Shown here: one piece after another, positions 1 through 64,000 of the stretch
Position numbering within the stretch: position 1 is the stretch's first letter
Layout: each line of letters starts with the position of its first letter
The notes under the pieces: model-generated
Database searches by the model: none
What the model saw: only the letters and a program-made list of their open reading frames with translations
What the model was told of the DNA's origin: nothing
NCBI GenBank assembly: GCA_000703065.1
Contig: JNLK01000001.1
Span: forward strand, 1,674,001-1,738,000
DNA from: Lachnospiraceae bacterium AC2029
GTDB taxonomy: Bacteria > Bacillota > Clostridia > Lachnospirales > Lachnospiraceae
Direction: 5' to 3'
Length of the DNA stretch: 64,000 nt
Translations under genes and position numbers: made by a program

Positions 1-1302
1 GTAGCTCACCACCGCATAACCGAAGCACTCCGCTTCAAAGGCAACCGGCAGGAACAGGAAGGCCCTGGGCACATCGCTGTTCTCCTGCAGCTCCGGAAGC
101 AGATCTCTCACGGGAAATGTGTCCGAGACACTGACCTTCCCGGCGGACCCGTTTCGGAAATAACGGATGGCATGGAGCATTTCCTTCGAATAACCCTTCT
201 CCGGAAAACGGATCCCCGGATCCTCGCTGAGCTCCTTCCAGGTATCGTTCAGACAGAGATGGAAGCTCTCCGCCTCGGGGATCTGATATGCGTACGAATA
301 AACGACGCTGAGAAAGCCCAGCAGATCATTCTGAAGCATCAGATCCTCTGCAATGGTTGTATTCACCGAATAGAAGCCCTCCTCGGAAATGGTGGTCTCC
401 CACTCCTTCCGGCGCATGTCACGCATATAACCGGAGCATTCCTTACAGCCGCAGCTCTGACCAACGATAAGCTTCGCCTTGGAATGATACGGCTCGATGG
501 CCTTCTCCTGAAAACGACAGGCCAGATAACCGGCCGCATATTCACCACAGGATTCAGCCGGAATCTGGGCAGAGGTTACAGGTATCGGACTGGTCCGTCC
601 CTCCTCTGTGCCGTCATAGCCCGCAACCGCCACATCCTCAGGAACCCGGTAGCCTCGGTTGATCAGCGTGTTACAGAGACCGATGGCCATGCAGTCGTTG
701 GCCGTAACGATGGCCTCCGGCAGCTTACCCCGTCGTGCAAGCAGCTGGTTCACACACAACTCCCCGCTGGTGTACCAGAAATCTCCGTAAACCACATTTT
801 CCTCGCTGACATCCAGCCCATGCTCTTCCATCACATCCTTGTAGGCACGATGCCGTTCAATGGAATGCTTGTGCTTCTTCTTTCCGCCAAGGTATGCGAT
901 ATCCCGGTAGCCGTGCACGGTGATCATGTGCTCCACCACCTGCCGCATGCCTTCGTATCCGTCCGTGCAGACGGTGGGATAGTATTCGCTGTCCTGCTCG
1001 ATCACCAGAACCTGACCCTTATACTCCTCATGAAGCTTCTTTTCGATCGCTTCCGCCTTTCCGGTGATCTGGATGCTGTCCTTCAGTATCACGATGGCAT
1101 CAAAATCACGGGGGTTCAGAAGTGAGTAGATATTACTCTCACCTGCCTCCCGTTCTGCCGCATCCTGATATTTTCGGTACATGGAAAAAATGCAGACATC
1201 AAATCCTTCTTTGAAGCTGCAGCAGAGAAATCCCTCAATAAACCGGCTTTGGTAATCCTCATCTGCCTGGCCCACCAGGACAGCCACTTTCTTTCTTCCC
1301 AT
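1..1302 (-). CDS. LacI-fold substrate-binding sensory protein, C-terminus beyond window
   Basis: The gene runs off the left edge, so only about 434 N-terminal residues are visible. It starts MGRKKVAVLVGQADEDYQSR behind AAGGAGAAGGCTT. From residue 1 to about 270 it reads like the periplasmic-binding-protein fold of LacI/GalR regulators: an early VAVLVGQ strand, a VCTDGYEGMRQVVEHM segment after the first subdomain, and VAVAGYDGTEEGRTSPIPVT near the end of the ligand domain. There is no helix-turn-helix in front of this fold, so it is not a classical LacI repressor. The following 150 residues (a CGCKECSGYMRDM patch, then a mixed alpha/beta stretch) could be a sensory linker. In Lachnospiraceae such cytoplasmic LacI-like domains are often fused to GGDEF or histidine-kinase outputs. 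The output domain here lies outside the window, so the function is left open. Confidence 0.75.
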   Translation of the reverse strand, partial: MGRKKVAVLVGQADEDYQSRFIEGFLCCSFKEGFDVCIFSMYRKYQDAAEREAGESNIYSLLNPRDFDAIVILKDSIQITGKAEAIEKKLHEEYKGQVLVIEQDSEYYPTVCTDGYEGMRQVVEHMITVHGYRDIAYLGGKKKHKHSIERHRAYKDVMEEHGLDVSEENVVYGDFWYTSGELCVNQLLARRGKLPEAIVTANDCMAIGLCNTLINRGYRVPEDVAVAGYDGTEEGRTSPIPVTSAQIPAESCGEYAAGYLACRFQEKAIEPYHSKAKLIVGQSCGCKECSGYMRDMRRKEWETTISEEGFYSVNTTIAEDLMLQNDLLGFLSVVYSYAYQIPEAESFHLCLNDTWKELSEDPGIRFPEKGYSKEMLHAIRYFRNGSAGKVSVSDTFPVRDLLPELQENSDVPRAFLFLPVAFEAECFGYAVVSY

Positions 1303-1497
1303 AAGCCTTCTCCTTCCGGCTGTAATAATGCAACCGTTCCCCCACGTTTCATTGTACTATAAAACAGCGGCTTCCTCAACTGCGGAAAACGCCGGAAATA
1401 CGGAAATCCGTAATTTTTTTTCCATCTTAACCGTTTCTTTACCTCTGTGTTTTAGTCTGTTCTTATGAACAACACGAAACAGAAAAGGGGATTGCAC

Positions 1498-2454
1498 ATG
1501 AAAGTCATCGAACTGAAAGAGATCCAAAAGGTATACGGCGGCAAGCCGGCCCTGGAGCATGTGACCTTCTCGGTGGAGAAGGGGCACATCGTAGGTCTGA
1601 TCGGGCCAAATGGGGCAGGTAAGACCACCATCATGAAGATCATCGGCGGTCTGGCCCATGCGACCGGCGGCCAGGTGCGGCTGTTTGAATCGGAGGAGCG
1701 GCTGGAGAAAAACCGGGACCGCATCAGCTTCATGATCGAGAACCCCATCATCGACGGCTCCCTCACCGCCATGGAAAATATGAAATATATCCGGCTAGTG
1801 CGGGGCGTGGCAGATGAGTCCCGCTGTGAGAAGCTGCTGAAATATGTGGGACTGGCGGACACCGGGAAGAAGGCAGCGAAGCATTTCTCTCTGGGAATGA
1901 AGCAGCGGCTGGGGATTGCCATGGCGCTGCTGCCGGATCCGGAGGTGCTGGTGCTGGACGAGCCGGTGAACGGTCTGGATCCCGAAGGCATCGTGGAGGT
2001 GCGGCACATCCTGAAGGAGCTCTGCGAGCAGGAGGGGAAGACCATTATCATTTCCAGCCATCTGCTGGCGGAGCTGGCGGAACTCTGCACGGATTACGTG
2101 ATCATCAACGAAGGGCAGATCGTGGAATCCCTGTCGAAGGAAGAGCTGATGCAGCACTCCCGGAGCTACATTTCCATCCGGACGGACCGGACGTCGGAGA
2201 CCGTGGCGGCCCTGGAGCAGTCACTCTCCATCCATGATTATAGGGTGATGGAGGATGATGAGCTTCGGCTGTACGAGTATCTGGATGACGTGGCGAAGGT
2301 GTCCCGGACCATCACGGAAGCGGGCTTTACCATCCTGCGGTTCGCCCAGACCAGCGACAGTCTGGAGGAGTACTATCTGTCCCGGGTCTCCCACGGGAAG
2401 ACGGAGCAGGAGAAATATTCACCGGTTAAGAATCTGTTTGGAAGGAGGGCATAG
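1498..2454 (+). CDS. ABC transporter ATP-binding protein (ABC-2 type exporter)
   Basis: This is the nucleotide-binding subunit of a small ABC exporter, 318 residues. Walker A is GPNGAGKTT at residues 36-44. The signature reads FSLGMKQRLGIAMAL, Walker B is VLVLDEPVNGLDPEG and the switch histidine is in IIISSHLL. The roughly 100-residue C-terminal extension is typical of the CcmA/drug- and bacteriocin-immunity type ATPases. An in-frame ATG exists 33 bases upstream, but the start at 1498 is preferred because AAAAGGGG lies seven bases before it. The next gene, a six-helix permease, begins 4 bases after the stop, and a two-component system follows, so the likely role is export of or resistance to a small peptide or drug. 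The substrate cannot be read from the sequence. Confidence 0.93.
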   Translation: MKVIELKEIQKVYGGKPALEHVTFSVEKGHIVGLIGPNGAGKTTIMKIIGGLAHATGGQVRLFESEERLEKNRDRISFMIENPIIDGSLTAMENMKYIRLVRGVADESRCEKLLKYVGLADTGKKAAKHFSLGMKQRLGIAMALLPDPEVLVLDEPVNGLDPEGIVEVRHILKELCEQEGKTIIISSHLLAELAELCTDYVIINEGQIVESLSKEELMQHSRSYISIRTDRTSETVAALEQSLSIHDYRVMEDDELRLYEYLDDVAKVSRTITEAGFTILRFAQTSDSLEEYYLSRVSHGKTEQEKYSPVKNLFGRRA

Positions 2455-2458
2455 CATC

Positions 2459-3217
2459 ATGGGAAAGCTGATCAAGGCAGAGCTGTATCGTACCAGTAAG
2501 GTAAACGGGTTCTGGGTGCTCTCATTCTTTATCGTTCTTTTTATGGCGACGGTTCCTTATATATCCAGCGAAAAGGCTGATTCGGCGGAAACCTTCTTCG
2601 CCGGGGGCCTGTCAAATATCGCGGTCGGATCCATGCTGATCGCACTGATGGCATCCTATATCGTGGGACGCGGGTACCATCACCGCACCTGTATGTATGA
2701 GGTGATGGCCGGGAACAGTCCCCTGCGGATCATTTTATCAAAGCTCCTCTCCATTGCGCTTCCCATCGCACTCCTCGTTTTCGTGGCACACCTGATCGGC
2801 CTGGGTATCGCATGTACGATGAGTACCAAGGGCATCGAGGATGTTCTGGAACGGGAGCCTCTGTTCTTCCTTGTACTTCTTCGGTATACCACCTTCGGCG
2901 TTCTGCTCACCATGTGTGTGAAGAGTCTTCTGGGAACGGGACTGACATATTTTCGGCTGGTGCTGGAGTCCATCGCTATGATCGTGGCTTCCGCCGTCAC
3001 AGGAACGGACCTTATGGAGGATGCCCTTAACGCGGATCTGGTGGTGGGCAATACCACAAGCACCATCCTCAACACAGCCTTCCTCTCCCAGCAGGGCGTA
3101 CTGCTCTCTTCTCCCATGAGCAGCAGTGTGGTATTGCAGGTCGTAGTAGGCTTCGTCCTGGAACTGCTGCTGTGGGGCGGGATCACCTACCTCGTTTACT
3201 CAAAGAGGGATTATTGA
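2459..3217 (+). CDS. ABC-2 type transporter permease
   Basis: This 252-residue membrane protein is the partner of the ATPase just upstream. The start at 2459 sits behind GGAAGGAGGGCAT, and the ribosome binding site overlaps the end of the previous gene. About six hydrophobic segments can be seen: near residues 18-35 (FWVLSFFIVLFMATV), 55-75, 100-125, 145-165, 178-195 and 225-245. The N-terminus (MGKLIKAELYRTSKVNGFW) has the basic amphipathic start common in ABC-2 permeases, which lack large extracellular domains. One ATPase plus one short permease would give a homodimeric transporter. No terminator is visible after it, and the sensor kinase gene follows 225 bases later. Confidence 0.85.
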   Translation: MGKLIKAELYRTSKVNGFWVLSFFIVLFMATVPYISSEKADSAETFFAGGLSNIAVGSMLIALMASYIVGRGYHHRTCMYEVMAGNSPLRIILSKLLSIALPIALLVFVAHLIGLGIACTMSTKGIEDVLEREPLFFLVLLRYTTFGVLLTMCVKSLLGTGLTYFRLVLESIAMIVASAVTGTDLMEDALNADLVVGNTTSTILNTAFLSQQGVLLSSPMSSSVVLQVVVGFVLELLLWGGITYLVYSKRDY

Positions 3218-3275
3218 TGTCTCCTGCCCCGGTCCGAAGGGTGTAGACCAGCATAATATCACGGACGAATTTCGG

Positions 3276-3305
3276 TTGGCGCAGGATCGTATATCATGAT
3301 ATAGT
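3276..3305 (+). promoter_or_regulatory. candidate sigma-A promoter for the two-component system
   Basis: TTGGCG at 3276-3281 and TATAGT at 3300-3305 are separated by 18 bases and lie about 140 bases before the kinase start. The -35 has two mismatches, so this is a moderate match only. It would let the two-component genes be transcribed apart from the ABC genes. Confidence 0.35.
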
Positions 3306-3442
3306 GTTTTTGAATGACGTATGAATGACGGAAACCGGAAGGAACTCTGTCGATCCCAGCTACAGGTGAGACGGGCCGGCATTCCATCGAGTCCTTATGA
3401 AAATGAAACAGAACTGCATTTGAATTATGTGAGAGTGATCAT

Positions 3443-4465
3443 ATGGATGGGTTAACCATTGCTCTGATGGTTTCGGTATGTATTTGCGGGCTCCTGGCTC
3501 TGGTATTTGCCGTCAGGTACCTGAAAACGAAATCGGAACTGAAATCCTTCAGGGAACAGATCAATGAAATACGGACCACCGACAGGGAGCAGCCGATCAA
3601 GGTTGCTTCCTTTGGTGCGCCTACGGTGGAGCTGGCGAAGGAGATCAACCTGCTGGTAGAGGAGCTTCGAACCGCCGCGAACCGGTCTGCCGAGGAGGAA
3701 CGACGGGTGCGGACCATCATGGCCGGTGTGTCCCATGATTTCCGGACGCCCCTTACCGCTGCCGACGGATATCTGCAGATGGTGAAGGAGGCCGTGGACG
3801 GCATGCTGACGGAGGATCCCTGCAGAGATGTCTCTATGCGGAGGCAGGAGCTGACAGAGATCCGGGACTACCTCTGCATCGTTTCCGAACGCATGCGGTA
3901 TCTGAAGACTCTGTCAGATGAATTCTTCGAGGTCACATACCTGGATGCGAAGAAGTCTCTTCCGCTGGAGACTGTCCGCTTCGACATCGTCCTTTCCGAG
4001 GTAATGATGGGACAGTACGCCTGGATCGAGGCCTCCGGGATCGAGCCGAAACTGTCCGTACCGGAGGAGCAGCTGACCGTACGGGCGGACCGGCACTACC
4101 TGGAACGCATCCTTGAAAATCTTTTCTCCAATGTACGAAAATACGCCAAAAGCCGGATCGAGCTCTCCGTGGAAAGATCCGACAGAGTCCGGACCGGAAC
4201 CGATGGAACGGATGCAGCCGCGGATCCTGCCGGAGAGGGACAAATCTGCTTCATTCTCAGGAATGATATGGACGAAAGCATCACCATCGACGTGGACCAT
4301 ATCTTTGAGCCCTTCTACCGCGCGAAGGCCCGTTCCGGACCGGGCACGGGTCTCGGGCTGTATGTAGTAAAGGAACTGGCAGATGCCATGGCTTTTCAGA
4401 TCGAAGGCAGGGCTGAGGGGGAAATGTTTGAGATCCGTCTCACCATGCCGAGAGGTGACCTATGA
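3443..4465 (+). CDS. sensor histidine kinase
   Basis: This 340-residue kinase has one transmembrane helix at residues 5-25 and essentially no extracellular domain. A HAMP-like linker follows, then the dimerisation/phosphoacceptor motif VSHDFRTPL with the histidine at residue 98. The ATPase domain shows an N box (LENLFSNVRKYA) and a G2 box (GPGTGLGLYVVKELAD). The stop overlaps the response regulator start by four bases (ATGA), giving translational coupling. A kinase with a single membrane pass beside an ABC exporter resembles the intramembrane-sensing systems that detect cell-envelope stress, although those usually have two helices. The ligand is unknown. Confidence 0.93.
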   Translation: MDGLTIALMVSVCICGLLALVFAVRYLKTKSELKSFREQINEIRTTDREQPIKVASFGAPTVELAKEINLLVEELRTAANRSAEEERRVRTIMAGVSHDFRTPLTAADGYLQMVKEAVDGMLTEDPCRDVSMRRQELTEIRDYLCIVSERMRYLKTLSDEFFEVTYLDAKKSLPLETVRFDIVLSEVMMGQYAWIEASGIEPKLSVPEEQLTVRADRHYLERILENLFSNVRKYAKSRIELSVERSDRVRTGTDGTDAAADPAGEGQICFILRNDMDESITIDVDHIFEPFYRAKARSGPGTGLGLYVVKELADAMAFQIEGRAEGEMFEIRLTMPRGDL

Positions 4466-5214
4466 AGATACTCATTATCGAAGATGACAGGGAGATCGCA
4501 ACCCTTCTCTCCACCTATCTTACCAAAAACGGATATGAGACCACTGCCCGCTACGACGGTGTCGGAGGTCTGAATGAACTGAAGACACACACGAAGGACT
4601 ACGGCATGATCCTTCTGGATATGATGCTTCCCGGCTTCTCCGGTGAAGAGCTGCTGCCGAAATTCCGTGCAGTTACGGATATTCCGGTGATCGTGATCTC
4701 GGCCGTATCCGCCCTGGACAGCCGTATGGCCATGATGAGAGCCGGCGCGGATGACTACATCATAAAGCCCTTCGAACTACCTGATGTACTGGTAAGGATC
4801 GAGGCTGTGGCAAGACGCTATCAGCTTCAGCTGCGGATGGAGGACGGCTCAGCCTCCGGACTCCGGATCGGAAATGCCGGGAGCAGCACCGCCGAAGGAA
4901 GTCAGGTGAAAAATCTCACCTACGGAAATATCGTCCTGGATCAAAGTAACTCCCTCGTGACCGTAAAGGGTCAGGAGCTGTCTCTCACCGCCAGGGAATA
5001 CCAGATCCTGGAACTGCTTCTGGAAAACCCGAAGAAGCTCTTCTCCAAGGCAAACCTTTTTGAGAGTATTTGGAATGAGGAATATTTCCCCGAGGATCAG
5101 TCTCTGAAGGTTCATATGAGTAACCTGCGGAGCAAGCTCCGGAAGAAGGATGATTTCGACTATATCGAAACCGTCTGGGGGATGGGCTACCGACTGCGGA
5201 AACTGCCGGAATGA
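4462..5214 (+). CDS. OmpR/PhoB-family response regulator
   Basis: The 250-residue protein has an N-terminal receiver domain: acidic pair at residues 8-9, phosphoacceptor Asp53 in LLDMMLPG, and the conserved lysine in DDYIIKPFE. A C-terminal winged-helix DNA-binding domain shows LTAREYQILELL and YIETVWGMGYRL. About 40 residues of linker separate the two. The gene overlaps the kinase by four bases, so the two are certainly co-expressed. The likely targets are the upstream ABC genes and perhaps the lipoprotein downstream, but no operator could be identified. Confidence 0.95.
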   Translation: MKILIIEDDREIATLLSTYLTKNGYETTARYDGVGGLNELKTHTKDYGMILLDMMLPGFSGEELLPKFRAVTDIPVIVISAVSALDSRMAMMRAGADDYIIKPFELPDVLVRIEAVARRYQLQLRMEDGSASGLRIGNAGSSTAEGSQVKNLTYGNIVLDQSNSLVTVKGQELSLTAREYQILELLLENPKKLFSKANLFESIWNEEYFPEDQSLKVHMSNLRSKLRKKDDFDYIETVWGMGYRLRKLPE

Positions 5215-5238
5215 GGATTCGTTCAGGAAGTGGAATGA

Positions 5239-5304
5239 ATGACGAAGTGGAAATGTGCGTATGACGAAGTGGAAATGTGCGTATGACGAAGTGGAAATGT
5301 GCGT
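5239..5304 (+). repeat. three perfect 22-bp tandem repeats before the lipoprotein start
   Basis: Three identical 22-base units lie end to end at 5239-5260, 5261-5282 and 5283-5304, immediately before ATG 5305. Each unit contains GAAGTGGAAATG, that is, a weak Shine-Dalgarno-like stretch followed by a start codon. The unit length is not a multiple of three, so the initiation codons fall in different frames. Changes in copy number would alter the leader of the next gene without touching its reading frame. Confidence 0.9.
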
Positions 5305-7326
5305 ATGATGAAAATGAACGACACAACTGAATGCACGAAGAGGGCCAAAGGGACTGCGCTTCTGTCGCTCCTGCTCTGTCTCTGTCTCCTTCTCCTGCTC
5401 CTGTCCGGGTGCGGAAGTCAGGAGTCAGATGCCGACGCTGTATCGATCCGGAACAGCTTTGCTGAGTCGGAAGAGAATATCCGAAAGGCGGCCCCTCCGG
5501 ACCTGGCCCTTCCGGATACCGTGAAAACCATCAGCGCGGAGGATCATTTTTATGATCTGACTGATGCACTCCCCAGACCGGAGGGTATGGTTCTCTGGGA
5601 TTATGCTGCTCCGGAACGGGGCAGACTGCTGCTTCTCTATTCTGACGCAAAGATCCGGAAGGAAACCATTGATGATTCCAATAGGACTGCCTGTCACCTG
5701 TCCATCATCTCCTACGATCTTCTCACCGGAGAAAGTGAGGTTCTCACCGACCACCGAGATTCCGGTCTGACGGCTTCCGAGCTGCCACAGTTCTACCCGC
5801 GGTTCGTCAGCCTGGACCCCCTTATCATCTGCGAGACCCTGGGCGGTGTCTTCTATGATCAGACGCGGGACCGCGTCACCCACCTGGACCTGGGAACATT
5901 TAATCATATCTACCGCTTCCTTCCCCAAAATAACGGCCACATTTATTTCACGGATTCGACCCTGAAGATTCAGGAGCTCTGCATCCATGAGGATGATATG
6001 CAGATTGAGACCCGTTGGAGCCCGGAGGAAGGATGCATCTGCTATGAGCCCTATATGCTCGGCGAGGATGAGGTGATCCTCTCCGCCCTCCCGGAGCTTG
6101 ATCCGTCCGTTTCCGTTGTTTACTACCGTGTGAAGCTTTCCACCGGACAGACCCGGGAAATCTATACCGCAGAGTATGAACTGTCCGACAGCGCCACGGG
6201 AACCCAGAACGGGTACCTGGCCACATCCTATTTCGGAGCCGGAGGACTCGAACGGCTGCGGCTGAAGACGAAGGACGGACTTCAATATGAGCTGAAGGAT
6301 CCGTCGGCCTCCGATCCTGCCCCCGCCGATATCGATGACGACAAAGTCCGCCTTCCCGCCGTAAGTATCACCAACGCCTACGGATTTTCCTTCTGGGGAT
6401 ACGGAAGCGGCATATACACACGCTTCTTCAGCATCAACGACGGATGTCTCTACGGAGATTTCTACAATGACAATAACACCAAACTTCTGATGTGGGTCTA
6501 TGATCAGACGGAACCCGCGAAGATCACCGAACCGGAGCATACCCCATATCAGCCGATAAAGCTGTCCGAGATCGACCTTCCGAAGCTGGAGAAGGAGCTG
6601 GAGAACAGTCTGGGGATCCGCATCTATACCGGTACGGAAGCCGAAACGGACTTCGACGGTTATACGGCCGTGACCGAAAACGACAAGGCCGTGATCTACC
6701 ACGCCCTGCTGCAGATTCAAAGCGTCTATGGCAAATTCCCCAAGGGCTTTTTCGAGCAGCTGAACACCGGAGGGATCCCTCTCCGCATCCATATCGTACA
6801 TACACTGACCGGAGTTCAGGAGGGGACTGTCTCCACGGCCGCCGGGCTCATGGCAGGCGACTTTGAAGGGCCCTATATCGTTTTTGCAACAGACGGATCC
6901 ACCCTGGATGAAGAAACCATATACCATGAGACAGCCCACGCGATCCACGACAAGCTGATAAACGACGGTTTCACGGAAGGCTTTGAAGAAGAATGGGCCG
7001 CCCTCAATCCACCGGATTTTGAATACAGCCTTGACTATGACGAGGATCATCTGCCGGACACCGGCTATACCACCTTCGTACCGGAGGATACCTCCCTGGA
7101 TTCCATTTACTTCATCCGGGAATACAGCAAGACCTTCCAAACGGAGGATATCGCTGATCTTTTCGCAAATCTGATGATCGGAGAGAAACCGTCGAGTTAC
7201 TATTCCGGCATACATATGCAGGCCAAATGCAGCTGCTTCTTCCAATTGATACGAAAGGGCTTTGACACCACTGGCTGGCCGGAGGAGACCGAATGGGAGA
7301 AGCGTCTGGCAGAGGCAGCGCACTGA
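5305..7326 (+). CDS. large lipoprotein with C-terminal HExxH metallopeptidase-like domain
   Basis: This exported lipoprotein of about 673 residues has a basic start, a leucine-rich hydrophobic core and an LSGC lipobox near residue 33, so it should be anchored on the outer face of the membrane. Residues 60-430 form a long region that reads like repeated beta strands, possibly a propeller. The C-terminal part carries HETAH at residues 541-545, inside YHETAHAIHDKL, the zinc-binding HExxH pattern of gluzincin-type peptidases. A plausible third ligand lies in the helix EDIADLFANLM some 75 residues later. The precise start is uncertain because ATG codons occur at 5305, 5308 and 5314 and the leader is a 22-bp tandem repeat. 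It follows the response regulator by about 90 bases with no terminator. Substrate and real activity are unknown. Confidence 0.8.
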   Translation: MMKMNDTTECTKRAKGTALLSLLLCLCLLLLLLSGCGSQESDADAVSIRNSFAESEENIRKAAPPDLALPDTVKTISAEDHFYDLTDALPRPEGMVLWDYAAPERGRLLLLYSDAKIRKETIDDSNRTACHLSIISYDLLTGESEVLTDHRDSGLTASELPQFYPRFVSLDPLIICETLGGVFYDQTRDRVTHLDLGTFNHIYRFLPQNNGHIYFTDSTLKIQELCIHEDDMQIETRWSPEEGCICYEPYMLGEDEVILSALPELDPSVSVVYYRVKLSTGQTREIYTAEYELSDSATGTQNGYLATSYFGAGGLERLRLKTKDGLQYELKDPSASDPAPADIDDDKVRLPAVSITNAYGFSFWGYGSGIYTRFFSINDGCLYGDFYNDNNTKLLMWVYDQTEPAKITEPEHTPYQPIKLSEIDLPKLEKELENSLGIRIYTGTEAETDFDGYTAVTENDKAVIYHALLQIQSVYGKFPKGFFEQLNTGGIPLRIHIVHTLTGVQEGTVSTAAGLMAGDFEGPYIVFATDGSTLDEETIYHETAHAIHDKLINDGFTEGFEEEWAALNPPDFEYSLDYDEDHLPDTGYTTFVPEDTSLDSIYFIREYSKTFQTEDIADLFANLMIGEKPSSYYSGIHMQAKCSCFFQLIRKGFDTTGWPEETEWEKRLAEAAH

Positions 7327-7344
7327 CAGTGACGGAGGAACCGC

Positions 7345-8313
7345 ATGCAACAGAAGAAACTCTATTTCGCCCCCATGGAGGGGATCACAGGATATGTATT
7401 TCGAAATGCCTACGCTGCCTGTTATGGCGGCGTGGATGCTTATTATACGCCCTTCCTCTCCAACCCGGTGCCGAATCAGATCGAGCGTCACGACATCCTG
7501 CCGGAGAACAACCAAGGTCTGCAGGTGATCCCGCAGATACTGACAAATAAGGAGAACATTTTCCGAAGGATCGCCGAAAAGCTTCAGGAATACGGCTATC
7601 CGGAGGTGAACCTCAACCTGGGCTGTCCCTCGGGGACCGTGGTGGCCAAGGGGCGCGGCTGCGGTGCCCTCCGGGAGCCGAAGGAGCTGGAACGACTGCT
7701 GGACGGGATCTTTCAGGTCTCTCCCCTGCCCGTCTCCCTGAAGTGCCGGATCGGTATTTCCTCAGAGGTGGAATGGGAGGATCTGCTTCTGGTAATCCTG
7801 AAATTTCCCATCACGGAACTGATCGTCCATCCGCGACTGCAGAAGGAATTCTACAGCGGCACGGTACATTTGGATGCCTTTCGTATGGCCTATGACCGGA
7901 TCCTCACCCTTCGGCAGGACCGTCCCCTGCGTCTCTGCTATAACGGAGACATCCGGACGACCGACGACCTGCAGAAGATCCTTCGGGAATTTCCGGAGAT
8001 CGATGCCGTCATGCTGGGCCGGGGACTGCTGTGGAACCCCGAGCTTGCCGAGCTATGTCAGCCTGTACTTCAGGGAAATGCGCCGAAGGAAACTCCGACC
8101 GGTCCTGACCGGGTACGCCTCCGCAGATTTCTGAATCTTCTGTATGAGGGCTATAAAAACGAAATGGGCCGGGAGACCCCGGCCCTTGCTAAGCTGAAAG
8201 AATTATGGAGTTACCTGATGATCTACACCGGCCACACTCCGAAGGAGATGAGACCCCTGTGGAAGGCCCGGACCCTCGCGGAATACCGGGATATTGTGGC
8301 GATGCTGGTCTGA
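7345..8313 (+). CDS. dus: tRNA-dihydrouridine synthase
   Basis: This flavoprotein reduces uridines in the D-loop of tRNA. The 322 residues begin LYFAPMEGITGYVFRNAY, the FMN-binding start of the Dus family. The active-site block is NLNLGCPSGTVVAKGRGCG at about residues 90-108, with the catalytic cysteine in the final GCG. The C-terminal part has the helical tRNA-binding domain and the phosphate-binding VMLGRGLLWNP. The start follows GACGGAGGAACCGC, a good ribosome binding site, and lies 18 bases after the lipoprotein stop, so the two may share a transcript although they have no obvious common role. Confidence 0.95.
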   Translation: MQQKKLYFAPMEGITGYVFRNAYAACYGGVDAYYTPFLSNPVPNQIERHDILPENNQGLQVIPQILTNKENIFRRIAEKLQEYGYPEVNLNLGCPSGTVVAKGRGCGALREPKELERLLDGIFQVSPLPVSLKCRIGISSEVEWEDLLLVILKFPITELIVHPRLQKEFYSGTVHLDAFRMAYDRILTLRQDRPLRLCYNGDIRTTDDLQKILREFPEIDAVMLGRGLLWNPELAELCQPVLQGNAPKETPTGPDRVRLRRFLNLLYEGYKNEMGRETPALAKLKELWSYLMIYTGHTPKEMRPLWKARTLAEYRDIVAMLV

Positions 8314-8326
8314 TCAGCGTTACATT

Positions 8327-9097
8327 TTACTGCTTCTTCTCATTGATAATATCCGCAACCGGGGCTACAAAGGTCAGCAGGATTCCCAGCATGATCATCC
8401 ACCAGCCCCAGCCGACACTTGAACCTCCGCCGGAATGCGCAAAGGTTCCAAGGATAAAGTTCAGTACGCAGAAGCCCGGGATAAAGAACCGGAAATACGG
8501 AATCCCGTTGAGCCTCGACTGCAGGTTACGGAGCGCCGGAAGGTCAACCTCCAGAAATAGCAGCGCAAGACCCGCCAGGATAAACAGAACTCCCCAAAGC
8601 GCCAGGATCCCGCCGCCGGTAGCAAAGAAGCCGACACCCTGATACATACCGTAGGCTCCCATTCCGAACCATACCGGCACAAAGGAAAATACAAGGATCA
8701 GTACCGCGCCCACGATCCGGCATACCGAAGGCTTTACATACTTCGGGACGTGGATCATTTTCGGTTTCGGAGCAACATTCATCTGCTGGTATCCGCCCTG
8801 CATATTCTGCTGCGGCTGGAACCCGCCCTGCATGTTCTGTTGCTGGTATCCGCCCTGCATGTTCTGCTGCGGCTGGAACCCGCCCTGCATGTTCTGCTGC
8901 GGCTGGAATCCGCCCTGCATGTTCTGCTGCGGCTGGAATCCGCCCTGCATGTTCTGCTGCGGCTGGAATCCGCCCTGTATATTCTGCGGCTGCTGGAACC
9001 CGCCCTGCATATTCTGCGGCTGCGCGAGATTTGCTCCGCAGGCACCGCAGAAACCGGAACCATCCGGAATCAACGCCCCACAATTCGGACAATTCAT
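8327..9097 (-). CDS. zinc-ribbon membrane protein with Gln/Gly-rich tandem repeats
   Basis: The 256-residue protein starts with a zinc ribbon (MNCPNCG and FCGACG, two CxxC knuckles in the first 20 residues). Residues 26-108 consist of about eight imperfect copies of a ten-residue unit of the type QPQQNMQGGF, a low-complexity segment of Gln, Asn, Met and Gly. The last 130 residues hold about four hydrophobic helices and a short cytoplasmic end. The start follows GAAGGAGGTATTGGGTT. Proteins with this plan are common in Clostridia, but I know of no assigned function. At DNA level the repeat is a 30-bp tandem array that also opens the other reading frames, so length variation between strains is likely. 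It converges with the dus gene, 13 bases away. Confidence 0.8.
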   Translation of the reverse strand: MNCPNCGALIPDGSGFCGACGANLAQPQNMQGGFQQPQNIQGGFQPQQNMQGGFQPQQNMQGGFQPQQNMQGGFQPQQNMQGGYQQQNMQGGFQPQQNMQGGYQQMNVAPKPKMIHVPKYVKPSVCRIVGAVLILVFSFVPVWFGMGAYGMYQGVGFFATGGGILALWGVLFILAGLALLFLEVDLPALRNLQSRLNGIPYFRFFIPGFCVLNFILGTFAHSGGGSSVGWGWWMIMLGILLTFVAPVADIINEKKQ

Positions 9098-9209
9098 AAC
9101 CCAATACCTCCTTCTTCAAAAAACAAGGACTATACACCTAAATGAATCATAACATACCGACCGACGTCCTGCAATACAGGAACGGTGCAATATAGGGACG
9201 GTGCTGCAT

Positions 9210-9310
9210 GCCCGATTTGCGAAGCAAATCGGGCGCTGCACAAACGCTTTGGCGTTTGTGCCATAAGCATATCGGCTCAGTAAGCACCGTAAGGTGCTTA
9301 ACTGGGCCGA
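9210..9310. repeat. cluster of three hairpins
   Basis: Three close hairpins occupy about 100 bases. The first has perfect 11-bp arms at 9210-9220 and 9224-9234 around GAA. The second has perfect 9-bp arms at 9239-9247 and 9252-9260 around TTTG. The third has 8-bp arms at 9281-9288 and 9293-9300 around GTAA, enclosed by an outer stem (9272-9280 with 9302-9310, one G.T pair). They lie just downstream of deoC and could act as its transcript end, but there is no T-run. The style, with tiny loops and perfect arms, matches the hairpin repeats at 16.3, 40.5 and 42.4 kb. Confidence 0.75.
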
Positions 9311-9330
9311 TTGCGTCTATGATGAATCAC

Positions 9331-9981
9331 CTATCCCTCCCTGACCAGGCGGACTACCCGGCTGGTTCCCAGGCGGTCGGCTCCCAGGTCCAGGAAGCGC
9401 TGCGCGTCCTCGAGGGTTGCGATGCCACCAGCAGCCTTGATCTTAACTCCCGGACCCACATGCTGCTTCATCAGTGCCACATCGTCAAATGTGGCGCCGC
9501 CGGTGGAAAATCCTGTAGAGGTCTTGATATAGTCGGCCCCGGACTCCGTAACGATCTGACACATCCGGATCTTCTCCTCCTCCGAAAGCAGGCAGGTTTC
9601 AATGATAACCTTCAGGATATGCTCTCCGCAGGCCTCCCGGACTGCACGGATCTCCGACAGAACGTAGTCCGTATTTCCGGCCCGGAGCATTCCGATGTTG
9701 ATCACCATATCGATCTCATCCGCACCGTCCTCTATGGCGTCCCGGGTCTCGAAGACCTTCGCCGCGGTAGTCATATTTCCGTTCGGAAATCCGATCACGG
9801 TGCAGATCCGCACCGCATCCCCCACATACTCCTTCGCCGGCTTCACGTAGCAGGGCGGGATGCATACGGATGCCGTTCCGTACTTCCCCGCCTCATCGCA
9901 GAGCGTCCGGATCTCCTCCCAGGTAGCAGTCTGCCGGAGCAGCGTATGGTCGCAGGCCGCAAGTATTTTCTTTATATCCAT
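9331..9981 (-). CDS. deoC: deoxyribose-phosphate aldolase
   Basis: DeoC cleaves 2-deoxyribose-5-phosphate to glyceraldehyde-3-phosphate and acetaldehyde during deoxynucleoside catabolism. The 216-residue length is normal. It starts [16 protein letters not shown] with the family's early DHT. The Schiff-base lysine lies in [15 protein letters not shown], and [15 protein letters not shown] is the phosphate-side signature with its active-site lysine. The start follows GGAGGATTTAAC. It stands alone between a zinc-ribbon gene and the mobile-element block, so no deo operon is seen here. Confidence 0.97.
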
Positions 9982-10094
9982 GTTAAATCCTCCTTCGAAT
10001 TCCGTAACCCAGGTGAAAATGATGGCAGGAGCAAATGGTTAAAGGACGACACCCACCTGACGTCAGCCCAACCTTTTGTCCCCCGATATCATTA

Positions 10095-10166
10095 TATGGC
10101 TATTTATCGACTCATAGTTGATATTTATAAATTCCCGAAATGATTTTCATCATTCCGGTCTTTTAA
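10095..10166 (-). ncRNA. conserved right-end segment of the TnpB element (probable omega-RNA 3' part)
   Basis: This 72-base segment lies just downstream of the tnpB stop, where IS200/IS605 elements encode the guide-scaffold (omega or re) RNA and the right end. It can form a short hairpin (GAATGAT with ATCATTTC around a GAAA-like turn) and a second AT-rich stem. A second copy at 55787-55858 matches in 66 of 72 positions by my alignment, with conservation stopping at the same AGCCATA. That supports this being a functional element end. If so, the guide would be the bases that follow (10094 downward). Confidence 0.6.
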
Positions 10167-10199
10167 TGGCACTAGCCTGATGCCTCTACCTGATCTAAT

Positions 10200-11528
10200 T
10201 CAGGCTACATTAACTCTAGTTACAGTTTCATTTTCCTTGACCTCAAGGTTGTTGATCCCTGCAGCCTTTATTATTTGGTAGGCTGCATTTACATCAGCAT
10301 TGATCAGTTTCCCGTTGTTGCTCCGGAACATGCCCCTGCTTATCCTTCTTGCATTATTATAGCACTGTTTATCGGGTTTTTCTCCGTCAAGATAACTGGT
10401 TCCGCTGGTATAGCTTTCATTCACCACTCTGACATCGATTCCGGCTAATCTGGCTTTATAACAGATCATATCTATCAACGTTTTATAAGGAATGGATACA
10501 AAGGTCTGGTTTGTTCTGTTTCCCAGAGCCACATGTTGTTTACATCCTCTGTTGTTGCCGATGACAATCTGGCCAGTCTTTGTTTGAAGTGCTATTTCAA
10601 TGACTTTTCGGCTGGTTTTATGAAGATAATCCTTGATCTTCCGATTGCGTTTTTGTGTCAGCCGTTCCATCCGATTGGTTGTATATCTATGATTGCTCTT
10701 CTTTGCCTGCTTCTGGAGCATTGCCTTCTTTTTGTTATAATAACGATTGATCGATTTCAGCGGACGTCCATTGATGATAACAGGATGATTCTCCGAAGCC
10801 AGGCTTATCGTCGCCAGGTTTCCAACACCCAGGTCTATCCCCATAACATTTCCGTCTTTGATCAGCGATTGTTCCTTTTGCTCATACATAATCTGTATCA
10901 GAATTTCTGTTTTTTCAGTCCGAATACGTATCTGGCGTATTCCGGAGTGCCGGGCACGAAGTCGGATTCCTTCAAGAAACTTCGGCATTCTGATATATCC
11001 GTCCTCATCAATGGTAAAATTCTGGCTCGTGATCACAAGCCGTCCCCTGCCGGTCATCGGATCCAAATACCTCGGTTTACGTGGACGTCCCATAAATCGA
11101 TGGCGGTCCTTCCTGTAAGCGGAAAGTGCCTGATAGAAAGATTTCCATTCACGACATTTTTCCTGAATACAGATCTGACTGCAGGTTGCATAAGGCATAT
11201 TCTTATACACATCCAAAGTCTTCATGTACCAGCTGAGAAAATAAGCATCCGCAATAAAGCCGTTTTGTTCGTCAATGTATTTAAGCTTCTTTCCCTTTCG
11301 CCCGTTATTATACTTCCAAATCGCACAGTTAATCGGATAAATCAACCCCTTTTCCCAACTGTCCAGGATCTCGCCTTCTTTCAGTTTCCGATGAATTCGA
11401 AAGCACTGGCTGATCAGATACTGAACCGCATTAGTGAGGTTCTTTGCGAGATAACAGTACGTATCAATCTCCTGATAGAGTGCCCTGTTTCCGCACTTCT
11501 TTATTCGATGTTCCTCGGTTAATACCAT
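10200..11528 (-). CDS. tnpB: TnpB-family RNA-guided nuclease (IS200/IS605 OrfB)
   Basis: This is a 442-residue intact TnpB, the ancestor-type relative of Cas12. The RuvC triad is visible as Asp232 in GIDLGVGN, Glu371 in VVNESYTS and Asp412 in INADVNAAYQI. The N-terminal half has basic helices and GRPRKPRYLD, the RNA-binding region. The usual CxxC...CxxC zinc ribbon between RuvC-II and RuvC-III is absent: the stretch SYLDGEKPDKQCYNNARRIS has a single cysteine, and a basic loop (RGMFRSNNGK) follows. The start follows GAGGGGGGTGAAACC. No TnpA Y1 transposase is nearby, so this copy could only move in trans. A right-end/omega-RNA segment follows at 10095-10166. Confidence 0.92.
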   Translation of the reverse strand: MVLTEEHRIKKCGNRALYQEIDTYCYLAKNLTNAVQYLISQCFRIHRKLKEGEILDSWEKGLIYPINCAIWKYNNGRKGKKLKYIDEQNGFIADAYFLSWYMKTLDVYKNMPYATCSQICIQEKCREWKSFYQALSAYRKDRHRFMGRPRKPRYLDPMTGRGRLVITSQNFTIDEDGYIRMPKFLEGIRLRARHSGIRQIRIRTEKTEILIQIMYEQKEQSLIKDGNVMGIDLGVGNLATISLASENHPVIINGRPLKSINRYYNKKKAMLQKQAKKSNHRYTTNRMERLTQKRNRKIKDYLHKTSRKVIEIALQTKTGQIVIGNNRGCKQHVALGNRTNQTFVSIPYKTLIDMICYKARLAGIDVRVVNESYTSGTSYLDGEKPDKQCYNNARRISRGMFRSNNGKLINADVNAAYQIIKAAGINNLEVKENETVTRVNVA

Positions 11529-11574
11529 GGTTTCACCCCCCTCTGCAGACCCGAATAGTCACATTCTTTTTGTG

Positions 11575-12624
11575 CTAAACTGCAGTGGGTAGCGGGGGCC
11601 GCCCGGAGATCTCTCGACAATATAAGGTCATTCGGACTTTCAGCAACTGTCCGATCAACTGTTCTTTTAATTCTTTCTGTTTCCGGTGGCTGCACATCAT
11701 AAGATTGTTCCATACTATGTAATTTCCCAGATGCTTTGTGGAAACACCGTGAAACTGGCGCAGGAACCCTTTTAATTTATTATGATATGCGTTCACACGC
11801 TGAATACCATAGGTTTTGTCTTCAATTCGAATGATCCTATGATCAGTATCCATCTGAATCAAATGAATGTTATTCTCTTTTGCAAAACCAAGATACGCCT
11901 TCTCATGATCCGTGCAAAGCGTTGCATTCGGATCGATAATCGAATGAAATGTACGGATAATACATGCCGAACTGACTTTGCCAAGCTTGGCAGGTCTCGC
12001 ATATGCTACGCCAGTGTCATTTAACGCACATGGAATGCACACCTTTTCCGAGGACAACCCGCTGATATGGATATCATTGCCTCGCTTATGTGCTTTCCTT
12101 GGCATTGAAAAGGTATGACTTCTAGTGTGGTTCCCCTTATAAGAAACACTTAGAAATGTCTCGTCAGCTTCCACCGTCCCTGTAAGGAATACATTCTCCG
12201 CAAGTTCAGAAACAGCATCCAATATCTTATGACGCCAAGAAAATGCGGTGGAAACAGACATATCACACTCATCTGCAGTCTCTCTTAGAGTTTTATGCTC
12301 AAGCATGCATTGTACATAATGCATCCAGACTGAAAGATGCTTTCTTGTCCGTGAAGTGACAGACTGTGTGCTTGGGATAAATGAACGACGACAATCTCGG
12401 CAGAGATATCTCTGGACACCGTCTTTACGAACTCCGTTTTTAACCACATGTGTACCTTCACAGTACACGCACCTGTCTCCGTTCTCCAAACGAACTTCTG
12501 TCAGAAAAGACTGAAGATTCCCATCATTAACAGGGATATCATTCGATATTGTCGAATAGAATACAATCCTGTCACTAAACGAAAGTCTGTTATATGCGTT
12601 AATAATCTCTTTAAGTTCTGACAT
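11575..12624 (-). CDS. IS1595-family transposase
   Basis: The 349-residue protein has an N-terminal zinc ribbon (CVYCEGTHVVKNGVRKDGVQ, then LCRDC), an HTH-like SVSTAFSWRHKILDA, and a DDE/DDN-type catalytic core with the first Asp in VEADETF and the second in LCTDHEKAY. The end segment VNAYHNKLKGFLRQFHGVST is typical of IS1595/ISXO2-like transposases. In-frame starts exist upstream (to 12657), but the ATG at 12624 follows AGGAGTCGGAA and is preferred. The reading frame is intact, so the element may be active. I could not fix its terminal inverted repeats. AATAGTC-ACATTC on the left and CATAGTTGACAATC on the right are weak candidates. It lies directly upstream of tnpB. Confidence 0.88.
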   Translation of the reverse strand: MSELKEIINAYNRLSFSDRIVFYSTISNDIPVNDGNLQSFLTEVRLENGDRCVYCEGTHVVKNGVRKDGVQRYLCRDCRRSFIPSTQSVTSRTRKHLSVWMHYVQCMLEHKTLRETADECDMSVSTAFSWRHKILDAVSELAENVFLTGTVEADETFLSVSYKGNHTRSHTFSMPRKAHKRGNDIHISGLSSEKVCIPCALNDTGVAYARPAKLGKVSSACIIRTFHSIIDPNATLCTDHEKAYLGFAKENNIHLIQMDTDHRIIRIEDKTYGIQRVNAYHNKLKGFLRQFHGVSTKHLGNYIVWNNLMMCSHRKQKELKEQLIGQLLKVRMTLYCREISGRPPLPTAV

Positions 12625-12674
12625 TTCCGACTCCTGTATAATCATACAAATAACCATCGATAGAATACATGTTT

Positions 12675-12703
12675 ATTATACAGAACGCGCGTTCGATTGT
12701 CAA
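12675..12703 (-). promoter_or_regulatory. consensus promoter of the IS1595 transposase with palindromic spacer
   Basis: On the minus strand TTGACA (12703-12698) and TATAAT (12680-12675) are both exact consensus hexamers with a 17-base spacer, about 50 bases before the transposase start. The spacer contains the perfect 12-bp palindrome GAACGCGCGTTC (12683-12694), a natural place for a repressor to bind. Confidence 0.8.
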
Positions 12704-12886
12704 CTATGAATCAGAACATAGCGTCATTATATTATACAACCACAGGAAATCAAGAACTGCGGCGTTATCCTCCGGCATGAGCAAAACCGGATAATCTCCG
12801 ACACTGCCCGGCATACAAAACCGCAGATGTTCCGCCATCTTCTCCGATACACCCGGACAGCAATCAGGAACCCCGTGATTTTCCCC

Positions 12887-12915
12887 TTGCACCCCCCGTT
12901 CATAAAATCTATAAT
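12887..12915 (+). promoter_or_regulatory. promoter of the YGPP lipoprotein/radical SAM operon
   Basis: TTGCAC at 12887-12892 and TATAAT at 12910-12915 are separated by exactly 17 bases. The lipoprotein start follows 31 bases after the -10. This is a near-consensus housekeeping promoter, so the operon should be expressed as its own unit. Confidence 0.8.
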
Positions 12916-12946
12916 AAATTCAAAAGGGAAAGGGGGTACACCGCCT

Positions 12947-13255
12947 ATGAAGATCCGCCCCAGGAAAGCAATGATGATCGGACTTGCCGCAACCACGGTA
13001 TTTTCCGTTACCGGATGCAATAAAAAGGAGAACCAGAACGGGGAAGTCTACGGACCTCCGAATGATCTAATGACCACGGAGTCAAATTACATCGAGACCG
13101 TTTACGGACCTCCGGAAGCCTTTACCGATGAAAAAGCAACCGATGAAAAATCAACCGGTGAGAACACGGAGATCACGACCGAGAAGAAGTCCGAGGAATT
13201 CTCGGTGGATGAAAATGATCCCATAGATGTTTACGGACCTCCGGAGGATTTCTAA
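12947..13255 (+). CDS. small lipoprotein with three VYGPP motifs, candidate radical-SAM substrate
   Basis: The 102-residue protein has a basic N-terminus, a hydrophobic stretch and an SVTGC lipobox ending at about residue 24, so it should be a membrane-anchored lipoprotein. The mature part is short, hydrophilic and rich in Glu, Thr, Asp and Lys. It carries the motif VYGPP three times: before NDL, before EAF, and at the very C-terminus before EDF. The repeats are evenly written and separated by disordered acidic linkers. The start follows AGGGGG ten bases upstream. The radical SAM/SPASM gene begins 11 bases after the stop. Small repeated motifs beside a SPASM enzyme are the layout of peptide-modification systems, so I infer, without proof, that the YGPP units are modified. 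I recall a rSAM/lipoprotein pairing described in Bacteroidetes (NCBIfam TIGR04133/TIGR04134), which may be related. Confidence 0.8.
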   Translation: MKIRPRKAMMIGLAATTVFSVTGCNKKENQNGEVYGPPNDLMTTESNYIETVYGPPEAFTDEKATDEKSTGENTEITTEKKSEEFSVDENDPIDVYGPPEDF

Positions 13256-13266
13256 AGGATTCCCAT

Positions 13267-14337
13267 ATGACGAAGCAGGAGATCAAGGAAACAAATCTGA
13301 ATATCCTGGCAGACCACCATGCCAAGCTGTGCCGCGAACCCGAGCTGCGACGGCTTTTCTTCGAGCTGACGCTGCGCTGCAATGAGTCGTGCTTCCACTG
13401 CGGAAGCAGCTGTGCAAATGACCGGCCGGACGGTCTGCCTCTGGAAAAATATAAAGAAATCCTGGATGAGGTACGGGAGAATTTCGGAGCCGGCGTGAAG
13501 ATCGCACTGACCGGCGGAGAACCCCTGCTCTATCAGGATTTCTTTGAATTAACCGAATATATCCACAGTCTCGGAATGCAGTGGGGCATGACCAGCAACG
13601 CCACGCTGATCACCGCCGATGTGGCCAGGCAGCTCGCGGAGACCGGAATGACCGGTATCTCCATCAGCATCGACGGCCTGCGGGAAACCCACGACCGATA
13701 TCGCAATTATCCCGGTGGCTACGACCAGGCCGTGGCCGGTCTGGAGAATCTGATCAAATACTGCAGCGACTCCGCCCTCATGGTGACCACGGTCGTGAAC
13801 CATGAAAACATTTCCCAGCTCCCGGCACTTTTTGACTTTTTCGATAAAATGGATTTTAATGAGTGGCGGCTCACCGGCATCGAGCCCATAGGCCGCGCGC
13901 TGAACTTCCCGCACATGCTCCTTACACCCGAGGACCATAAGCACATGCTGGACTTCATCAAAGAGAAGCGGGAACAGAAGCTCCCCGTGGAATACGGATG
14001 CTGCCATTTCCTGGGCACCGACTATGAGGCCGAGGTCCGCGACTGGTATTTCCTCTGCAGCGCCGGGATCTACACCGCATCCATCATGGAAAACGGGGAT
14101 GTTGGCGCCTGCCTGGACATCCCGCGGAACGCAACCTCCATTCAGGGAAATGTGCTGCAGGATTCCTTCACAAGGATCTGGAAGGAACGCTTTCGGTTCT
14201 TCCGTACACCACTGTCCGAACGAAATGAACACTGCCGAAGCTGCCCGCAGGCAAGGTTCTGCCGCGGCGGTTCCTACCACAGCTGGAATTTCGAGACCGA
14301 CGAACCCCGTATATGCTTTAAGGACGTCCTCTTCTAG
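13267..14337 (+). CDS. radical SAM/SPASM protein, probable lipoprotein-modifying enzyme
   Basis: The 356-residue enzyme binds a radical-SAM [4Fe-4S] cluster through Cys38, Cys42 and Cys45 (RCNESCFHC). ALTGGEPLL is the SAM-contacting GGE motif and ISISIDGL a later core strand. The C-terminal SPASM/twitch region shows LCSAGIYTASIMENGDVGAC, a GN...IW segment and HCRSCPQARFCRGGS, which would hold auxiliary Fe-S clusters. SPASM enzymes typically modify peptides or small proteins (anaerobic sulfatase maturase, PqqE, sactipeptide and cyclophane synthases). No RiPP-recognition (PqqD-like) domain is seen at the N-terminus. It is the second gene of a two-gene operon with the VYGPP lipoprotein and ends in its own terminator, which makes that lipoprotein the obvious candidate substrate. 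Confidence 0.9.
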   Translation: MTKQEIKETNLNILADHHAKLCREPELRRLFFELTLRCNESCFHCGSSCANDRPDGLPLEKYKEILDEVRENFGAGVKIALTGGEPLLYQDFFELTEYIHSLGMQWGMTSNATLITADVARQLAETGMTGISISIDGLRETHDRYRNYPGGYDQAVAGLENLIKYCSDSALMVTTVVNHENISQLPALFDFFDKMDFNEWRLTGIEPIGRALNFPHMLLTPEDHKHMLDFIKEKREQKLPVEYGCCHFLGTDYEAEVRDWYFLCSAGIYTASIMENGDVGACLDIPRNATSIQGNVLQDSFTRIWKERFRFFRTPLSERNEHCRSCPQARFCRGGSYHSWNFETDEPRICFKDVLF

Positions 14338-14351
14338 AGAACGTCCTTTTT
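14320..14351 (+). terminator. rho-independent terminator overlapping the radical SAM stop
   Basis: AAGGACGT (14320-14327) pairs perfectly with ACGTCCTT (14341-14348) and is followed by more T residues. The left arm lies in the last codons of the radical SAM gene, so the operon ends immediately after it. Confidence 0.75.
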
Positions 14352-14388
14352 CGTTTCCTGTCGGCAGCCCTACGACCTCCGACCCGTC

Positions 14389-14853
14389 TTATTTCAGCCC
14401 CAGCTCCTCACAGATTTTGTCATACCTCGCCTGCTCCTTCTCCTTGATGGCCTTCGAGGTATCATTCATCGTGTGATGGATCACGTCCGCATCCTTCAGC
14501 AGTTCATCCATCGGACCGTCTGTGGCGTATTTATCATCATGATGCCGGATGGCGGAGCAGATGATCTCCGTCTCCTCATCGGTAGTCAGCTCCAGTTCCT
14601 GCAGGACCTCACGGGCCATCTCTGCGCCCTTCTCCGCATGCTCGTCATAGGAACCTGTCTTATATGCGGAAATGTCATGCAGCATCCCGGCCATGGCAGC
14701 GATCTCGGGATCCAGTCCCCGCCGTTTTGCCAGGATCGTTGCCGCAAGCGACACGCCGTACAGGTGATTCACCGCACCGATCCGGTCCTCCTCCGGCATG
14801 GCGGAGATCACATTTTCGTTGATGTATTTCCGAAGCATCTTCAATCTGCTCAT
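14389..14853 (-). CDS. HD-domain phosphohydrolase
   Basis: The 154-residue protein is a single HD domain. The metal ligands are visible as His in AVNHLYG, the paired HD in GMLHDIS, a further His pair in IRHHDDKYA, and Asp in LLKDADVIHH. Such domains hydrolyse phosphate esters of nucleotides or dinucleotides. YqeK-type and small-nucleotide hydrolases are possible relatives, but the substrate cannot be chosen. An open frame extends upstream, but the start at 14853 overlaps the stop of the preceding small gene by four bases (ATGA) and is therefore preferred, with GGGGGAGACAGAAA before it. It forms a three-gene run with the GNAT-like fragment and the S66 peptidase. Confidence 0.85.
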   Translation of the reverse strand: MSRLKMLRKYINENVISAMPEEDRIGAVNHLYGVSLAATILAKRRGLDPEIAAMAGMLHDISAYKTGSYDEHAEKGAEMAREVLQELELTTDEETEIICSAIRHHDDKYATDGPMDELLKDADVIHHTMNDTSKAIKEKEQARYDKICEELGLK

Positions 14854-15113
14854 TTTCTGTCTCCCCCTTTCTCCATCCGGAGTCCCAGGATCCGGCTCAT
14901 GATCCTCCCTGCATGCCACCGCATCATCGCCTGATATTCCTCCGGCTTCACCTCACCGCCGGTGCCCATCATAGCGTAGCAGAAGTCCGCCTTCCCTTCC
15001 AGCGCCTTCTTCCAGACCCGCCGGAAGGGCGCGCGTTCATCCACCGGAAACGCCTTATTATACTGGTAATGCAGGTATTCATAATCTTCATCAGAAACTT
15101 TCTTTAACTCCAC
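14850..15113 (-). CDS. short GNAT-like fragment, 87 residues
   Basis: The protein starts from GTG behind AAGGAGACGGCC. Its first 50 residues (VSDEDYEYLHYQYNKAFP, then DERAPF and GKADFCYAMM) read like the N-terminus of a GNAT acetyltransferase, where an AFPxxER segment is followed by the first beta strands. The acetyl-CoA-binding motif (Q/RxxGxG/A) and the rest of the fold are missing, and the sequence then ends in a basic tail (RILGLRMEKGGDRK). It is either a truncated gene or a small protein of unknown role. The tight coupling to both neighbours suggests it is still translated. Confidence 0.6.
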   Translation of the reverse strand: MELKKVSDEDYEYLHYQYNKAFPVDERAPFRRVWKKALEGKADFCYAMMGTGGEVKPEEYQAMMRWHAGRIMSRILGLRMEKGGDRK

Positions 15114-15137
15114 TGGCCGTCTCCTTCCTCTGCCGGG

Positions 15138-16295
15138 CTACCTCAGCTGCTGCTCGATCTTCAGAGTGTTCCCCTCTGCCCGCACCTTTCCGTAGGCTCC
15201 GCTGATCAGCGGCATCATGGGCGGCAGATGTCCGATATCCGTATCCATCACAATGGGAAGTTCCAGTTCTCCGATCACTGCCGTTACGGCGTTGTACATA
15301 TCCACGCCCATTTCCTCTTCTCCGAAATGCAACGGACGCCCGATCAGGAAGCCCTTTGCATATTTGAACCAGCCTGCCTCCTTCATCTGGAAGAAGGCCC
15401 TCCGGACAGACAGGGGTGTCAGGTCGCAGCACTCCAGGAACCAGACAAATCCATCCTCCCTGTAACGCTCCAGGAAGTCCGCAGTCCTGTCAAACCGCGT
15501 ACCCAAAAGCGTCACCAGGATATCCACACATCCACCGATGAGTCGTCCGTCAAATGCGGCGCTGTCCGCTTCCACCAATCCGGAACCGTCCGCCTCTGCA
15601 GCGTCCGCTTCCACCGATCCGGAGACATCCGTCCCGGAATCGACTGCTTTCTCACGTGCCGTCTCCGCAGCCGCACCGTCTTCCTCCGTCTTAAGGCTCT
15701 CCGCCGAAACAAAGATCTTCTGGCAGTAAGGCTCCGTCAGGTTATAGGGAAGCAGAGGATGCTCCTCATCCCTCAGCCCTTCCTTCTCCCACCGTGGATA
15801 ATTATGCACGTCAGTCTTACCGTGCAGGAGCATCATTGCATCCTCCACGGCAGGATCCGTCGGTTCCATGCCGAAGGTAGGAGCACAGGGTCCGTAAACC
15901 GCCGCCGTATCCGCAAGGATCGTAGAGAGAAATGTAAAATTGGTATTGTCCGAATAGCCCATGTACCACTTGGGCTTTGCGGCACGGATCGCGTCCCAGT
16001 CAATGAAGGGAACCACCTCACACATCAGCTCGCCTCCGCCGCAGCTGAGGATCACGTCCGCCTCGTCCGAAGCATACATCTCATTCAGCTCCTTTGCACA
16101 GAGCTCGGGAGTATTGCTGATACCCACGCCCTCGGCCGCAAAGCAGTTGGGACCGAGGATCGTCCTGTAACCACGCACACGGTATTTCTCCAGTGCGTTT
16201 TTAAAGGAAGTCTGATAGGGTTCGATCGCACATCCGAAGGATGGTGCCACAAAGCCTATACTTCCGCCAACTTTCAGAAATTTAGGAAATCGCAT
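15138..16295 (-). CDS. S66-family peptidase (LD-carboxypeptidase/MccF-like)
   Basis: The 385-residue protein has the S66 serine-peptidase layout. The nucleophile serine lies in WYMGYSDNTNF after the nucleophile-elbow strand. The partner glutamate lies in FVWFLECCDLTP and the catalytic histidine in DTDIGHLPPMMPLISGA. Members trim L,D-tetrapeptides of murein or detoxify microcin C-type adenylates. Sequence alone does not tell which. Residues 200-245 form an unusual insert of Ala, Glu, Asp, Ser and Gly with repeated VEAD/EADGSG units, placed between the two catalytic halves. The start follows GGAGGTTTCATT. A GNAT-like fragment and an HD protein follow in the same direction. Confidence 0.9.
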   Translation of the reverse strand: MRFPKFLKVGGSIGFVAPSFGCAIEPYQTSFKNALEKYRVRGYRTILGPNCFAAEGVGISNTPELCAKELNEMYASDEADVILSCGGGELMCEVVPFIDWDAIRAAKPKWYMGYSDNTNFTFLSTILADTAAVYGPCAPTFGMEPTDPAVEDAMMLLHGKTDVHNYPRWEKEGLRDEEHPLLPYNLTEPYCQKIFVSAESLKTEEDGAAAETAREKAVDSGTDVSGSVEADAAEADGSGLVEADSAAFDGRLIGGCVDILVTLLGTRFDRTADFLERYREDGFVWFLECCDLTPLSVRRAFFQMKEAGWFKYAKGFLIGRPLHFGEEEMGVDMYNAVTAVIGELELPIVMDTDIGHLPPMMPLISGAYGKVRAEGNTLKIEQQLR

Positions 16296-16319
16296 AATGA
16301 AACCTCCAGTTTATTTTTG

Positions 16320-16767
16320 CCAGGGGGCCCCTCCCTCACTTTGTTCGGGCTATCCCCTGGCTATTGTACCATGCTTTTGCTTCGCAAAATCATGCATCTG
16401 CTTCGCAGATGGACGCTGCTCGCTTTGCTCGCATCGTGTATCCCTTCGGGACCAGGGGGCCCCTCCCTCACTTTGTTCGGGCTATCCCCTGGCTATTGTA
16501 CCATGCTTTTGCTTCGCAAAATCATGCATCTGCTTCGCAGATGGACGCTGCTCGCTTTGCTCGCATCGTGTATCCCTTCGGGACCAGGGGGCCCCTCCCT
16601 CACTTCGTTCGGGCTATCCCCTGGCTATTGTACCATGCTTTTGCTTCGCAAAATCATGCATCTGCTTCGCAGATGGACGCTGCTCGCTTTGCTCGCATCG
16701 TGTATCCCTTCGGGACCAGGGGGCCCCTCCCTCACTTTGTTCGGGCTATCCCCTGGCTATTGTACCA
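16320..16767. repeat. 132-bp tandem repeat, 3.4 copies, hairpin-rich
   Basis: Units start at 16320, 16452, 16584 and 16716, exactly 132 bases apart, the last one partial. They are nearly identical (a single TTTG/TTCG difference was seen). Each unit holds small perfect hairpins such as CATCTGC-TTC-GCAGATG, TTTTGC-TTC-GCAAAA and TCCC-TTC-GGGA. CCAGGGG and CCCCTGG can close a longer stem. A diverged single copy lies at 40205-40367. The unit length is a multiple of three, which keeps all forward frames open by chance; I see no gene. The array fills most of the 553-base gap between the S66 peptidase and the symporter. Confidence 0.95.
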
Positions 16768-16848
16768 AATTATGCATACAAAAACCAGCCGGATCACGGA
16801 GAATTCCATGATCCGGCCGGTTCTCTGATCAGCATTCCGGAAGTGCTG

Positions 16849-18258
16849 TTATTCCTCGTGCTCCGCTTCCTCAGGCTGTTGCGGCGCAGCATTTCCGCGC
16901 CACTGTACCGCTGCCAGTGAAACCACCAGCGACGCGCCCATTCCGATCAGGGACAGGTTCGAAATGATCCCGTCAGGCAGTCCGATGGCCATCAGCCAGT
17001 CCTCCGCAAATGTGGCAGCCAGCCCGAAGAGGCCGCCCAGCACCACGGCCGTGAGCCAGACTCCCTTCCGGATGCCCTTCCGCCTGTAGCAGAGGATCGC
17101 AATGAGAAGCGGGAAAATGACACCCGGCGTATAGATCGAATACGCACCCGTCAGGATACTGATGATATCCCCGCTGCCTGCCACCGCGATCACTGCGGCA
17201 AGAAGCCCGATGCCCAGCACCGCCAGGCGAATGTATTTCACATCCTTCTTTCCCAGAATATCCCGGGAGAAAATACTTGCAGCATTGATGAGACATGTAT
17301 CCGTGGAGGAAAGGATCGCCGACAGAAGCCCCAGGCTGAGCAGGATCCCGACCCATTTCGGCAGAGTACCGGCCAGGTACAGAAGTGTCTTCTGCTCTCC
17401 CAGCTGCTCCGGCGTCACATAGGCACGTGCCCAAAGACCGATCAATGCAATGACAAATGCGACAGCCACCAGTACAACTCCTGCGGTCCAGGTACCCCGT
17501 CTTGCCGTTTTCCCGTTCTTCGAGAGGAAATTCCGCGACAGGATATCCGGTCCCAGGAAGTACACGCCTCCGATGATGAAGAACTGGGACAGAAGATTCA
17601 TTCCGCCGTAAGACTCATTGAAAAGCTCCATATGTTCAACGGCGTTATCCACAGCTCCGTCCTTGGTGAAGTAGAGATATCCACAGCAAAGGGCAAGTCC
17701 CAACAGGATCACCACCAGCTGCAGACGGTCGGTCTTCACCACGGACTTCTGTCCCCCCAGCATGGTATACAGGATCACCACCGCCGACAGGATGATCATC
17801 AGCACCTTGCTGCTGCTTCCCGTGGCCAGGGTTACCAGCCCGTGCATCGCTACCAGCTGTCCGGCCACCACGCCGATCCAGGAAATGGTGATCAATGCCG
17901 CAAGAAGCACCGAAGCCCCCTTTCCCACCGTGATCTCCGCCAGATGCGGCAGTGTATCGGCACCGATCCCCCGTACCTTCTCGGACAGAAAGACCGACTG
18001 CAGGATGAGACCCAGTGCGCCGAAGATCAGCCACCAGATGCCCGGAAAACCGATACTCCGGACCGTGTCCGTGATCCCGATGGTGGTGGATGCCCCAAGG
18101 ATCGTGGCCAGAAGCGTCATGCACACCGTCAGCGTATTCTGCTTCCGTCCCGCAACCGCATACTCCGAGAATTCTCCCACCTTCCTGTAATCCAGGATCC
18201 CGATCACGATCATCGCGACCAGATAGAGACTCATTATGATCAGAAATGTATAATCCAT
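16849..18258 (-). CDS. sodium:solute symporter family transporter
   Basis: This is a 469-residue polytopic membrane protein with about 13 hydrophobic helices, matching the SSS (sodium:solute symporter) fold. Early residues read YTFLIIMSLYLVAMIVIGIL, then GRKQNTLTVCMTLLATILGA and TIGITDTVRSIGFPGIW. The sodium-site region STDTCLINAASIFSRDI lies in the eighth or ninth helix. The open frame extends further upstream, but the preferred start at 18258 gives the usual outside N-terminus. The GGGGAAATACAC before it is a modest ribosome binding site. SSS members carry amino acids, carboxylates or sugars. The substrate here is not evident, and the neighbouring sodium symporter does not settle it. Confidence 0.9.
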   Translation of the reverse strand: MDYTFLIIMSLYLVAMIVIGILDYRKVGEFSEYAVAGRKQNTLTVCMTLLATILGASTTIGITDTVRSIGFPGIWWLIFGALGLILQSVFLSEKVRGIGADTLPHLAEITVGKGASVLLAALITISWIGVVAGQLVAMHGLVTLATGSSSKVLMIILSAVVILYTMLGGQKSVVKTDRLQLVVILLGLALCCGYLYFTKDGAVDNAVEHMELFNESYGGMNLLSQFFIIGGVYFLGPDILSRNFLSKNGKTARRGTWTAGVVLVAVAFVIALIGLWARAYVTPEQLGEQKTLLYLAGTLPKWVGILLSLGLLSAILSSTDTCLINAASIFSRDILGKKDVKYIRLAVLGIGLLAAVIAVAGSGDIISILTGAYSIYTPGVIFPLLIAILCYRRKGIRKGVWLTAVVLGGLFGLAATFAEDWLMAIGLPDGIISNLSLIGMGASLVVSLAAVQWRGNAAPQQPEEAEHEE

Positions 18259-18386
18259 GTGTATTTCCCCGTCAGTCGCAGCATTCTCCGGCTCAGTGAC
18301 CGGGACTGCCTGCAACCTCCGCTCCCTTCTGCGGAACTGCCGTTTCCTATGAACGTATTTCCGCGACAGGAGGAATCGTAACACAC

Positions 18387-18440
18387 AAAAGGCGGCATTG
18401 TCAACCAGAAATAATCTATCGGTTGACAATGCCGCCTTTT
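18387..18440 (-). terminator. 20-bp perfect inverted repeat, probable terminator
   Basis: The arms at 18387-18406 and 18421-18440 are perfectly complementary over 20 bases with a 14-base loop, and end in AAAA/TTTT. The repeat lies downstream of the GltS-like gene (minus strand) and upstream of the SSS symporter. It probably ends the former transcript and may work in both directions. The long arms are more than a simple terminator needs. Confidence 0.7.
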
Positions 18441-18534
18441 CAATCATCCATACTTATTCATCCCTAAACAACCGTTCCTGAAACGCCTGTCCCGGGCATA
18501 TTGCAACCCGCCCCGGAGCAGATCAGACCCCCGA

Positions 18535-19917
18535 TCACCGGGAAGAAAGGTCTTTCCTACGGTGTGCCTTCCGTATGATCAGGCACAGCATCGCACAATA
18601 TACCGCTCCGGATCCCACGGCGATCCATGCAAGCATGGTGGATTTCGGTGCCAGGCCCACCAGCAGCAGCACCGGAGCTCCCAGTACGATCCCGAAGCCG
18701 GAACCCGCCACCAGGTTGTTGGCAGCCGGTGTTTTCAGGTCCGGATCGATCTCCCGAAGGAGCAGAACACCCGAACTGATGGTTCCGGTCAGCATACCAT
18801 ACATGGAGAGCAGACCTTCGTAGTAGTAATCCTTATACACCACCTTACATACGATACAGAGATGAACCCAGGTTGCGATGGCCCCAAGCACCGTGATCAG
18901 GATGAACGGAAGCCAGAGTCCCTGAATATCCTCTATATTGATGGACGCAATTCCCGCCACGATCATACAGTCAAAGAAGAAACCGGACAACCGGTTCAGC
19001 AGATAATTGTTCTGATACTGCCGCTTCATCAGCCCCTTCTTCTTCCCCTTTTCCAGAAGGACCCGCACCAGGATCGCCAGGGTGGAACCGATGATAAAGT
19101 TGAAGCCCCAGATCAGCGGATTTACGGTCTTCGCAGCACCCTCGGAGATCTCCGAGATCCCGGAGGTCACGCCCCAGGCCGTAAGATAGGTGGCCAGATA
19201 CACCAGCAGCACCATGGCCAGCTGCACGGACAGCTTATCCACAGAATCGGAAACGGGGATCTCATCCTTCCCCTGGAAATAATCCGTACCGGCGGTCTCC
19301 TCCGCCGCATACTCCGACGGCCGGAGCTTTCCCTTCCGGGCGAGCACATTTATGATCACAACTCCTACAACGCAGGCCACCAGATATCCTACCGCCGCCA
19401 CCGCCAGTCCGAAGCTGCGTCCGCCCTCAAAGCCCATGGCCTCATAGGTGGAACCCACGTTATTGGCCTGGCCCGGCCCCTGTCCGTAGCCCATGGGAAG
19501 CAGCATTCCCGCTGCCCCAAAAAGGGACGGCATCACTGTCATGGAAAGAGTCAGCGTGATCAGAAGCCCCAGCACACCCTGTACCAGATAGGTGGATACG
19601 ATCACCGCTCCGGACTTCAGCCCGGTCAGATCTCCCTTCGAAGCGCCCGGTTCCTGTACACGAAGACTCATGGCGATAAATCCAAGGGCGATCCCGTGAT
19701 AGACCAGCATTTCCATGAGCTCTTCATCCACCGTCACCAGTCCGGTATACTTAATGATCAGAAGGAAGAAGCCTGCCAGTACTGCGATGGGGATCATACT
19801 CTTTCGCACAAATCCGACCTTCTGACGGAGAAAATTCGCCAAAAGGATCACTCCCGCGATCAATCCCAACTGAATGATAATATTCCATAATTCATGATTC
19901 CCTGCCGAGTAATCCAT
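18535..19917 (-). CDS. sodium/glutamate symporter (GltS)-like transporter
   Basis: The 460-residue membrane protein has about 11 helices arranged as two inverted halves. The first half holds MGYGQGPGQANNVGSTYE, which corresponds to the GltS signature near the re-entrant loop. The second half has the matching SMYGMLTGTISSGVLLLREI and LVAGSGFGIVLGAP. A long charged loop (residues 215-245) separates the halves. GltS proteins import glutamate with sodium. The family is broad, so another dicarboxylate or amino acid is possible. The start at 19917 follows GGCAGGATTTAAC and is one base beyond the acyltransferase stop, so the two are co-transcribed. Confidence 0.85.
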   Translation of the reverse strand: MDYSAGNHELWNIIIQLGLIAGVILLANFLRQKVGFVRKSMIPIAVLAGFFLLIIKYTGLVTVDEELMEMLVYHGIALGFIAMSLRVQEPGASKGDLTGLKSGAVIVSTYLVQGVLGLLITLTLSMTVMPSLFGAAGMLLPMGYGQGPGQANNVGSTYEAMGFEGGRSFGLAVAAVGYLVACVVGVVIINVLARKGKLRPSEYAAEETAGTDYFQGKDEIPVSDSVDKLSVQLAMVLLVYLATYLTAWGVTSGISEISEGAAKTVNPLIWGFNFIIGSTLAILVRVLLEKGKKKGLMKRQYQNNYLLNRLSGFFFDCMIVAGIASINIEDIQGLWLPFILITVLGAIATWVHLCIVCKVVYKDYYYEGLLSMYGMLTGTISSGVLLLREIDPDLKTPAANNLVAGSGFGIVLGAPVLLLVGLAPKSTMLAWIAVGSGAVYCAMLCLIIRKAHRRKDLSSR

Positions 19918-19918
19918 G

Positions 19919-21067
19919 TTAAATCCTGCCTTCCCGGTACTCCAGGTACTTACGGAGATTCGTCCGTCCTTTGGTCCGAACCTCATAATACTCCTCCGCT
20001 GTGGAGATCAGCAGCCGATCAGCCTGGACCATGGCCATCCCCTTAATGTCATCAAGGGAAAATGTGTTCCCCACGCATTCCAGACGGTCCCCGTACTGCA
20101 CGATCCTTCCCTTCCCCAGCTTTACCTCCCGGTGATCATCCTCGATCCGGGTCAGTGAAACCTCTTCATCGGAGAAGTAAGGCTCCTGCTCCTGATGCAC
20201 AAAATCAAGGAGCCGGAGCGACGATCTCTGCCAGTCATCCCAGTCTGCGATATTTTCAAAGGGCTTTTCCGGCTTCAGAAATCCGGTTTCCGTATATATG
20301 ATCTTCAGTCCGCAGCGACACAGGATCTGATCCTTCTTAGTGGTAAGCGTTCCGATCCGTCTGCATTCAGGACAGAGATACAGCGCCCGCTCCAGCCCCT
20401 CAGCCAGACGCCGTCCCTTATACGGAACGGGCTCCTGACGCTGACGCTCCCAGGCATCTTCTCTGATATCCCGGTTGATGATCCCGGCGATCTCTTCTCT
20501 TGATAATTTACGCAGCTCTTCCGGCGGATAGATCCCCACCACATGACCGGTGATCCTGCCGCGACGACGCTTGCTGCTCCAGCGCGGAAGCGCCGGATAG
20601 CCACCCTCCAGCCGGTAAGTGACCAGGGGTACCCTGGCAAGTTTCACGATCTTCTCCGTTCCCGGAACGATGGGGATATTCCGCCCCATCCAGCTCTGCT
20701 CTCCCTCTGCGAAGAGTGCGACGCTTCTTCCGTCCTTCAGGGTCTTCAGGATCTGCTGCGCGGTGTCCACACCGGTATTTCCCTTGGATTTCGCGATGGG
20801 CGGAAGATACCTTTGGATGATCTTCGATACGAATCCCAGCCTGTACAAATGCTCGCTGGCCACAAGGTAGATCGGTTCCTTCCTGCCGCGGGCGATCCAG
20901 ATAAAAAGGGGATCCATGGAAGTGACATGATTCGGGATCAGAAGAAATGCGCCCTCCAGCGGGATCTCCTCCGCCGAGAAACGATACTTACGCTCTATGA
21001 ACGGCCGCGCAAAACGATGCAGAAACCGCCAGAACCTCATATGTCGTTTGTAAATCCGTTCGTCCAT
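19919..21067 (-). CDS. PlsC-type 1-acylglycerol-3-phosphate acyltransferase with C-terminal zinc ribbon
   Basis: Residues 1-220 form a lysophospholipid acyltransferase domain: the catalytic NHVTSMD (NHx4D) at about residue 46, and the substrate-binding block LFAEGEQSW. This step makes phosphatidic acid at the membrane. The extra 160 C-terminal residues are unusual. They begin with a zinc-knuckle pair (LCPECRRIG and LCRCGLKI) and end in a mainly beta region (YGDRLECVGNTFSLDDIKGM) that looks like a PH-like fold. The protein is 382 residues, longer than the usual 200-250. It leads a two-gene operon with the GltS-like transporter. The reason for the pairing is not clear. Confidence 0.85.
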   Translation of the reverse strand: MDERIYKRHMRFWRFLHRFARPFIERKYRFSAEEIPLEGAFLLIPNHVTSMDPLFIWIARGRKEPIYLVASEHLYRLGFVSKIIQRYLPPIAKSKGNTGVDTAQQILKTLKDGRSVALFAEGEQSWMGRNIPIVPGTEKIVKLARVPLVTYRLEGGYPALPRWSSKRRRGRITGHVVGIYPPEELRKLSREEIAGIINRDIREDAWERQRQEPVPYKGRRLAEGLERALYLCPECRRIGTLTTKKDQILCRCGLKIIYTETGFLKPEKPFENIADWDDWQRSSLRLLDFVHQEQEPYFSDEEVSLTRIEDDHREVKLGKGRIVQYGDRLECVGNTFSLDDIKGMAMVQADRLLISTAEEYYEVRTKGRTNLRKYLEYREGRI

Positions 21068-21292
21068 CTACAGTCTTCCTTACACCTGACTATTTCGAAT
21101 AAGCCGTACTTCTCGCGGCGTCATCCGGATCTTTTGACCATGTCATCATAATATCATAATTGCCATATTCCCACAAACCGAAACTCCCGACATTTCCCCT
21201 GGATTTTCCTGCGTTCCGCTCCCCTCCTTACGGATGAAAATCCCCGACTCAGAGGTGTTCTTCCACTTTCATAATATCAGGAGTTGTGTTAT

Positions 21293-21331
21293 ACTAGGTT
21301 GCGTAAACGGCCTTCACGGCCCTAACCTAGT
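21293..21331 (+). promoter_or_regulatory. stem-loop in the transketolase leader
   Basis: ACTAGGTT (21293-21300) pairs perfectly with AACCTAGT (21324-21331). Inside it GGCC-TTCAC-GGCC (21309-21321) forms a second small stem. The left arm overlaps a possible -10 (TATACT, 21290-21295), so the element could be an operator or the start of the leader RNA. It lies 18 bases before the tkt start codon. Confidence 0.5.
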
Positions 21332-21349
21332 AACAGAAAGGATTCTGCC

Positions 21350-23338
21350 ATGTCTAAGTCTATCGATCAGAGATCTGTCGATGCGATCCGCATCCTGTCC
21401 GCAGACGCAATTCAGAAAGCAAATTCAGGACATCCGGGCCTTCCGCTGGGCGCAGCTCCCGCTGCATACACCCTGTGGGCAAAGGTCATGAACCATAACC
21501 CGAAGAACCCGAAATGGGAGAACCGCGACCGGTTCATCCTGTCGGGCGGACACGGCTCCATGCTGTTGTACTCTCTTCTGCACCTGTTCGGCTACGGCCT
21601 TACCATAGAAGATCTGTCGAACTTCCGTCAGCTGGGTTCCCTTACTCCCGGCCATCCGGAATATCGTCACACCACCGGCGTGGAAGCAACCACCGGACCA
21701 CTGGGCGCAGGTATGGCTATGGCTGTCGGCATGGCTATGGCAGAGAAGCATCTGGCTGCCACATTTAATAGAGAGGATTTCCCGGTTGTAGATCACTACA
21801 CCTATGTACTGGGCGGCGACGGCTGTATGATGGAGGGTATCTCCTACGAGGCCTTCTCTCTGGCCGGAACCCTGGGACTGTCCAAGCTGATCGTGCTCTA
21901 CGATTCCAATGACATTTCCATCGAGGGCGGTACCAACATCGCCTTCCGCGAGTCCGTAATGAAGCGGTTCGAAGCCTTCGGTTTCCAGACCCTCCGGGTT
22001 GAGGACGGAACCGATCTCGAGGCCATTCAGGCTGCCATCGAGGAAGCAAAGGCCGATACCACCCGTCCGTCCATGATCGAGATCAAGACAAAGATCGGTG
22101 CCGGCTGCCCTGCAAAGGAAGGCAAGGCAAGCGCACACGGAGAGCCGCTGGGTGTTGAAAATGTGGCTGCGCTCCGTCAGAACCTGGGCTGGGAATCCGA
22201 GACCCCCTTCGAGGTTCCGGCAGATATCTATGATAACTATGCTGCCATCGCAGCTAAGAAGGCAGAAGTAGAAGAAGCATGGAACGCTCTCTTCTCCGCA
22301 TATCGTGAGAAATATCCGGAAATGGCTGCTCTCTGGGATCAGTACCATGATGAAAGCAACGCCGCATTCCTGGAGCAGGATGATGAGTTCTGGAATCTCT
22401 TCGACAGCCCGCAGGCTACCCGGAATGTATCCGGCAAGATGATCAACTACATGAAGGACAAGATTCCGAACCTCTTCGGCGGTTCCGCGGACCTGGCGCC
22501 TTCCACCAAGACCTATATGAACGATGCAGGCGACTTCTCCAAGGAGACTCCGGAAGGCCGCAATCTGCATTTCGGTGTACGCGAGCTGTCCATGGCAGCC
22601 ATCGGAAACGGTATCTGTCTCCATGGCGGACTTCGCCCGTATGTATCCACCTTCTTCGTATTCAGCGACTACGTAAAGCCCATGGCCCGTCTCTCTGCTC
22701 TGATGCAGATCCCGCTGACCTACGTACTGACACACGACAGTATCGGTGTCGGTGAGGACGGACCGACTCACGAGCCCATCGAGCAGCTGGCCATGCTTCG
22801 TGCCCTGCCGAACTTCTATGCATTCCGTCCGGCAGATGCGCGTGAGACCGCTGCAGCATGGTGCTTCGCTACCAACAGCACGAGAATCCCCACTGCTCTG
22901 ATCCTGTCCCGTCAGAACCTTCCGCAGCTGGACGGTTCCGGAAAGGGCGCTCTGAAGGGCGGCTACATCCTGGCAGACAGCACCAAGGCCACACCGGACG
23001 CACTTCTCATTGCCACCGGTTCCGAGGTACAGCTTGCTGTGGAAGCAAGAGAGAAGCTGCTTGCGGACGGCATCGATGCAAGAGTAGTCAGCATGCCCTG
23101 TATGGACCTCTTCAACGACCAGCCGGCTGAGTATAAGGAGCAGGTACTTCCTTCCGCAGTTACCGTACGTGTAGGCGTAGAGGCGCTCACCTCCTTCGGC
23201 TGGGAGAGATACATCGGCCTCACCGGTAAGTTCGTTGGAATGACCGGCTTCGGAGCATCCGGCCCCGGCGGAAAGCTGTTCGAGTACTTCGGCATCACAA
23301 CGGATGCTGTGGTTGCAGCAGTAAAGGAACAGTTATAA
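21350..23338 (+). CDS. tkt: transketolase
   Basis: This full-length transketolase has 662 residues and transfers two-carbon units in the non-oxidative pentose phosphate pathway. The N-terminal thiamine-diphosphate domain has [25 protein letters not shown] and the [13 protein letters not shown] metal/ThDP motif, with the ligand asparagine in [11 protein letters not shown]. The middle domain starts near residue 350 with the catalytic glutamate in [14 protein letters not shown] and [16 protein letters not shown]. The C-terminal domain ends [29 protein letters not shown] precedes the start. The codon choice is more biased than in its neighbours, consistent with high expression. A strong terminator follows. 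Confidence 0.98.
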
Positions 23339-23353
23339 GAATCATTGAATAAC

Positions 23354-23393
23354 AAAGAGAGCAGACGCATGAAAATGTGTCTGCTCTCTCTTT
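23354..23393 (+). terminator. terminator of tkt
   Basis: AAAGAGAGCAGAC (23354-23366) pairs with GTCTGCTCTCTCTTT (from 23379). The stem is topped by CAT-GAAA-ATG and ends in TTT. It lies 15 bases after the tkt stop. Confidence 0.85.
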
Positions 23394-23400
23394 ATCATGA

Positions 23401-23454
23401 CATTGGGACGGGTTCGGTGTCACATGAAAATGTGACACCGAACCCGTCCCAATG
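23401..23454. repeat. 25-bp perfect inverted repeat with GAAA loop
   Basis: The arms at 23401-23425 and 23430-23454 are perfectly complementary over 25 bases around a GAAA loop. They are GC-rich and contain GGGACGGGTTCGG. The repeat sits between tkt and the convergent mecA-like gene, ten bases from the mecA stop. It may terminate mecA transcription, but it has no T-run on either side. Its motif resembles the palindromic repeat units seen near REP-associated transposases. Confidence 0.9.
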
Positions 23455-23463
23455 TTATGCTTC

Positions 23464-24459
23464 CTACAGATCCTCCAGCTGGATCAGGGCATCCTTCAGA
23501 ATCTCCGTCATATGCTCTTCAAAATATTCCTTGGTCGCATAGGAGGTACGGCAGCGGCTTCCGAATTCATTCAGAACCGTGCAGACCTGTGCGAACTCCT
23601 CAACCGAATTCCGTTCTCTTCCCAGGTACAGATAATACCGCTGGTTGACCGGATTCTTGTAGAGTACATTTTCACTGTCATAGTGATCGCTGATCAGCTT
23701 CGATGCCTGCAGGATACTCTGCAGATCCCGGAATTCGTATAGTGCGAAGGCATCCGGTTCCTGCCCCTGAGGCTTCTTTGGGGATTTCTCCCGGGGTGAT
23801 CCCGGGCCCTGAACGGAGCCGCCTCCCTTGACCACCTGAGCTCCCATCCTTCCGGCCAGGCCGGATACGATATTGTCGATCATGCTCATGATGTCCTGGG
23901 GATTGATCTCCGAGGATTTCGGAATGTTGATCTCCGCACGGATCTCCGGACCCTGCTGGATCTGGATCCCGTCCGGTCCCTTCTGCTCCGGATCGAAGTC
24001 CGGACCCATGGAATCGTCCATATCCGGACCTTCCATACCGGGGCCTTCCATATCAGGACCGTCCATCTCAGGACCGTCCATCTCAAAATCCGGTCCTCTT
24101 CCCGGACCCGGAGGTCCGTCTTCTCCGTCCTCACCGGGACCCGGTCCGCCGGACTCATTGTCATACTCGATCCCGTTGGTGAATCTGGAAAAACGGGTAT
24201 CCAGCTCATCCGGATTCTCCACCTTGCTGATATTGACCATGAGCCCATTTCCGGGCATGGGGATCGCTTCCACCATGAGCGGCTGGGGCCCTTCCTCAAA
24301 GCCCATCTCCTGACGGGCCATTTCCATCAGGTCATCAAAGAGCTCCCTGGCCTTGTCGGAGCCGTACGCCAGCTCGGACACCTCCAGGTCCCGCTCCTCC
24401 AGATCTGCCTGATCCAGGATAAATCTGATCTTATTTTCATTTATGCGTTCCAGTCTCAT
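23464..24459 (-). CDS. mecA: MecA-like adaptor protein with expanded acidic linker
   Basis: MecA proteins hand substrates to the ClpC/ClpP protease. The N-terminal domain (MRLERINENKIRFILDQADL, residues 1-75) and the C-terminal ClpC-binding domain (residues 215-331, with ALYEFRDLQSILQAS and NSVEEFAQVCTVLNEFG) fit the family. The 331-residue length is well above the usual 220-240. The extra sequence is a linker at about residues 100-210. It starts GPGPGEDGEDGPPGPGRG, continues as a run of GPDM/GPEM/DGP units, then has a short helix-forming part and a GGGSVQGPGSPREKSPKKP segment. The start at 24459 is chosen over an upstream one because it gives the canonical N-terminus. Loss of a fixed distance between the two domains could change substrate reach. 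Confidence 0.85.
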   Translation of the reverse strand: MRLERINENKIRFILDQADLEERDLEVSELAYGSDKARELFDDLMEMARQEMGFEEGPQPLMVEAIPMPGNGLMVNISKVENPDELDTRFSRFTNGIEYDNESGGPGPGEDGEDGPPGPGRGPDFEMDGPEMDGPDMEGPGMEGPDMDDSMGPDFDPEQKGPDGIQIQQGPEIRAEINIPKSSEINPQDIMSMIDNIVSGLAGRMGAQVVKGGGSVQGPGSPREKSPKKPQGQEPDAFALYEFRDLQSILQASKLISDHYDSENVLYKNPVNQRYYLYLGRERNSVEEFAQVCTVLNEFGSRCRTSYATKEYFEEHMTEILKDALIQLEDL

Positions 24460-24780
24460 ACTGTCGCCTTTCCTGCGTCCTTCGCGCAAGCCCTTCCAGC
24501 GCTACAAACCTGCAACTTTTTTCTCTTGAAATTCCCGTTCTCTCCCCTTATGATTTAAGAGGAACATCCAATATCAAAGTCTGCCGTGTGTCCGGTTCGT
24601 GCTTTCTTCGCACCCATTCCATCCGGTCACGTTCTACGGCAAAATCCCGATCCGCTTTGATACATATCACATCCGCGAACAGAGGTCAACTATCACAGAC
24701 CGCTTACCTCTCTTTGCCGCGGAAGAAAGGAGGTTTCCGACTGATCTCTTGTAAATTGGGATCATATGCATAAGACACAG
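24460..24780. other. gene-free spacer between mecA and ferredoxin
   Basis: I see no convincing gene or RNA here. A 40-codon open frame on the minus strand (24548-24670, GTG start, no ribosome binding site) ends in TLILDVPLKS and has somewhat gene-like codons, so a decayed gene end is possible. Confidence 0.4.
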
Positions 24781-24811
24781 AATGGGACATGCTCCTAGGA
24801 GTATGCCCCAT
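24781..24811 (-). terminator. hairpin downstream of the ferredoxin gene
   Basis: AATGGGACATGCTCC pairs with GGAGTATGCCCCATT with two mismatches around TA. It lies 23 bases after the ferredoxin stop. The T-run is short, so the terminator call is moderate. Confidence 0.55.
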
Positions 24812-24834
24812 TTGCGTTTCCGGTTTGCAAAGGC

Positions 24835-25005
24835 TTAACCCTCGGAGATAGCTCCTACAGGGCAACCACCTGCACAGGCACCACAGCTGATGCATGTATT
24901 CTCATCGATCTGGAAAGTTCCGCCGTTGTCAGAGATCGCTCCTACCGGGCAGGTTCCTGCGCAAGCGCCGCAGCCGATGCAAGCATCACCAATTACATAT
25001 GCCAT
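24835..25005 (-). CDS. 2[4Fe-4S] ferredoxin
   Basis: This 56-residue clostridial ferredoxin carries low-potential electrons in the cytoplasm. Two CxxCxxCxxxCP motifs are present: CIGCGACAGTCP at residues 9-20 and CISCGACAGGCP at residues 38-49. Each is followed by VGAIS, the internal duplication typical of this fold. The start follows AGGAGGGATGACACT. A good promoter lies upstream at 25051-25079 and a hairpin follows, so it is a single-gene unit. It points to an anaerobic, ferredoxin-based metabolism. Which oxidoreductase it serves is unknown. Confidence 0.97.
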   Translation of the reverse strand: MAYVIGDACIGCGACAGTCPVGAISDNGGTFQIDENTCISCGACAGGCPVGAISEG

Positions 25006-25050
25006 AGTGTCATCCCTCCTTTTTAAAAATGATATTACGATTGTGAAATC

Positions 25051-25079
25051 ATTTTACACCATCTCCGCATCTTTCACAA
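25051..25079 (-). promoter_or_regulatory. promoter of the ferredoxin gene
   Basis: On the minus strand TTGTGA (25079-25074) and TAAAAT (25056-25051) are 17 bases apart, about 45 bases before the ferredoxin start. Confidence 0.65.
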
Positions 25080-25170
25080 GGAAATTTGTAACAATTTACA
25101 AAGGAGGAATTGTGAAAATTATATTGCCTCGGGTAATAAGCCGGGCGGACATGCCTTCATGTCCATTTGA

Positions 25171-25698
25171 TCATAAGTGCAGATCCGCATCGAATCTGCT
25201 CCGAAGATCTTCATGTTCGTTGATAAATGCCTTGATGCTCTTTATGTTCTCGGAGACCTCATTCAGTGCACGGAGTACCTTATGGAAGCTCTCGTATTCC
25301 TCCTCGGTGACCTGCCCGTCCATGGAAATGTTGACCAGCTTCCGGGAGATATCATCAATCGACTGTACACTGCTGAGAAAGCGAAGAGACAGCCGCTCCA
25401 GAGAGTCGGTCCGTACCTTCTTCTTTGTGCTTCCGAGCATACGGGCCAATCCGATCGGACAGATATTGTTACAGTAATCCTCGCAAAGGTATGGAGCGTT
25501 ATACTCCCTTGCCATGATCTGAACCTCTTCTGCATAGGGCTCGATCTTATCCAGCTCGATACGGGCCAGACGGCTTCGTTCAATTCCAAGCTGCAAGGCA
25601 GCCTTCTCACGACTGGTAAATACGCCATTCTTCTCTGCTGCCTGAACACGGGCGATGTAATATATGTTTCCGGTTGCCTTGGATGCTTTTCTGCCCAT
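25171..25698 (-). CDS. helix-turn-helix (Xre-like) regulator
   Basis: The 175-residue protein has an N-terminal HTH of the Xre/Cro kind, about residues 20-75 (FTSREKAALQLGIERSRLARI then KIEPYAEEVQIMAREY). It is followed by CEDYCNNICPIG, where three cysteines could bind a metal or Fe-S cluster. The C-terminal 80 residues are helical and heptad-like (RFLSSVQSIDDISRKLVNI; NEVSENIKSIKAFINEHEDL), probably an oligomerisation region. The start at 25698 follows GGAGGTACAAGAA. Two cysteine-rich proteins, this one and the ferredoxin, lie side by side, but each appears to have its own promoter. The regulated genes are unknown. Confidence 0.8.
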   Translation of the reverse strand: MGRKASKATGNIYYIARVQAAEKNGVFTSREKAALQLGIERSRLARIELDKIEPYAEEVQIMAREYNAPYLCEDYCNNICPIGLARMLGSTKKKVRTDSLERLSLRFLSSVQSIDDISRKLVNISMDGQVTEEEYESFHKVLRALNEVSENIKSIKAFINEHEDLRSRFDADLHL

Positions 25699-25781
25699 TT
25701 CTTGTACCTCCAGTAAGCGCACAATAAGGATAATCTGTGTAATTGTAACACACTATCGTAGGAAATTCCAATTAAATTTTG

Positions 25782-26630
25782 TTAATCTTTTGCCTGTATT
25801 TTTGCCTGATAAACCTCACGTTTTGAGATTCCCCGCTCTGCAGCAACTGCCTTCATGGCTTCCTTTTCCGGCACGCCCCGATCCGTATATTGTTTCAAAT
25901 GCTCCAGCACCGACAGTCCCTCGAACTGCGCGGTACGCTCCGCTTCGATCTCTGCTCTCGGCCGACCCGCGATCACAAGAACATACTCCCCGCGGGGCTC
26001 TTCCTCCCTGTACAGCCCGATGGCCTGATGGATCGTGGTCCTTCGGAAGGCTTCATGCTTCTTCGTCAGTTCCTTACAGACGGTCAGCGGCCGGTCTCCC
26101 AGGGCCTCTGCCAGTTCCTCCAGTGTTTTCACCAGCCGGTGGGGCGCTTCGTAGAGCACGATGGTCCGGCGCTCCTCCGCCAGCTCCTCCAGGCGGTTTC
26201 TTCGCTCCTTCCTGTCCGAGGGAAGAAATGCCTCGAAGGCAAAACGCCCGGTCAGCTGGCCGGATGCCACCAGTGCATTTACCGCTGCACAGGCCCCCGG
26301 AACCGGAACCACGGAGATACCGGCTTCGTAGCATTTCTGTACCAGAACCTCTCCCGGATCCGAAATGCCGGGCGTTCCCGCATCCGTGATGAGAGCGATG
26401 TTCTTCCCCTCCAGCAGGTGTCCCACCAGCACCTGGGCCTTATCATATTTATTAAATTCATGGTAACTGGTCATCGGCGTATGGATATCAAAATGCGTCA
26501 GCAGCTTCCTGCTGTTCCGCGTATCCTCCGCTGCGATCTCATCCGCTTCCTGCAGGATACGGACCGCGCGGAAGGTCATGTCTTCCAGATTTCCGATGGG
26601 AGTTGCCACCAGATAGAGTATTCCGCTCAT
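25782..26630 (-). CDS. rsmI: 16S rRNA (cytidine(1402)-2'-O)-methyltransferase
   Basis: RsmI methylates the ribose of C1402 in the ribosomal decoding centre. The 282 residues start SGILYLVATPIGNLEDMTFR, the SAM-binding start of the tetrapyrrole-methylase fold. LITDAGTPGISDPGE and PVPGACAAVNALVASG are the two conserved loops, and a C-terminal segment (KEAMKAVAAERGISKREVYQ) forms the small helical domain. The ATG at 26630 follows GAGGAGTGAAA. A GTG two codons earlier overlaps that ribosome binding site and is rejected. The position next to trmN6 is the same as in Bacillus. Confidence 0.97.
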   Translation of the reverse strand: MSGILYLVATPIGNLEDMTFRAVRILQEADEIAAEDTRNSRKLLTHFDIHTPMTSYHEFNKYDKAQVLVGHLLEGKNIALITDAGTPGISDPGEVLVQKCYEAGISVVPVPGACAAVNALVASGQLTGRFAFEAFLPSDRKERRNRLEELAEERRTIVLYEAPHRLVKTLEELAEALGDRPLTVCKELTKKHEAFRRTTIHQAIGLYREEEPRGEYVLVIAGRPRAEIEAERTAQFEGLSVLEHLKQYTDRGVPEKEAMKAVAAERGISKREVYQAKIQAKD

Positions 26631-26673
26631 TTTCACTCCTCAAATCACATCCAAAGCTTCCGATGTAACGCAA

Positions 26674-26712
26674 TTAAGGCATGCCGTACATCTCCGGCAC
26701 TTCCTCCGTACA
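26674..26712 (-). repeat. diverged duplicate of the trmN6 3' end
   Basis: Directly after the trmN6 stop, 39 bases repeat the end of that gene with differences. Read in its own frame it encodes TEEVPEMYGMP and a stop, against TKEVLEMYGKP and a stop in the gene. It is shifted relative to the trmN6 frame and so is not translated by read-through. Confidence 0.75.
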
Positions 26713-26714
26713 GC

Positions 26715-27458
26715 TTACGGCTTGCCGTACATTTCAAGCACTTCCTTTGTATAGCTTCCGTCCTTCTCATACACCACCAGTGTCGGAAGCACCGTCAGCT
26801 GCGGTCCTCCGCCCTTAACGGCCTCCATCAGGACCATGTTCGGTTCCCGTCCTGCATGAGGCTGGACCAGCTGCATCCGCTTCGGTTCCAGCTTATACTT
26901 CTGAAGAGTCTGCATCAGCTCCGGGATCCGGAAGGGCTTGTGAACAAAGGCGAATCTCCCGCCGGGCTTCAGTAGATATGCCGCTGACCGGGCGATATCC
27001 TCCCAGGTCACAGCGATCTCATGCCGGGCAATGTTGTAGGCGTCCGTGTCATTATGCAGCCCGCTGGGTGCCTTGATATACGGGGGATTGCAGGTGACAG
27101 CATCATATCCTTCCCGCTCCATGGTCTTCGGAACCTGACAGATATCTCCGGAAATGATCCGGCACCGGTCTTCCACCTGATTCAGCCGTACGCTCCGGCC
27201 GGCCATTTCCGCAACCGCCTCCTGCAGCTCCAGTCCATCGCAGGTCATTGCCTTCTCCTTTGCCAGGAGAAGGAGCGGAATGATCCCGGTTCCTGTCCCC
27301 AGATCCAGGACCCGGTCCTTTCTGCGGGTCCCCGCAAAGTTCGCCAGAAGCACCGCATCCATTCCAAAACAGAAAAAGGATGGGTTCTGGATGATCCGGA
27401 ACCCATTTACCTGTAAATCGTCAATTCGCTCCCCCTCACGGAGGTACTCTTCTTCCAT
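26715..27458 (-). CDS. trmN6: tRNA1(Val) adenine(37)-N6-methyltransferase-like protein
   Basis: The 247-residue Rossmann-fold methyltransferase has the SAM-binding VLDLGTGTGIIPLLL at about residue 50 and the NPPY adenine-N6 motif (VTCNPPYIKAP) near residue 122. FFCFGMDAVLLANF precedes them, as in the YfiC/YabB family. It methylates the adenine beside the anticodon of valine tRNA in characterised members. The start follows GAGGTTTCA. It is followed by rsmI and preceded by ricT, the standard Firmicute order; the GIY-YIG gene usually between them is absent. The last 13 codons are duplicated beyond the stop. Confidence 0.92.
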   Translation of the reverse strand: MEEEYLREGERIDDLQVNGFRIIQNPSFFCFGMDAVLLANFAGTRRKDRVLDLGTGTGIIPLLLLAKEKAMTCDGLELQEAVAEMAGRSVRLNQVEDRCRIISGDICQVPKTMEREGYDAVTCNPPYIKAPSGLHNDTDAYNIARHEIAVTWEDIARSAAYLLKPGGRFAFVHKPFRIPELMQTLQKYKLEPKRMQLVQPHAGREPNMVLMEAVKGGGPQLTVLPTLVVYEKDGSYTKEVLEMYGKP

Positions 27459-27536
27459 TGAAACCTCTTATTTCCTGTAACCGGTGAATGCTCCCACAGG
27501 AGGCGGTCACCCACGATATTGCCACCGGGCCGGCTC

Positions 27537-28916
27537 TTACTGCTGGCCGCCCTGCTGGCCCTCCTGCTGACCGTGATTATCCGGTCTTCTGCGGGGCCGG
27601 TGTCTCCTCTGATTCTGTCTTCCCTCAGAATTCTGGCCCTGTTCCTGGTTCTGGCCCTGGCGCTGATTCTGGTTCTGGGACTGATTCTGGCGCTGGCCCT
27701 GGTTCTGACGCTGGCCCTGATTCTGTCCGTCACCCTTCTGCCGGTTTCTCTGTCCGCGTTCCTGGTTCTGACCGTCGCCCTGCTTCTTACCGCCGTCTCT
27801 TCTGCCGCGGTTCCGGTCACCCCTGTCACCACGGTCCTGTCTGTCGCCGCGGTCCTGTCTGTCACCGCGGTCCTGTCTGTCGCCGCGGTCCTGTCTGTCG
27901 CCGCGGTCCTGTCTGTCACCGCGATTTCCTCTGTCTCTTCTTCCGCGGTCACCGCGCTCTCCGCGCCCCTCGGCATCCTCGCCGGAGCCGTCTCTTCTGC
28001 GACGCTTCTGCTGCGGCCTCTCCTCCGCTGTCTCATCACTGTCCATCAGTTTGGTCAGCTCGGGATCCAGCAGAGATTCATCCGTGTCGAACTTCCGTCC
28101 CCGGGGTCCGGAGACCAGCTCTGCCACACGGTATTCCACGATCTCCTTATTATCATCATCATCCGTCACATAGATCTTTACTCGCTGACGGAGCACATTT
28201 ACGGATGCAACATCTCCCGTTACGCCATCATAGGCGGTAACGCGATCCCCCACATTGGGGAGCTTGGAATTCAGATATTCATAGGTATCCTGCTCATGCT
28301 TCAGGCAGCACATCAGACGTCCGCACACACCGGAGATCTTCGTGGGGTTCAGGGACAGACTCTGCTCCTTCGCCATCTTGATGGATACCGGTATAAAGTC
28401 CGACAGATAGGAATGACAGCAGAGCTCTCTGCCGCAGATCCCGATACCGCCGCACATTTTTGATTCATCACGGACACCGATCTGCCGGAGCTCGATCCTG
28501 GTCCGGAATACGGACGCCAGATCCTTTACCAGCTCACGGAAATCCACTCGTCCGTCAGCGGTGAAGTAAAACATCACCTTATTGTTATCAAACGCGTACT
28601 CAGCCGCGATCAGCTTCATTTTCAGATCATGATCCTTGATCTTCTGTACACAGATCTCGTATGCCTTCCGGGACTTCTCCTTATTCGTTTCATACCGCTT
28701 GTTGTCCTGTTCATTTGCGATCCGCTGGATGGGCTTCAGTCCTCCCTGGACCTTCTCCTCCTCCACCTGGCGGCGCCCAAGTACGACCCAGCCGTACTCC
28801 AGTCCCTTTGAGGTTTCCACGATGACCTTTGTTCCTACCTCGACCTCATTATCAAGCGGGTCGAAATAGTAGATTCGTCCGTTCGTCCGAAAACGAACGC
28901 CGATGACTTCTTTCAT
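27537..28916 (-). CDS. ricT: PSP1-domain protein RicT/YaaT with Arg-rich repetitive tail
   Basis: RicT is part of the RicA/F/T complex that supports RNA processing with RNase Y and developmental control in Bacillus. Residues 1-285 are canonical, including the PSP1 core (KLIAAEYAFDNNKVMFYFTA) and the cysteine motifs CGGIGICGRELCC and GVCGRLMCCLKHE that hold Fe-S clusters in the Bacillus complex. The remaining 170 residues are an extra disordered tail. First come basic KRRRR segments, then about seven RGDRQD/RGDR units at about residues 340-375, then a Gln/Asn/Arg/Gly stretch (QGQRQNQGQRQNQ). Such RG-rich tails bind RNA and can drive condensation in other proteins. The start follows AAGGAGATATAGC and is one base from the holB stop. 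Confidence 0.93.
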   Translation of the reverse strand: MKEVIGVRFRTNGRIYYFDPLDNEVEVGTKVIVETSKGLEYGWVVLGRRQVEEEKVQGGLKPIQRIANEQDNKRYETNKEKSRKAYEICVQKIKDHDLKMKLIAAEYAFDNNKVMFYFTADGRVDFRELVKDLASVFRTRIELRQIGVRDESKMCGGIGICGRELCCHSYLSDFIPVSIKMAKEQSLSLNPTKISGVCGRLMCCLKHEQDTYEYLNSKLPNVGDRVTAYDGVTGDVASVNVLRQRVKIYVTDDDDNKEIVEYRVAELVSGPRGRKFDTDESLLDPELTKLMDSDETAEERPQQKRRRRDGSGEDAEGRGERGDRGRRDRGNRGDRQDRGDRQDRGDRQDRGDRQDRGDRQDRGDRGDRNRGRRDGGKKQGDGQNQERGQRNRQKGDGQNQGQRQNQGQRQNQSQNQNQRQGQNQEQGQNSEGRQNQRRHRPRRRPDNHGQQEGQQGGQQ

Positions 28917-28917
28917 G

Positions 28918-29904
28918 CTATATCTCCTTCAGTGTCAGAATGAGCAGGCGCATTACATCCTCCATTCTGGCATTTGCTGCAATTCTTTTTTTGGCGTTCT
29001 CAACCGCCCGCGCCTTGTCCTCCAGTTCATTGTAGGACAGATACTTCGCCTGCTCGCGGATGGTGGAATACTCTTCCCCGAAAATGATCTTGTCCGGTTT
29101 ACCGGTCACCTTCAGCATCAGGATGTCCCGGTACCAGACCATCATCAGATCCAGGTACTCACCTATGTTCATCTTGTAATTGGAACAGGACTCGATCGCT
29201 TCCGCAACGTCCTCCATATCCATGTTGTAAATGTTCTTCTCCAGCCGGATCACCGACTGAACCAGCGCATCATACTCTTCATTTGTGGCAAGCAGGATGG
29301 CCTTGCCCAGATTGCCCTGCGCGTACTCCACGCAGAACCGTGCCTTCTTATCATCCAGCTCGTAATGCTCCTTCAGGTACTCTTCCACATCCCGTTCCTT
29401 CACCGGCTTGGTGGTAAGGGTGATGCACCGGGAAATGATGGTGGGCAGCAGCCGCTCCAGGGAATTCGTGATAAGGATCACGATGCCGTAGGCCGGCGGC
29501 TCCTCGATGGTCTTCAGCAGGGCGTTCTGTGCCGGCGCCTGCATGAGCTGCGCATCATTTATGATGTAGATCTTGTAGGGTCCGCTGTAGGGACGGATGT
29601 CCATGGTCTGAACCACCTGATCGCGGATCTCATCCACGGAAATGAGGTTCGGCTTCTCATGCGTCACCGTAATGATGTCCGGATGGTTTCCGCTGTCCGC
29701 CTTCTTACAGGCAGGGCATTCGTTACAGGGGTCGGCTTCCTTCCCCTCGCACTGGAGGGTCTTGGCAAAGGAAAATGCCAGAGAGCTGCGCCCGCTCTCG
29801 TCCTCGCCGCACAGGATATATGCGTGACCGACTCTGTTGGTTTCTATGCTGCTCTTAAAATGCCGGATGATGTCTTCGTGTCCGATGATCTGATGAAAAT
29901 CCAT
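28918..29904 (-). CDS. holB: DNA polymerase III delta-prime subunit
   Basis: The 328-residue protein is part of the clamp loader that places the sliding clamp at primer ends. It starts DFHQIIGHEDIIRHFKSSIE. A weakened P-loop (LCGEDESGRSSLAF) replaces the normal Walker A, as expected for the delta-prime subunit. Four cysteines (PCNECPACKKAD) form the zinc module. The sensor region QNALLKTIEEPP and IISRCI follows. The start follows AGGAGGTCAACGT. It sits between tmk and ricT as in Bacillus. Confidence 0.95.
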   Translation of the reverse strand: MDFHQIIGHEDIIRHFKSSIETNRVGHAYILCGEDESGRSSLAFSFAKTLQCEGKEADPCNECPACKKADSGNHPDIITVTHEKPNLISVDEIRDQVVQTMDIRPYSGPYKIYIINDAQLMQAPAQNALLKTIEEPPAYGIVILITNSLERLLPTIISRCITLTTKPVKERDVEEYLKEHYELDDKKARFCVEYAQGNLGKAILLATNEEYDALVQSVIRLEKNIYNMDMEDVAEAIESCSNYKMNIGEYLDLMMVWYRDILMLKVTGKPDKIIFGEEYSTIREQAKYLSYNELEDKARAVENAKKRIAANARMEDVMRLLILTLKEI

Positions 29905-29969
29905 ACGTTGACCTCCTTTCCATGCATATCATGATCCCGGGGACATCTGCCCCCCCGGATAAAACCCGA

Positions 29970-30602
29970 CTATACGTCCGAACCCGATAAAAGGGCCCGA
30001 ACCTTATCTTTTATCATATCACAGATCGTATCAACAGGTAAAGTGGCATCTATGGTTTTTATCCTCTCCGGGTCCCTTGCCGCCAGGATACGGTAGCCCT
30101 CCGCGACCTTCCTGTGAAACTCCATGGATTCCTGCTCCATCCGGTCAAGCTCTGCCTGATCCTTCTTCCGCGCGATCCCCACCTCTGCCGGAAGATCCAG
30201 GAGAAATGTAACGTCCGGCATATACCTTCCGATGGCCGGACGGTTTACCTCATACACCGTTTCCACGCCAAGCTCCCGTGCGATCCCCTGATATACCACG
30301 GAGGAATCCACGAAACGGTCACTGATCACGGCCTTCCCCGCTTCCACGGCGGGCCCGATCACCTCACCTACCAGCTGGGCACGGGCGGAGGCATAGAGCA
30401 GAAGCTCCGTCTCCGGCTTCATTTCCTTATAGGCCGGGTCCAGCAGGATCCCCCGTACCGCCTCACTGATGGGGGTTCCTCCGGGTTCTCTGGTGATCAG
30501 CACGTCAAATCCCTGTTCCGCCAGGTATTCCTTCAGCCGTTCGATCTGGGTGGTCTTGCCGGCTCCGTCCGGACCCTCCATCGTAATAAAGATTCCTCTC
30601 AT
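29970..30602 (-). CDS. tmk: thymidylate kinase
   Basis: This enzyme phosphorylates dTMP to dTDP. The 210 residues include the P-loop MEGPDGAGKTTQIE at residues 9-22, the DRFVDSSVVYQG motif that binds dTMP, and TREPGGTP. The start overlaps the stop of the GntR gene by four bases (ATGA). holB follows after a 65-base gap. The coupling to a transcription factor gene upstream is not the usual arrangement. Confidence 0.97.
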   Translation of the reverse strand: MRGIFITMEGPDGAGKTTQIERLKEYLAEQGFDVLITREPGGTPISEAVRGILLDPAYKEMKPETELLLYASARAQLVGEVIGPAVEAGKAVISDRFVDSSVVYQGIARELGVETVYEVNRPAIGRYMPDVTFLLDLPAEVGIARKKDQAELDRMEQESMEFHRKVAEGYRILAARDPERIKTIDATLPVDTICDMIKDKVRALLSGSDV

Positions 30603-31282
30603 TCCTCCTGACCTCCTGTCTCAACCATGATCATCTGAATGATTCTCTGCTGCTGATCGTAAATGTGTCCGCGCATCGCCTGCTGTGCCTTAACGACGTC
30701 GCCCTCAAGGATCGCCTCCATGATTCGGGCGTGCTCACGGGACAGCTTGTCATGGGAACTGAAATCCTTCACGTATTCATACCGGTAGCGATAGACCTGC
30801 TCCCGCAGACTGTGGGCCAGATTGATCAGCCTCCGGTTCTTGGTGGCTTCAAAGATGACATCGTGGAAGCGCTCGTCCTTCTCCACGATCTTCACCACAT
30901 CCTTCTTCTCCAGCGCGGCATCGAAATCCACCGCCGCCTTCTGCAGCTTCTCCTTCCCTTCCTCATCGATCCGGAGACTGGCAAGACGTACGGACAGATC
31001 CTCGATGGCCATGCGGACCTCCAGCGCTTCCTGCAGGTCACTCACCGTGATCCTTGCCACCTCGGCTCCTTTACGGGGAAGCATGACCACCAGGCCTTCC
31101 AGCTCCAGCATCCGGATGGCCTCACGGACCGGGGTCCGGCTGACCTCCAGATTCTTCGCCAGCTTCTCCTCCATCAGCCGTTCTCCGGGCTTCAGCTCGC
31201 CGCGAATGATGGCATTTCGTAAGGTTTTAAATACGACTTCCCGTAACGGCAGATATTCTGCCGGATCAAATTCCAGTTTCAT
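30599..31282 (-). CDS. GntR-family transcriptional regulator (FadR/FCD type)
   Basis: The 227-residue regulator has an N-terminal winged helix (AIIRGELKPGERLMEEKLA, then VSRTPVREAIRMLELEGLV, residues 25-70). The C-terminal all-helical FCD ligand domain has the metal-type residues in KDERFHDVIFEA, SREHARIMEAI and MRGHIYDQ. FCD regulators sense organic acids or sugar acids and usually repress. The start follows GAAGGAGGAACACTCC. It lies between ispE and tmk, and two GntR-type palindromes lie upstream of ispE (32365-32389). It could control its own operon or the decarboxylase region. Confidence 0.93.
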   Translation of the reverse strand: MKLEFDPAEYLPLREVVFKTLRNAIIRGELKPGERLMEEKLAKNLEVSRTPVREAIRMLELEGLVVMLPRKGAEVARITVSDLQEALEVRMAIEDLSVRLASLRIDEEGKEKLQKAAVDFDAALEKKDVVKIVEKDERFHDVIFEATKNRRLINLAHSLREQVYRYRYEYVKDFSSHDKLSREHARIMEAILEGDVVKAQQAMRGHIYDQQQRIIQMIMVETGGQEE

Positions 31283-31406
31283 GGAGTGTTCCTCCTTCCA
31301 AAGCTTTTTTTCATTCCTTCCTCACGGGAATGAATGACTCCCCTCAGGCAAGACATGCCGGTTGTTCCGATGCGCCTCCGTCGGCACAGCCGCGCCGTCT
31401 TCTTCG

Positions 31407-32333
31407 TCAGGCACCTCTTCCGGCCACATAGACCTCTGCCGTAATACCCTCTTTTGCCAGCTTTGTTTTCATTGCCTCCAAATCAGGTTCCGGTCCGTCC
31501 GCACCGGGCAGGATCCCGAAGACCGTGGGGCCGCTGCCCGTCATAATGGCCTCCGCCGCACCGGCTTCCCGCACCAGCTCCTCGATCCGCCGGATCTCCG
31601 GATGGTTCTCCACGGTCACGTATTCCAGAACATTTCCAAGCCGGGACAGGATGCCCTCCAGGCTCTGTTCCTCCAATGCCCTGACCATACCGTCGATGTC
31701 CGGATGGGGAATGCCCTCTCCGGAACCTGCAGCCTCCCGCTCCGCCAGGGAATCATAGGCTGTATAAACCTCCTTCGTAGATACCCCGAAGGAGGGCTTT
31801 ACCACCAGAAATCTGCAGTCCGGCAGCATGGGAAGCGGGGTCAGTACCTCACCAATCCCCTCGGAAAGGGCGGTTCCCCCCATCAGACAGTAGGGCACGT
31901 CCGCTCCCAGCCGGACTCCCAGCTCCGCCAGCTCCTCCGGAGTCGCCCCCGTCTGAAAGAGCTCCGCGGTTCCCTTCAGAGCTGCGGCACAGTCCGTGCT
32001 TCCACCGGCCATGCCCGCCGCCATGGGGATATGCTTCTCCAGTGTGATCCGGATTCCCTCCGTCACACCGTACTTCTCCATTACCATACGCGCCGCGCGG
32101 ACGATCAGGTTTCTGTCATCCGTCGGCATGTCCTGCAGATCCGGAAGGGTGCTTGCCTCGGAAACCAGCAGCTCCACCCCCGGTGCTTCCTTCCGTTCGA
32201 AGGTCAGCCGATCCGCAATCCCCACACTCTGCATGATCATCCGCACCAGATGATAACCGTCCTCTCTTCGCCCCACGATATCCAGGCCGAGATTTACCTT
32301 CGCGTATGCTGTTTTCTCTATGCGTATTTCCAT
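31407..32333 (-). CDS. ispE: 4-diphosphocytidyl-2-C-methyl-D-erythritol kinase
   Basis: IspE is the ATP-dependent kinase of the non-mevalonate isoprenoid pathway. The 308-residue GHMP kinase starts MEIRIEKTAYAKVNLGLDI. The ATP loop is HIPMAAGMAGGSTDCAAAL with the catalytic Asp nearby, and MTGSGPTVFGIL is the third GHMP motif. An upstream in-frame extension is rejected. The ATG at 32333 follows AGAAGGAAA and gives the normal N-terminus. It is preceded by paired palindromes and a terminator, so it probably starts a transcript that continues through gntR, tmk, holB and ricT. Confidence 0.96.
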   Translation of the reverse strand: MEIRIEKTAYAKVNLGLDIVGRREDGYHLVRMIMQSVGIADRLTFERKEAPGVELLVSEASTLPDLQDMPTDDRNLIVRAARMVMEKYGVTEGIRITLEKHIPMAAGMAGGSTDCAAALKGTAELFQTGATPEELAELGVRLGADVPYCLMGGTALSEGIGEVLTPLPMLPDCRFLVVKPSFGVSTKEVYTAYDSLAEREAAGSGEGIPHPDIDGMVRALEEQSLEGILSRLGNVLEYVTVENHPEIRRIEELVREAGAAEAIMTGSGPTVFGILPGADGPEPDLEAMKTKLAKEGITAEVYVAGRGA

Positions 32334-32364
32334 TTTCCTTCTCCCTGCAACCCGGTTTGTATGC

Positions 32365-32389
32365 ATGTATACATGTACTTTGTATACAA
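32365..32389 (-). promoter_or_regulatory. two GntR-type palindromes upstream of ispE
   Basis: ATGTATACAT (32365-32374) and TTGTATACAA (32380-32389) are perfect 10-bp palindromes sharing GTATAC, 15 bases centre to centre. Both fit the NNGTATACNN style of FadR/GntR operators. They lie 32 bases before the ispE start, with a gntR gene one cistron downstream. Confidence 0.55.
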
Positions 32390-32410
32390 TATTCATGATT
32401 CCATGATACG

Positions 32411-32455
32411 AAAAAAAGGCGGAAAATGCAAGGAATTCCTGCATTTCCGCCCTTT
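32411..32455 (-). terminator. terminator of the Ser/Glu-rich lipoprotein gene
   Basis: On the minus strand GGCGGAAATGCAGGAAT pairs with its near-perfect complement and is followed by seven T residues (32417-32411). It separates the lipoprotein transcript from ispE. Confidence 0.85.
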
Positions 32456-32545
32456 GTCATTCTATCCGCTTTTCCCCGGTATAAACGTTCAAAAATACCT
32501 CGACCGATCACACCGACAGAACGTCTCATTAATTTTCAGGGACGA

Positions 32546-33283
32546 TCAGTTTGCCTTCCAGCCTGCAACCAGTGCATCGCGGCCTTCCGTGGACATGGAG
32601 GTTACCGTGATGGTTGCTGCTGTGTCATCCTTGAAAATGTAGTACTGGCGCATGTAAAGTGTTACGTCGCCTTCCTCGTATTTGAGGTCGATATAGTAGG
32701 TGGATCCGATGGGGCTGCCTTCCTTTATCTCTGTAGCAGCTGTGGACTCCAGAGCCTTAGCCGCTTCGTCGATCATGTCCTTCTCGCTCTTGCCTGCAGT
32801 AATGCCGGACAGGATAAGGGATGTGGACTCACCGGAGGTCATGTCTGCACACATCATGGCCGGATAGATCTTTCCACCCTTGATATCCGCAAAGGTCATG
32901 GCATTCACTTCGTCACTTGTCTTATTTACTCTTGCAGCCAGATCAGAGGGGCCTGAGAATTCCCAGCTTCCCTTTTCCGGTGCGGTAAAGGATAAACCAT
33001 AGAACGAATTGTTGTAGGTCTTTCCTTCCGAAGTACCCTTAAAGGTCTTCTCTGCATCTGCAGAACCTGACTCGCTTGCAGCCTCAGATCCTGCTTCGGA
33101 TCCTGCCTCAGATCCTGCTTCGGTAGCAGCCTTTGTTGTCTCCTCCGACTTTGCTTCTGTTGCAGCTGCACCTGATGTCACCTCGGTTGAACTGCTCTCG
33201 GTACTTCCGCTTTCGGAACCACATCCGACTGCTGCTGCAGCCAGTGTCAGAACCATTGCCATAGCAAGAATCTTCTTTTTCAT
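32546..33283 (-). CDS. lipoprotein of unknown function
   Basis: The 245-residue protein has a lipoprotein signal (MKKKILAMAMVLTLAAAAVG then C, about residue 21). A low-complexity linker follows, rich in Ser, Glu, Thr and Ala with repeated GSEA units (residues 24-80). The folded C-terminal domain of about 160 residues starts near TYNNSFYGLSFTAPEKGSW, a pattern seen in PsbP-like and other small extracellular domains of clostridial lipoproteins. I do not recognise its function. The start follows AAAAAAGGAGAACAG, and a terminator follows the gene. It lies inside the yaaO-tmk type cluster, where Bacillus has no such gene. Confidence 0.85.
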   Translation of the reverse strand: MKKKILAMAMVLTLAAAAVGCGSESGSTESSSTEVTSGAAATEAKSEETTKAATEAGSEAGSEAGSEAASESGSADAEKTFKGTSEGKTYNNSFYGLSFTAPEKGSWEFSGPSDLAARVNKTSDEVNAMTFADIKGGKIYPAMMCADMTSGESTSLILSGITAGKSEKDMIDEAAKALESTAATEIKEGSPIGSTYYIDLKYEEGDVTLYMRQYYIFKDDTAATITVTSMSTEGRDALVAGWKAN

Positions 33284-33465
33284 TCTGTTCTCCTTTTTTG
33301 TCTTTATAATAATGGGGAATATCCCCAAATCCACGTTTTTTCGTCCCTTTTCGGAAACATCAAGCGCTATTCTACCACAGTACTTCCGTGAAAACAAGTA
33401 AAATCGAAACGAATCGAGCCGAACAAAAACCGAAACGGCCCAAGCTTTACAGGATCCGGAGCAGA

Positions 33466-34920
33466 TCAAAGCCCGTAGATCCTTCGTCCTGCCGCACGCT
33501 CCTCTTCCAGCCGTTTCAGCGCGGACTCCGTTACCCGTTCCCCGCTCCGAAGGATGGGAACCCCGGGCGGATACACGTAAATGTCCCGCTGCACGAAATC
33601 TCCTACCCGAAGCAGGGGCGCCTGCACGGCAGGTCCGGGACCGGTAAGCACCTCCGTGATATCGTCCTCGGAGGCAGAGGTGTCCTCTGCTTCCTCAAAT
33701 TCCTCTGACTTCTCCGACTCCTTTGTCTCCTCCGCCCCTCCGATCTCTTCGTCCAGCCGGAGCAGAGCGTCCTTCAGCTGCCGAAGATCCTCTTCCTCAT
33801 CGCATACAGAGGACAGCAGGATCACCTCCCGGCTTCCTGCCAGCTCAGCTACGACTCCGGTCTCCCGTTCCAGCCAGGCAGCCATACCGGTACCCGTGAG
33901 AAGCAACCGGCTCTCCTCCGAAACCTCCGTCCCTCTGCCGACCTGCAGCATAAGGCGTGAAGGATCCTGACTTCCCGGATGCTTCACCAGCTCCAGATGC
34001 TTCAGCTCCTTCGACAGTTCTTCCCTGAATTCCCGCATCCGGTCCGGGTAGGCCATCAGCTCTTCCCTGTGTCTGTCCGCCCAGGCAACTGCCTGCTCTG
34101 CGGAAAGCATCAGGATATAGGAGGGAGAGCTGGACTCAAAGACCGCCAGCTGTTCCGTAACAGCCTCGTCCGCTTCCTTCTCTCCGTTAACATGCAGGAT
34201 CGCAGTCTGTGTCAGCGCCGGAAGCGTCTTATGAAGACTCTGTACCACATATTCCGCACTGCAGCTGACTCCGCTCTCCAGGGCAGGGTCCTTGCAGAAG
34301 GGCAGATGCGCCCCGTGTGCCTCGTCCACGATCATTGGGATTCCGTACACCTCCAGCACGGCATGCAGTTCCCCCAGAGGAGAGATCACACCAGCATAGG
34401 TCGGAGATGTCAGGATACATCCTGCCACCTGATCGGAATCCTCGATCTTCTCCGAAAGAACCCTGAGCAGCTCATCGGAAAGCACCGGCCCGTAAACCGG
34501 ATCCTCCGCCGGCGTCACCGGAATGGTCTTCGCTCCCACCAGCCGGAGACCGTTCCATACTGACTTGTGGCAGTTGGACGCAACCAGAAATGTCGGGGCT
34601 TTCCTGGTTTTTCTCTTCTCTCTCCAAAGCTTCGTCGCCGCCCCGATGGATGCGAGGATCCCCGCGGTGGAACCTCCCACCAGATAATGACTGAAGTCTG
34701 CTCCGTACACCCCGGCCGCCTCCTCCTGGGATCTCCGTATCGCACCCGATGCATGATGCAGATCATCCGTTCCCGGGACCTCCGTTACATCATAACGGAA
34801 CATTTCCTCCCAGAATCCCGGAAAGACCGGCTTCCTCTTATGTCCCGGCATATGCCAGGCAGACAGCTCCCGTCCCGTATATTCCTCCAGCATTCTTTTT
34901 ATCTCATTCAGGTATTTCAT
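33466..34920 (-). CDS. Orn/Lys/Arg decarboxylase-family PLP enzyme (YaaO-like)
   Basis: The 484-residue protein is a fold-type I PLP enzyme. AWHMPGHKRKPVFPGFWEEM is the family's N-terminal signature (residues 23-42). MIVDEAHGAHLPF contains the PLP-pyridine Asp and the following His. SLHKTLPALTQTAIL carries the Schiff-base lysine. VYPPGVPILRSGE is the conserved C-terminal motif. Family members decarboxylate arginine, lysine or ornithine to give polyamines. An acidic insert (about residues 390-425, EETKESEKSEEFEEAEDTSA) lies before the last domain. The start at 34920 follows AAAAGGCAAGGC. In Bacillus the homologue also stands before tmk. Confidence 0.92.
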   Translation of the reverse strand: MKYLNEIKRMLEEYTGRELSAWHMPGHKRKPVFPGFWEEMFRYDVTEVPGTDDLHHASGAIRRSQEEAAGVYGADFSHYLVGGSTAGILASIGAATKLWREKRKTRKAPTFLVASNCHKSVWNGLRLVGAKTIPVTPAEDPVYGPVLSDELLRVLSEKIEDSDQVAGCILTSPTYAGVISPLGELHAVLEVYGIPMIVDEAHGAHLPFCKDPALESGVSCSAEYVVQSLHKTLPALTQTAILHVNGEKEADEAVTEQLAVFESSSPSYILMLSAEQAVAWADRHREELMAYPDRMREFREELSKELKHLELVKHPGSQDPSRLMLQVGRGTEVSEESRLLLTGTGMAAWLERETGVVAELAGSREVILLSSVCDEEEDLRQLKDALLRLDEEIGGAEETKESEKSEEFEEAEDTSASEDDITEVLTGPGPAVQAPLLRVGDFVQRDIYVYPPGVPILRSGERVTESALKRLEEERAAGRRIYGL

Positions 34921-35114
34921 GCCTTGCCTTTTCCCATCTCTTTCTATATAATGGACTTTGCGTGTAATTTTGTCTGAACTCCGCACATTTTCGTGCGCGA
35001 ACCTATCCTTAATCCTATGACGCCGGGGCCAAAAGACAGTTTGTCCCCAGAATCATAGTATCCTTCGCCGCAGAATTAGTCAATGGGGAGTTCCGGACCG
35101 GAAAGGGGTGCATT

Positions 35115-36143
35115 ATGGCACAGGTAACAAGGAAAAAAACATCGAACGAATACAGGCGTTCCATGAAGCTGAGTATCATCATCGGGATCTTCTTCCTGGT
35201 TCTCGGCGGGATCTATTCCGCGATCAACTGGAACTACATGATCATGGGAAAGACCACGAATCTGAATGAGGTTCTTGAGAATCACGGCGAACCCGAGAAG
35301 GGGGAATACGTCACGCTGAACGTCCGCTACGTTCTCGGGAATTACGCAGAGACCAAGCACAAGCGCTACTTCATCACCACCGGAACGGATCAGCATTATG
35401 CGATCATTCTGGATGACGGTAGCATCATGTCCGTCAAGGTGAAGAAGCAGGATGATATCGATGCTTTGGAGGCCATGGTAAATCCCACCTGGGACTACAT
35501 CAATCAGGAGACTCAAGTTCCTCCGACCCAGACCCTGACCCTGACAGGTCATATCTCCACCATGGAAAGCCAGATCAACGGATTTTATGAGCAGGCCCTC
35601 AGCGGCGCCGGCATCACCGACTCGGTTGTGAATAAGATCCACCATCTGACTCTGGACGCTACGGAGACCCGCTTCTCCCAGTTCCTGCTCCTTATCGGTA
35701 TCATTGCGATCGCCGCTGTCTGCTTCCTCGTTGCCTTTGCAAGCAGAAATCAGATGAAGAAGCTGGAGCAGCTGCAGGATATCGCACGGCAGAATGCGGC
35801 AGATCCCACACTGAATCCCTTCCTCTCCGGAGGCACAGCTCAGCAGGATCCCTTCGCAGGTGATGCGGCTCAGCAGAGTCCCTTCACTGGTGATGTGGCT
35901 CAGCAGAGTCCGGACGCAGCCGGTATGACAGCGGCGGGCACCGCCCCCTTCATTCCGGACGCAGCAGCGACGAACCCGTATATGACATCTCCCTCTACCG
36001 GAACCGAGGCAGCAAACAGTGCAGAATCGGATTATACAACTATGGACAGCACTGCTCAGAATTTCACAACACCGGACAGTGCAAACCCGTCGATCTCCGA
36101 TTCCTTCCCGGAAACCTCGATCGACGATTATAACCGTCAGTAA
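35115..36143 (+). CDS. two-helix membrane protein of unknown function
   Basis: The 342-residue protein has transmembrane helices at about residues 17-38 and 190-213. They enclose an extracellular domain of about 150 residues that begins with a MGKTTNLNEVLENHGEPEKG stretch. The C-terminal 120 residues are cytoplasmic and disordered, rich in Ala, Gln, Asp, Ser and Thr, with repeats of AQQSPF(A/T)GD type. I do not recognise the family. The start follows GAAAGGGGTGCATT and a terminator follows. It diverges from the decarboxylase and converges with the LTA-synthase-like gene. Confidence 0.8.
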   Translation: MAQVTRKKTSNEYRRSMKLSIIIGIFFLVLGGIYSAINWNYMIMGKTTNLNEVLENHGEPEKGEYVTLNVRYVLGNYAETKHKRYFITTGTDQHYAIILDDGSIMSVKVKKQDDIDALEAMVNPTWDYINQETQVPPTQTLTLTGHISTMESQINGFYEQALSGAGITDSVVNKIHHLTLDATETRFSQFLLLIGIIAIAAVCFLVAFASRNQMKKLEQLQDIARQNAADPTLNPFLSGGTAQQDPFAGDAAQQSPFTGDVAQQSPDAAGMTAAGTAPFIPDAAATNPYMTSPSTGTEAANSAESDYTTMDSTAQNFTTPDSANPSISDSFPETSIDDYNRQ

Positions 36144-36148
36144 CGATT

Positions 36149-36185
36149 AAGGACGCTGCAGCAAATCCGCTGCAGCGTCCTTTTT
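36149..36185 (+). terminator. terminator after the two-helix membrane protein
   Basis: AAGGACGCTGCAGC pairs perfectly with GCTGCAGCGTCCTT around AAATCC and is followed by a T-run. The hairpin may also serve the convergent LTA-synthase-like gene. Confidence 0.9.
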
Positions 36186-36209
36186 ATATCCTTATATTGT
36201 TGTTTGCTG

Positions 36210-38963
36210 TTACGGCTGGTCACCGCCGGCGCCTTCCTGAGGCTCCGTACCTCCGGCTCCCTCCTGTGGCTGCGTACCTGCATTTCCGTCGGTTCCGGTA
36301 CCTTGGTCCGTACCGGTGCCCTGACCGTTGCCGCCGCCCTGATCCGTGCCGGAGCTCTGCTCCGTGGTCGCCGATTCCGCGGTGGTCTTGTATGGTTTCA
36401 TACCCTTGTTCTTGGTATAATCATACTCCTTCTTGATCTCCGGGAAGACTCCCAGATTATACAGGTGTCCGAAGTAATCGGTCTCCAGCGCGCTGTAACA
36501 GTAGTTGATCTTGTTTCGTACCAATGCACACATGTCATCCACATAACTATCCGGAAGCTGTTCGGCCGCATTGCTCGGTGTGAACTCACCGCCTACGTAG
36601 AGACCCTTGTCTGTCTTCCAGTTGTAGCTCATGTTAAATGCGATCGGTGTTGCTGTCGAGAATACATCACGTCCCGGAAGCAGTCTGGAATCCCACTCCG
36701 TGCCGAAGAGGTTCGACAGGGTCGGCAGGATATCAAGGGAGCTGGCCGGTTCATCCACGATGATCGGATCCATTTTCTCAAGACATCCGCTCCAGATGAT
36801 CAGACGGTTGTGATCTCTCTGCATGTAGTTGGTTACGTTGAAGCCATACAACTCGGACAGATACGGCATCTCGCCCAGGGCTGCGTCATTATCCAGACCG
36901 TACGGGAAATGATCCGCCGACATAACGATTACGGTATCATCCGCAATGCCTGCCTTCTCCAGATTATCCACCAGATAGGTCATGGCATCCTCAAGCTCCA
37001 GGTTGGCTGCGATATATCCCTTGACCGGGTCGGAGTACGGCATATTTGCCACACGATCCCAGTGCTTTCTGGACATTCCGTTCTCATTCTGACCGTAAAT
37101 ACCATGACCGCTGACGGTCATGTAGTAGATATTAAACGGCTGCTTGTTGATGTACTGCGGCAGGGTTCCCTGGATCATCTCCAGGTCACTCTCGGGCCAT
37201 CCGCCGGAGATATACTCCTCGGCACCGTTTCCTACGCCCTCGAAGCCATCGCAGTAACCCAGGTTGATGTGGGTCTTATCGCGGCTGTAGTAGGTGTAGT
37301 CATTGTTGTGATACATCTTACCATAGTAGCCAAGTCTGTCGAGCTGACTTCCGATGGTGAAGTAGTTATTGTAGGTTGCTGTCTGCTTCAGGGACTGACC
37401 GCCCATGGTCGGCAGCATACCGATGATATTCTCGTACTCACCGCCGGTGGTACCTGCAGTTGCCTGTACGTAGAAATCATTGAAGTTGATACCCTTGGTT
37501 GCCAGACGATACAGGGTCGGTGTCAGCTGCGGATCGATGATATCGCCGCTGAAGGCCTCACAGGTCAGGAAGATCAGGTTCTTGCCCTTGAAGATTCCCG
37601 TGTATTCGTTCTGCATCGTGGCATTTACCGATGCCACATACTGGTCGATCTCCGCATAGGTTCCGCTGTCCGTCTGGGCCAGCTCCGAGAATGAGATCGG
37701 ATACCGGTTCATGGTGTAAACCTTCTTCTCTTCCGTGGTTACCTGTTCGGACGTTCCGGTTCCGGTTTCGGTGGACGGCGTTGTCGTGCTGCCGGGATCT
37801 CCGGTGGCTGTCACATCACTGTCATCCGCGGTATTTACATCGAAGCTTCGCTTCGTATCCGCGTTGGTCATCTTCCGCCAGATCTCCTTCCGGATACCGG
37901 TCATGAAACCAAAATCGGTAACGGCACTCTCAAAGTAGTACTCTGTTGTATAAACCTGACGATAGGACTTGATGCAGAAGATAAGGATCAGAGCTACCAC
38001 GTAGCTTGCTACCGTCACGATGGCCATCTTGATCTTTCTCTTGGATCCGGTCTTGAGAGACAGCAGGTGCTTCTTGTCGATCTTCAGCTCAAAGAACAGG
38101 AACGCCGCTGTAGGCAGCAGGTACAGGATAATGTGTGTGATACCCTGGAAGGATGTGATCAGTCGGAAGATATCCGCCTGGAATCCGCCGGCCGCATCCG
38201 CTGCACCATGTACTACGGTGTTCAGATCGTAGAAGACCTTGAACTGCAAATATACGAAATACTCGATCAGGAACGGGATCACCGGCAGGAAGATAATGAT
38301 TGCCTTGATGATCATATTCACCTTCCGGCTCTTTGCGATCGAAGAAAGCAATGATCCGATCAGTCCGAAGAAGATCGAGAAGAGCAGGATAAAGATGGCG
38401 TGCATTCCAAAGAAGTCACGTACCGTTGTCAGGTTGAAGATTGCTTCATAGTAGAAGAAGATCACAGGGATCAACGCTCTTGATATGAAGAAGAATAACG
38501 GCTTGTTGTTCTGGAATGCGGTTTCAAATTTGGAGGAAAGTGTCCTTTTCCCCTTTTTCTTTCCGGAAGGACTTCTTCTCTGTCCGCCTTCAGGTGCTCC
38601 GCCTTCCGCCTCCATCCGGGCCGGCCTTGTCTGTCTCGTCTGTCGTGCCGGTCGTGTGGGACGGGCCTCTGCCACAACGGTCCTCCGGGTCCGGGTATTC
38701 GGCATCCGAAGTCCGCTTCGTTCCGTGATCCCTTCATCCCGGGATGCCGTACTGCGGCCGGTTCTTTCGGGTCTGCTGTAGACCCTCTTCTGATAGGAAT
38801 CCATTTCCCGAAGTGCCCGAAGCTCCGGAACGGTCTCTCTGGTCACATAGCTTCTACGTGCTCCGCTGCCGGTGAGGATCTCTTCCTCCTCTTCCTCCAG
38901 CTCACGGATGAAGTCCAGATCCTCCTCCGGATAATCATCGTACTGTCTTAATTCTGCTCCCAT
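36210..38963 (-). CDS. LTA synthase-family (sulfatase-fold) membrane enzyme
   Basis: This 917-residue enzyme resembles the lipoteichoic-acid/phosphoglycerol transferases. A hydrophilic N-terminal region of about 155 residues (acidic start, then Arg/Thr/Pro-rich repeats) precedes four or five transmembrane helices (about 155-360). The extracellular catalytic domain follows, with EAFSGDIIDPQLTPTLYRL, the nucleophile threonine in ATAGTTGGEYENI, and metal-binding MSADHFPYG. The C-terminus ends in a Gly/Gln/Thr/Asp tail (GTGTDQGTGTDG). Family members polymerise glycerol phosphate from phosphatidylglycerol. The long disordered extensions at both ends are not usual. The polymer made here is not known. 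Confidence 0.88.
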   Translation of the reverse strand: MGAELRQYDDYPEEDLDFIRELEEEEEEILTGSGARRSYVTRETVPELRALREMDSYQKRVYSRPERTGRSTASRDEGITERSGLRMPNTRTRRTVVAEARPTRPARQTRQTRPARMEAEGGAPEGGQRRSPSGKKKGKRTLSSKFETAFQNNKPLFFFISRALIPVIFFYYEAIFNLTTVRDFFGMHAIFILLFSIFFGLIGSLLSSIAKSRKVNMIIKAIIIFLPVIPFLIEYFVYLQFKVFYDLNTVVHGAADAAGGFQADIFRLITSFQGITHIILYLLPTAAFLFFELKIDKKHLLSLKTGSKRKIKMAIVTVASYVVALILIFCIKSYRQVYTTEYYFESAVTDFGFMTGIRKEIWRKMTNADTKRSFDVNTADDSDVTATGDPGSTTTPSTETGTGTSEQVTTEEKKVYTMNRYPISFSELAQTDSGTYAEIDQYVASVNATMQNEYTGIFKGKNLIFLTCEAFSGDIIDPQLTPTLYRLATKGINFNDFYVQATAGTTGGEYENIIGMLPTMGGQSLKQTATYNNYFTIGSQLDRLGYYGKMYHNNDYTYYSRDKTHINLGYCDGFEGVGNGAEEYISGGWPESDLEMIQGTLPQYINKQPFNIYYMTVSGHGIYGQNENGMSRKHWDRVANMPYSDPVKGYIAANLELEDAMTYLVDNLEKAGIADDTVIVMSADHFPYGLDNDAALGEMPYLSELYGFNVTNYMQRDHNRLIIWSGCLEKMDPIIVDEPASSLDILPTLSNLFGTEWDSRLLPGRDVFSTATPIAFNMSYNWKTDKGLYVGGEFTPSNAAEQLPDSYVDDMCALVRNKINYCYSALETDYFGHLYNLGVFPEIKKEYDYTKNKGMKPYKTTAESATTEQSSGTDQGGGNGQGTGTDQGTGTDGNAGTQPQEGAGGTEPQEGAGGDQP

Positions 38964-39062
38964 TTATTCATCTCCACTTATTGAATCTAAGTTGCCGGTT
39001 TGCATTTAGATACACTATAACCATTATATTTTACACTATATTTTGTTGTTTTGCAATTCTTT

Positions 39063-40160
39063 TCACACTACATCTAACATTTTTAGTGCCTTCTCCCGAA
39101 TTGCCATGGTTCCCGCGCGTTCTGCAACCAGTTTCAGATTCTCTCTGGCACGATCCTTCTCCCCCACGGACATCTCGATCCATGCCAGCTGGAAGGTGAA
39201 ATCCATCCAGAGTACAGGGTACTTTCCCTTGTCCAGCTCCCGCTTTACATACTCCAGCGCCCTTACCGGTTCGGGGCTCATAAGATCGATACGACCCTGC
39301 CAGTCATTCCGGATCTCCCGGAAATAGTTCTGTGTTACCTGCAGCTGCCTGGGCGACTGTTCATAGGCACTCAGTTCATCCGAATACTTCTGAAATGCCG
39401 CCGGATCGTTCCGGTCCAGCGAGGCGATCCCCTGCAGCAGGATCCGCTGCGCATCCTGCATGACCATCATTTTTCCGCGGATCATGGAAAAGCGGTGATC
39501 CATTTCATCATAATCGCACATATAGTAGCATGCCGTTGCCTGTTGGAGCAGATTCATATTCTTTTGGATATTTGACTCCGGCTCCATCCGGAACAGCTCA
39601 TAAACATCAAAATACAGTACCGGATCGCAGTCCTCCAGCAGGATCTTCTGGCGATTCGCATTCTCCTTCTTCAGCATTTTTCTGCTGACCGGATTGATCG
39701 CGGACAGAAAACACAGGATCACGATCCCCCACATAAACTGCGTGCGGCTTCCGCCGTTCACGACAAAGATCATCAGCAGAAGCGCCAGAAGGGTATCCAG
39801 GATCAGGGCGTTCACCAGCGAGATCCGGCGTATCTTCCGCCGGTAATTCTCGTAGATCTGCTTTGCATGCACATTTTCCATTGAACTCTTGCGGATAACG
39901 ACATACCTCTCATGATCGATGAGCCAGCGCATCAGTTGACCTACGGAAAAGCTGCAGAAGAAGATCATTCCCGTATAGAGCAGAAAACAAAAGATAAACA
40001 ATCCGATCTTTCCGCCGGTGGAAAGGTCGCCCATCACAAGATCCATCTGATATTGCTTTACCATCGCCGAGGATGCAAACCACAGCGTTCCCCCCGCCAT
40101 TGCAGTAACGAGAAGCAATGCCGGATGATTCCGGTTTTTTTTCACAGTCAGGTCATTCAC
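39063..40160 (-). CDS. membrane protein with helical-repeat C-terminal domain
   Basis: The 365-residue protein has four hydrophobic helices in two pairs (about residues 15-35, 50-72, 115-135 and 142-160). The cytoplasmic 200-residue remainder is helical. Its spacing and composition (CYYMCDYDEMDHRFSMIRGK; AWIEMSVGEKDRARENLKLV) resemble TPR repeats. I do not recognise the family. It lies upstream of the LTA-synthase-like gene in the same direction, with about 100 bases between them, so the two may be co-expressed. Confidence 0.75.
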   Translation of the reverse strand: MNDLTVKKNRNHPALLLVTAMAGGTLWFASSAMVKQYQMDLVMGDLSTGGKIGLFIFCFLLYTGMIFFCSFSVGQLMRWLIDHERYVVIRKSSMENVHAKQIYENYRRKIRRISLVNALILDTLLALLLMIFVVNGGSRTQFMWGIVILCFLSAINPVSRKMLKKENANRQKILLEDCDPVLYFDVYELFRMEPESNIQKNMNLLQQATACYYMCDYDEMDHRFSMIRGKMMVMQDAQRILLQGIASLDRNDPAAFQKYSDELSAYEQSPRQLQVTQNYFREIRNDWQGRIDLMSPEPVRALEYVKRELDKGKYPVLWMDFTFQLAWIEMSVGEKDRARENLKLVAERAGTMAIREKALKMLDVV

Positions 40161-40204
40161 GGATACGTCCCCCTTCCGAAAATGTACTTGCGTCTTCTTC
40201 TTTG

Positions 40205-40367
40205 TACCATTGACTATTGTACCATGCTTTTGCTACGCAAAATCATGCATCTGCTTCGCAGATGTACGCTGCTTGCGCTGCTCGCATCGTGTATCCCTCG
40301 CTTTGCTCGGGACCAGGGGGCCTCTCCCTCTCTTCGTTCGGGCAATCCCCTGACTATTGTAACACAC
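40205..40367. repeat. diverged single copy of the 132-bp repeat
   Basis: This segment repeats the unit of the 16.3-kb array with differences, including the CATCTGC-TTC-GCAGATG hairpin, the CTATTGTACCATGC junction and the GGGACCAGGGGG block. It has an extra CGCTTTGCT insertion. It lies between the tRNA-Cys terminator and the TPR-like membrane gene. Confidence 0.85.
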
Positions 40368-40374
40368 CTAATGC

Positions 40375-40414
40375 AAAAAAAAACGGTTCTTCTGATGAAT
40401 TTCAGAAGAACCGG
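40375..40414 (-). terminator. terminator of the tRNA operon
   Basis: On the minus strand ACCGGTTCTTCTGAA pairs with TCAGAAGAACCG and is followed by nine T residues, just after tRNA-Cys. Confidence 0.9.
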
Positions 40415-40420
40415 TATGAG

Positions 40421-40491
40421 AGGTGCTGAACGGATTTGAACCGATGATCAGGGAGTTGCAGTCCCACGCCTTACCACTTGGCTACAGCACC
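40421..40491 (-). tRNA. tRNA-Cys (GCA)
   Basis: The 71-nt cloverleaf has the acceptor GGTGCTG/CAGCACC. The anticodon stem-loop is GGGA-CTGCAAC-TCCC with anticodon GCA, and the T-loop is GGTTCAAATCC. CCA is not encoded. It is the last tRNA of a Ser-Asn-Cys operon. The hairpin repeats at 40497-40869 separate it from tRNA-Asn. Confidence 0.95.
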
Positions 40492-40496
40492 ACATA

Positions 40497-40750
40497 GCAT
40501 TATTTTGCGAAGCAAAATCATGCGATCACGCACGAACCGCAGGTTCGTGCAGAAGCAGGGCTACGGCGATTGCTTCCCTTCGGGAAGCATCGGTGGAGCA
40601 CTGCGTCTCTCAGCGTTATTTTGCGAAGCAAAATCATGCGATCACGCACGAACCGCAGGTTCGTGCAGAAGCAGGGCTACGGCGATTGCTTCCCTTCGGG
40701 AAGCATCGGTGGAGCACTGCGTCTCTCAGCGTTATTTTGCGAAGCAAAAT
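40497..40750. repeat. 116-bp hairpin repeat, two full copies plus a partial one
   Basis: Units start about 40501, 40617 and 40733, 116 bases apart. Each full unit holds three perfect hairpins: ATTTTGC-GAA-GCAAAAT, GCACGAACC-GCA-GGTTCGTGC and GCTTCCC-TTC-GGGAAGC. The array lies inside the tRNA operon between tRNA-Asn and tRNA-Cys, so it is transcribed. No gene is encoded. Confidence 0.93.
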
Positions 40751-40757
40751 CTCGCAT

Positions 40758-40869
40758 AGGTTCCGATCGCCGCCCTGCGTTGTCTTCGACAACTACGGCC
40801 GCTGATCTTCACTGTGACGATTCACTTCGTGAATCGTCTTCGTCGTGATTTTTATAAAAATCACGACAT
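40758..40869. repeat. third hairpin-repeat family, copy 1
   Basis: This segment matches 42387-42581. Its hairpins are GTTGTC-TTC-GACAAC, GACGATTCAC-TTC-GTGAATCGTC and CGTGATTTTTATAAAAATCACG. The second hairpin differs from the 42.4-kb copy by a compensated base pair. It follows the 116-bp repeats directly and ends one base from tRNA-Asn. Confidence 0.9.
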
Positions 40870-40870
40870 A

Positions 40871-40942
40871 CTCCCCGAGTAGGGCTCGAACCTACAACCC
40901 CGCGGTTAACAGCCGCGTGCTCTACCATTGAGCTATCGAGGA
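40871..40942 (-). tRNA. tRNA-Asn (GTT)
   Basis: The 72-nt cloverleaf has acceptor TCCTCGA/TCGGGGA with one U.G pair. The anticodon stem-loop GCGG-CTGTTAA-CCGC gives anticodon GTT, and the T-loop is GGTTCGAGCC. CCA is not encoded. It lies 12 bases from tRNA-Ser. Confidence 0.96.
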
Positions 40943-40954
40943 TTATTGTGAAAG

Positions 40955-41042
40955 CGGAGATGGAGGGATTTGAACCCTCGCGCCGGTTCCCCGACCTACA
41001 CCCTTAGCAGGGGCGCCTCTTCAGCCACTTGAGTACATCTCC
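40955..41042 (-). tRNA. tRNA-Ser (GCT)
   Basis: This is an 88-nt class II tRNA with acceptor GGAGATG/CATCTCC. The anticodon loop CTGCTAA gives anticodon GCT. The long variable arm is GTCGGGGAACCGGC and the T-loop GGTTCAAATCC. It is the first tRNA behind the promoter at 41124-41152. Confidence 0.96.
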
Positions 41043-41123
41043 AGTGCCTGAATCCCTCACCAAGGTTTCGTATGCCACGAAACCAGTGACTTCATCAGTT
41101 TACGTTACATAAAACGCTTATCT

Positions 41124-41152
41124 ATAATAGCAAATACAGGCCCAACTGTCAA
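41124..41152 (-). promoter_or_regulatory. promoter of the tRNA operon
   Basis: On the minus strand a consensus TTGACA (41152-41147) and TATTAT (41129-41124) are 17 bases apart, about 80 bases before tRNA-Ser. This is a strong housekeeping promoter. Confidence 0.85.
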
Positions 41153-41204
41153 GATATTCCTGTACAGTTTCCTTTCTGTATTTCAGAGGAGACTAAGCAG
41201 CATC

Positions 41205-41786
41205 CTACTGCTCGTCCAATGCCATGTCCACAAGGAGCAGCGTATCTGCCAGATAGTACCATTTTCCCCTGTATTTATAGACATAGCGGGTCTTTACTTC
41301 GCTGTCGTACTGCACCTCATCCCCGTCGGAGATATAACTGATCTTCATGGTGAAGTAGACACGGTAAACTGCGGACAGGGAAAGGTCCACATCATAGATC
41401 TCCTTGATCTTGTCCTCAATCCTCTTTACGAAGACATCCTCCAGCTTCTCCTCATGGGTGATCTCCACATCCTTGACCACGGTTCCGGACTGGCGGGCGA
41501 AGACATCCTCCACCAGACCCTCCAGAACGACTTCATTTCCCTGGGGGTGATAGTTGTCGGACCAGGCTGCAGGATAGCAGTTTTTGATATACGCATCGGT
41601 GTCCTGCTTCTCGATGGCCTTAAAATACCCCTTAATGGCGCCCTTTACGGTGATACTTCCCCGTGTAAGGAAGATCAACCATCCCGCCACAAGAAGAACC
41701 ACAAGGAGAAGACCCAGCAGGGTAAAGAGAAGGATCTGCCGGTTCTTATTTCTTTTTTTCTTCTTTTTCGTTGCCTGCTTTGCCAT
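41205..41786 (-). CDS. single-pass membrane protein with NTF2-like extracellular domain
   Basis: The 193-residue protein starts with a Lys/Arg-rich cytoplasmic tail (AKQATKKKKKRNKNR) and one membrane helix at residues 17-40. The outside domain of about 150 residues begins KGAIKGYFKAIEKQDTDAYI, a pattern typical of NTF2/DUF4878-like folds. It ends in a beta-rich RYVYKYRGKWYYLADTLLLV. No catalytic residues can be named. It begins two bases after the fumarase beta-subunit stop, so it is in that operon, although no functional link is obvious. Confidence 0.75.
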   Translation of the reverse strand: MAKQATKKKKKRNKNRQILLFTLLGLLLVVLLVAGWLIFLTRGSITVKGAIKGYFKAIEKQDTDAYIKNCYPAAWSDNYHPQGNEVVLEGLVEDVFARQSGTVVKDVEITHEEKLEDVFVKRIEDKIKEIYDVDLSLSAVYRVYFTMKISYISDGDEVQYDSEVKTRYVYKYRGKWYYLADTLLLVDMALDEQ

Positions 41787-41788
41787 TC

Positions 41789-42358
41789 TTATCCCTGGAT
41801 TCCCTGATATTTCCGCAGATAATCCTGAACCGCGGATTCGTAAAGATTGTTGCCCTGGCTGTCGATGATCACGATCACCGGAAGCCGTTCCACCGTAAGT
41901 CTGCGGATTGCCTCGGTTCCAAGATCCTCATAGGCTACCACCTCAGAGGCCTTGATACATTTGGAAAGAAGCGCACCTGCACCGCCTACCGCCGCGAAAT
42001 ATACCGCATCCTGCTGGGTGATGACCTGGCGCACCTCCTCGGAGCGCTTACCCTTGCCGATCATGCCGGCAAGACCCTTCCTGAGAAGCAGGGGCGTATA
42101 CTTGTCCATACGGCTGGAGGTCGTGGGGCCTGCGGATCCGATCACCATTCCCTCCCGGGCCGGTGTCGGTCCGAGATAATACAAAAATGTACCGTTCAGA
42201 TCAATGGGGATATCCTCCCCCTGAGTCAGGCTTTCGTACAGTCTCTTGTGAGCTGCATCCCGCGCCGTGTAAATGGTGCCGCTGATATATACATAATCTC
42301 CCGCCCGAAGCTCGCGGAGTTCTTCACGCGAAGCCGGGACCTGCAGTGCTGTTTCCAT
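41789..42358 (-). CDS. fumarate hydratase/L-tartrate dehydratase, beta subunit
   Basis: The 189-residue protein matches the C-terminal (beta) half of class I Fe-S hydro-lyases. GPTPAREGMVIGSAGPTTSSR holds the substrate-binding segment, KYTPLLLRKGLAGMIGKGK follows, then FAAVGGAGALL. With the alpha subunit it interconverts fumarate and malate. Tartrate dehydratases are built the same way and cannot be excluded. The start follows GGAGAAAACAT. The subunit genes, normally adjacent, are here separated by 226 bases of hairpin repeat. Confidence 0.92.
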   Translation of the reverse strand: METALQVPASREELRELRAGDYVYISGTIYTARDAAHKRLYESLTQGEDIPIDLNGTFLYYLGPTPAREGMVIGSAGPTTSSRMDKYTPLLLRKGLAGMIGKGKRSEEVRQVITQQDAVYFAAVGGAGALLSKCIKASEVVAYEDLGTEAIRRLTVERLPVIVIIDSQGNNLYESAVQDYLRKYQGIQG

Positions 42359-42386
42359 ATGTTTTCTCCGTTAATATCGTGTACTC

Positions 42387-42581
42387 AGGTTACGATTGTC
42401 GCCCTGCGTTGTCTTCAACAACTCCGGCCGCCAATCTTCACTGTGACGATCCACTTCGTGGATCGTCTTCGCCGTGATTTTCCCTGAAAATCACGACATG
42501 CAACTCCGGCCGCCAATCTTCACTGTGACAATCCACTTCGTGGATCGTCTTCGTCGTGATTTTCTTCGAAAATCATGACAT
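42387..42581. repeat. third hairpin-repeat family, copies 2 and 3
   Basis: A full copy (42387-42500) and a partial copy (42501-42581) lie in tandem between the two fumarase subunit genes. The main hairpin is GACGATCCAC-TTC-GTGGATCGTC. Compared with the 40.8-kb copy, one T-A pair has become C-G on both sides, a compensatory change. The lower stem CGTGATTTTC/GAAAATCACG is also kept. Confidence 0.92.
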
Positions 42582-42584
42582 GGG

Positions 42585-43424
42585 TCACAGATTTACCGTC
42601 AGATGCCGGTTTACATGGCAGCACATATTCACTGCCACCGGAAGCCCTGCGATATGTGTCGCATAGGTTTCGATATTTACGGCAAGTGCTGTGTTACGTC
42701 CTCCGAGACCTGCCGGTCCGATCCCCAGCTTATTGATCGCCGTAAGGAGTTCCTCCTCCAGCTGGCGGATATGCGGAAGCTCGCTTCTTCTGTCCGCAGG
42801 ACGGGTCAGCGCCTTCTTCGCCAGAATAGCCGAAAGCTCGAAGTCGCCTCCGATTCCCACACCTACCACAAAGGGCGGGCAGGCATTCGGACCTGCTTCA
42901 CTGACGGTCTTCAGGACTGCATTCCGGACACCCTCGACACCGTCCGCCGGCTTCAGCATATACTGCTTGCTCATATTCTCGCTTCCGAAGCCCTTGGGGG
43001 CTATGGTAATGCTCAGTTCCTCACCGGGCACCACCTCATAGTGAATGATGGCAGGGGTATTGTCCTTTGTGTTGATGCGCTTCAGCGGATCTCCCACTAC
43101 GGATTTCCGAAGGAAGCCCTCCGTATAGCCCTGACGTACACCCTCATTGATGGCCTCGGTCAGACCGCCGTCCAGATGAACCTCCTGTCCGAGTCGCACA
43201 AAAAATACCGCCATTCCCGTATCCTGACAGATGGGGATCTGCTCCTCTCTTGCAAGAACCAGATTCTCCTGCAGCTGTCCCAGGATCTTCTTTCCCAGCG
43301 GTGCCACCTCAGTCTCCCGGGCATGATCCAGCGCCCGCACCATATCCGGTGCGAGCGCAAGATTTGCCTCTATACACATGTCTCTTACAGCGGCCGTTAC
43401 CTCCGCTGCCGATATTTCTCTCAT
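42585..43424 (-). CDS. fumarate hydratase/L-tartrate dehydratase, alpha subunit
   Basis: The 279-residue alpha subunit binds the catalytic [4Fe-4S] cluster. The cysteines are visible in PICQDTGMAVFF, GPNACPPFVVGVGIGG and VNMCCHVNRH. KKALTRPADRRSEL and GPAGLGGRNTALAV complete the family signature. A long upstream open extension is rejected because the ATG at 43424 (MREISAAEVTAAVRDMCIEA) follows GAGGAACGTGGT and gives the normal start. The oxygen-sensitive class I cluster fits an anaerobe. Confidence 0.93.
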   Translation of the reverse strand: MREISAAEVTAAVRDMCIEANLALAPDMVRALDHARETEVAPLGKKILGQLQENLVLAREEQIPICQDTGMAVFFVRLGQEVHLDGGLTEAINEGVRQGYTEGFLRKSVVGDPLKRINTKDNTPAIIHYEVVPGEELSITIAPKGFGSENMSKQYMLKPADGVEGVRNAVLKTVSEAGPNACPPFVVGVGIGGDFELSAILAKKALTRPADRRSELPHIRQLEEELLTAINKLGIGPAGLGGRNTALAVNIETYATHIAGLPVAVNMCCHVNRHLTVNL

Positions 43425-43521
43425 ACCACGTTCCTCTTTGTCACCAATATCCGTTAGCTGCCGTTCACGGAGGGCTTCGTCCCCGGACGATCCTTCCGGG
43501 TCCATAACCGAACCTCCGAAG

Positions 43522-43719
43522 CTATGACAGGAAGTCATCCCTTCCCTTAAACGGTTTCTTGGACTTCTTCTGCTGTAGGTAATTGTTGATCTTAATGCAG
43601 ACATAGAAGATGAACAGCACAACCACGACCACACCGATCCAGTATGCCAGTGCGATCAGAAGGTCCTCAAGCCCCTTGGTATTTGTGAGGTTCTCTATAT
43701 CCTCTTTGAGTCCGCCCAT
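43522..43719 (-). CDS. small single-helix membrane protein
   Basis: The 65-residue protein has an acidic N-terminus (MGGLKEDIENLTNTKGLED), one strong hydrophobic helix (residues 22-45, ALAYWIGVVVVVLFIFYVC) and a basic cytoplasmic end (QQKKSKKPFKGRDDF). The start follows AGAAGGAGGCACGCAGA, an excellent ribosome binding site, so it is very likely translated. It lies 24 bases after gyrA. Its function is unknown. Confidence 0.8.
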   Translation of the reverse strand: MGGLKEDIENLTNTKGLEDLLIALAYWIGVVVVVLFIFYVCIKINNYLQQKKSKKPFKGRDDFLS

Positions 43720-43743
43720 TCTGCGTGCCTCCTTCTAAGAATC

Positions 43744-46254
43744 TTACTTATCCTCTACGTCTTCTCCCTGCTCCAGCTTGCGGAGAGCTTCCTCTGTCTG
43801 TGCCACATCATCCCGTACCTTTGCGATACTTGCAACCGTGATATCCTCACGATGGTCCAGGTTGATCAGCTTCACGCCCGAGGTTACCCGTCCGTAGATG
43901 GAAATGTCGTCGCATTTCAGCCGGATCACGATACCCTGTGTGGTGATCATCATGATCTCATGATCCATATTCACGGCCTTCACACCGATGATGGAACCGG
44001 TCTTCTCCGTGATCTTGTAGCACTTCACGCCCTTACCGCCACGCTTCTGGACTACGAACTCATCTGTCTTGGTCCGTTTGCCCATACCGCGTTCGGATAC
44101 GATCAGGAGTGCCTCGCCCTGGGTATTCATCTGCATACCGATGACCTCGTCACCTGCACCCAGATTCATACCGCGGACGCCCATGGAGGACCGTCCGGTG
44201 CTGCGGACATCTCTGTCATTAAAGCGGATGCACATACCGTTTCTGGATACCATGAAGATATCCCGCGTATTATCCGTGGTCTTTACCTCGATCAGTTCAT
44301 CGTCATCCTTCAGGGTCATGGCGATGATACCGTTCTTTCGGATATTCTCATACTCCGTCTCCGGAGTCTTCTTGATCATACCATGCTTGGTCACCATCAG
44401 AAGATACTTCTTCGGATCATATTCCTTGATGGGAATGATGGCCGTGATCTTCTCGCCGCCGTCCAGCTGCAACAGGTTTACGATGGCCATGCCTCTGGCC
44501 GTACGTCCCGCCTCGGGGATCTGGTAGGCCCTGAGCCTGTAACCGCGACCCTTGTTCGTAAAGAACAGGATATAATGCAGCGTTGTCGTCATCAGCAGAT
44601 CCTCGATGTAATCATCCTCGATGGTCTGCATACCCTTGATTCCCTTGCCTCCGCGGTTTTGTGCGCGGAAGTTATCCACGCTCATCCGCTTGATATAACC
44701 AAGGTGAGTCATGGCGATCACGGTATTCTCTCTCTTGATCAGATCCTCGTCCAGGATCTCACCGACTGCCGCACCGATCCTGGTCCGACGGTCATCCCCG
44801 AACTTCACTGCGATCACCTGCAGCTCCTCACGGATGACTGCCAGCAGCTTCTTCGGATCTGCAAGGATGGCCTTGTACTCTGCGATCTTCTCCATCAGTT
44901 CCTTATACTCTGCTTCCAGCTTCTCACGTTCCAGACCTGTCAGCTGACGGAGACGCATCTCTACGATGGCTCCCGCCTGTACTTCAGTCAGTCCGAACCG
45001 CTCGATCAGGGCAACCTTGGCAGCCGCCACATTTTCGGAACCGCGGATGATCCTTATTACTTCGTCGATATTGTCGATGGCGATCAGCAGACCCTCTACA
45101 ATGTGAGCCCGCTCCTCTGCCTTGTTCAGATCATATTTTGTACGACGTGTTACCACATCCTCCTGGTGAAGGATGTAGTACTTCAGCATATCCGGAAGGC
45201 TCAGGACCTTCGGCTGGTTATCCACCAGTGCCAGCATGTTGACACCGAAGGTATCCTCCAGCTGTGTATGCTTGTAAAGATTATTCAGAAGGACATTCGG
45301 ATTGCAGTCCTTTCTAAGCTCGATCACGATCCGCATTCCCTCACGGGAGGACTCGTCACGAAGATCCGTGATCCCGTCCACACGCTTGTTCTTTACCAGG
45401 TCTGCGATCTTGGCGATCAGCATGGCCTTATTTACCATGTAGGGAAGCTCGGTAATGACGATCCTCTGCTTTCCGCCTGCCATGGGCTCGATATCGGAAA
45501 TGGCGCGCACCTTGATCTTGCCGCGGCCGGTCCGGTAAGCCTCTTCGATACCGGCGGTTCCCAGGATCTCCGCACCTGTGGGAAAGTCCGGTCCCTTTAC
45601 GATCTCCAGCAGCTCTTCGATCTCCGTTTCCCGATCCTCGTTGATCCGATTGTTGATGATCTTCACCACTGCATCGATGATCTCCCGCAGGTTGTGCGGC
45701 GGGATATTTGTGGCCATACCGACTGCGATACCGGTGGTTCCGTTTACCAGAAGGTTCGGATACCGGCTGGGAAGTACTGTAGGCTCCTTCTCTGTCTCGT
45801 CAAAGTTCGGAACAAAATCCACCGTGTCCTTATTGATATCGGACAGCATTTCGATGGACATCTTCGTCAGACGTGCCTCTGTGTAACGCATCGCAGCAGC
45901 GCCGTCACCGTCAACGGAACCGAAGTTTCCGTGACCGTCAACCAGCGGATACCGGGTATTCCATTCCTGTGCCAGCTTTACAAGGGCATCATAAATGGAA
46001 CTGTCACCGTGGGGATGATATTTACCCATGGTATCACCGACGATACGGGCACATTTACGGTGCGGCTTGTCCGGACCGTTGTTCAGCTCGATCATGGAGA
46101 AGAGGATTCTTCTCTGTACCGGCTTCAGACCGTCCCTTACATCCGGAAGGGCACGGGCAGCGATAACACTCATGGCATAATCGATATAGGAGGTTTCCAT
46201 GGTCTTTTTCAGATCTACTTCACGCACATCGTCAAAGATCTTATCGTCTTCCAT
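43744..46254 (-). CDS. gyrA: DNA gyrase subunit A
   Basis: The 836-residue subunit cuts and rejoins DNA. The catalytic tyrosine is in AAMRYTEARLTKM (about residue 121). The quinolone-resistance region GDTMGKYHPHGDSSIYDALV has serines at the key site. The C-terminal beta-pinwheel holds the GyrA box VQKRGGKGVK, which identifies gyrase rather than topoisomerase IV. The length is usual for clostridial GyrA. It follows gyrB by 75 bases in the origin cluster. Confidence 0.98.
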   Translation of the reverse strand: MEDDKIFDDVREVDLKKTMETSYIDYAMSVIAARALPDVRDGLKPVQRRILFSMIELNNGPDKPHRKCARIVGDTMGKYHPHGDSSIYDALVKLAQEWNTRYPLVDGHGNFGSVDGDGAAAMRYTEARLTKMSIEMLSDINKDTVDFVPNFDETEKEPTVLPSRYPNLLVNGTTGIAVGMATNIPPHNLREIIDAVVKIINNRINEDRETEIEELLEIVKGPDFPTGAEILGTAGIEEAYRTGRGKIKVRAISDIEPMAGGKQRIVITELPYMVNKAMLIAKIADLVKNKRVDGITDLRDESSREGMRIVIELRKDCNPNVLLNNLYKHTQLEDTFGVNMLALVDNQPKVLSLPDMLKYYILHQEDVVTRRTKYDLNKAEERAHIVEGLLIAIDNIDEVIRIIRGSENVAAAKVALIERFGLTEVQAGAIVEMRLRQLTGLEREKLEAEYKELMEKIAEYKAILADPKKLLAVIREELQVIAVKFGDDRRTRIGAAVGEILDEDLIKRENTVIAMTHLGYIKRMSVDNFRAQNRGGKGIKGMQTIEDDYIEDLLMTTTLHYILFFTNKGRGYRLRAYQIPEAGRTARGMAIVNLLQLDGGEKITAIIPIKEYDPKKYLLMVTKHGMIKKTPETEYENIRKNGIIAMTLKDDDELIEVKTTDNTRDIFMVSRNGMCIRFNDRDVRSTGRSSMGVRGMNLGAGDEVIGMQMNTQGEALLIVSERGMGKRTKTDEFVVQKRGGKGVKCYKITEKTGSIIGVKAVNMDHEIMMITTQGIVIRLKCDDISIYGRVTSGVKLINLDHREDITVASIAKVRDDVAQTEEALRKLEQGEDVEDK

Positions 46255-46329
46255 TCTTGTAAACTCCTTTCAAGATCCTTCGTATTTCCCGAAACGACCT
46301 GTCATCCCGGGCCTTGAACCGAAGAACCC

Positions 46330-48252
46330 TTATATGTCGAGATTCTTTACAAACTTCGCATTTTCCTCGATGAATTTCTTTCGAGGCTCAACCTTGTCAC
46401 CCATCAGGATGTTAAATGTAACGTCCACCTCGGACTCATCCTGATCATCGATGGCAACACGGAGAAGGATACGCTTCTCGGGATCCATGGTAGTATCCCA
46501 CAGCTGATCCGCATCCATCTCGCCGAGTCCCTTGTAACGCTGAACCTTATTATTCTGATCCCGTCCCACCTCTTCGATGATATTTGAAAGCTCCTCATCA
46601 CTGTAGGCATACCAGTATTTCTTGTTTCTCTCCAGACGGTAAAGCGGCGGCTGTGCCAGGTACACATGTCCCTGACGGATCAGCTCCGGCATGAACCGGT
46701 AGAAGAAGGTCAGCAGCAGTGTGGCGATATGCGCACCGTCCACGTCGGCATCGGTCATGATGATGATCTTGTCATATCTCAGCTTTTCGATATCGAAATT
46801 ATCATGGATCCCGGTTCCGAAGGCTGTGATCATGGCCTTGATCTCGGCATTCTCCAGAATGTGATCCAGACGGGCCTTCTCCACGTTCAGGATCTTACCG
46901 CGAAGCGGCAGGATGGCCTGGGTGGCACGGTTGCGGGCTGTCTTTGCGGAACCGCCCGCGGAGTCTCCCTCCACGATATAGATCTCGCAGTTCTTCGGAT
47001 CCTTATCCGAGCAGTCGGCCAGCTTGCCGGGAAGTGCCAGGCTCTGGGAAAGCTCCGTCTTCCGGATCATTTCCTTTGCCTTTCTTGCGGCATTCCTTGC
47101 CTTCTGTGCCTTCAGCGCCTTATCGATGATATTCTTTGCTACCTGCGGATTCTGCTCCAGGAAATATACCAGCTGCTCGTTCATTATGGACTCAACTGCA
47201 GTACGGGCAGGCGCATTTCCCAGCTTCTGCTTCGTCTGACCCTCAAACTGAGGATCGGAGATCTTGATGGAAATGATGGCGGTCAGACCTTCTCTGATAT
47301 CCTCGCCGGTCAGATTCTCATCCTTCTCCTTCAGGAACTTGAAATTCCGGGCATAGTCATTGAATACCTTGGTGATGGCAGAACGGAATCCCGTCAGATG
47401 CATACCACCCTCAGGCGTCACAATGTTATTGACGAAGCTGTATACATTTTCGTTATAGGTATCGTTATGCTGCAGGGCAACCTCAACGTAAATGTCGTCT
47501 CTCGTTCCCTCGCAGTAAATGATTTTGTCATACAGAGCGTTCTTGTGGCGGTTCAGATAAGCCACAAACTCCTTGATACCACCCTCATAGTGGAAGGTAT
47601 CGCTGCGGCGCTCCTCCTCCGGTCCCCGGAGATCCTGAAGACTGATCTTCAGATTCTTGGTAAGAAATGCCGTCTCGCGAAGTCTTATGCGAAGTGTGTC
47701 ATAATCATAGATCACATCATCGAAAATGGTTGCATCCGGCTTGAAGGTAACCTTGGTACCTGTGCCCTCTGCTTCTCCTACCACCTTCAGATCATACATG
47801 ACAGTACCGCGCTCGTATCTCTGCTTATAGATCTTTCCGTCTCTGGAGACCTCAACCTCCAGCCAGTCGGAAAGCGCATTTACAACTGAAGATCCGACGC
47901 CGTGAAGTCCACCGGATACCTTATATCCTCCACCGCCGAACTTACCGCCGGCATGAAGCACCGTAAATACGACCTCAACTGCGGGACGTCCGGCCTTCTT
48001 CTGGATATCAACGGGAATACCACGTCCGTTATCCACAACCGTGATGGAATTATCCTCATTGATCGTAACCTGAATCTCACTGCAGAAACCTGCCAATGCC
48101 TCATCTACCGCATTGTCCACGATCTCATACACCAGATGATGCAGACCACGGGAGGATGTACTGCCGATGTACATACCCGGACGCTTCCTCACCGCTTCCA
48201 GACCTTCAAGGATCTGAATCTGTTCAGCACCATAGTCCTGATTCTCTGCCAT
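46330..48252 (-). CDS. gyrB: DNA gyrase subunit B
   Basis: The 640-residue ATPase subunit has a GHKL ATP site with [13 protein letters not shown] (the catalytic Glu), [10 protein letters not shown] and [19 protein letters not shown]. The TOPRIM domain shows [11 protein letters not shown] and [11 protein letters not shown]. The C-terminal [20 protein letters not shown] is standard. It lies three bases after recF and is followed by gyrA. Confidence 0.99.
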
Positions 48253-48255
48253 GAT

Positions 48256-49356
48256 TTACTCCTTTTCTTCTGTGTCTCCGTCTATGATTCTTCCCTTTAC
48301 CACCTGAAAGATCCGGTCCATCCGGATCCTCTCCCGGATGAAATCGTCATATCCGGTGCAGGTGATGATGGTTTGTATATCATTGATGCTTTCCAAAAGT
48401 GCGTTCCGCCTCTTGCCGTCCAGCTCGGACATTACATCGTCCAGAAGCAGGATGGGCTTATCGCTGATCATTCTCTGAACCAGTTCGATCTCCGCCAGCT
48501 TCAGCGTTAACGCCGCAGTTCTCTGCTGTCCCTGGGATCCGTAGACCCGGACATCATTTCCTTCGATATAAACTCCGATGTCATCCCTCTGGGGACCCAC
48601 CATCGTTGTACTGTACTTCAGATCCACATCCCTCTTTCTCCGAAGAGTATCCGCGAAATCCTCTGCCGTAACATTCGGCTCATAACGTATCTCGATGGTT
48701 TCCTTTCCGCCGGTGATCTTCCCGTGTACGCGGAGGATCACCTCCCGCAGCATTTCAATGAAATTCTGCCGTTCGGAAATGATACGCTTTCCGTACTGCA
48801 CCAGCTGATCATCCCAAACCTCCAGCGTATCGATCAGTCCCTTATTGAAGCTGATGCTGCGGAGCAGATTATTCCTCTGATTCAGTACCTTGTTGTAGCC
48901 TGCCAGATTGCTGTAATAGATCCTGCTCAGCTGGCAAAGCTCCATATCCATAAATCTTCTTCGTTCCGCCGGTCCGTCCTTGATGATCGACAGATCCTCC
49001 GGAGAGAAGAAAATGATATTGATCAGACCGAAGAGCTCCGAACTGCGCCGGATGGGAAGTCCGTCGATATTCACCGCCTTCGGCTTGCTTTTCCGAAGGT
49101 GCATGTCGATACGATGCCCCACATCCCTCTTTCTTACCTGCAGACGGATGTGCGCCTCCTCTTCACCGAACCGGATCATATCCTTGTCCCTGGCCATTCT
49201 GTGAGATCTGGTGGTCGCACCCACGTACGCAGCCTCCAGGATATTTGTCTTTCCCTGGGCATTGTCTCCGTACAGGATATTCGTCTTCTCACTGAAATCC
49301 AGTGACAGTTCTTCGTAATTTCTGAAATTCTGTAAGTCTATGGACTCGATATACAT
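48256..49356 (-). CDS. recF: DNA replication/repair protein RecF
   Basis: The 366-residue SMC-like ATPase loads RecA at gaps. It starts MYIESIDLQNFRNYEELSLD, with Walker A GDNAQGKTN at about residue 30, the signature VYGSQGQQRTAALTLK and Walker B PILLLDDVMSELD. The start codon directly abuts the stop of the S4-domain gene, so the genes are translationally coupled. Confidence 0.98.
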   Translation of the reverse strand: MYIESIDLQNFRNYEELSLDFSEKTNILYGDNAQGKTNILEAAYVGATTRSHRMARDKDMIRFGEEEAHIRLQVRKRDVGHRIDMHLRKSKPKAVNIDGLPIRRSSELFGLINIIFFSPEDLSIIKDGPAERRRFMDMELCQLSRIYYSNLAGYNKVLNQRNNLLRSISFNKGLIDTLEVWDDQLVQYGKRIISERQNFIEMLREVILRVHGKITGGKETIEIRYEPNVTAEDFADTLRRKRDVDLKYSTTMVGPQRDDIGVYIEGNDVRVYGSQGQQRTAALTLKLAEIELVQRMISDKPILLLDDVMSELDGKRRNALLESINDIQTIITCTGYDDFIRERIRMDRIFQVVKGRIIDGDTEEKE

Positions 49357-49566
49357 CTATGCTTCTACCTGAACGGTCTTTCCTCCGTAGGAAAATGTAT
49401 CACCGGGGTACAGTTTCTTTCCGCGTCTGGTATCCACTTCTCCGTTCACCAGAACACGTCCACCCTGGATCACTTCCTTTGCCTCCAGGCCGGAGTCCAC
49501 CAACCCGGCCAGCTTCAGAGCCTGGCCAAGCTTAATATACTCATCTCTCAAATGAATCGTTTCCAC
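49357..49566 (-). CDS. S4-domain RNA-binding protein (YaaA-like)
   Basis: The 69-residue protein is a single S4 domain: YIKLGQALKLAGLVDSGLEA, then GRVLVNGEVDTRRGKKLYPG. It is the small gene that always stands between dnaN and recF in Firmicutes (yaaA/rlbA). It binds structured RNA, probably during ribosome assembly. The spacing to both neighbours is a few bases. Confidence 0.95.
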   Translation of the reverse strand: METIHLRDEYIKLGQALKLAGLVDSGLEAKEVIQGGRVLVNGEVDTRRGKKLYPGDTFSYGGKTVQVEA

Positions 49567-49578
49567 TTTTCACTCCTG

Positions 49579-50697
49579 TTATGCGTAGAGGTCTGTATTG
49601 ATACTGATCGGAAGTACGATGTATACATAGGACTCATTTTCGTCCTTGATCATACAGGGATTCTTGGAATCCGTCATGTAAATGCACACTTCATCGTCAT
49701 CGATGACGCGAAGTGCATCCATGAGGAACTTCGGATTGAAGCCGATGATGATCTCCTCACCTTCCTTCTCGATCTCCATCTCTTCCTTCATGGAACCGAG
49801 ATTGGTGTCCAGACGGACATACAGATTGTTGTCATTCTTCACGCTTACGATGATCGGCTTCTTATCCGTCTCCTGGATCAGAAGAGTAGCACGGTCGATG
49901 ATACCCATCAGGTCTCTCTTATTTGCCTTGACGGATACATTGTGACCCATGGACATCATATTCGCTATCTTGAAATACTCACCCTCGATCAGACGGGTAA
50001 CCACTCTGGTCTCCTCAAATTCAAACAGCATATGTCTGTCGGAAAAATAAATATCCACAAGGTCATCCGCATCGCCGTTGATAATCTTGGAAAGCTCCTG
50101 AAGAGTCTTTCCCGGAACGACCACATGAACCTCCGGATTATCACCTCGAAGGTCTATCTTTCTTCTGGAGATACGATGTCCGTCCAGAGAGATAACAATC
50201 AGCTGATTGTTGATCACCTCAAAGGATTCACCGGTCATCATTTTCGTATTCTCATTGTCGGAGATGGAGAAAATGGTCTGACGGATGATATCACGAAGTG
50301 CCATCTGGGATATCTGGATGCTCTTCTCCTTTTCGATATCGGGAAGCATGGAGAACTCATCTCCGCTTCTGCAGGGAATGGTGAACTTGGACTTCTCACA
50401 CTGGATATCAACTCGAATATCGGAGCTGGTCTCCAGATTTATCTCACTGTCAGGCAGCTTCCGGATGATATCCGAGAAAAGCTTTGCTTCCAGGGCAACC
50501 TGTCCTTCCTCCAAAACTGTAGCATCGATCAGTGTCTCAATACCGAGCTCCAGATTATTTGCTACCAGACGAAGCTTGCCTCCCTCTGCGATCAGAAGGA
50601 TGCATTCCAAGATAGGCATTGTGGTCTTGGTTGAAACAGCCTTTGCTACGATATTGATTCCTGCAGTCAGCAGATTCTTCTTACACTTGATTCTCAT
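49579..50697 (-). CDS. dnaN: DNA polymerase III beta subunit (sliding clamp)
   Basis: The 372-residue protein forms the dimeric ring that holds the polymerase on DNA. It starts MRIKCKKNLLTAGINIVAKA and has three similar domains of about 120 residues. FNPKFLMDALRVIDDDEVCI lies in the third, and the end is SYVYIVLPISIN. It follows dnaA by 151 bases, the universal order. Confidence 0.98.
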   Translation of the reverse strand: MRIKCKKNLLTAGINIVAKAVSTKTTMPILECILLIAEGGKLRLVANNLELGIETLIDATVLEEGQVALEAKLFSDIIRKLPDSEINLETSSDIRVDIQCEKSKFTIPCRSGDEFSMLPDIEKEKSIQISQMALRDIIRQTIFSISDNENTKMMTGESFEVINNQLIVISLDGHRISRRKIDLRGDNPEVHVVVPGKTLQELSKIINGDADDLVDIYFSDRHMLFEFEETRVVTRLIEGEYFKIANMMSMGHNVSVKANKRDLMGIIDRATLLIQETDKKPIIVSVKNDNNLYVRLDTNLGSMKEEMEIEKEGEEIIIGFNPKFLMDALRVIDDDEVCIYMTDSKNPCMIKDENESYVYIVLPISINTDLYA

Positions 50698-50848
50698 TCG
50701 CTTTCGATTCCTCCCTGCCTTCCCGGCGATAGATATAATAAATAATAATAATCAGTAGTATATAATAATAGGTGATGTTGATATGTTGAAAACCCTGCTT
50801 GGCCCTTATGGAATAAGGCTTTTCGATGTTGTTACATTTCCGAAAACT
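50698..50848. other. AT-rich dnaA-dnaN spacer
   Basis: The 151-base spacer contains an uninterrupted A/T stretch with repeated ATAATA units at about 50723-50775. It may hold the dnaN promoter or a DNA-unwinding element. No perfect DnaA box was found in it. Confidence 0.5.
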
Positions 50849-52258
50849 CTATTGGTTTCCCGTGGATTCATGTGGATTGATCTTCTTCTTGATCACTTCT
50901 ACGACGTTTGCAAACTGTGGATCCTCTTCTATCTTTTTGGAAATGCGTTCGATTCCGGCGTATACTGTGGAATGATCCTTACCGCCGACGGTATCTCCAA
51001 TGGCCTGAAGACTCTTGTCCGTCAGGTTTCTGGAAAGATACATGACAAGCTGCCTTGCAAGAGCGATGTCGGCACTTCTCTTCTTTGACTTGATGTCGTC
51101 AATGGAGACATTCATATGCTCTGCAACCACATTCAGGATGCTTTCGGGAGTAACTGCCGTATTCGTGTCCCTGGTTACCAGATCCTTCAGCATATCTTTT
51201 GCCATATCAAGGTTGATGGCTTCGTGGGAAAGCTTTGCATAAACAAGGATCTTGTTCAGTGCTCCCTCCAGCTCACGGACGTTGGATACGATATTTTCCG
51301 CAATATATTTCAGAACCTCCTCGGGAATATTGGACATTCCCGCCAGTTCTGCCTTATTCTTCAGAATGGCCATACGTGTTTCGTAATCCGGAGCGTGGAT
51401 ATCGATAGGAACGCCCCACTCGAAACGGGATCTCAGTCTTTCTTCCAGAGAGGTGATCTCTCTCGGAGGCCGGTCTGAGGATATGATGATCTGCTTTCCT
51501 GCTTCATACAGGAAGTTAAATGTATTGAAAAATTCCTGCTGTGTACGCTCTCTTCCGATGATCTCCTGAATATCATCGATGATAAGAACATCTACCTGGC
51601 GGTATTTCTCACGGAACTCATCCATTTTATTGTTCTGAATGGCGGAAATGATGTCATTCGTGAAAACCTCTGATGTAACGTAGAGGACGCTGGTGCTTGG
51701 ATTATGCTGCAGGATATAATGTGCGATCGACTGGATCAGATGAGTCTTACCCAGTCCGGAGCCTCCGTAAAGGAACAGAGGATTGAAATTATCCTGGCTT
51801 GGTTCGTCCGCAACAGCCACACAGGTAGCAAAGGCATGCTTGTTACCGTCACCTACGATGAAATTCTCAAAGGTATATTTATGATTGAGATTTCCCTTCT
51901 TGATGGCATCATAATAATCAGAGCTGTAAGGAAGGTCTTCCTTATGCTCTGCATTTTCACTGTCGGAATTCTTCTTATTTATATAGGAAGATTTTTCGTC
52001 AATCACGATTTCGATATTGGAATCGTTCAGGATTTCACGAATTGAAGAAAGAAGGAAGCTGTCATAGCCCTTTTTATGGAGATATTCCACCCCATGAGAG
52101 CCTCGCTTCTCATCTACATAGAAATATACGACGTTGTCCTTGACTTCATAAATCTCCAAAGACCGGATCCATGTATCTATAATGATCCTGGAAACATCAT
52201 ATTGAGTCTCCAGAAGATTCAGAATATTTTCCCACTTAGCTTCAATCTGATTTTTCAT
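50849..52258 (-). CDS. dnaA: chromosomal replication initiator DnaA
   Basis: DnaA binds the origin and opens it. The 469-residue protein has domain I (MKNQIEAKWENILNLLETQY), an acidic linker, the AAA+ domain with Walker A GGSGLGKTH and Walker B VLIIDDIQEI, and domain IV with the DnaA-box-reading KDHSTVYAGIERISKKIE. The open frame extends 11 codons upstream from a GTG. ATG 52258 is chosen because it gives the usual N-terminus, although its ribosome binding site (AAAGGA) is distant. Three perfect DnaA boxes lie 240-290 bases upstream. Confidence 0.98.
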   Translation of the reverse strand: MKNQIEAKWENILNLLETQYDVSRIIIDTWIRSLEIYEVKDNVVYFYVDEKRGSHGVEYLHKKGYDSFLLSSIREILNDSNIEIVIDEKSSYINKKNSDSENAEHKEDLPYSSDYYDAIKKGNLNHKYTFENFIVGDGNKHAFATCVAVADEPSQDNFNPLFLYGGSGLGKTHLIQSIAHYILQHNPSTSVLYVTSEVFTNDIISAIQNNKMDEFREKYRQVDVLIIDDIQEIIGRERTQQEFFNTFNFLYEAGKQIIISSDRPPREITSLEERLRSRFEWGVPIDIHAPDYETRMAILKNKAELAGMSNIPEEVLKYIAENIVSNVRELEGALNKILVYAKLSHEAINLDMAKDMLKDLVTRDTNTAVTPESILNVVAEHMNVSIDDIKSKKRSADIALARQLVMYLSRNLTDKSLQAIGDTVGGKDHSTVYAGIERISKKIEEDPQFANVVEVIKKKINPHESTGNQ

Positions 52259-52439
52259 GCCACAAAATCCATCCTTTAGCCCCAAAAGCACATAAAAACA
52301 TACAGTAATAATATACTACAAAAATGGGCAAATAACAAGGTTTTCTGCCCATTTCAGCCACGAATGTTATGTAAATAGGAAATTTTACTTTGTCGATAAT
52401 TAAGGGGCCTGAAAAAGCAAATAAATGCGTCATTTTCAA

Positions 52440-52560
52440 TTTTAATAAAAAGGAAATCCACAGGATTTTCAACAGTTATCAACATATAATAAACAAAATG
52501 TGGATAATTACGTAAACTAATAGTTATCCACAAAATTTTTGTGGATAACATAGGCAATAC
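52440..52560. other. DnaA-box cluster between dnaA and rpmH, candidate oriC
   Basis: Perfect boxes TTATCCACA or its complement lie at 52499-52507, 52524-52532 and 52540-52548. A variant TTATCAACA lies at 52476-52484 and a further CCACA half-site near 52458. The surrounding 424-base gap (52259-52682) is strongly AT-rich and has no gene. This is the standard place for oriC in Firmicutes. Confidence 0.8.
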
Positions 52561-52565
52561 AAAAC

Positions 52566-52594
52566 TTGACATTTTCCACGGTTTTTAATAGAAT
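52566..52594 (+). promoter_or_regulatory. promoter of the rpmH-rnpA operon
   Basis: TTGACA (52566-52571) and TAGAAT (52589-52594) are 17 bases apart, about 90 bases before rpmH. The promoter lies next to the DnaA boxes, so DnaA could influence it. Confidence 0.75.
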
Positions 52595-52682
52595 ATTGTA
52601 GGTTTTCCCTCGTTTTAAGGATTTATAGAATTATCCTATTAATATGGAAGGGAACAAATAATACGAAAGGAGATAACTGACC

Positions 52683-52817
52683 ATGAAGATGACATTTCAG
52701 CCGAAGAAGAGATCCAGATCCAAGGTACACGGTTTCCGCAAGAGGATGAGTACCGCAAACGGACGTAAGGTCTTAGCTGCAAGACGTGCTAAGGGAAGAA
52801 AAGTACTTTCTGCTTAG
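52683..52817 (+). CDS. rpmH: ribosomal protein bL34
   Basis: The 44-residue, very basic protein has the invariant [20 protein letters not shown] start and a [18 protein letters not shown] end. CGAAAGGAGATAACTGACC precedes the start. It is the first gene of the rpmH-rnpA-yidD-yidC-khpB operon. The next gene's ribosome binding site touches its stop. Confidence 0.99.
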
Positions 52818-52827
52818 TGGAGGAAAA

Positions 52828-53193
52828 GTGAAGAACATCAATTCACTGAAAAACTACAGAGATTTTGGCAGGGTGTATAACCAAAGAGAATCGTTTGCCA
52901 ACAAATATTTAGTGATGTACGTTGCCGACAACCTGACAGCGTGCAGTAGAATCGGGATCTCTGTAAGTAAAAAGGTTGGAAACAGTGTCGTGAGACACAG
53001 AATTACCCGTTTGATCAGAGAAAGCTATCGATTACATAAGGACGAAATCAAGAATGGTGTGGACATCGTAGTTGTTGCTAGAAACACCGCCAAGGGGAGG
53101 ACCTTTCAGGAAGTGGAAGGTGCCTTTCTGCATTTATGCAGACTGCACCATTTATTAACTGCTAGTCGTTCTGAGCAGAGCAGCGAATCATAA
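52828..53193 (+). CDS. rnpA: ribonuclease P protein component
   Basis: The 121-residue protein assists the RNase P RNA in trimming tRNA 5' ends. ISVSKKVGNSVVRHRITRLI is the family block with its RNR-like basic helix, preceded by NYRDFGRVYNQRESFANKYL. It starts from GTG at 52828 behind GGAGGAAAA. An upstream ATG in rpmH is rejected. Confidence 0.97.
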   Translation: MKNINSLKNYRDFGRVYNQRESFANKYLVMYVADNLTACSRIGISVSKKVGNSVVRHRITRLIRESYRLHKDEIKNGVDIVVVARNTAKGRTFQEVEGAFLHLCRLHHLLTASRSEQSSES

Positions 53194-53243
53194 CATATCA
53201 TTTCCTGTGAAGCAAAGAATTCTATAATTTGGTATATTTTAAT

Positions 53244-53456
53244 ATGAAAAAAGTCTGTATTCGTCTGATCAAATTCTACAGAAAGCACCTGTCCCCCATG
53301 AAGGGGCATGGGACCTGTATCTTCTACCCTACCTGCTCGGAGTATGCCCTTCAGGCATATGAAAAGTACGGGTTCTTCAAGGCCACCGGACTGACTGTCT
53401 GGAGGATCCTTCGTTGTAATCCTTTTGGTAAGGGAGGATACGATCCGGTTCCTTAA
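53244..53456 (+). CDS. yidD: membrane protein insertion efficiency factor YidD
   Basis: The 70-residue protein has the conserved [33 protein letters not shown] and [14 protein letters not shown]. It aids insertion by YidC at the membrane. No clear ribosome binding site precedes ATG 53244. A TTG five codons earlier is an alternative, or translation may depend on coupling to rnpA. Confidence 0.95.
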
Positions 53457-53467
53457 AGGAGAAAAAA

Positions 53468-54784
53468 ATGATACTAACACAATCAGGCGGTTTCATTCTG
53501 GGAAATATGGCAAAATTTCTCGGATGGATCATGAACGGGATCTATAATCTGTTCAGCAATATGGGAGTTGTCTCTATTGCCCTCAGTATTATAGTATTTA
53601 CGGTCGTGGTTCGTTTACTGATGTTCCCGCTTTCCATCCGTACGACGCGGTCTTCCAAGATTCAGCAGTTTCTTCAGCCTGAATTTGCGAAGATCAACAA
53701 GAAGTACAAGGGAAAGAAGGACAGCAATTCTCTTCTTGCAAAGCAGAAGGAAACCCGTGAACTTCAGAGAAAATATGGAATTAAGACCAGCACCGGCTGT
53801 CTTACGGCTCTGATCCAGCTGCCTATCTTCCTTTCTCTTTACAATGTAATCCAGAATGTTCCGGCTTACGTTGATAAGATCAAGGCACTGTATCTTCCGA
53901 TTTCCGAAGCAGTTCTGAAGGTTAAGGGATCCTCCTCATTTCTGTCAAAGATCGTTGAAGCAAATAACATCACAAGAGTAACGGTTCCGTCGGAACTCAG
54001 CAGCAATACAGTTATCGATGCTCTTGCAAAATTCAACGACACCGCTCTGGACAGTCTGACCGCACATTATATTTCCAACACCGGCTTTGATATGAAGGGC
54101 AGTTTGGATGCTATCAGTGCGATCTCTCAGAACAGGGATAATATCATTGCATCCAATGACTTTATTCTTGGAATCAACCTGTCCGAAGCTCCGGGCTGGG
54201 CATGGAGCTGGGCATTGATCATTCCAATCGCCGCTTTCCTGTTCCAGTTCCTTTCCATGAAGGTTGCTCCGGTACAGTCTTCCGGAGATCCGCAGCAGGA
54301 TGCACAGATGAAGTCCATGAGAAGATTCCTCATGATCATGCCGATCATGTCCTTCTTCGTAACGATCACCGTTCCGGCAGGTCTCGGACTTTACTGGGCA
54401 GTCAGTGCAGCAGTGAGCGTACTGATCACTCTTTCTCAGAACTTCTACTACTCTCATGCAGATATGGAAGCAATCACCGAGAAGGCCCGGATCAAAGCGG
54501 AAGCCAAGATGGAACGGCAGAAGGCGAAAAACGGCGGCAAGGAGAAGAAGGGATTCCTGGAAAAAATGCAGGAAGCTGCCACAGGCCAGAATGATTCCGA
54601 ACAGCGGTCACAGGATGCAGAGGGTATGCAGAAATTCGGCGCAGCGCGTCTGAAGAGTTATACCTCCGCAACGTCCTACAAGACCGACAGTGAGGAAAAG
54701 AAAAACGTTAAATACAGAGAAGGAAGCCTTGCCTCAAAGGCAAATGCGCTTCGTGACTGGGAAACAAAGAACGAGAAGGAATAG
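53468..54784 (+). CDS. yidC: membrane protein insertase YidC/Oxa1
   Basis: The 438-residue insertase has about five transmembrane helices (residues 20-40, 35-60, 115-135, 235-260 and 295-330). The conserved groove arginine lies in SIRTTRSSKIQQF. A 100-residue extracellular loop (about 140-235) is longer than in many Gram-positive homologues. The C-terminal 90 residues are basic and disordered (ARIKAEAKMERQKAKNGGKE), a probable ribosome-binding tail. It starts behind AAAGGAGAAAAAA. There is no lipobox, as is common in Clostridia. Confidence 0.96.
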   Translation: MILTQSGGFILGNMAKFLGWIMNGIYNLFSNMGVVSIALSIIVFTVVVRLLMFPLSIRTTRSSKIQQFLQPEFAKINKKYKGKKDSNSLLAKQKETRELQRKYGIKTSTGCLTALIQLPIFLSLYNVIQNVPAYVDKIKALYLPISEAVLKVKGSSSFLSKIVEANNITRVTVPSELSSNTVIDALAKFNDTALDSLTAHYISNTGFDMKGSLDAISAISQNRDNIIASNDFILGINLSEAPGWAWSWALIIPIAAFLFQFLSMKVAPVQSSGDPQQDAQMKSMRRFLMIMPIMSFFVTITVPAGLGLYWAVSAAVSVLITLSQNFYYSHADMEAITEKARIKAEAKMERQKAKNGGKEKKGFLEKMQEAATGQNDSEQRSQDAEGMQKFGAARLKSYTSATSYKTDSEEKKNVKYREGSLASKANALRDWETKNEKE

Positions 54785-54793
54785 GAGTTCGAA

Positions 54794-55579
54794 ATGGAGT
54801 TTAAAGAGTTTCGTGCTAAGACCGTCGAAGATGCGGAGATTGATGCTGCACGTGCATTTGGTGTGGTAACTTCGCAGCTCGAGGTAGAGGTTATAGAAAA
54901 AGGAAGTGCCGGATTCCTCGGTATTGGTTCCAAGCAGGCAGTGATCCGTGTAAGAGTTAAGGAAGATGCCGATACAACAGCATCTGCTGCTCCGGTTGAA
55001 GAAAAGGAAGCACCGAAGACGGAAGCTGCACCGGTTGTAAAGGAAAAGAACATTGATACAACACCGGTTGATAGCGGTGATCTGATCGCTGACACCAAGG
55101 CTTATCTTGACAAGCTTTTTGCAGCTATGGAGCTGGAGGCTACCGTAACCGTACAGATGGAAGAGGAAGAGGATGTACTTGCTATCGATGTGGAAGGTCC
55201 GGATATGGGCGTTCTGATCGGAAAGCGCGGACAGACTCTGGATGCACTTCAGTATCTTATCAGCCTGTATGTAAATAAGAAGAGCAAGGATAAGTACATT
55301 CGTGTAAAGCTTGATACGGAAAACTACCGTGCAAGAAGAAAGGAAACACTGGAGAATCTTGCCAAGAACATCGCATTCAAGGTAAAGCGTTCCAGACGTT
55401 CCTTCACATTGGAGCCTATGAATCCGTATGAGAGACGGATCATCCACTCCACTCTTCAGAACGATAAGTTTGTAGCAACCCGCAGCGAGGGTGAAGAGCC
55501 CTACCGTAAGGTTGTCGTATATCTGAAGAAGCGTGAGAACTACGGACAGGGATCCAACAATTACGAAAGCGCTGAGTAA
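54794..55579 (+). CDS. khpB: RNA-binding protein KhpB (Jag)
   Basis: The 261-residue protein has a Jag-N domain at residues 1-55 (MEFKEFRAKTVEDAEIDAAR), a flexible Ala/Pro/Glu/Thr linker, a KH domain (LIGKRGQTLDALQYLISLYV) and a C-terminal R3H domain (NPYERRIIHSTLQND). KhpB binds many small RNAs and affects cell division in streptococci. It is the last gene of the rpmH operon and is followed by a terminator. The mnmE gene that usually comes next is missing. Confidence 0.96.
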   Translation: MEFKEFRAKTVEDAEIDAARAFGVVTSQLEVEVIEKGSAGFLGIGSKQAVIRVRVKEDADTTASAAPVEEKEAPKTEAAPVVKEKNIDTTPVDSGDLIADTKAYLDKLFAAMELEATVTVQMEEEEDVLAIDVEGPDMGVLIGKRGQTLDALQYLISLYVNKKSKDKYIRVKLDTENYRARRKETLENLAKNIAFKVKRSRRSFTLEPMNPYERRIIHSTLQNDKFVATRSEGEEPYRKVVVYLKKRENYGQGSNNYESAE

Positions 55580-55619
55580 GACTTTCAAACACAATACAGT
55601 TATATAACATATAACGGAA

Positions 55620-55663
55620 GAAACACCGGAGTGATATGACGATGATCACTCCGGTGTTTCTCT
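55620..55663 (+). terminator. terminator of the rpmH-khpB operon
   Basis: GAAACACCGGAGTGAT (55620-55635) pairs perfectly with ATCACTCCGGTGTTTC (55645-55660) over 16 bases, followed by a short pyrimidine run. Confidence 0.85.
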
Positions 55664-55786
55664 GTGTGTAAAACTAATCATGTACAGTTGAGACATTGTG
55701 GGCATTTCTGCATGGAGTGGACACCTCATTTCGGTGTCATGAAGTAACTGTGGATCGATGAAGTCCGCAGGTATGAAATATGAGTG

Positions 55787-55858
55787 TTAAAAGACCGGGA
55801 TGATGTAAATTATTTCGGGAATTTATAAATATCAACCATGAGTTGGTAAATAGCCATA
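55787..55858 (+). mobile_element. orphan copy of the TnpB right end/omega-RNA segment
   Basis: These 72 bases match 10095-10166 (minus strand) in 66 of 72 positions by my alignment. The match begins at TTAAAAGACCGG and stops at AGCCATA in both copies. No tnpB or tnpA lies nearby. A GACACC/GGTGTC hairpin about 60 bases upstream may be part of the RNA scaffold. It is either the relic of a lost element or a small non-autonomous one. It fills part of the 450-base gap between khpB and the next gene. Confidence 0.75.
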
Positions 55859-55971
55859 CGAGAATATTTTGTAGTCATATCATTATGAGGCACAATATCT
55901 TCCCGTTTTTTTCTGGAAACTATATCGAAGATCCTCACCGCAGATTAAGATTAAACTGATCTTGCGGCAAC

Positions 55972-56008
55972 AAAAAAGCCAGGTCACGTGTGACCTGACT
56001 TTTTTTTA
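55972..56008 (-). terminator. bidirectional terminator after the hypothetical gene
   Basis: AGGTCAC-GT-GTGACCT (55981-55996) is flanked by A-rich and T-rich runs, so it can end transcripts in both directions. It lies 22 bases after the stop of the minus-strand gene at 56030. Confidence 0.9.
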
Positions 56009-56029
56009 AATATTATCTGTTGATCAGTT

Positions 56030-56626
56030 TTATTTATAAGCCTGGAATACAGTCATTTCCACCATGTCACCGGAAATGCTGATAGTTACTTCGTCTGCAA
56101 GATTTGCAATGATGGACTTCTCCAGCTCATCCCATGCTTCCTCACTTTGCTCCTTTGAAATGGATTCACGGTACTGGTTGAAGGACCATACAGTGGCAGG
56201 TGTCATCATGGTGGAAGTTTCAAGACTGTTGTAAGTCCATCCGGCCGGATAATAATCCATCAGAGTTCCGTCTGCCGGTTCCAGGGAACGCTCCAGAAGA
56301 TCACGGAGCTTACCAAGTACTCCTTTTGCTGCCGCATTCTTTCCGGAGGTGGAGGTTGCAAGCAGCTGAGTTCTTTTCTCTGAATTCATGACTGTGATGG
56401 TATGAAGATGAAGCTGGAAACCCTTCTTATCGGTTTCAATCCAAAAGTCAGCTTCCTTCTCACCTGTCAGCTCGGTTACGAGACTCATCATTTCCTCTGT
56501 CAGGAGACGAAGATGCATGGTCTGTTTTTTATCAAGTCCTTTAAATGAGGCAGAGGCATCTGCCTGTGCCAGGGCTTCCTGTGTTCCGGTACCCGTACTT
56601 GTTACATGAATTACATCCGATTTCAT
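56030..56626 (-). CDS. protein of unknown function, possible GHKL-like fold
   Basis: The 198-residue soluble protein starts behind CGAGGAGGTTTGAT. I do not recognise its family. The segment HLRLLTEEMMSLVTELTGEK followed by ADFWIETDKKGFQLHLHTIT has the helix-then-strand look of the N box in anti-sigma/GHKL ATPases, but the glycine-rich ATP-lid motifs are absent. The C-terminal end VTISISGDMVEMTVFQAYK is beta-rich. It ends in a good terminator. tRNA-Arg lies 45 bases upstream, so transcription may come from further up. Confidence 0.75.
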   Translation of the reverse strand: MKSDVIHVTSTGTGTQEALAQADASASFKGLDKKQTMHLRLLTEEMMSLVTELTGEKEADFWIETDKKGFQLHLHTITVMNSEKRTQLLATSTSGKNAAAKGVLGKLRDLLERSLEPADGTLMDYYPAGWTYNSLETSTMMTPATVWSFNQYRESISKEQSEEAWDELEKSIIANLADEVTISISGDMVEMTVFQAYK

Positions 56627-56670
56627 ATCAAACCTCCTCGAAAAAAAAACTGAGTCAGTACTCTGTAAAA

Positions 56671-56742
56671 TGCTCCCGCCGGGAATCGAACCCGGAGCTA
56701 GCGCTTAGGAGGCGCTTGTTTTATCCGTTAAACTACGAGAAC
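56671..56742 (-). tRNA. tRNA-Arg (CCT)
   Basis: The 72-nt cloverleaf has acceptor GTTCTCG/CGGGAGC with U.G pairs. The anticodon stem-loop AGCGC-CTCCTAA-GCGCT gives anticodon CCT, and the T-loop is GGTTCGATTCC. CCA is not encoded. A weak hairpin with nine T residues follows at about 56640-56668. Confidence 0.95.
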
Positions 56743-56771
56743 AAAAAGAAAACATAATAATATTACCGAAA

Positions 56772-57653
56772 TCACATGGACCTGTCAAGGGAAACTACAC
56801 CCTGAAGCCATGTTACTCCACGGAATCTGCGACCGACCTTCGGTTCACCAATCAGATCCTCACGGTTGATGGCAATCCGGATCACATAGTAGAGGCAGGC
56901 AACATCCAGGATCACGATCTTTTCTCCGGTATGGGTATTTTCGGTTTCCGTCACACCGAGGATCGTACCGATGATATCATAGATATCGGACTCAAGTCCG
57001 TAAGGAATCATGCTGCTGTCAACGATGGAAAGTACATCCTCGGATACCAGACGGTGATCCAGAGTATCCTTTACCTCCATCTCCTGCATCATCATCCGTT
57101 CCAGAATATCATTGTCGCCGCGGCGGACCAGGCGGATATTTGTCAGCTCTTCCATTCTCTTATCAGCCTCATACTGAAGATCCTGTTCGGATTTCTGAAG
57201 AGGAAGAAGGATGGTTGCCGACAGGGACAGTCCGGACATACGCACGGAAAGAGTGACGGGAAGCGGGCCCCGCCAAAGCGCGCCTGTGAGCTCTGCCACA
57301 TTTTGCAGGAAGAAAATGACGGACAGATTGATATTGTCGATCACTCCGTAGAATCCGGAACGATCACTGATCCGCTCTACCTGCAGTTCGTCCATATAGG
57401 CATAGACGCCCGGATGCACGTAGGGGAAGGCATGCTCGAAAAGAAAGCTGCCTTCCGCATCCGATTCACCGATGACGGAGATGCCGATCCCTTCATCGGA
57501 ATAATTACGATCCATCTGAACCAGAGAATGGCTGAGGGAACGGCTGACCACGCTTCTGCGGTCAGGGTTCCGGAGAACATCCTTCTGAACCCGGTCCAGC
57601 TGTTGAAGAGATTTAATTTTGCTGAAGCCGATGGCCCGATAGTACTGGTTCAT
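56772..57653 (-). CDS. DUF3881-like protein
   Basis: The 293-residue soluble protein starts MNQYYRAIGFSKIKSLQQLD. This looks to me like the DUF3881 family, which is restricted to Lachnospiraceae and relatives and found beside serS. It has no recognisable catalytic motif. Strong alternation of hydrophobic strands (LPVTLSVRMSGLSLSATILL) suggests a beta-rich core. It starts directly at the serS stop, within GGAGAAATAAATG, so it is translationally coupled. Its function is unknown. Confidence 0.8.
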   Translation of the reverse strand: MNQYYRAIGFSKIKSLQQLDRVQKDVLRNPDRRSVVSRSLSHSLVQMDRNYSDEGIGISVIGESDAEGSFLFEHAFPYVHPGVYAYMDELQVERISDRSGFYGVIDNINLSVIFFLQNVAELTGALWRGPLPVTLSVRMSGLSLSATILLPLQKSEQDLQYEADKRMEELTNIRLVRRGDNDILERMMMQEMEVKDTLDHRLVSEDVLSIVDSSMIPYGLESDIYDIIGTILGVTETENTHTGEKIVILDVACLYYVIRIAINREDLIGEPKVGRRFRGVTWLQGVVSLDRSM

Positions 57654-58955
57654 TTATTTCTCCGCTTTGTTCCTGGGTGTGATCAGTTCGATACCGCCCA
57701 TGTAGGGACGAAGGGCTTCCGGAATCCGGATGGAGCCGTCTTCGTTCAGGTTGTTCTCAAGGAATGCGATCAGCATACGCGGGGGAGCAACTACGGTATT
57801 GTTCAGGGTGTGTGCCAGATACTTCTGACCGCCCTCTCCCTTCACGCGGATCTTCAGTCTCCGTGCCTGTGCATCGCCCAGGTTGGAGCAGCTTCCTACT
57901 TCAAAATATTTCTTCTGACGGGGAGACCATGCTTCCACGTCAATGGACTTAACCTTCAGATCTGCAAGATCTCCGGAGCAGCACTCAAGAGTACGAACCG
58001 GAATATCCAAAGTGCGGAACAGTTCTACGGTGTAGCTGTAAAGCTTGTGGAACCAGTCCATGGAGTCCTCGGGCTTGCAGATGACGATCATTTCCTGCTT
58101 TTCAAACTGATGGATACGATATACGCCGCGCTCCTCGAGACCATGCGCACCCTTCTCCTTACGGAAGCAGGGAGAATAACTGGTGAGGGTCAGAGGAAGT
58201 GTGGGCTCCTCAATCATGGAATCGATGAAACGACCGATCATGGAATGCTCGCTGGTTCCGATCAGATACAGATCCTCACCTTCGATCTTGTACATCATGG
58301 ATTCCATTTCATCGAAACTCATAACTCCGGTTACCACATCACTGCGGATCATGAAGGGCGGGATGCAGTAGGTGAAGCCCTTACCGATCATGAAATCTCT
58401 TGCGTAGGAAAGGACTGCGGAATGCAGACGAGCCACATCACCGATCAGATAATAGAACCCATTTCCCGCAACCTTACGTGCGGCATCCAGGTCGATGCCT
58501 GCCAGACGCTCCATGATGTCCGTGTGATACGGAATTTCAAAATCGGGAACCACCGGATCACCGAACTTCTGAACCTCAACATTTTCGCTGTCATCCTTAC
58601 CGATGGGTACGGAAGGATCGATGATATTTGGAATGACCAGCATGATCTTTCGCAGGTCTTCTTCAATCTTCGGTGCTTCTGCTTCCAGATCGGCCAGACG
58701 CTTGGAGAATTCGGCAACCTTCTTCTTGGCTTCTTCGGCAGCTTCCTTGTCGCCCTGCGCCATGAATTTACCGATCTCCTTGGAGATCTTATTCTTCTCG
58801 GCACGAAGCTGATCGGCTTCGACCTGATTGTCTCTTCTCTTCTGATCCAGTTCGATGGCTTCGTCTACCATGGGAAGCTTACGGTCCTGGAATTTCTTCC
58901 GGATATTCTCTTTTACGATCTCCGGGTTCTCGCGTAGAAAACGAATGTCTAACAT
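57654..58955 (-). CDS. serS: seryl-tRNA synthetase
   Basis: The 433-residue class II synthetase has an N-terminal coiled-coil arm (about residues 30-105) that holds the long tRNA-Ser variable arm. Motif 2 is SPCFRKEKGAHGLEERGVYR and motif 3 is NNTVVAPPRMLIAFLENN. It starts MLDIRFLRENPEIVKENIRK. Only 25 bases separate it from the upstream DUF4446 gene, so there is no room for a T-box leader, unlike many Firmicute serS genes. Confidence 0.98.
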   Translation of the reverse strand: MLDIRFLRENPEIVKENIRKKFQDRKLPMVDEAIELDQKRRDNQVEADQLRAEKNKISKEIGKFMAQGDKEAAEEAKKKVAEFSKRLADLEAEAPKIEEDLRKIMLVIPNIIDPSVPIGKDDSENVEVQKFGDPVVPDFEIPYHTDIMERLAGIDLDAARKVAGNGFYYLIGDVARLHSAVLSYARDFMIGKGFTYCIPPFMIRSDVVTGVMSFDEMESMMYKIEGEDLYLIGTSEHSMIGRFIDSMIEEPTLPLTLTSYSPCFRKEKGAHGLEERGVYRIHQFEKQEMIVICKPEDSMDWFHKLYSYTVELFRTLDIPVRTLECCSGDLADLKVKSIDVEAWSPRQKKYFEVGSCSNLGDAQARRLKIRVKGEGGQKYLAHTLNNTVVAPPRMLIAFLENNLNEDGSIRIPEALRPYMGGIELITPRNKAEK

Positions 58956-58980
58956 GTCTTTCCTCTTTCCTCCAACAGGT

Positions 58981-59529
58981 TTATTCTATATCAAAGGTCT
59001 CGTCCGGTGTGGTGAGAGCTTCAATCTCCTCTTCCACCGTCATGGCCTTTTTGATCGCTTCTTTTTCTTCCTCGGACAGGGAAATGTAGGATTCCCCTTT
59101 GATGATCTCCTTCGCATAGGTGAAACAGCCTTCCCGGGAGTGCATGGTGTTCAGCACAACTCCGGAATTGTCCTGATTCAGGAGTGCAAGGGAGAAGCTC
59201 AGGTTTCCTGCCTGATTATCGAAGGCATCATATTTTACGAGGCCGATCTTGTCGATACAGGAATCCAGCTGTCCTTTGAATTTTTTGTGCTCCGAGGTTA
59301 CGCGCCGGGCATTTGCCTTTACCTTGTCCATTTCCTTGAAGCGGGTCAGGATGACCTTCTCCAGGTCCTTTCCTTTTTTGCCGCTCATGATGACGTAGTA
59401 TTTTCTGTTTACAAATTCCAGCCGGCGGACCACCAGTACCAGAGCAACGATCAATGCCAGAATGATCACGATCATGATGATCAGAATGATCTCAATCTGA
59501 ATTCCGAATGCGGTTGCCGATAATAGCAT
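58981..59529 (-). CDS. DUF4446-like membrane protein
   Basis: The 182-residue protein has one N-terminal membrane helix (residues 10-34, IEIILIIMIVIILALIVALV) and a basic juxtamembrane part. A helical region is followed by a compact domain containing KYDAFDNQAGNLSFSLALLN and GVVLNTMHSREGCFTYAKEI. This is the DUF4446 pattern, whose genes regularly follow parB in Clostridia. The function is unknown, but the constant position suggests a chromosome- or envelope-linked role. The start follows AGGAGGAACCC, nine bases after parB. Confidence 0.85.
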   Translation of the reverse strand: MLLSATAFGIQIEIILIIMIVIILALIVALVLVVRRLEFVNRKYYVIMSGKKGKDLEKVILTRFKEMDKVKANARRVTSEHKKFKGQLDSCIDKIGLVKYDAFDNQAGNLSFSLALLNQDNSGVVLNTMHSREGCFTYAKEIIKGESYISLSEEEKEAIKKAMTVEEEIEALTTPDETFDIE

Positions 59530-59538
59530 GGGTTCCTC

Positions 59539-60468
59539 CTAATTACGGATACTGTAGATGAGATGGAGGATCCGTTCCATATCATCAGTAGAGTAATATT
59601 CAATCTCGATTTTGCCACGGTCCTTGGAACGTGCCTTGATGGTCGCCTTGGTACCGAGTACATTTTTCAGGTTTTCTTCGATCTCCTTGTAAATGGGAGT
59701 CAGATCCTTCTCTTCTGTTTCAGCCGGTTTCTGCTTCTGTTCTCCGGAAAGAATCTGAAGAACTTCCTTTACAAATGCTTCTGTCTCGCGGACGGTCATT
59801 TCACGATCGAAGATGGTCTGGGCAGTTTCATACTGAACGTCAGGATCCTCGATCATGATGAGAGATCTTACATGGCCCGGAGTCAGCTTTTCATCGATCA
59901 CCATTTTCTGAACATTATCACAGAGCTTCAGAAGTCGAAGCGAATTTGTGATGGTGGTACGTCCTTTGGATACACGATCTGCAACCTCGTCCTGCTTTAA
60001 ATGGAATTCTTCGATCAGGCGCTGATAGGCATAAGCCTCTTCTATCGGATTCAGGTCCTCACGCTGAATGTTCTCGATCAGTGCAATCTCAACCTGCTGC
60101 TGTTTCGTGTAATCACGAACGATGACAGGTACTTCCTTCAGACCCGCAAGTCGTGCTGCACGCCAGCGACGTTCACCTGCAATGATCTCGTAGTATTTAC
60201 TTCTCTTTACTACGACTATGGGTTCGATCACACCGAACTGCTTGATGGAATCCGCAAGCTCCTGCAGAGAATCCTCATCAAAATGCTTACGTGGCTGATC
60301 CTTATTCGGTTCGATCTCGGAGATCTTGAGTTTCTTCTCAACCTCCTTCGTTACGGTTTTGGTAACGGTCTTTGTGACGGTTTTCGATGCTGCTTTCCCC
60401 TTTGCAGCAGGCTCGTCAGTTGGAATCAGTTCATTGATGCCGCGTCCAAGACCTCTCTTCTGTGCCAT
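59539..60468 (-). CDS. parB: chromosome-partitioning protein ParB (Spo0J)
   Basis: ParB binds parS and slides along DNA as a CTP-fuelled clamp. The 309 residues begin AQKRGLGRGINELIPTDEPA. A Lys/Thr-rich repeat (KTVTKTVTKTVTKEVEKK) comes before the N-terminal CTP-binding domain, whose arginine-rich motif is GERRWRAARLAG. The helix-turn-helix region is DEVADRVSKGRTTITNSLRL, and a C-terminal dimerisation domain ends GKIEIEYYSTDDMERILHLI. The start at 60468 follows AAGGAGGTTACC. An upstream in-frame ATG is rejected. Confidence 0.97.
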   Translation of the reverse strand: MAQKRGLGRGINELIPTDEPAAKGKAASKTVTKTVTKTVTKEVEKKLKISEIEPNKDQPRKHFDEDSLQELADSIKQFGVIEPIVVVKRSKYYEIIAGERRWRAARLAGLKEVPVIVRDYTKQQQVEIALIENIQREDLNPIEEAYAYQRLIEEFHLKQDEVADRVSKGRTTITNSLRLLKLCDNVQKMVIDEKLTPGHVRSLIMIEDPDVQYETAQTIFDREMTVRETEAFVKEVLQILSGEQKQKPAETEEKDLTPIYKEIEENLKNVLGTKATIKARSKDRGKIEIEYYSTDDMERILHLIYSIRN

Positions 60469-60596
60469 GGTAACCTCCTTGCTTCGTCTCACTTGTGTCT
60501 TATGATAAAATCCATATGAATTGGTTTACATAATATCATACAGAACTAGTTTCTCCTATATTTATAATTTACAAACTTATTGTTATCAACAAAAAG

Positions 60597-61382
60597 TCAG
60601 TCTAAAAACAGTTTGTTGTTGATAACTTCGTCTGCAAGCGCCCGATATGCTTCTGCTCCTGCCGATCTGCTGTCATATAGATTGATCGGTAATCCGAAGC
60701 TCGGAGCCTCTGCCAGTCTGACATTTCTGGGTACAAGCGTCTGATAGATCAGTTCATCCAGGTTTGCTTTCACATTATCTACAACCTGCTGTGATAAATT
60801 CGTACGAGAATCATACATTGTAAATACTACACCCTCGATCTCCAGAAGCTTATTCAGTTTCTTTTTGATCAGGTTTATGGTATACATGAGCTGTGTCAGA
60901 CCGTCCAGCGCATAGAATTCACACTGAATCGGCACGATCACGGTGTCTGCGGCAGTCATGGAATTGATCGTCAGGATTCCAAGTGCCGGAGGACAGTCAA
61001 TGATTATGAAATCATATTTTTTCCGGAGTGGACGGATCAGTTTTTTCAGGATAAACTGTTTGTCCTTCATATCCAGAAAATCTACCTCTGCTCCTGCCAG
61101 TTCCCGGCTGGAAGGTATCAGACTTATATTCATATTCGGATTTTCAAAGAGATTCAGCTGCAAACATTCTCCGAGATTGCAGTTTCCACACATGGCGTCA
61201 TAGACAGAATAGGTCAGCTGATTCTTGTCTACACCGAGACCGCTGGTCATATTCCCCTGCGGATCCATGTCGATTGCCAGTACTTTTTTACCTTTTTCGG
61301 CGAGACATGCAGCAAGATTGATCGAAGTTGTCGTCTTACCAACGCCACCTTTTTGGTTTGCTACTGCAATAATTCTTCCCAT
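60597..61382 (-). CDS. parA: chromosome-partitioning ATPase ParA (Soj)
   Basis: The 261-residue deviant Walker ATPase starts GRIIAVANQKGGVGKTTTSI, with the signature lysine in KGGVGKTT. VLAIDMDPQGNMTSGLG and FIIIDCPPALGILTINSMTA are the other nucleotide motifs. It works with ParB in origin segregation and regulates DnaA in Bacillus. It is followed by parB after 128 bases and preceded by the parS-rich region. GGAGTAGAAA precedes the start. Confidence 0.98.
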   Translation of the reverse strand: MGRIIAVANQKGGVGKTTTSINLAACLAEKGKKVLAIDMDPQGNMTSGLGVDKNQLTYSVYDAMCGNCNLGECLQLNLFENPNMNISLIPSSRELAGAEVDFLDMKDKQFILKKLIRPLRKKYDFIIIDCPPALGILTINSMTAADTVIVPIQCEFYALDGLTQLMYTINLIKKKLNKLLEIEGVVFTMYDSRTNLSQQVVDNVKANLDELIYQTLVPRNVRLAEAPSFGLPINLYDSRSAGAEAYRALADEVINNKLFLD

Positions 61383-61676
61383 TTTCTACTCCAATCATTG
61401 CAATTTCGTGTAAAATTCAGCCATTTTCGGGCTCTTTTTCGCACATACATTTTACATTATAACACTTTTTAACCTTCTCTACCATAACTAGATATAGTTG
61501 TTTTTTCAAAAACGACCGCAAGATATTTTGCTTTTTCAGGATTTGATTGTTTTCATAACCTGATTTACTATATTTCTGAGTGATTATAGCTGATTTTATT
61601 GGTTTTTCATCCGCCTTATGGTATATTCTCATGATCTGTTTATTAAGCTAGAATATTCGGTTTTATGATTTGATAA

Positions 61677-61692
61677 TGTTTCACGTGAAACA
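61677..61692. other. parS site 1
   Basis: TGTTTCACGTGAAACA matches the Bacillus parS consensus in all 16 positions. It is the site nearest to parA. Confidence 0.95.
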
Positions 61693-61844
61693 TTAGTAAT
61701 GCTATGACTGTTTCCCAATATCATTATCGTGAGCTGGTTATTTATACTTGATCATTTATTAATTATTGTTTATTCATAAGTATATTGTCTTTTGGTTCAT
61801 GTATACTATAACAGTCTTAATATGATAATTCAATCGATATTAGA

Positions 61845-61860
61845 TGTTTCACGTGAAACA
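61845..61860. other. parS site 2
   Basis: This is a perfect 16-bp parS palindrome. Confidence 0.95.
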
Positions 61861-62014
61861 TCATATTTTTATTATTCGTTCTGGAGTTTTGAGTACAATT
61901 GCTTTTATGACGATATAACTATTTCTGGATGATGTACAGTAAATCTGCTTTGCTCTATGATAGCATTCATTGCTAACCTTTTAATTTCCCTATATTCTGT
62001 TTCAGATATTTTAA

Positions 62015-62030
62015 TGTTTCACGTGAAACA
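62015..62030. other. parS site 3
   Basis: This is a perfect 16-bp parS palindrome, 170 bases from site 2. Confidence 0.95.
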
Positions 62031-62132
62031 TTATGATGTAATTTCTATTCCTTTTGATGGTAGAACAATATCGGCCTGAATATAATATCGCTTTTGTTCA
62101 ATGAGATCATATTTGAACTCATTGAAGTGAAA

Positions 62133-62148
62133 TGTTTCACGTGAAACA
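62133..62148. other. parS site 4
   Basis: This is a perfect 16-bp parS palindrome. Confidence 0.95.
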
Positions 62149-62468
62149 TTGTTCAATAATCCTAGATGATTATTAAGTTGTTGAAATTTGTTATAGATAG
62201 TTGGTATATTTAGTATTCAATCATATATATCTGTATTATACCTATTATCATAGATAATTAGTATACTAGAGCTGAATTAATTCGGAATCAATTCTGGAAT
62301 CATAGGAACGGAATTATAAGATAATAATATGGAATTGATTCAATATATATAACATCAAAATCATGATTATAGTCCGGGATAGTATTATGTCCTGGATCAA
62401 ATTGTTAGATGAAGATGATCATTATTGCATCATAGGTTAATCAAATTCATTCGTGTTCTATTGAACAA

Positions 62469-62484
62469 TGGTTCACGTGAAACA
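62469..62484. other. parS site 5 (one mismatch)
   Basis: TGGTTCACGTGAAACA differs from consensus at the third base only. ParB usually tolerates single changes in the outer part of the site. Confidence 0.85.
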
Positions 62485-62753
62485 TAGCTATTATGTAGAA
62501 GATAAAATAATTACTAAATTTATCAGAAGTGAAGTAAAAATGAGTAACTAAGTTTAATATAATATCTCTATCACTAAAACTTAAAGGAAGAAGCAAAAAA
62601 ACATTAATAATGAATATGATTGTCTTATAAGACAATCTACTATCTAATATTTGTGAGGTTGATTATTTTGTTGATACTTTATTGTAACGACGTTAATTTT
62701 CTGGATGGCACGGTTTGTAATTGCTTTAGTTGTTTGATATTTGATACAAAACA

Positions 62754-62769
62754 TGTTTCACGTGAAACA
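62754..62769. other. parS site 6 in a 32-bp palindrome
   Basis: This perfect parS lies at the centre of a longer perfect palindrome, 62746-62777, with flanking ACAAAACA/TGTTTTGT. Confidence 0.95.
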
Positions 62770-62873
62770 TGTTTTGTAAGCAAATATCAATACTATAAAT
62801 AATACAAAATGATAGTGAACGATAAGAACGTAGCTGAATTGTAGGTTTGAAAAATGGAAAACCGAGATCAACC

Positions 62874-62954
62874 TGTTGATAACTATAACTTATCAACAGG
62901 TTTGTCGACATTATCAACACTCCTGAGAGAAATACAGAAATTAAAAGTGGATAA
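62874..62954. other. second DnaA-box-like cluster
   Basis: TGTTGATAA (62874-62882) and TTATCAACA (62890-62898) form an 11-bp inverted pair around CTATAAC. Another TTATCAACA lies at 62911-62919 and AGTGGATAA at 62946-62954. These are one- or two-mismatch relatives of TTATCCACA. Confidence 0.6.
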
Positions 62955-63068
62955 GAACTATTCTCTATAAATATAGAACGCACCGGTTTAACGATATGAA
63001 TAGTTTACATAATGCGGTTGACATAATTTTGTTGTTGAGTTAATCGATATGTCCCACAGTGATGAAGG

Positions 63069-63674
63069 TCAATGCCCGAAGGTCACTAATTCATTTATCA
63101 TTTCCCAATCAGTGCAGTGACGGTAACCGTCATTCGGAAATTCACAGTCCCGATTCCATGGCCGGTTGAAAACCAATACCTTCAGTTCCGGTAGGTGATT
63201 GAAGAATTTGAAGGCGGAGGGTGAGTCTTCTATGGCGTAATCAAAGTGCATTTTATAATAATCATCCAGCTCGAGATTAAAGTCACTGTTTTTAATGAAG
63301 GTGTCACGCCCATATTTGTTCAGACAGTACATCTCCACACGTTCGAATCCGTGCTGATCCAGCCAGGTTCTGGATGTGGTATAGGAGCTGTAGGGACGGC
63401 CGGTAATGATGGATACGTGATAACCTTTGTCCAGCCACTGGTTCACGATCTCTGATGAACCCGGGGTCTCCTCGTAGGCCAGGAGACGCTCAGGCCGGTG
63501 CCCCTCCAGCATCAGGTACTCATATTGTTCGTCCGTAAGAGAGAATGATTTTTGAAGATTAAAGAATTTGATATTCTCATAGGGGACGTACTTTCTGAAG
63601 AGTTCGTAAACAAGATCGGAGAAGTACCGGGCTGTTTCACAAAGGCAGTCATCAAAATCAATATAGATGTTCAT
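63069..63674 (-). CDS. HAD-superfamily 5'-nucleotidase-like protein
   Basis: The 201-residue protein starts MNIYIDFDDCLCETARYFSD, where DFDDC is the DxD nucleophile/acid motif of HAD phosphatases. SIITGRPYSSY is motif II. The lysine of motif III is probably in CLNKYGRDTF, and FDYAIEDSPSAFKFF is motif IV. The layout resembles 5'(3')-deoxyribonucleotidases (NT5C type), but the substrate is a guess. GAGGTAAACCGCG precedes the start. It lies on the far side of the parS region from parA. Confidence 0.85.
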   Translation of the reverse strand: MNIYIDFDDCLCETARYFSDLVYELFRKYVPYENIKFFNLQKSFSLTDEQYEYLMLEGHRPERLLAYEETPGSSEIVNQWLDKGYHVSIITGRPYSSYTTSRTWLDQHGFERVEMYCLNKYGRDTFIKNSDFNLELDDYYKMHFDYAIEDSPSAFKFFNHLPELKVLVFNRPWNRDCEFPNDGYRHCTDWEMINELVTFGH

Positions 63675-63762
63675 CGCGGTTTACCTCGTTTCTGATAAGT
63701 GGCTTCCCAGTTACGTCTTCCTGGCTGCGAATTCCTTGCTGTAGCTTCCGGGTTCATCAACC

Positions 63763-63999
63763 TCATTTTCCATATTTTGACACAATGATCTTCATCGCAT
63801 TTTCCTGATAGGGCAGGGTGTTCTCAACCATATTTGCATTGAAGTGAAGTTTGTAGCCATTGCTCAGCCGGATCGTGATCGCTTTTACGCTTTTCCGGAT
63901 TCCTAAATAGTTTTTGGCAGTAATCTCTGAAAGCTCCTGATAATGAAAGAATACGAACGCTCCGTAATCGGGGCTTTGCTTCTCCGGATTGATCTTCAT
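63763..63999 (-). CDS. partial or small protein of unknown function
   Basis: Seventy-eight residues can be read, starting at an ATG at the window edge, with no room to see a ribosome binding site. It may therefore be only the C-terminal part of a longer protein. The sequence (AFVFFHYQELSEITAKNYLG, AITIRLSNGYKLHFNANMVE, MKIIVSKYGK) is an alternation of strands like a PH or similar small beta fold. I do not recognise it. Confidence 0.5.
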   Translation of the reverse strand: MKINPEKQSPDYGAFVFFHYQELSEITAKNYLGIRKSVKAITIRLSNGYKLHFNANMVENTLPYQENAMKIIVSKYGK

Positions 64000-64000
64000 T

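Follow-up and report, generated by a model that had tools for sequence, protein, structure and literature searches.

A radical SAM/SPASM enzyme and a protein that carries Tyr-Gly-Pro-Pro (YGPP) units form a conserved system, and their pairing goes beyond chance. Judging from conservation among the partner proteins, the enzyme very probably modifies its partner at the Tyr-Gly step of these units, and we give a probability of roughly 0.55 to the reading in which it splices the units by excising tyramine, which would leave ketoamides on chains that are mostly displayed at the cell surface. The system was found in a window of 64,000 nucleotides, which corresponds to bases 1674001-1738000 of a 3.86-Mb genome contained in one contig.

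Within the window, a gene for a 102-residue lipoprotein is followed after 11 bases by the enzyme gene (Table 1), and these two open reading frames confirm the two-gene operon, with three VYGPP units and a SPASM enzyme, that a sequence-only reading of this DNA had described. The lipobox SVTGC, read from the sequence, follows a signal peptide and marks the first product as a bacterial lipoprotein with Cys24 as its lipobox cysteine, and no NCBIfam model scored above its cut-off and no Pfam model matched. From Cys24 on, Asp and Glu make up 27% of the 79 residues, which agrees with the acidic chain reported earlier. The third unit, previously placed at the C-terminus, lies near it but is followed by EDF. 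Across the 3.86-Mb genome, a DNA pattern encoding VYGPP has three matches, all inside the lipoprotein gene, and its reversed control pattern has eight. The promoter had been called near-consensus, which is generous because its -35 element is weak (three of six consensus positions) and the site is absent from the list of a consensus promoter scan, whereas its -10 element is perfect. The terminator that had been placed at 14320-14351 was borne out by a stable hairpin, and its loop and stem are absent from the list of the consensus scan. Directly upstream of the operon (window 10200-12657) are a TnpB/IS605 OrfB-like gene and an IS1595-type transposase gene. The window also contains two near-perfect tandem repeats, one with a 132-bp unit (3.4 copies, 16320-16767) and one with a 116-bp unit (2.2 copies, 40496-40751), and the minus strand at 8327-9097 encodes what looks like a zinc-ribbon membrane protein whose gene contains a 30-bp repeat approximately eight times.

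Table 1. Features of the operon, with positions in the window.
Feature	Position	Strand	Details
Promoter-like site	12887..12915	+	-35 TTGCAC, 17-nt spacer, -10 TATAAT (12910-12915); read from sequence
Lipoprotein gene	12947..13255	+	102 aa, signal peptide, three VYGPP units
VYGPP unit 1	13046..13060	+	Residue 34
VYGPP unit 2 (VYGPPEAF)	13100..13114	+	Residue 52
VYGPP unit 3 (VYGPPEDF, protein end)	13229..13243	+	Residue 95 of 102
Radical SAM/SPASM enzyme gene	13267..14337	+	356 aa, sister clade of TIGR04133
CxxxCxxC motif, SAM-binding cluster	13378..13401	+	C38, C42, C45
SPASM auxiliary-cluster cysteines C264-C350	14056..14316	+	Invariant in 15 aligned sequences
Intrinsic terminator hairpin	14320..14348	+	-15 kcal/mol, z -4.18, 0/200 shuffles as good

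The enzyme scores above the cut-offs of both Radical_SAM (PF04055, 88.4 bits) and SPASM (PF13186, 30.4 bits). The cysteines of its CxxxCxxC motif and of its SPASM domain (264, 282, 323, 326, 332 and 350) are all present and invariant in the alignment, so that the enzyme belongs to the radical SAM/SPASM group and its clusters appear intact, as had been stated. An AlphaFold model (pLDDT 90.6) matches SPASM structures, among them SkfB, BlsE, SuiB and anSMEcpe. The best NCBIfam model is TIGR04133 at 261.7 bits, below its cut-off of 425. The MftC profile scores 126.7 bits, and TIGR04103, which we take to be the same family as IPR026482, reaches 111.9 bits against a cut-off of 725; the AhbD, NirJ2, MftC, AhbC and NirJ profiles each score the enzyme at least as high as TIGR04103 does. 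Pairwise identity is 27% to an MftC and 24% to a TIGR04103 member from Nostoc.

A homologue scan with one genome per bacterial or archaeal species returned at least 555 relatives of the enzyme, and the loci of the best 80 of these were compared. A YGPP partner is present for 79 of these 80 loci (adjacent in 74, elsewhere in the genome in 5), which upholds the lipoprotein-enzyme pair as a conserved system. Co-oriented upstream YGPP-type ORFs account for 73 of the 80 loci, and 61 of those 73 have their stop no more than 60 bases from where the enzyme match begins. At locus L085 the ORF is cut by a contig edge, and its remaining end reads VYGPPEDMP before the stop. A VYGPP lipoprotein sits approximately 5.6-5.7 kb upstream of the enzyme in L080 and L084 and farther away in the genome in L086, L088 and L096. 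For the sole locus at which no partner was found (L152), the enzyme begins at a contig edge, and the two YGPP matches in that genome are AAA+ proteins. Judging from record titles, ruminant-gut Lachnospiraceae, Ruminococcus and further Clostridia supply most of the 80 loci, and Erysipelotrichaceae and Coriobacteria supply some. Seven same-genus loci have the partner nearby within the fetched stretch in five cases and elsewhere in the genome in two, with the partner approximately 5.7 kb upstream in genome G692 and on other contigs in G697. Two VYGPP proteins per enzyme, adjoining or on separate contigs, were observed as well (L231 and L232, G697; L143 and L121). A conserved third gene was considered and rejected: none was detected across the best 80 loci (blastp E <= 1e-8, ORFs of at least 50 residues, within 3 kb), and the largest neighbor family, which is mixed, reaches 11 of 80. 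Carriage on viral contigs was likewise rejected, with 12 weak matches of which the best has an E value of 5e-16 at 22% identity.

Within the family, the enzyme occurs in 18 of 299 Lachnospiraceae genomes (E <= 1e-60). All 16 genomes with an unbroken enzyme encode a YGP or YGxP partner, which is adjacent in 15 and unlinked in G120; these 16 include G248, in which the enzyme is cut by a contig end, and G266, which has a frame open for 525 codons and was counted as unbroken even though the search had read one stop within the alignment. Three partners each carry a single, divergent motif (YYGCP in G266, IYGPKP in G029 and IYGPMP in G092). A zinc-ribbon YGP protein is encoded in 6 of the 299 genomes, all of them enzyme genomes (hypergeometric P = 2e-8), and lies away from the enzyme in G120 and G180. 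The 281 enzyme-less genomes showed no coding cluster of [VIM]YGPP in a search that was aimed at two or more units and leaves room for single-unit and LYGPP proteins; the listed matches were judged by eye, and 31 further enzyme-less genomes with at least two hits on a strand were searched again. As far as proteins with at least two units are concerned, this outcome favors the pair over a lipoprotein that occurs without the enzyme. An apparent VYGPP pair in the enzyme-less genome G295 was rejected, as no gene is plausible in the tandem DNA repeat that contains it. The TIGR04133 profile found only 2 of 398 genomes of the phylum at E <= 1e-60, neither above the cut-off, and under-counts the VYGPP enzyme clade.

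It would be very improbable, given these data, that an ordinary radical SAM enzyme merely neighbors an unrelated low-complexity lipoprotein. Low-complexity acidic lipoproteins are common, which lends this explanation some plausibility, but it is contradicted by the co-occurrence in the best 80 loci and in the 16 genomes and by the confinement of the VYGPP pattern to the lipoprotein gene, and we rejected it. The YGPP units are the likely target of the enzyme, as had been proposed. As a small control, the stretches examined around the four other, distantly related radical SAM matches in the window's genome contained no YGPP ORF.

Several loci depart from the arrangement in the window. The window's genome encodes a second enzyme, 45% identical to the first (G000:C1:2826702-2827751), which is followed by a zinc-ribbon LYGPP protein; this region (L037:8688-10657) appears to be a non-exported branch of the system. 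In G266 (L044:7701-9278), the enzyme is extended at its C-terminus, and the extension shows an HSHP...S..D pattern that by eye resembles JAB/JAMM metalloproteases and that has no Pfam match, and the short YYGCP lipoprotein comes after it. In G029 (L040:2058-4505), a clade enzyme stands beside genes that look WXG100-like, perhaps of type VII secretion, and a zinc-ribbon YGPKP protein.

The consensus of 290 YGP-type units is approximately [FY]DP-[ES]-[DE]-N-x-P-E-D-V-Y-G-P-P-E-[DW]-F, and Val precedes Tyr in 254 of them. The partner ORFs, 85 in number and gathered by rule without curation, contain 245 VYGPP units, around which the variants that differ from VYGPP at one position comprise 31 with a changed Val, none with a changed Tyr or Gly, and 3 and 6 for the two prolines. 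At least one of these ORFs is no partner (an Lgt-like ORF in L109), and each was selected for one [VILMA]YGPP, so that conservation of Tyr-Gly is free of selection only in the further units. Neighbors of VYGPP with two changes show no excess (22 versus approximately 54 in shuffled sequence). Gly is not absolute, as at least three more divergent units recognized by eye lack it (VYSAP at two places in L135, EYEAP at one in L099). Val and Pro were rejected as the modified target, both varying more than Tyr and Gly.

The proteins that carry the units are diverse, including lipoproteins, dockerin, DUF805 and other membrane proteins, and zinc ribbons, and the tag is common to them. A lipobox was recognized by a rough pattern in 54 of the same 85 uncurated ORFs, and Tat-like RRxFTAAG signals were seen by eye in L090, L098 and L102. 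Dockerin_1 was detected in 8 of 11 upstream partners that were picked for Pfam scanning because they looked dockerin-like (L117, L121, L133, L134, L135, L144, L154 and L155; L089, L090 and L128 were negative). The L035 partner is a DUF805 protein, and a protein in G120 looks alike. The earlier proposal of surface display thus stands for the many carriers that look exported, whereas a few look cytoplasmic, namely the zinc ribbons and, by eye, L131 and the second ORFs of L104, L146 and L150. No conserved leader is evident in the partners by eye. In L109, the Lgt-like ORF (lipoprotein diacylglyceryl transferase) lies near a lipoprotein gene, upstream of the partner gene. An AAA+ protein in the window's genome contains LYGPPGTGK, which indicates that the five residues of the motif cannot be enough by themselves.

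In two genomes of the family, the enzyme is broken. The G041 enzyme has lost 17 residues including CxxxCxxC, and its neighbor reads RSGPP where relatives read VYGPP; the G189 enzyme gene is split across two frames, and its neighbor reads LYAPPP. From their position, these neighbors are probably former partners, each seen in a single genome in which an assembly error is possible. The losses bear on the idea that VYGPP serves two functionally linked proteins for docking alone, with the modified site at another residue or in another substrate. Repeated short motifs can serve as docking sites, but the carriers have little in common other than the motif, and beside the broken enzymes that motif has lost Val-Tyr in one case and Gly in the other, and we regard docking alone as improbable.

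Modification at Tyr-Gly recalls the spliceases. PlpXY needs no leader and works at MYG and LYG sites, of which a precursor can have several (PMC10533398, PMC10373908), several splicing events per precursor are possible (PMC10373908), and PlpX is assigned to IPR026482 (PMC11002830). The VYGPP units, with their unchanged Tyr and Gly, share the conserved X-Tyr-Gly of splicease substrates. In the TIGR04103 locus of Nostoc sp. C057, our one example of a TIGR04103 precursor with YG, a Nif11 precursor ending RGSIALYGLPPELF is encoded together with the enzyme and with a small protein of 71 residues, and two further precursor-like genes nearby lack YG. A PlpY-like gene was detected neither in the best 80 loci, where a diverged PlpY could escape, nor in the window operon. 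When tags were placed in FtsZ, PlpXY accepted 2 of 16 placements, both GYG with extra context, and none of the LYGLPI tags tried, which indicates that the motif alone is not enough. The 2022 work of Scott et al. on widespread splicing may already include the VYGPP enzyme clade. TIGR03913 (GDL) enzymes (L185, L187) are 48% identical to the Nostoc enzyme and have DUF1843 peptides as partners; these lack a conserved YG, as among three that were read two have YG at non-equivalent places and one has none. The chemistry of these enzymes, close as they are to a splicease-family enzyme, may merit attention.

An alternative chemistry would modify the units without excision, through a C-C, ether or other Tyr cross-link (cyclophane-like) or through mycofactocin-like oxidation of Val-Tyr. 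The top structural matches of the enzyme model include SPASM enzymes with differing chemistries, MftC exceeds TIGR04103 in both profile score and identity, and mycofactocin formation involves a Tyr and the Val next to it (PMC8326336). Excision-free modification would nevertheless leave unexplained why Gly is conserved nearly as strongly as Tyr while Val and both Pro vary. Furthermore, MftC acts on a C-terminal Tyr, and VYGPP units are internal and repeated. We therefore consider this alternative unlikely, though well ahead of docking. The cross-link, epimerisation and ether suggested by the sequence-only reading would each fit the Tyr-Gly conservation less well than backbone splicing would. 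The FtsZ tag results, the units without Gly and the identity to MftC slightly lower the odds that we give to splicing.

According to the splicing reading, the enzyme would recognize the short X-Tyr-Gly-Pro-Pro units of its partner with no need for a conserved leader. Radical SAM enzymes are cytoplasmic, and each unit would therefore be modified at the Tyr-Gly step before export. Splicease-like excision of tyramine from each unit would produce alpha-keto-beta-amino residues in the backbone, and the modified chain would then be exported and held by the carrier's own anchor, which for the window's lipoprotein is a lipid. The outcome would be a row of electrophilic ketoamides at the cell surface. 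Spliceotides are described as protease inhibitors (PMC11117315, PMC10373908), which leads us to speculate that the tethered chain could trap proteases covalently or inhibit them. A broader version, to which we give somewhat less than even odds, is a portable ketoamide display at the surface of gut Clostridia and relatives. In it, leader-free tyramine splicing at VYGPP tags would give each protein up to approximately seven backbone alpha-keto-beta-amino residues, whether the carrier is a lipoprotein, a membrane protein or a dockerin protein of the cellulosome type. The display would trap proteases covalently or serve as a reversible cross-linker at the surface, and zinc-ribbon proteins would form a parallel branch inside the cell. 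If splicing is true, small-peptide natural-product chemistry would be at work on surface proteins of common gut bacteria, surface ketoamides could bind proteases or other nucleophiles, and TIGR04133, whose NCBIfam label names no reaction, would gain a testable one. Ketones might also be installed in proteins by means of such a leader-free tag.

The kinship to TIGR04133 was assessed in a tree of 43 rows that covers 20 of the 80 loci and omits AhbD, NirJ and PqqE rows. The clostridial clade and TIGR04133 join at 97/94, which points to shared ancestry among limited outgroups; the next join, with TIGR04103/TIGR03913 and an Agathobacter protein, is weak (90/67). The tree program warned of long branches for the MftC, Rhizobium, Klebsiella and Thermus rows. 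TIGR04133-type enzymes are encoded on plasmid records of Parabacteroides, Phocaeicola (unannotated, placed by the tree) and Treponema. The Parabacteroides and Treponema loci pass the cut-offs of TIGR04133 (607.9 and 451.4 bits) and TIGR04134 (207.1 and 43.7 bits). In Parabacteroides, Phocaeicola and Treponema, the lipoproteins have EYGSP, EYGTP and CYGMP soon after the lipobox, and the TIGR04133/TIGR04134 pair with a YGTP-like motif that the sequence-only reading had mentioned was thus located in three loci. A radical SAM protein distantly related to the enzyme is encoded on a 4773-bp ColRNAI-type Klebsiella plasmid with at least five records (L188:45-935). A literature search found no paper on the names TIGR04133 or TIGR04134, on VYGPP, or on YGPP with lipoprotein, and broader searches returned nothing on the enzyme/lipoprotein pair by title and abstract.

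Compared with known systems, the window operon is like TIGR04133/TIGR04134 in pairing a SPASM enzyme with a lipoprotein, and the enzymes form sister clades. The window lipoprotein does not match TIGR04134, and the common trait is YGxP. A TIGR04134-type partner has one YGxP within about a dozen residues past the lipobox Cys, whereas the window lipoprotein has several YGPP units on an acidic chain, and the VYGPP clade, unlike TIGR04133 systems, also uses other carriers. The residue before Tyr is mostly Val in the VYGPP clade but Glu or Cys in TIGR04134-type partners. With MftC (TIGR03962), the enzyme would share action at a Tyr adjacent to Val (PMC8326336), but its MftC score falls below the cut-off of 265 bits, and its units differ in position and number. 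The likeness to spliceases comprises the X-Tyr-Gly rule, several sites per chain and no evident leader, and the TIGR04103 precursor core LYGLPPELF resembles the VYGPPExF of the window lipoprotein. Unlike spliceases, the VYGPP system has an enzyme with low identity to the Nostoc member and no PlpY seen, and where splicease precursors are Nif11 or proteusin proteins, VYGPP partners are lipoproteins, dockerin or membrane proteins, and zinc ribbons.
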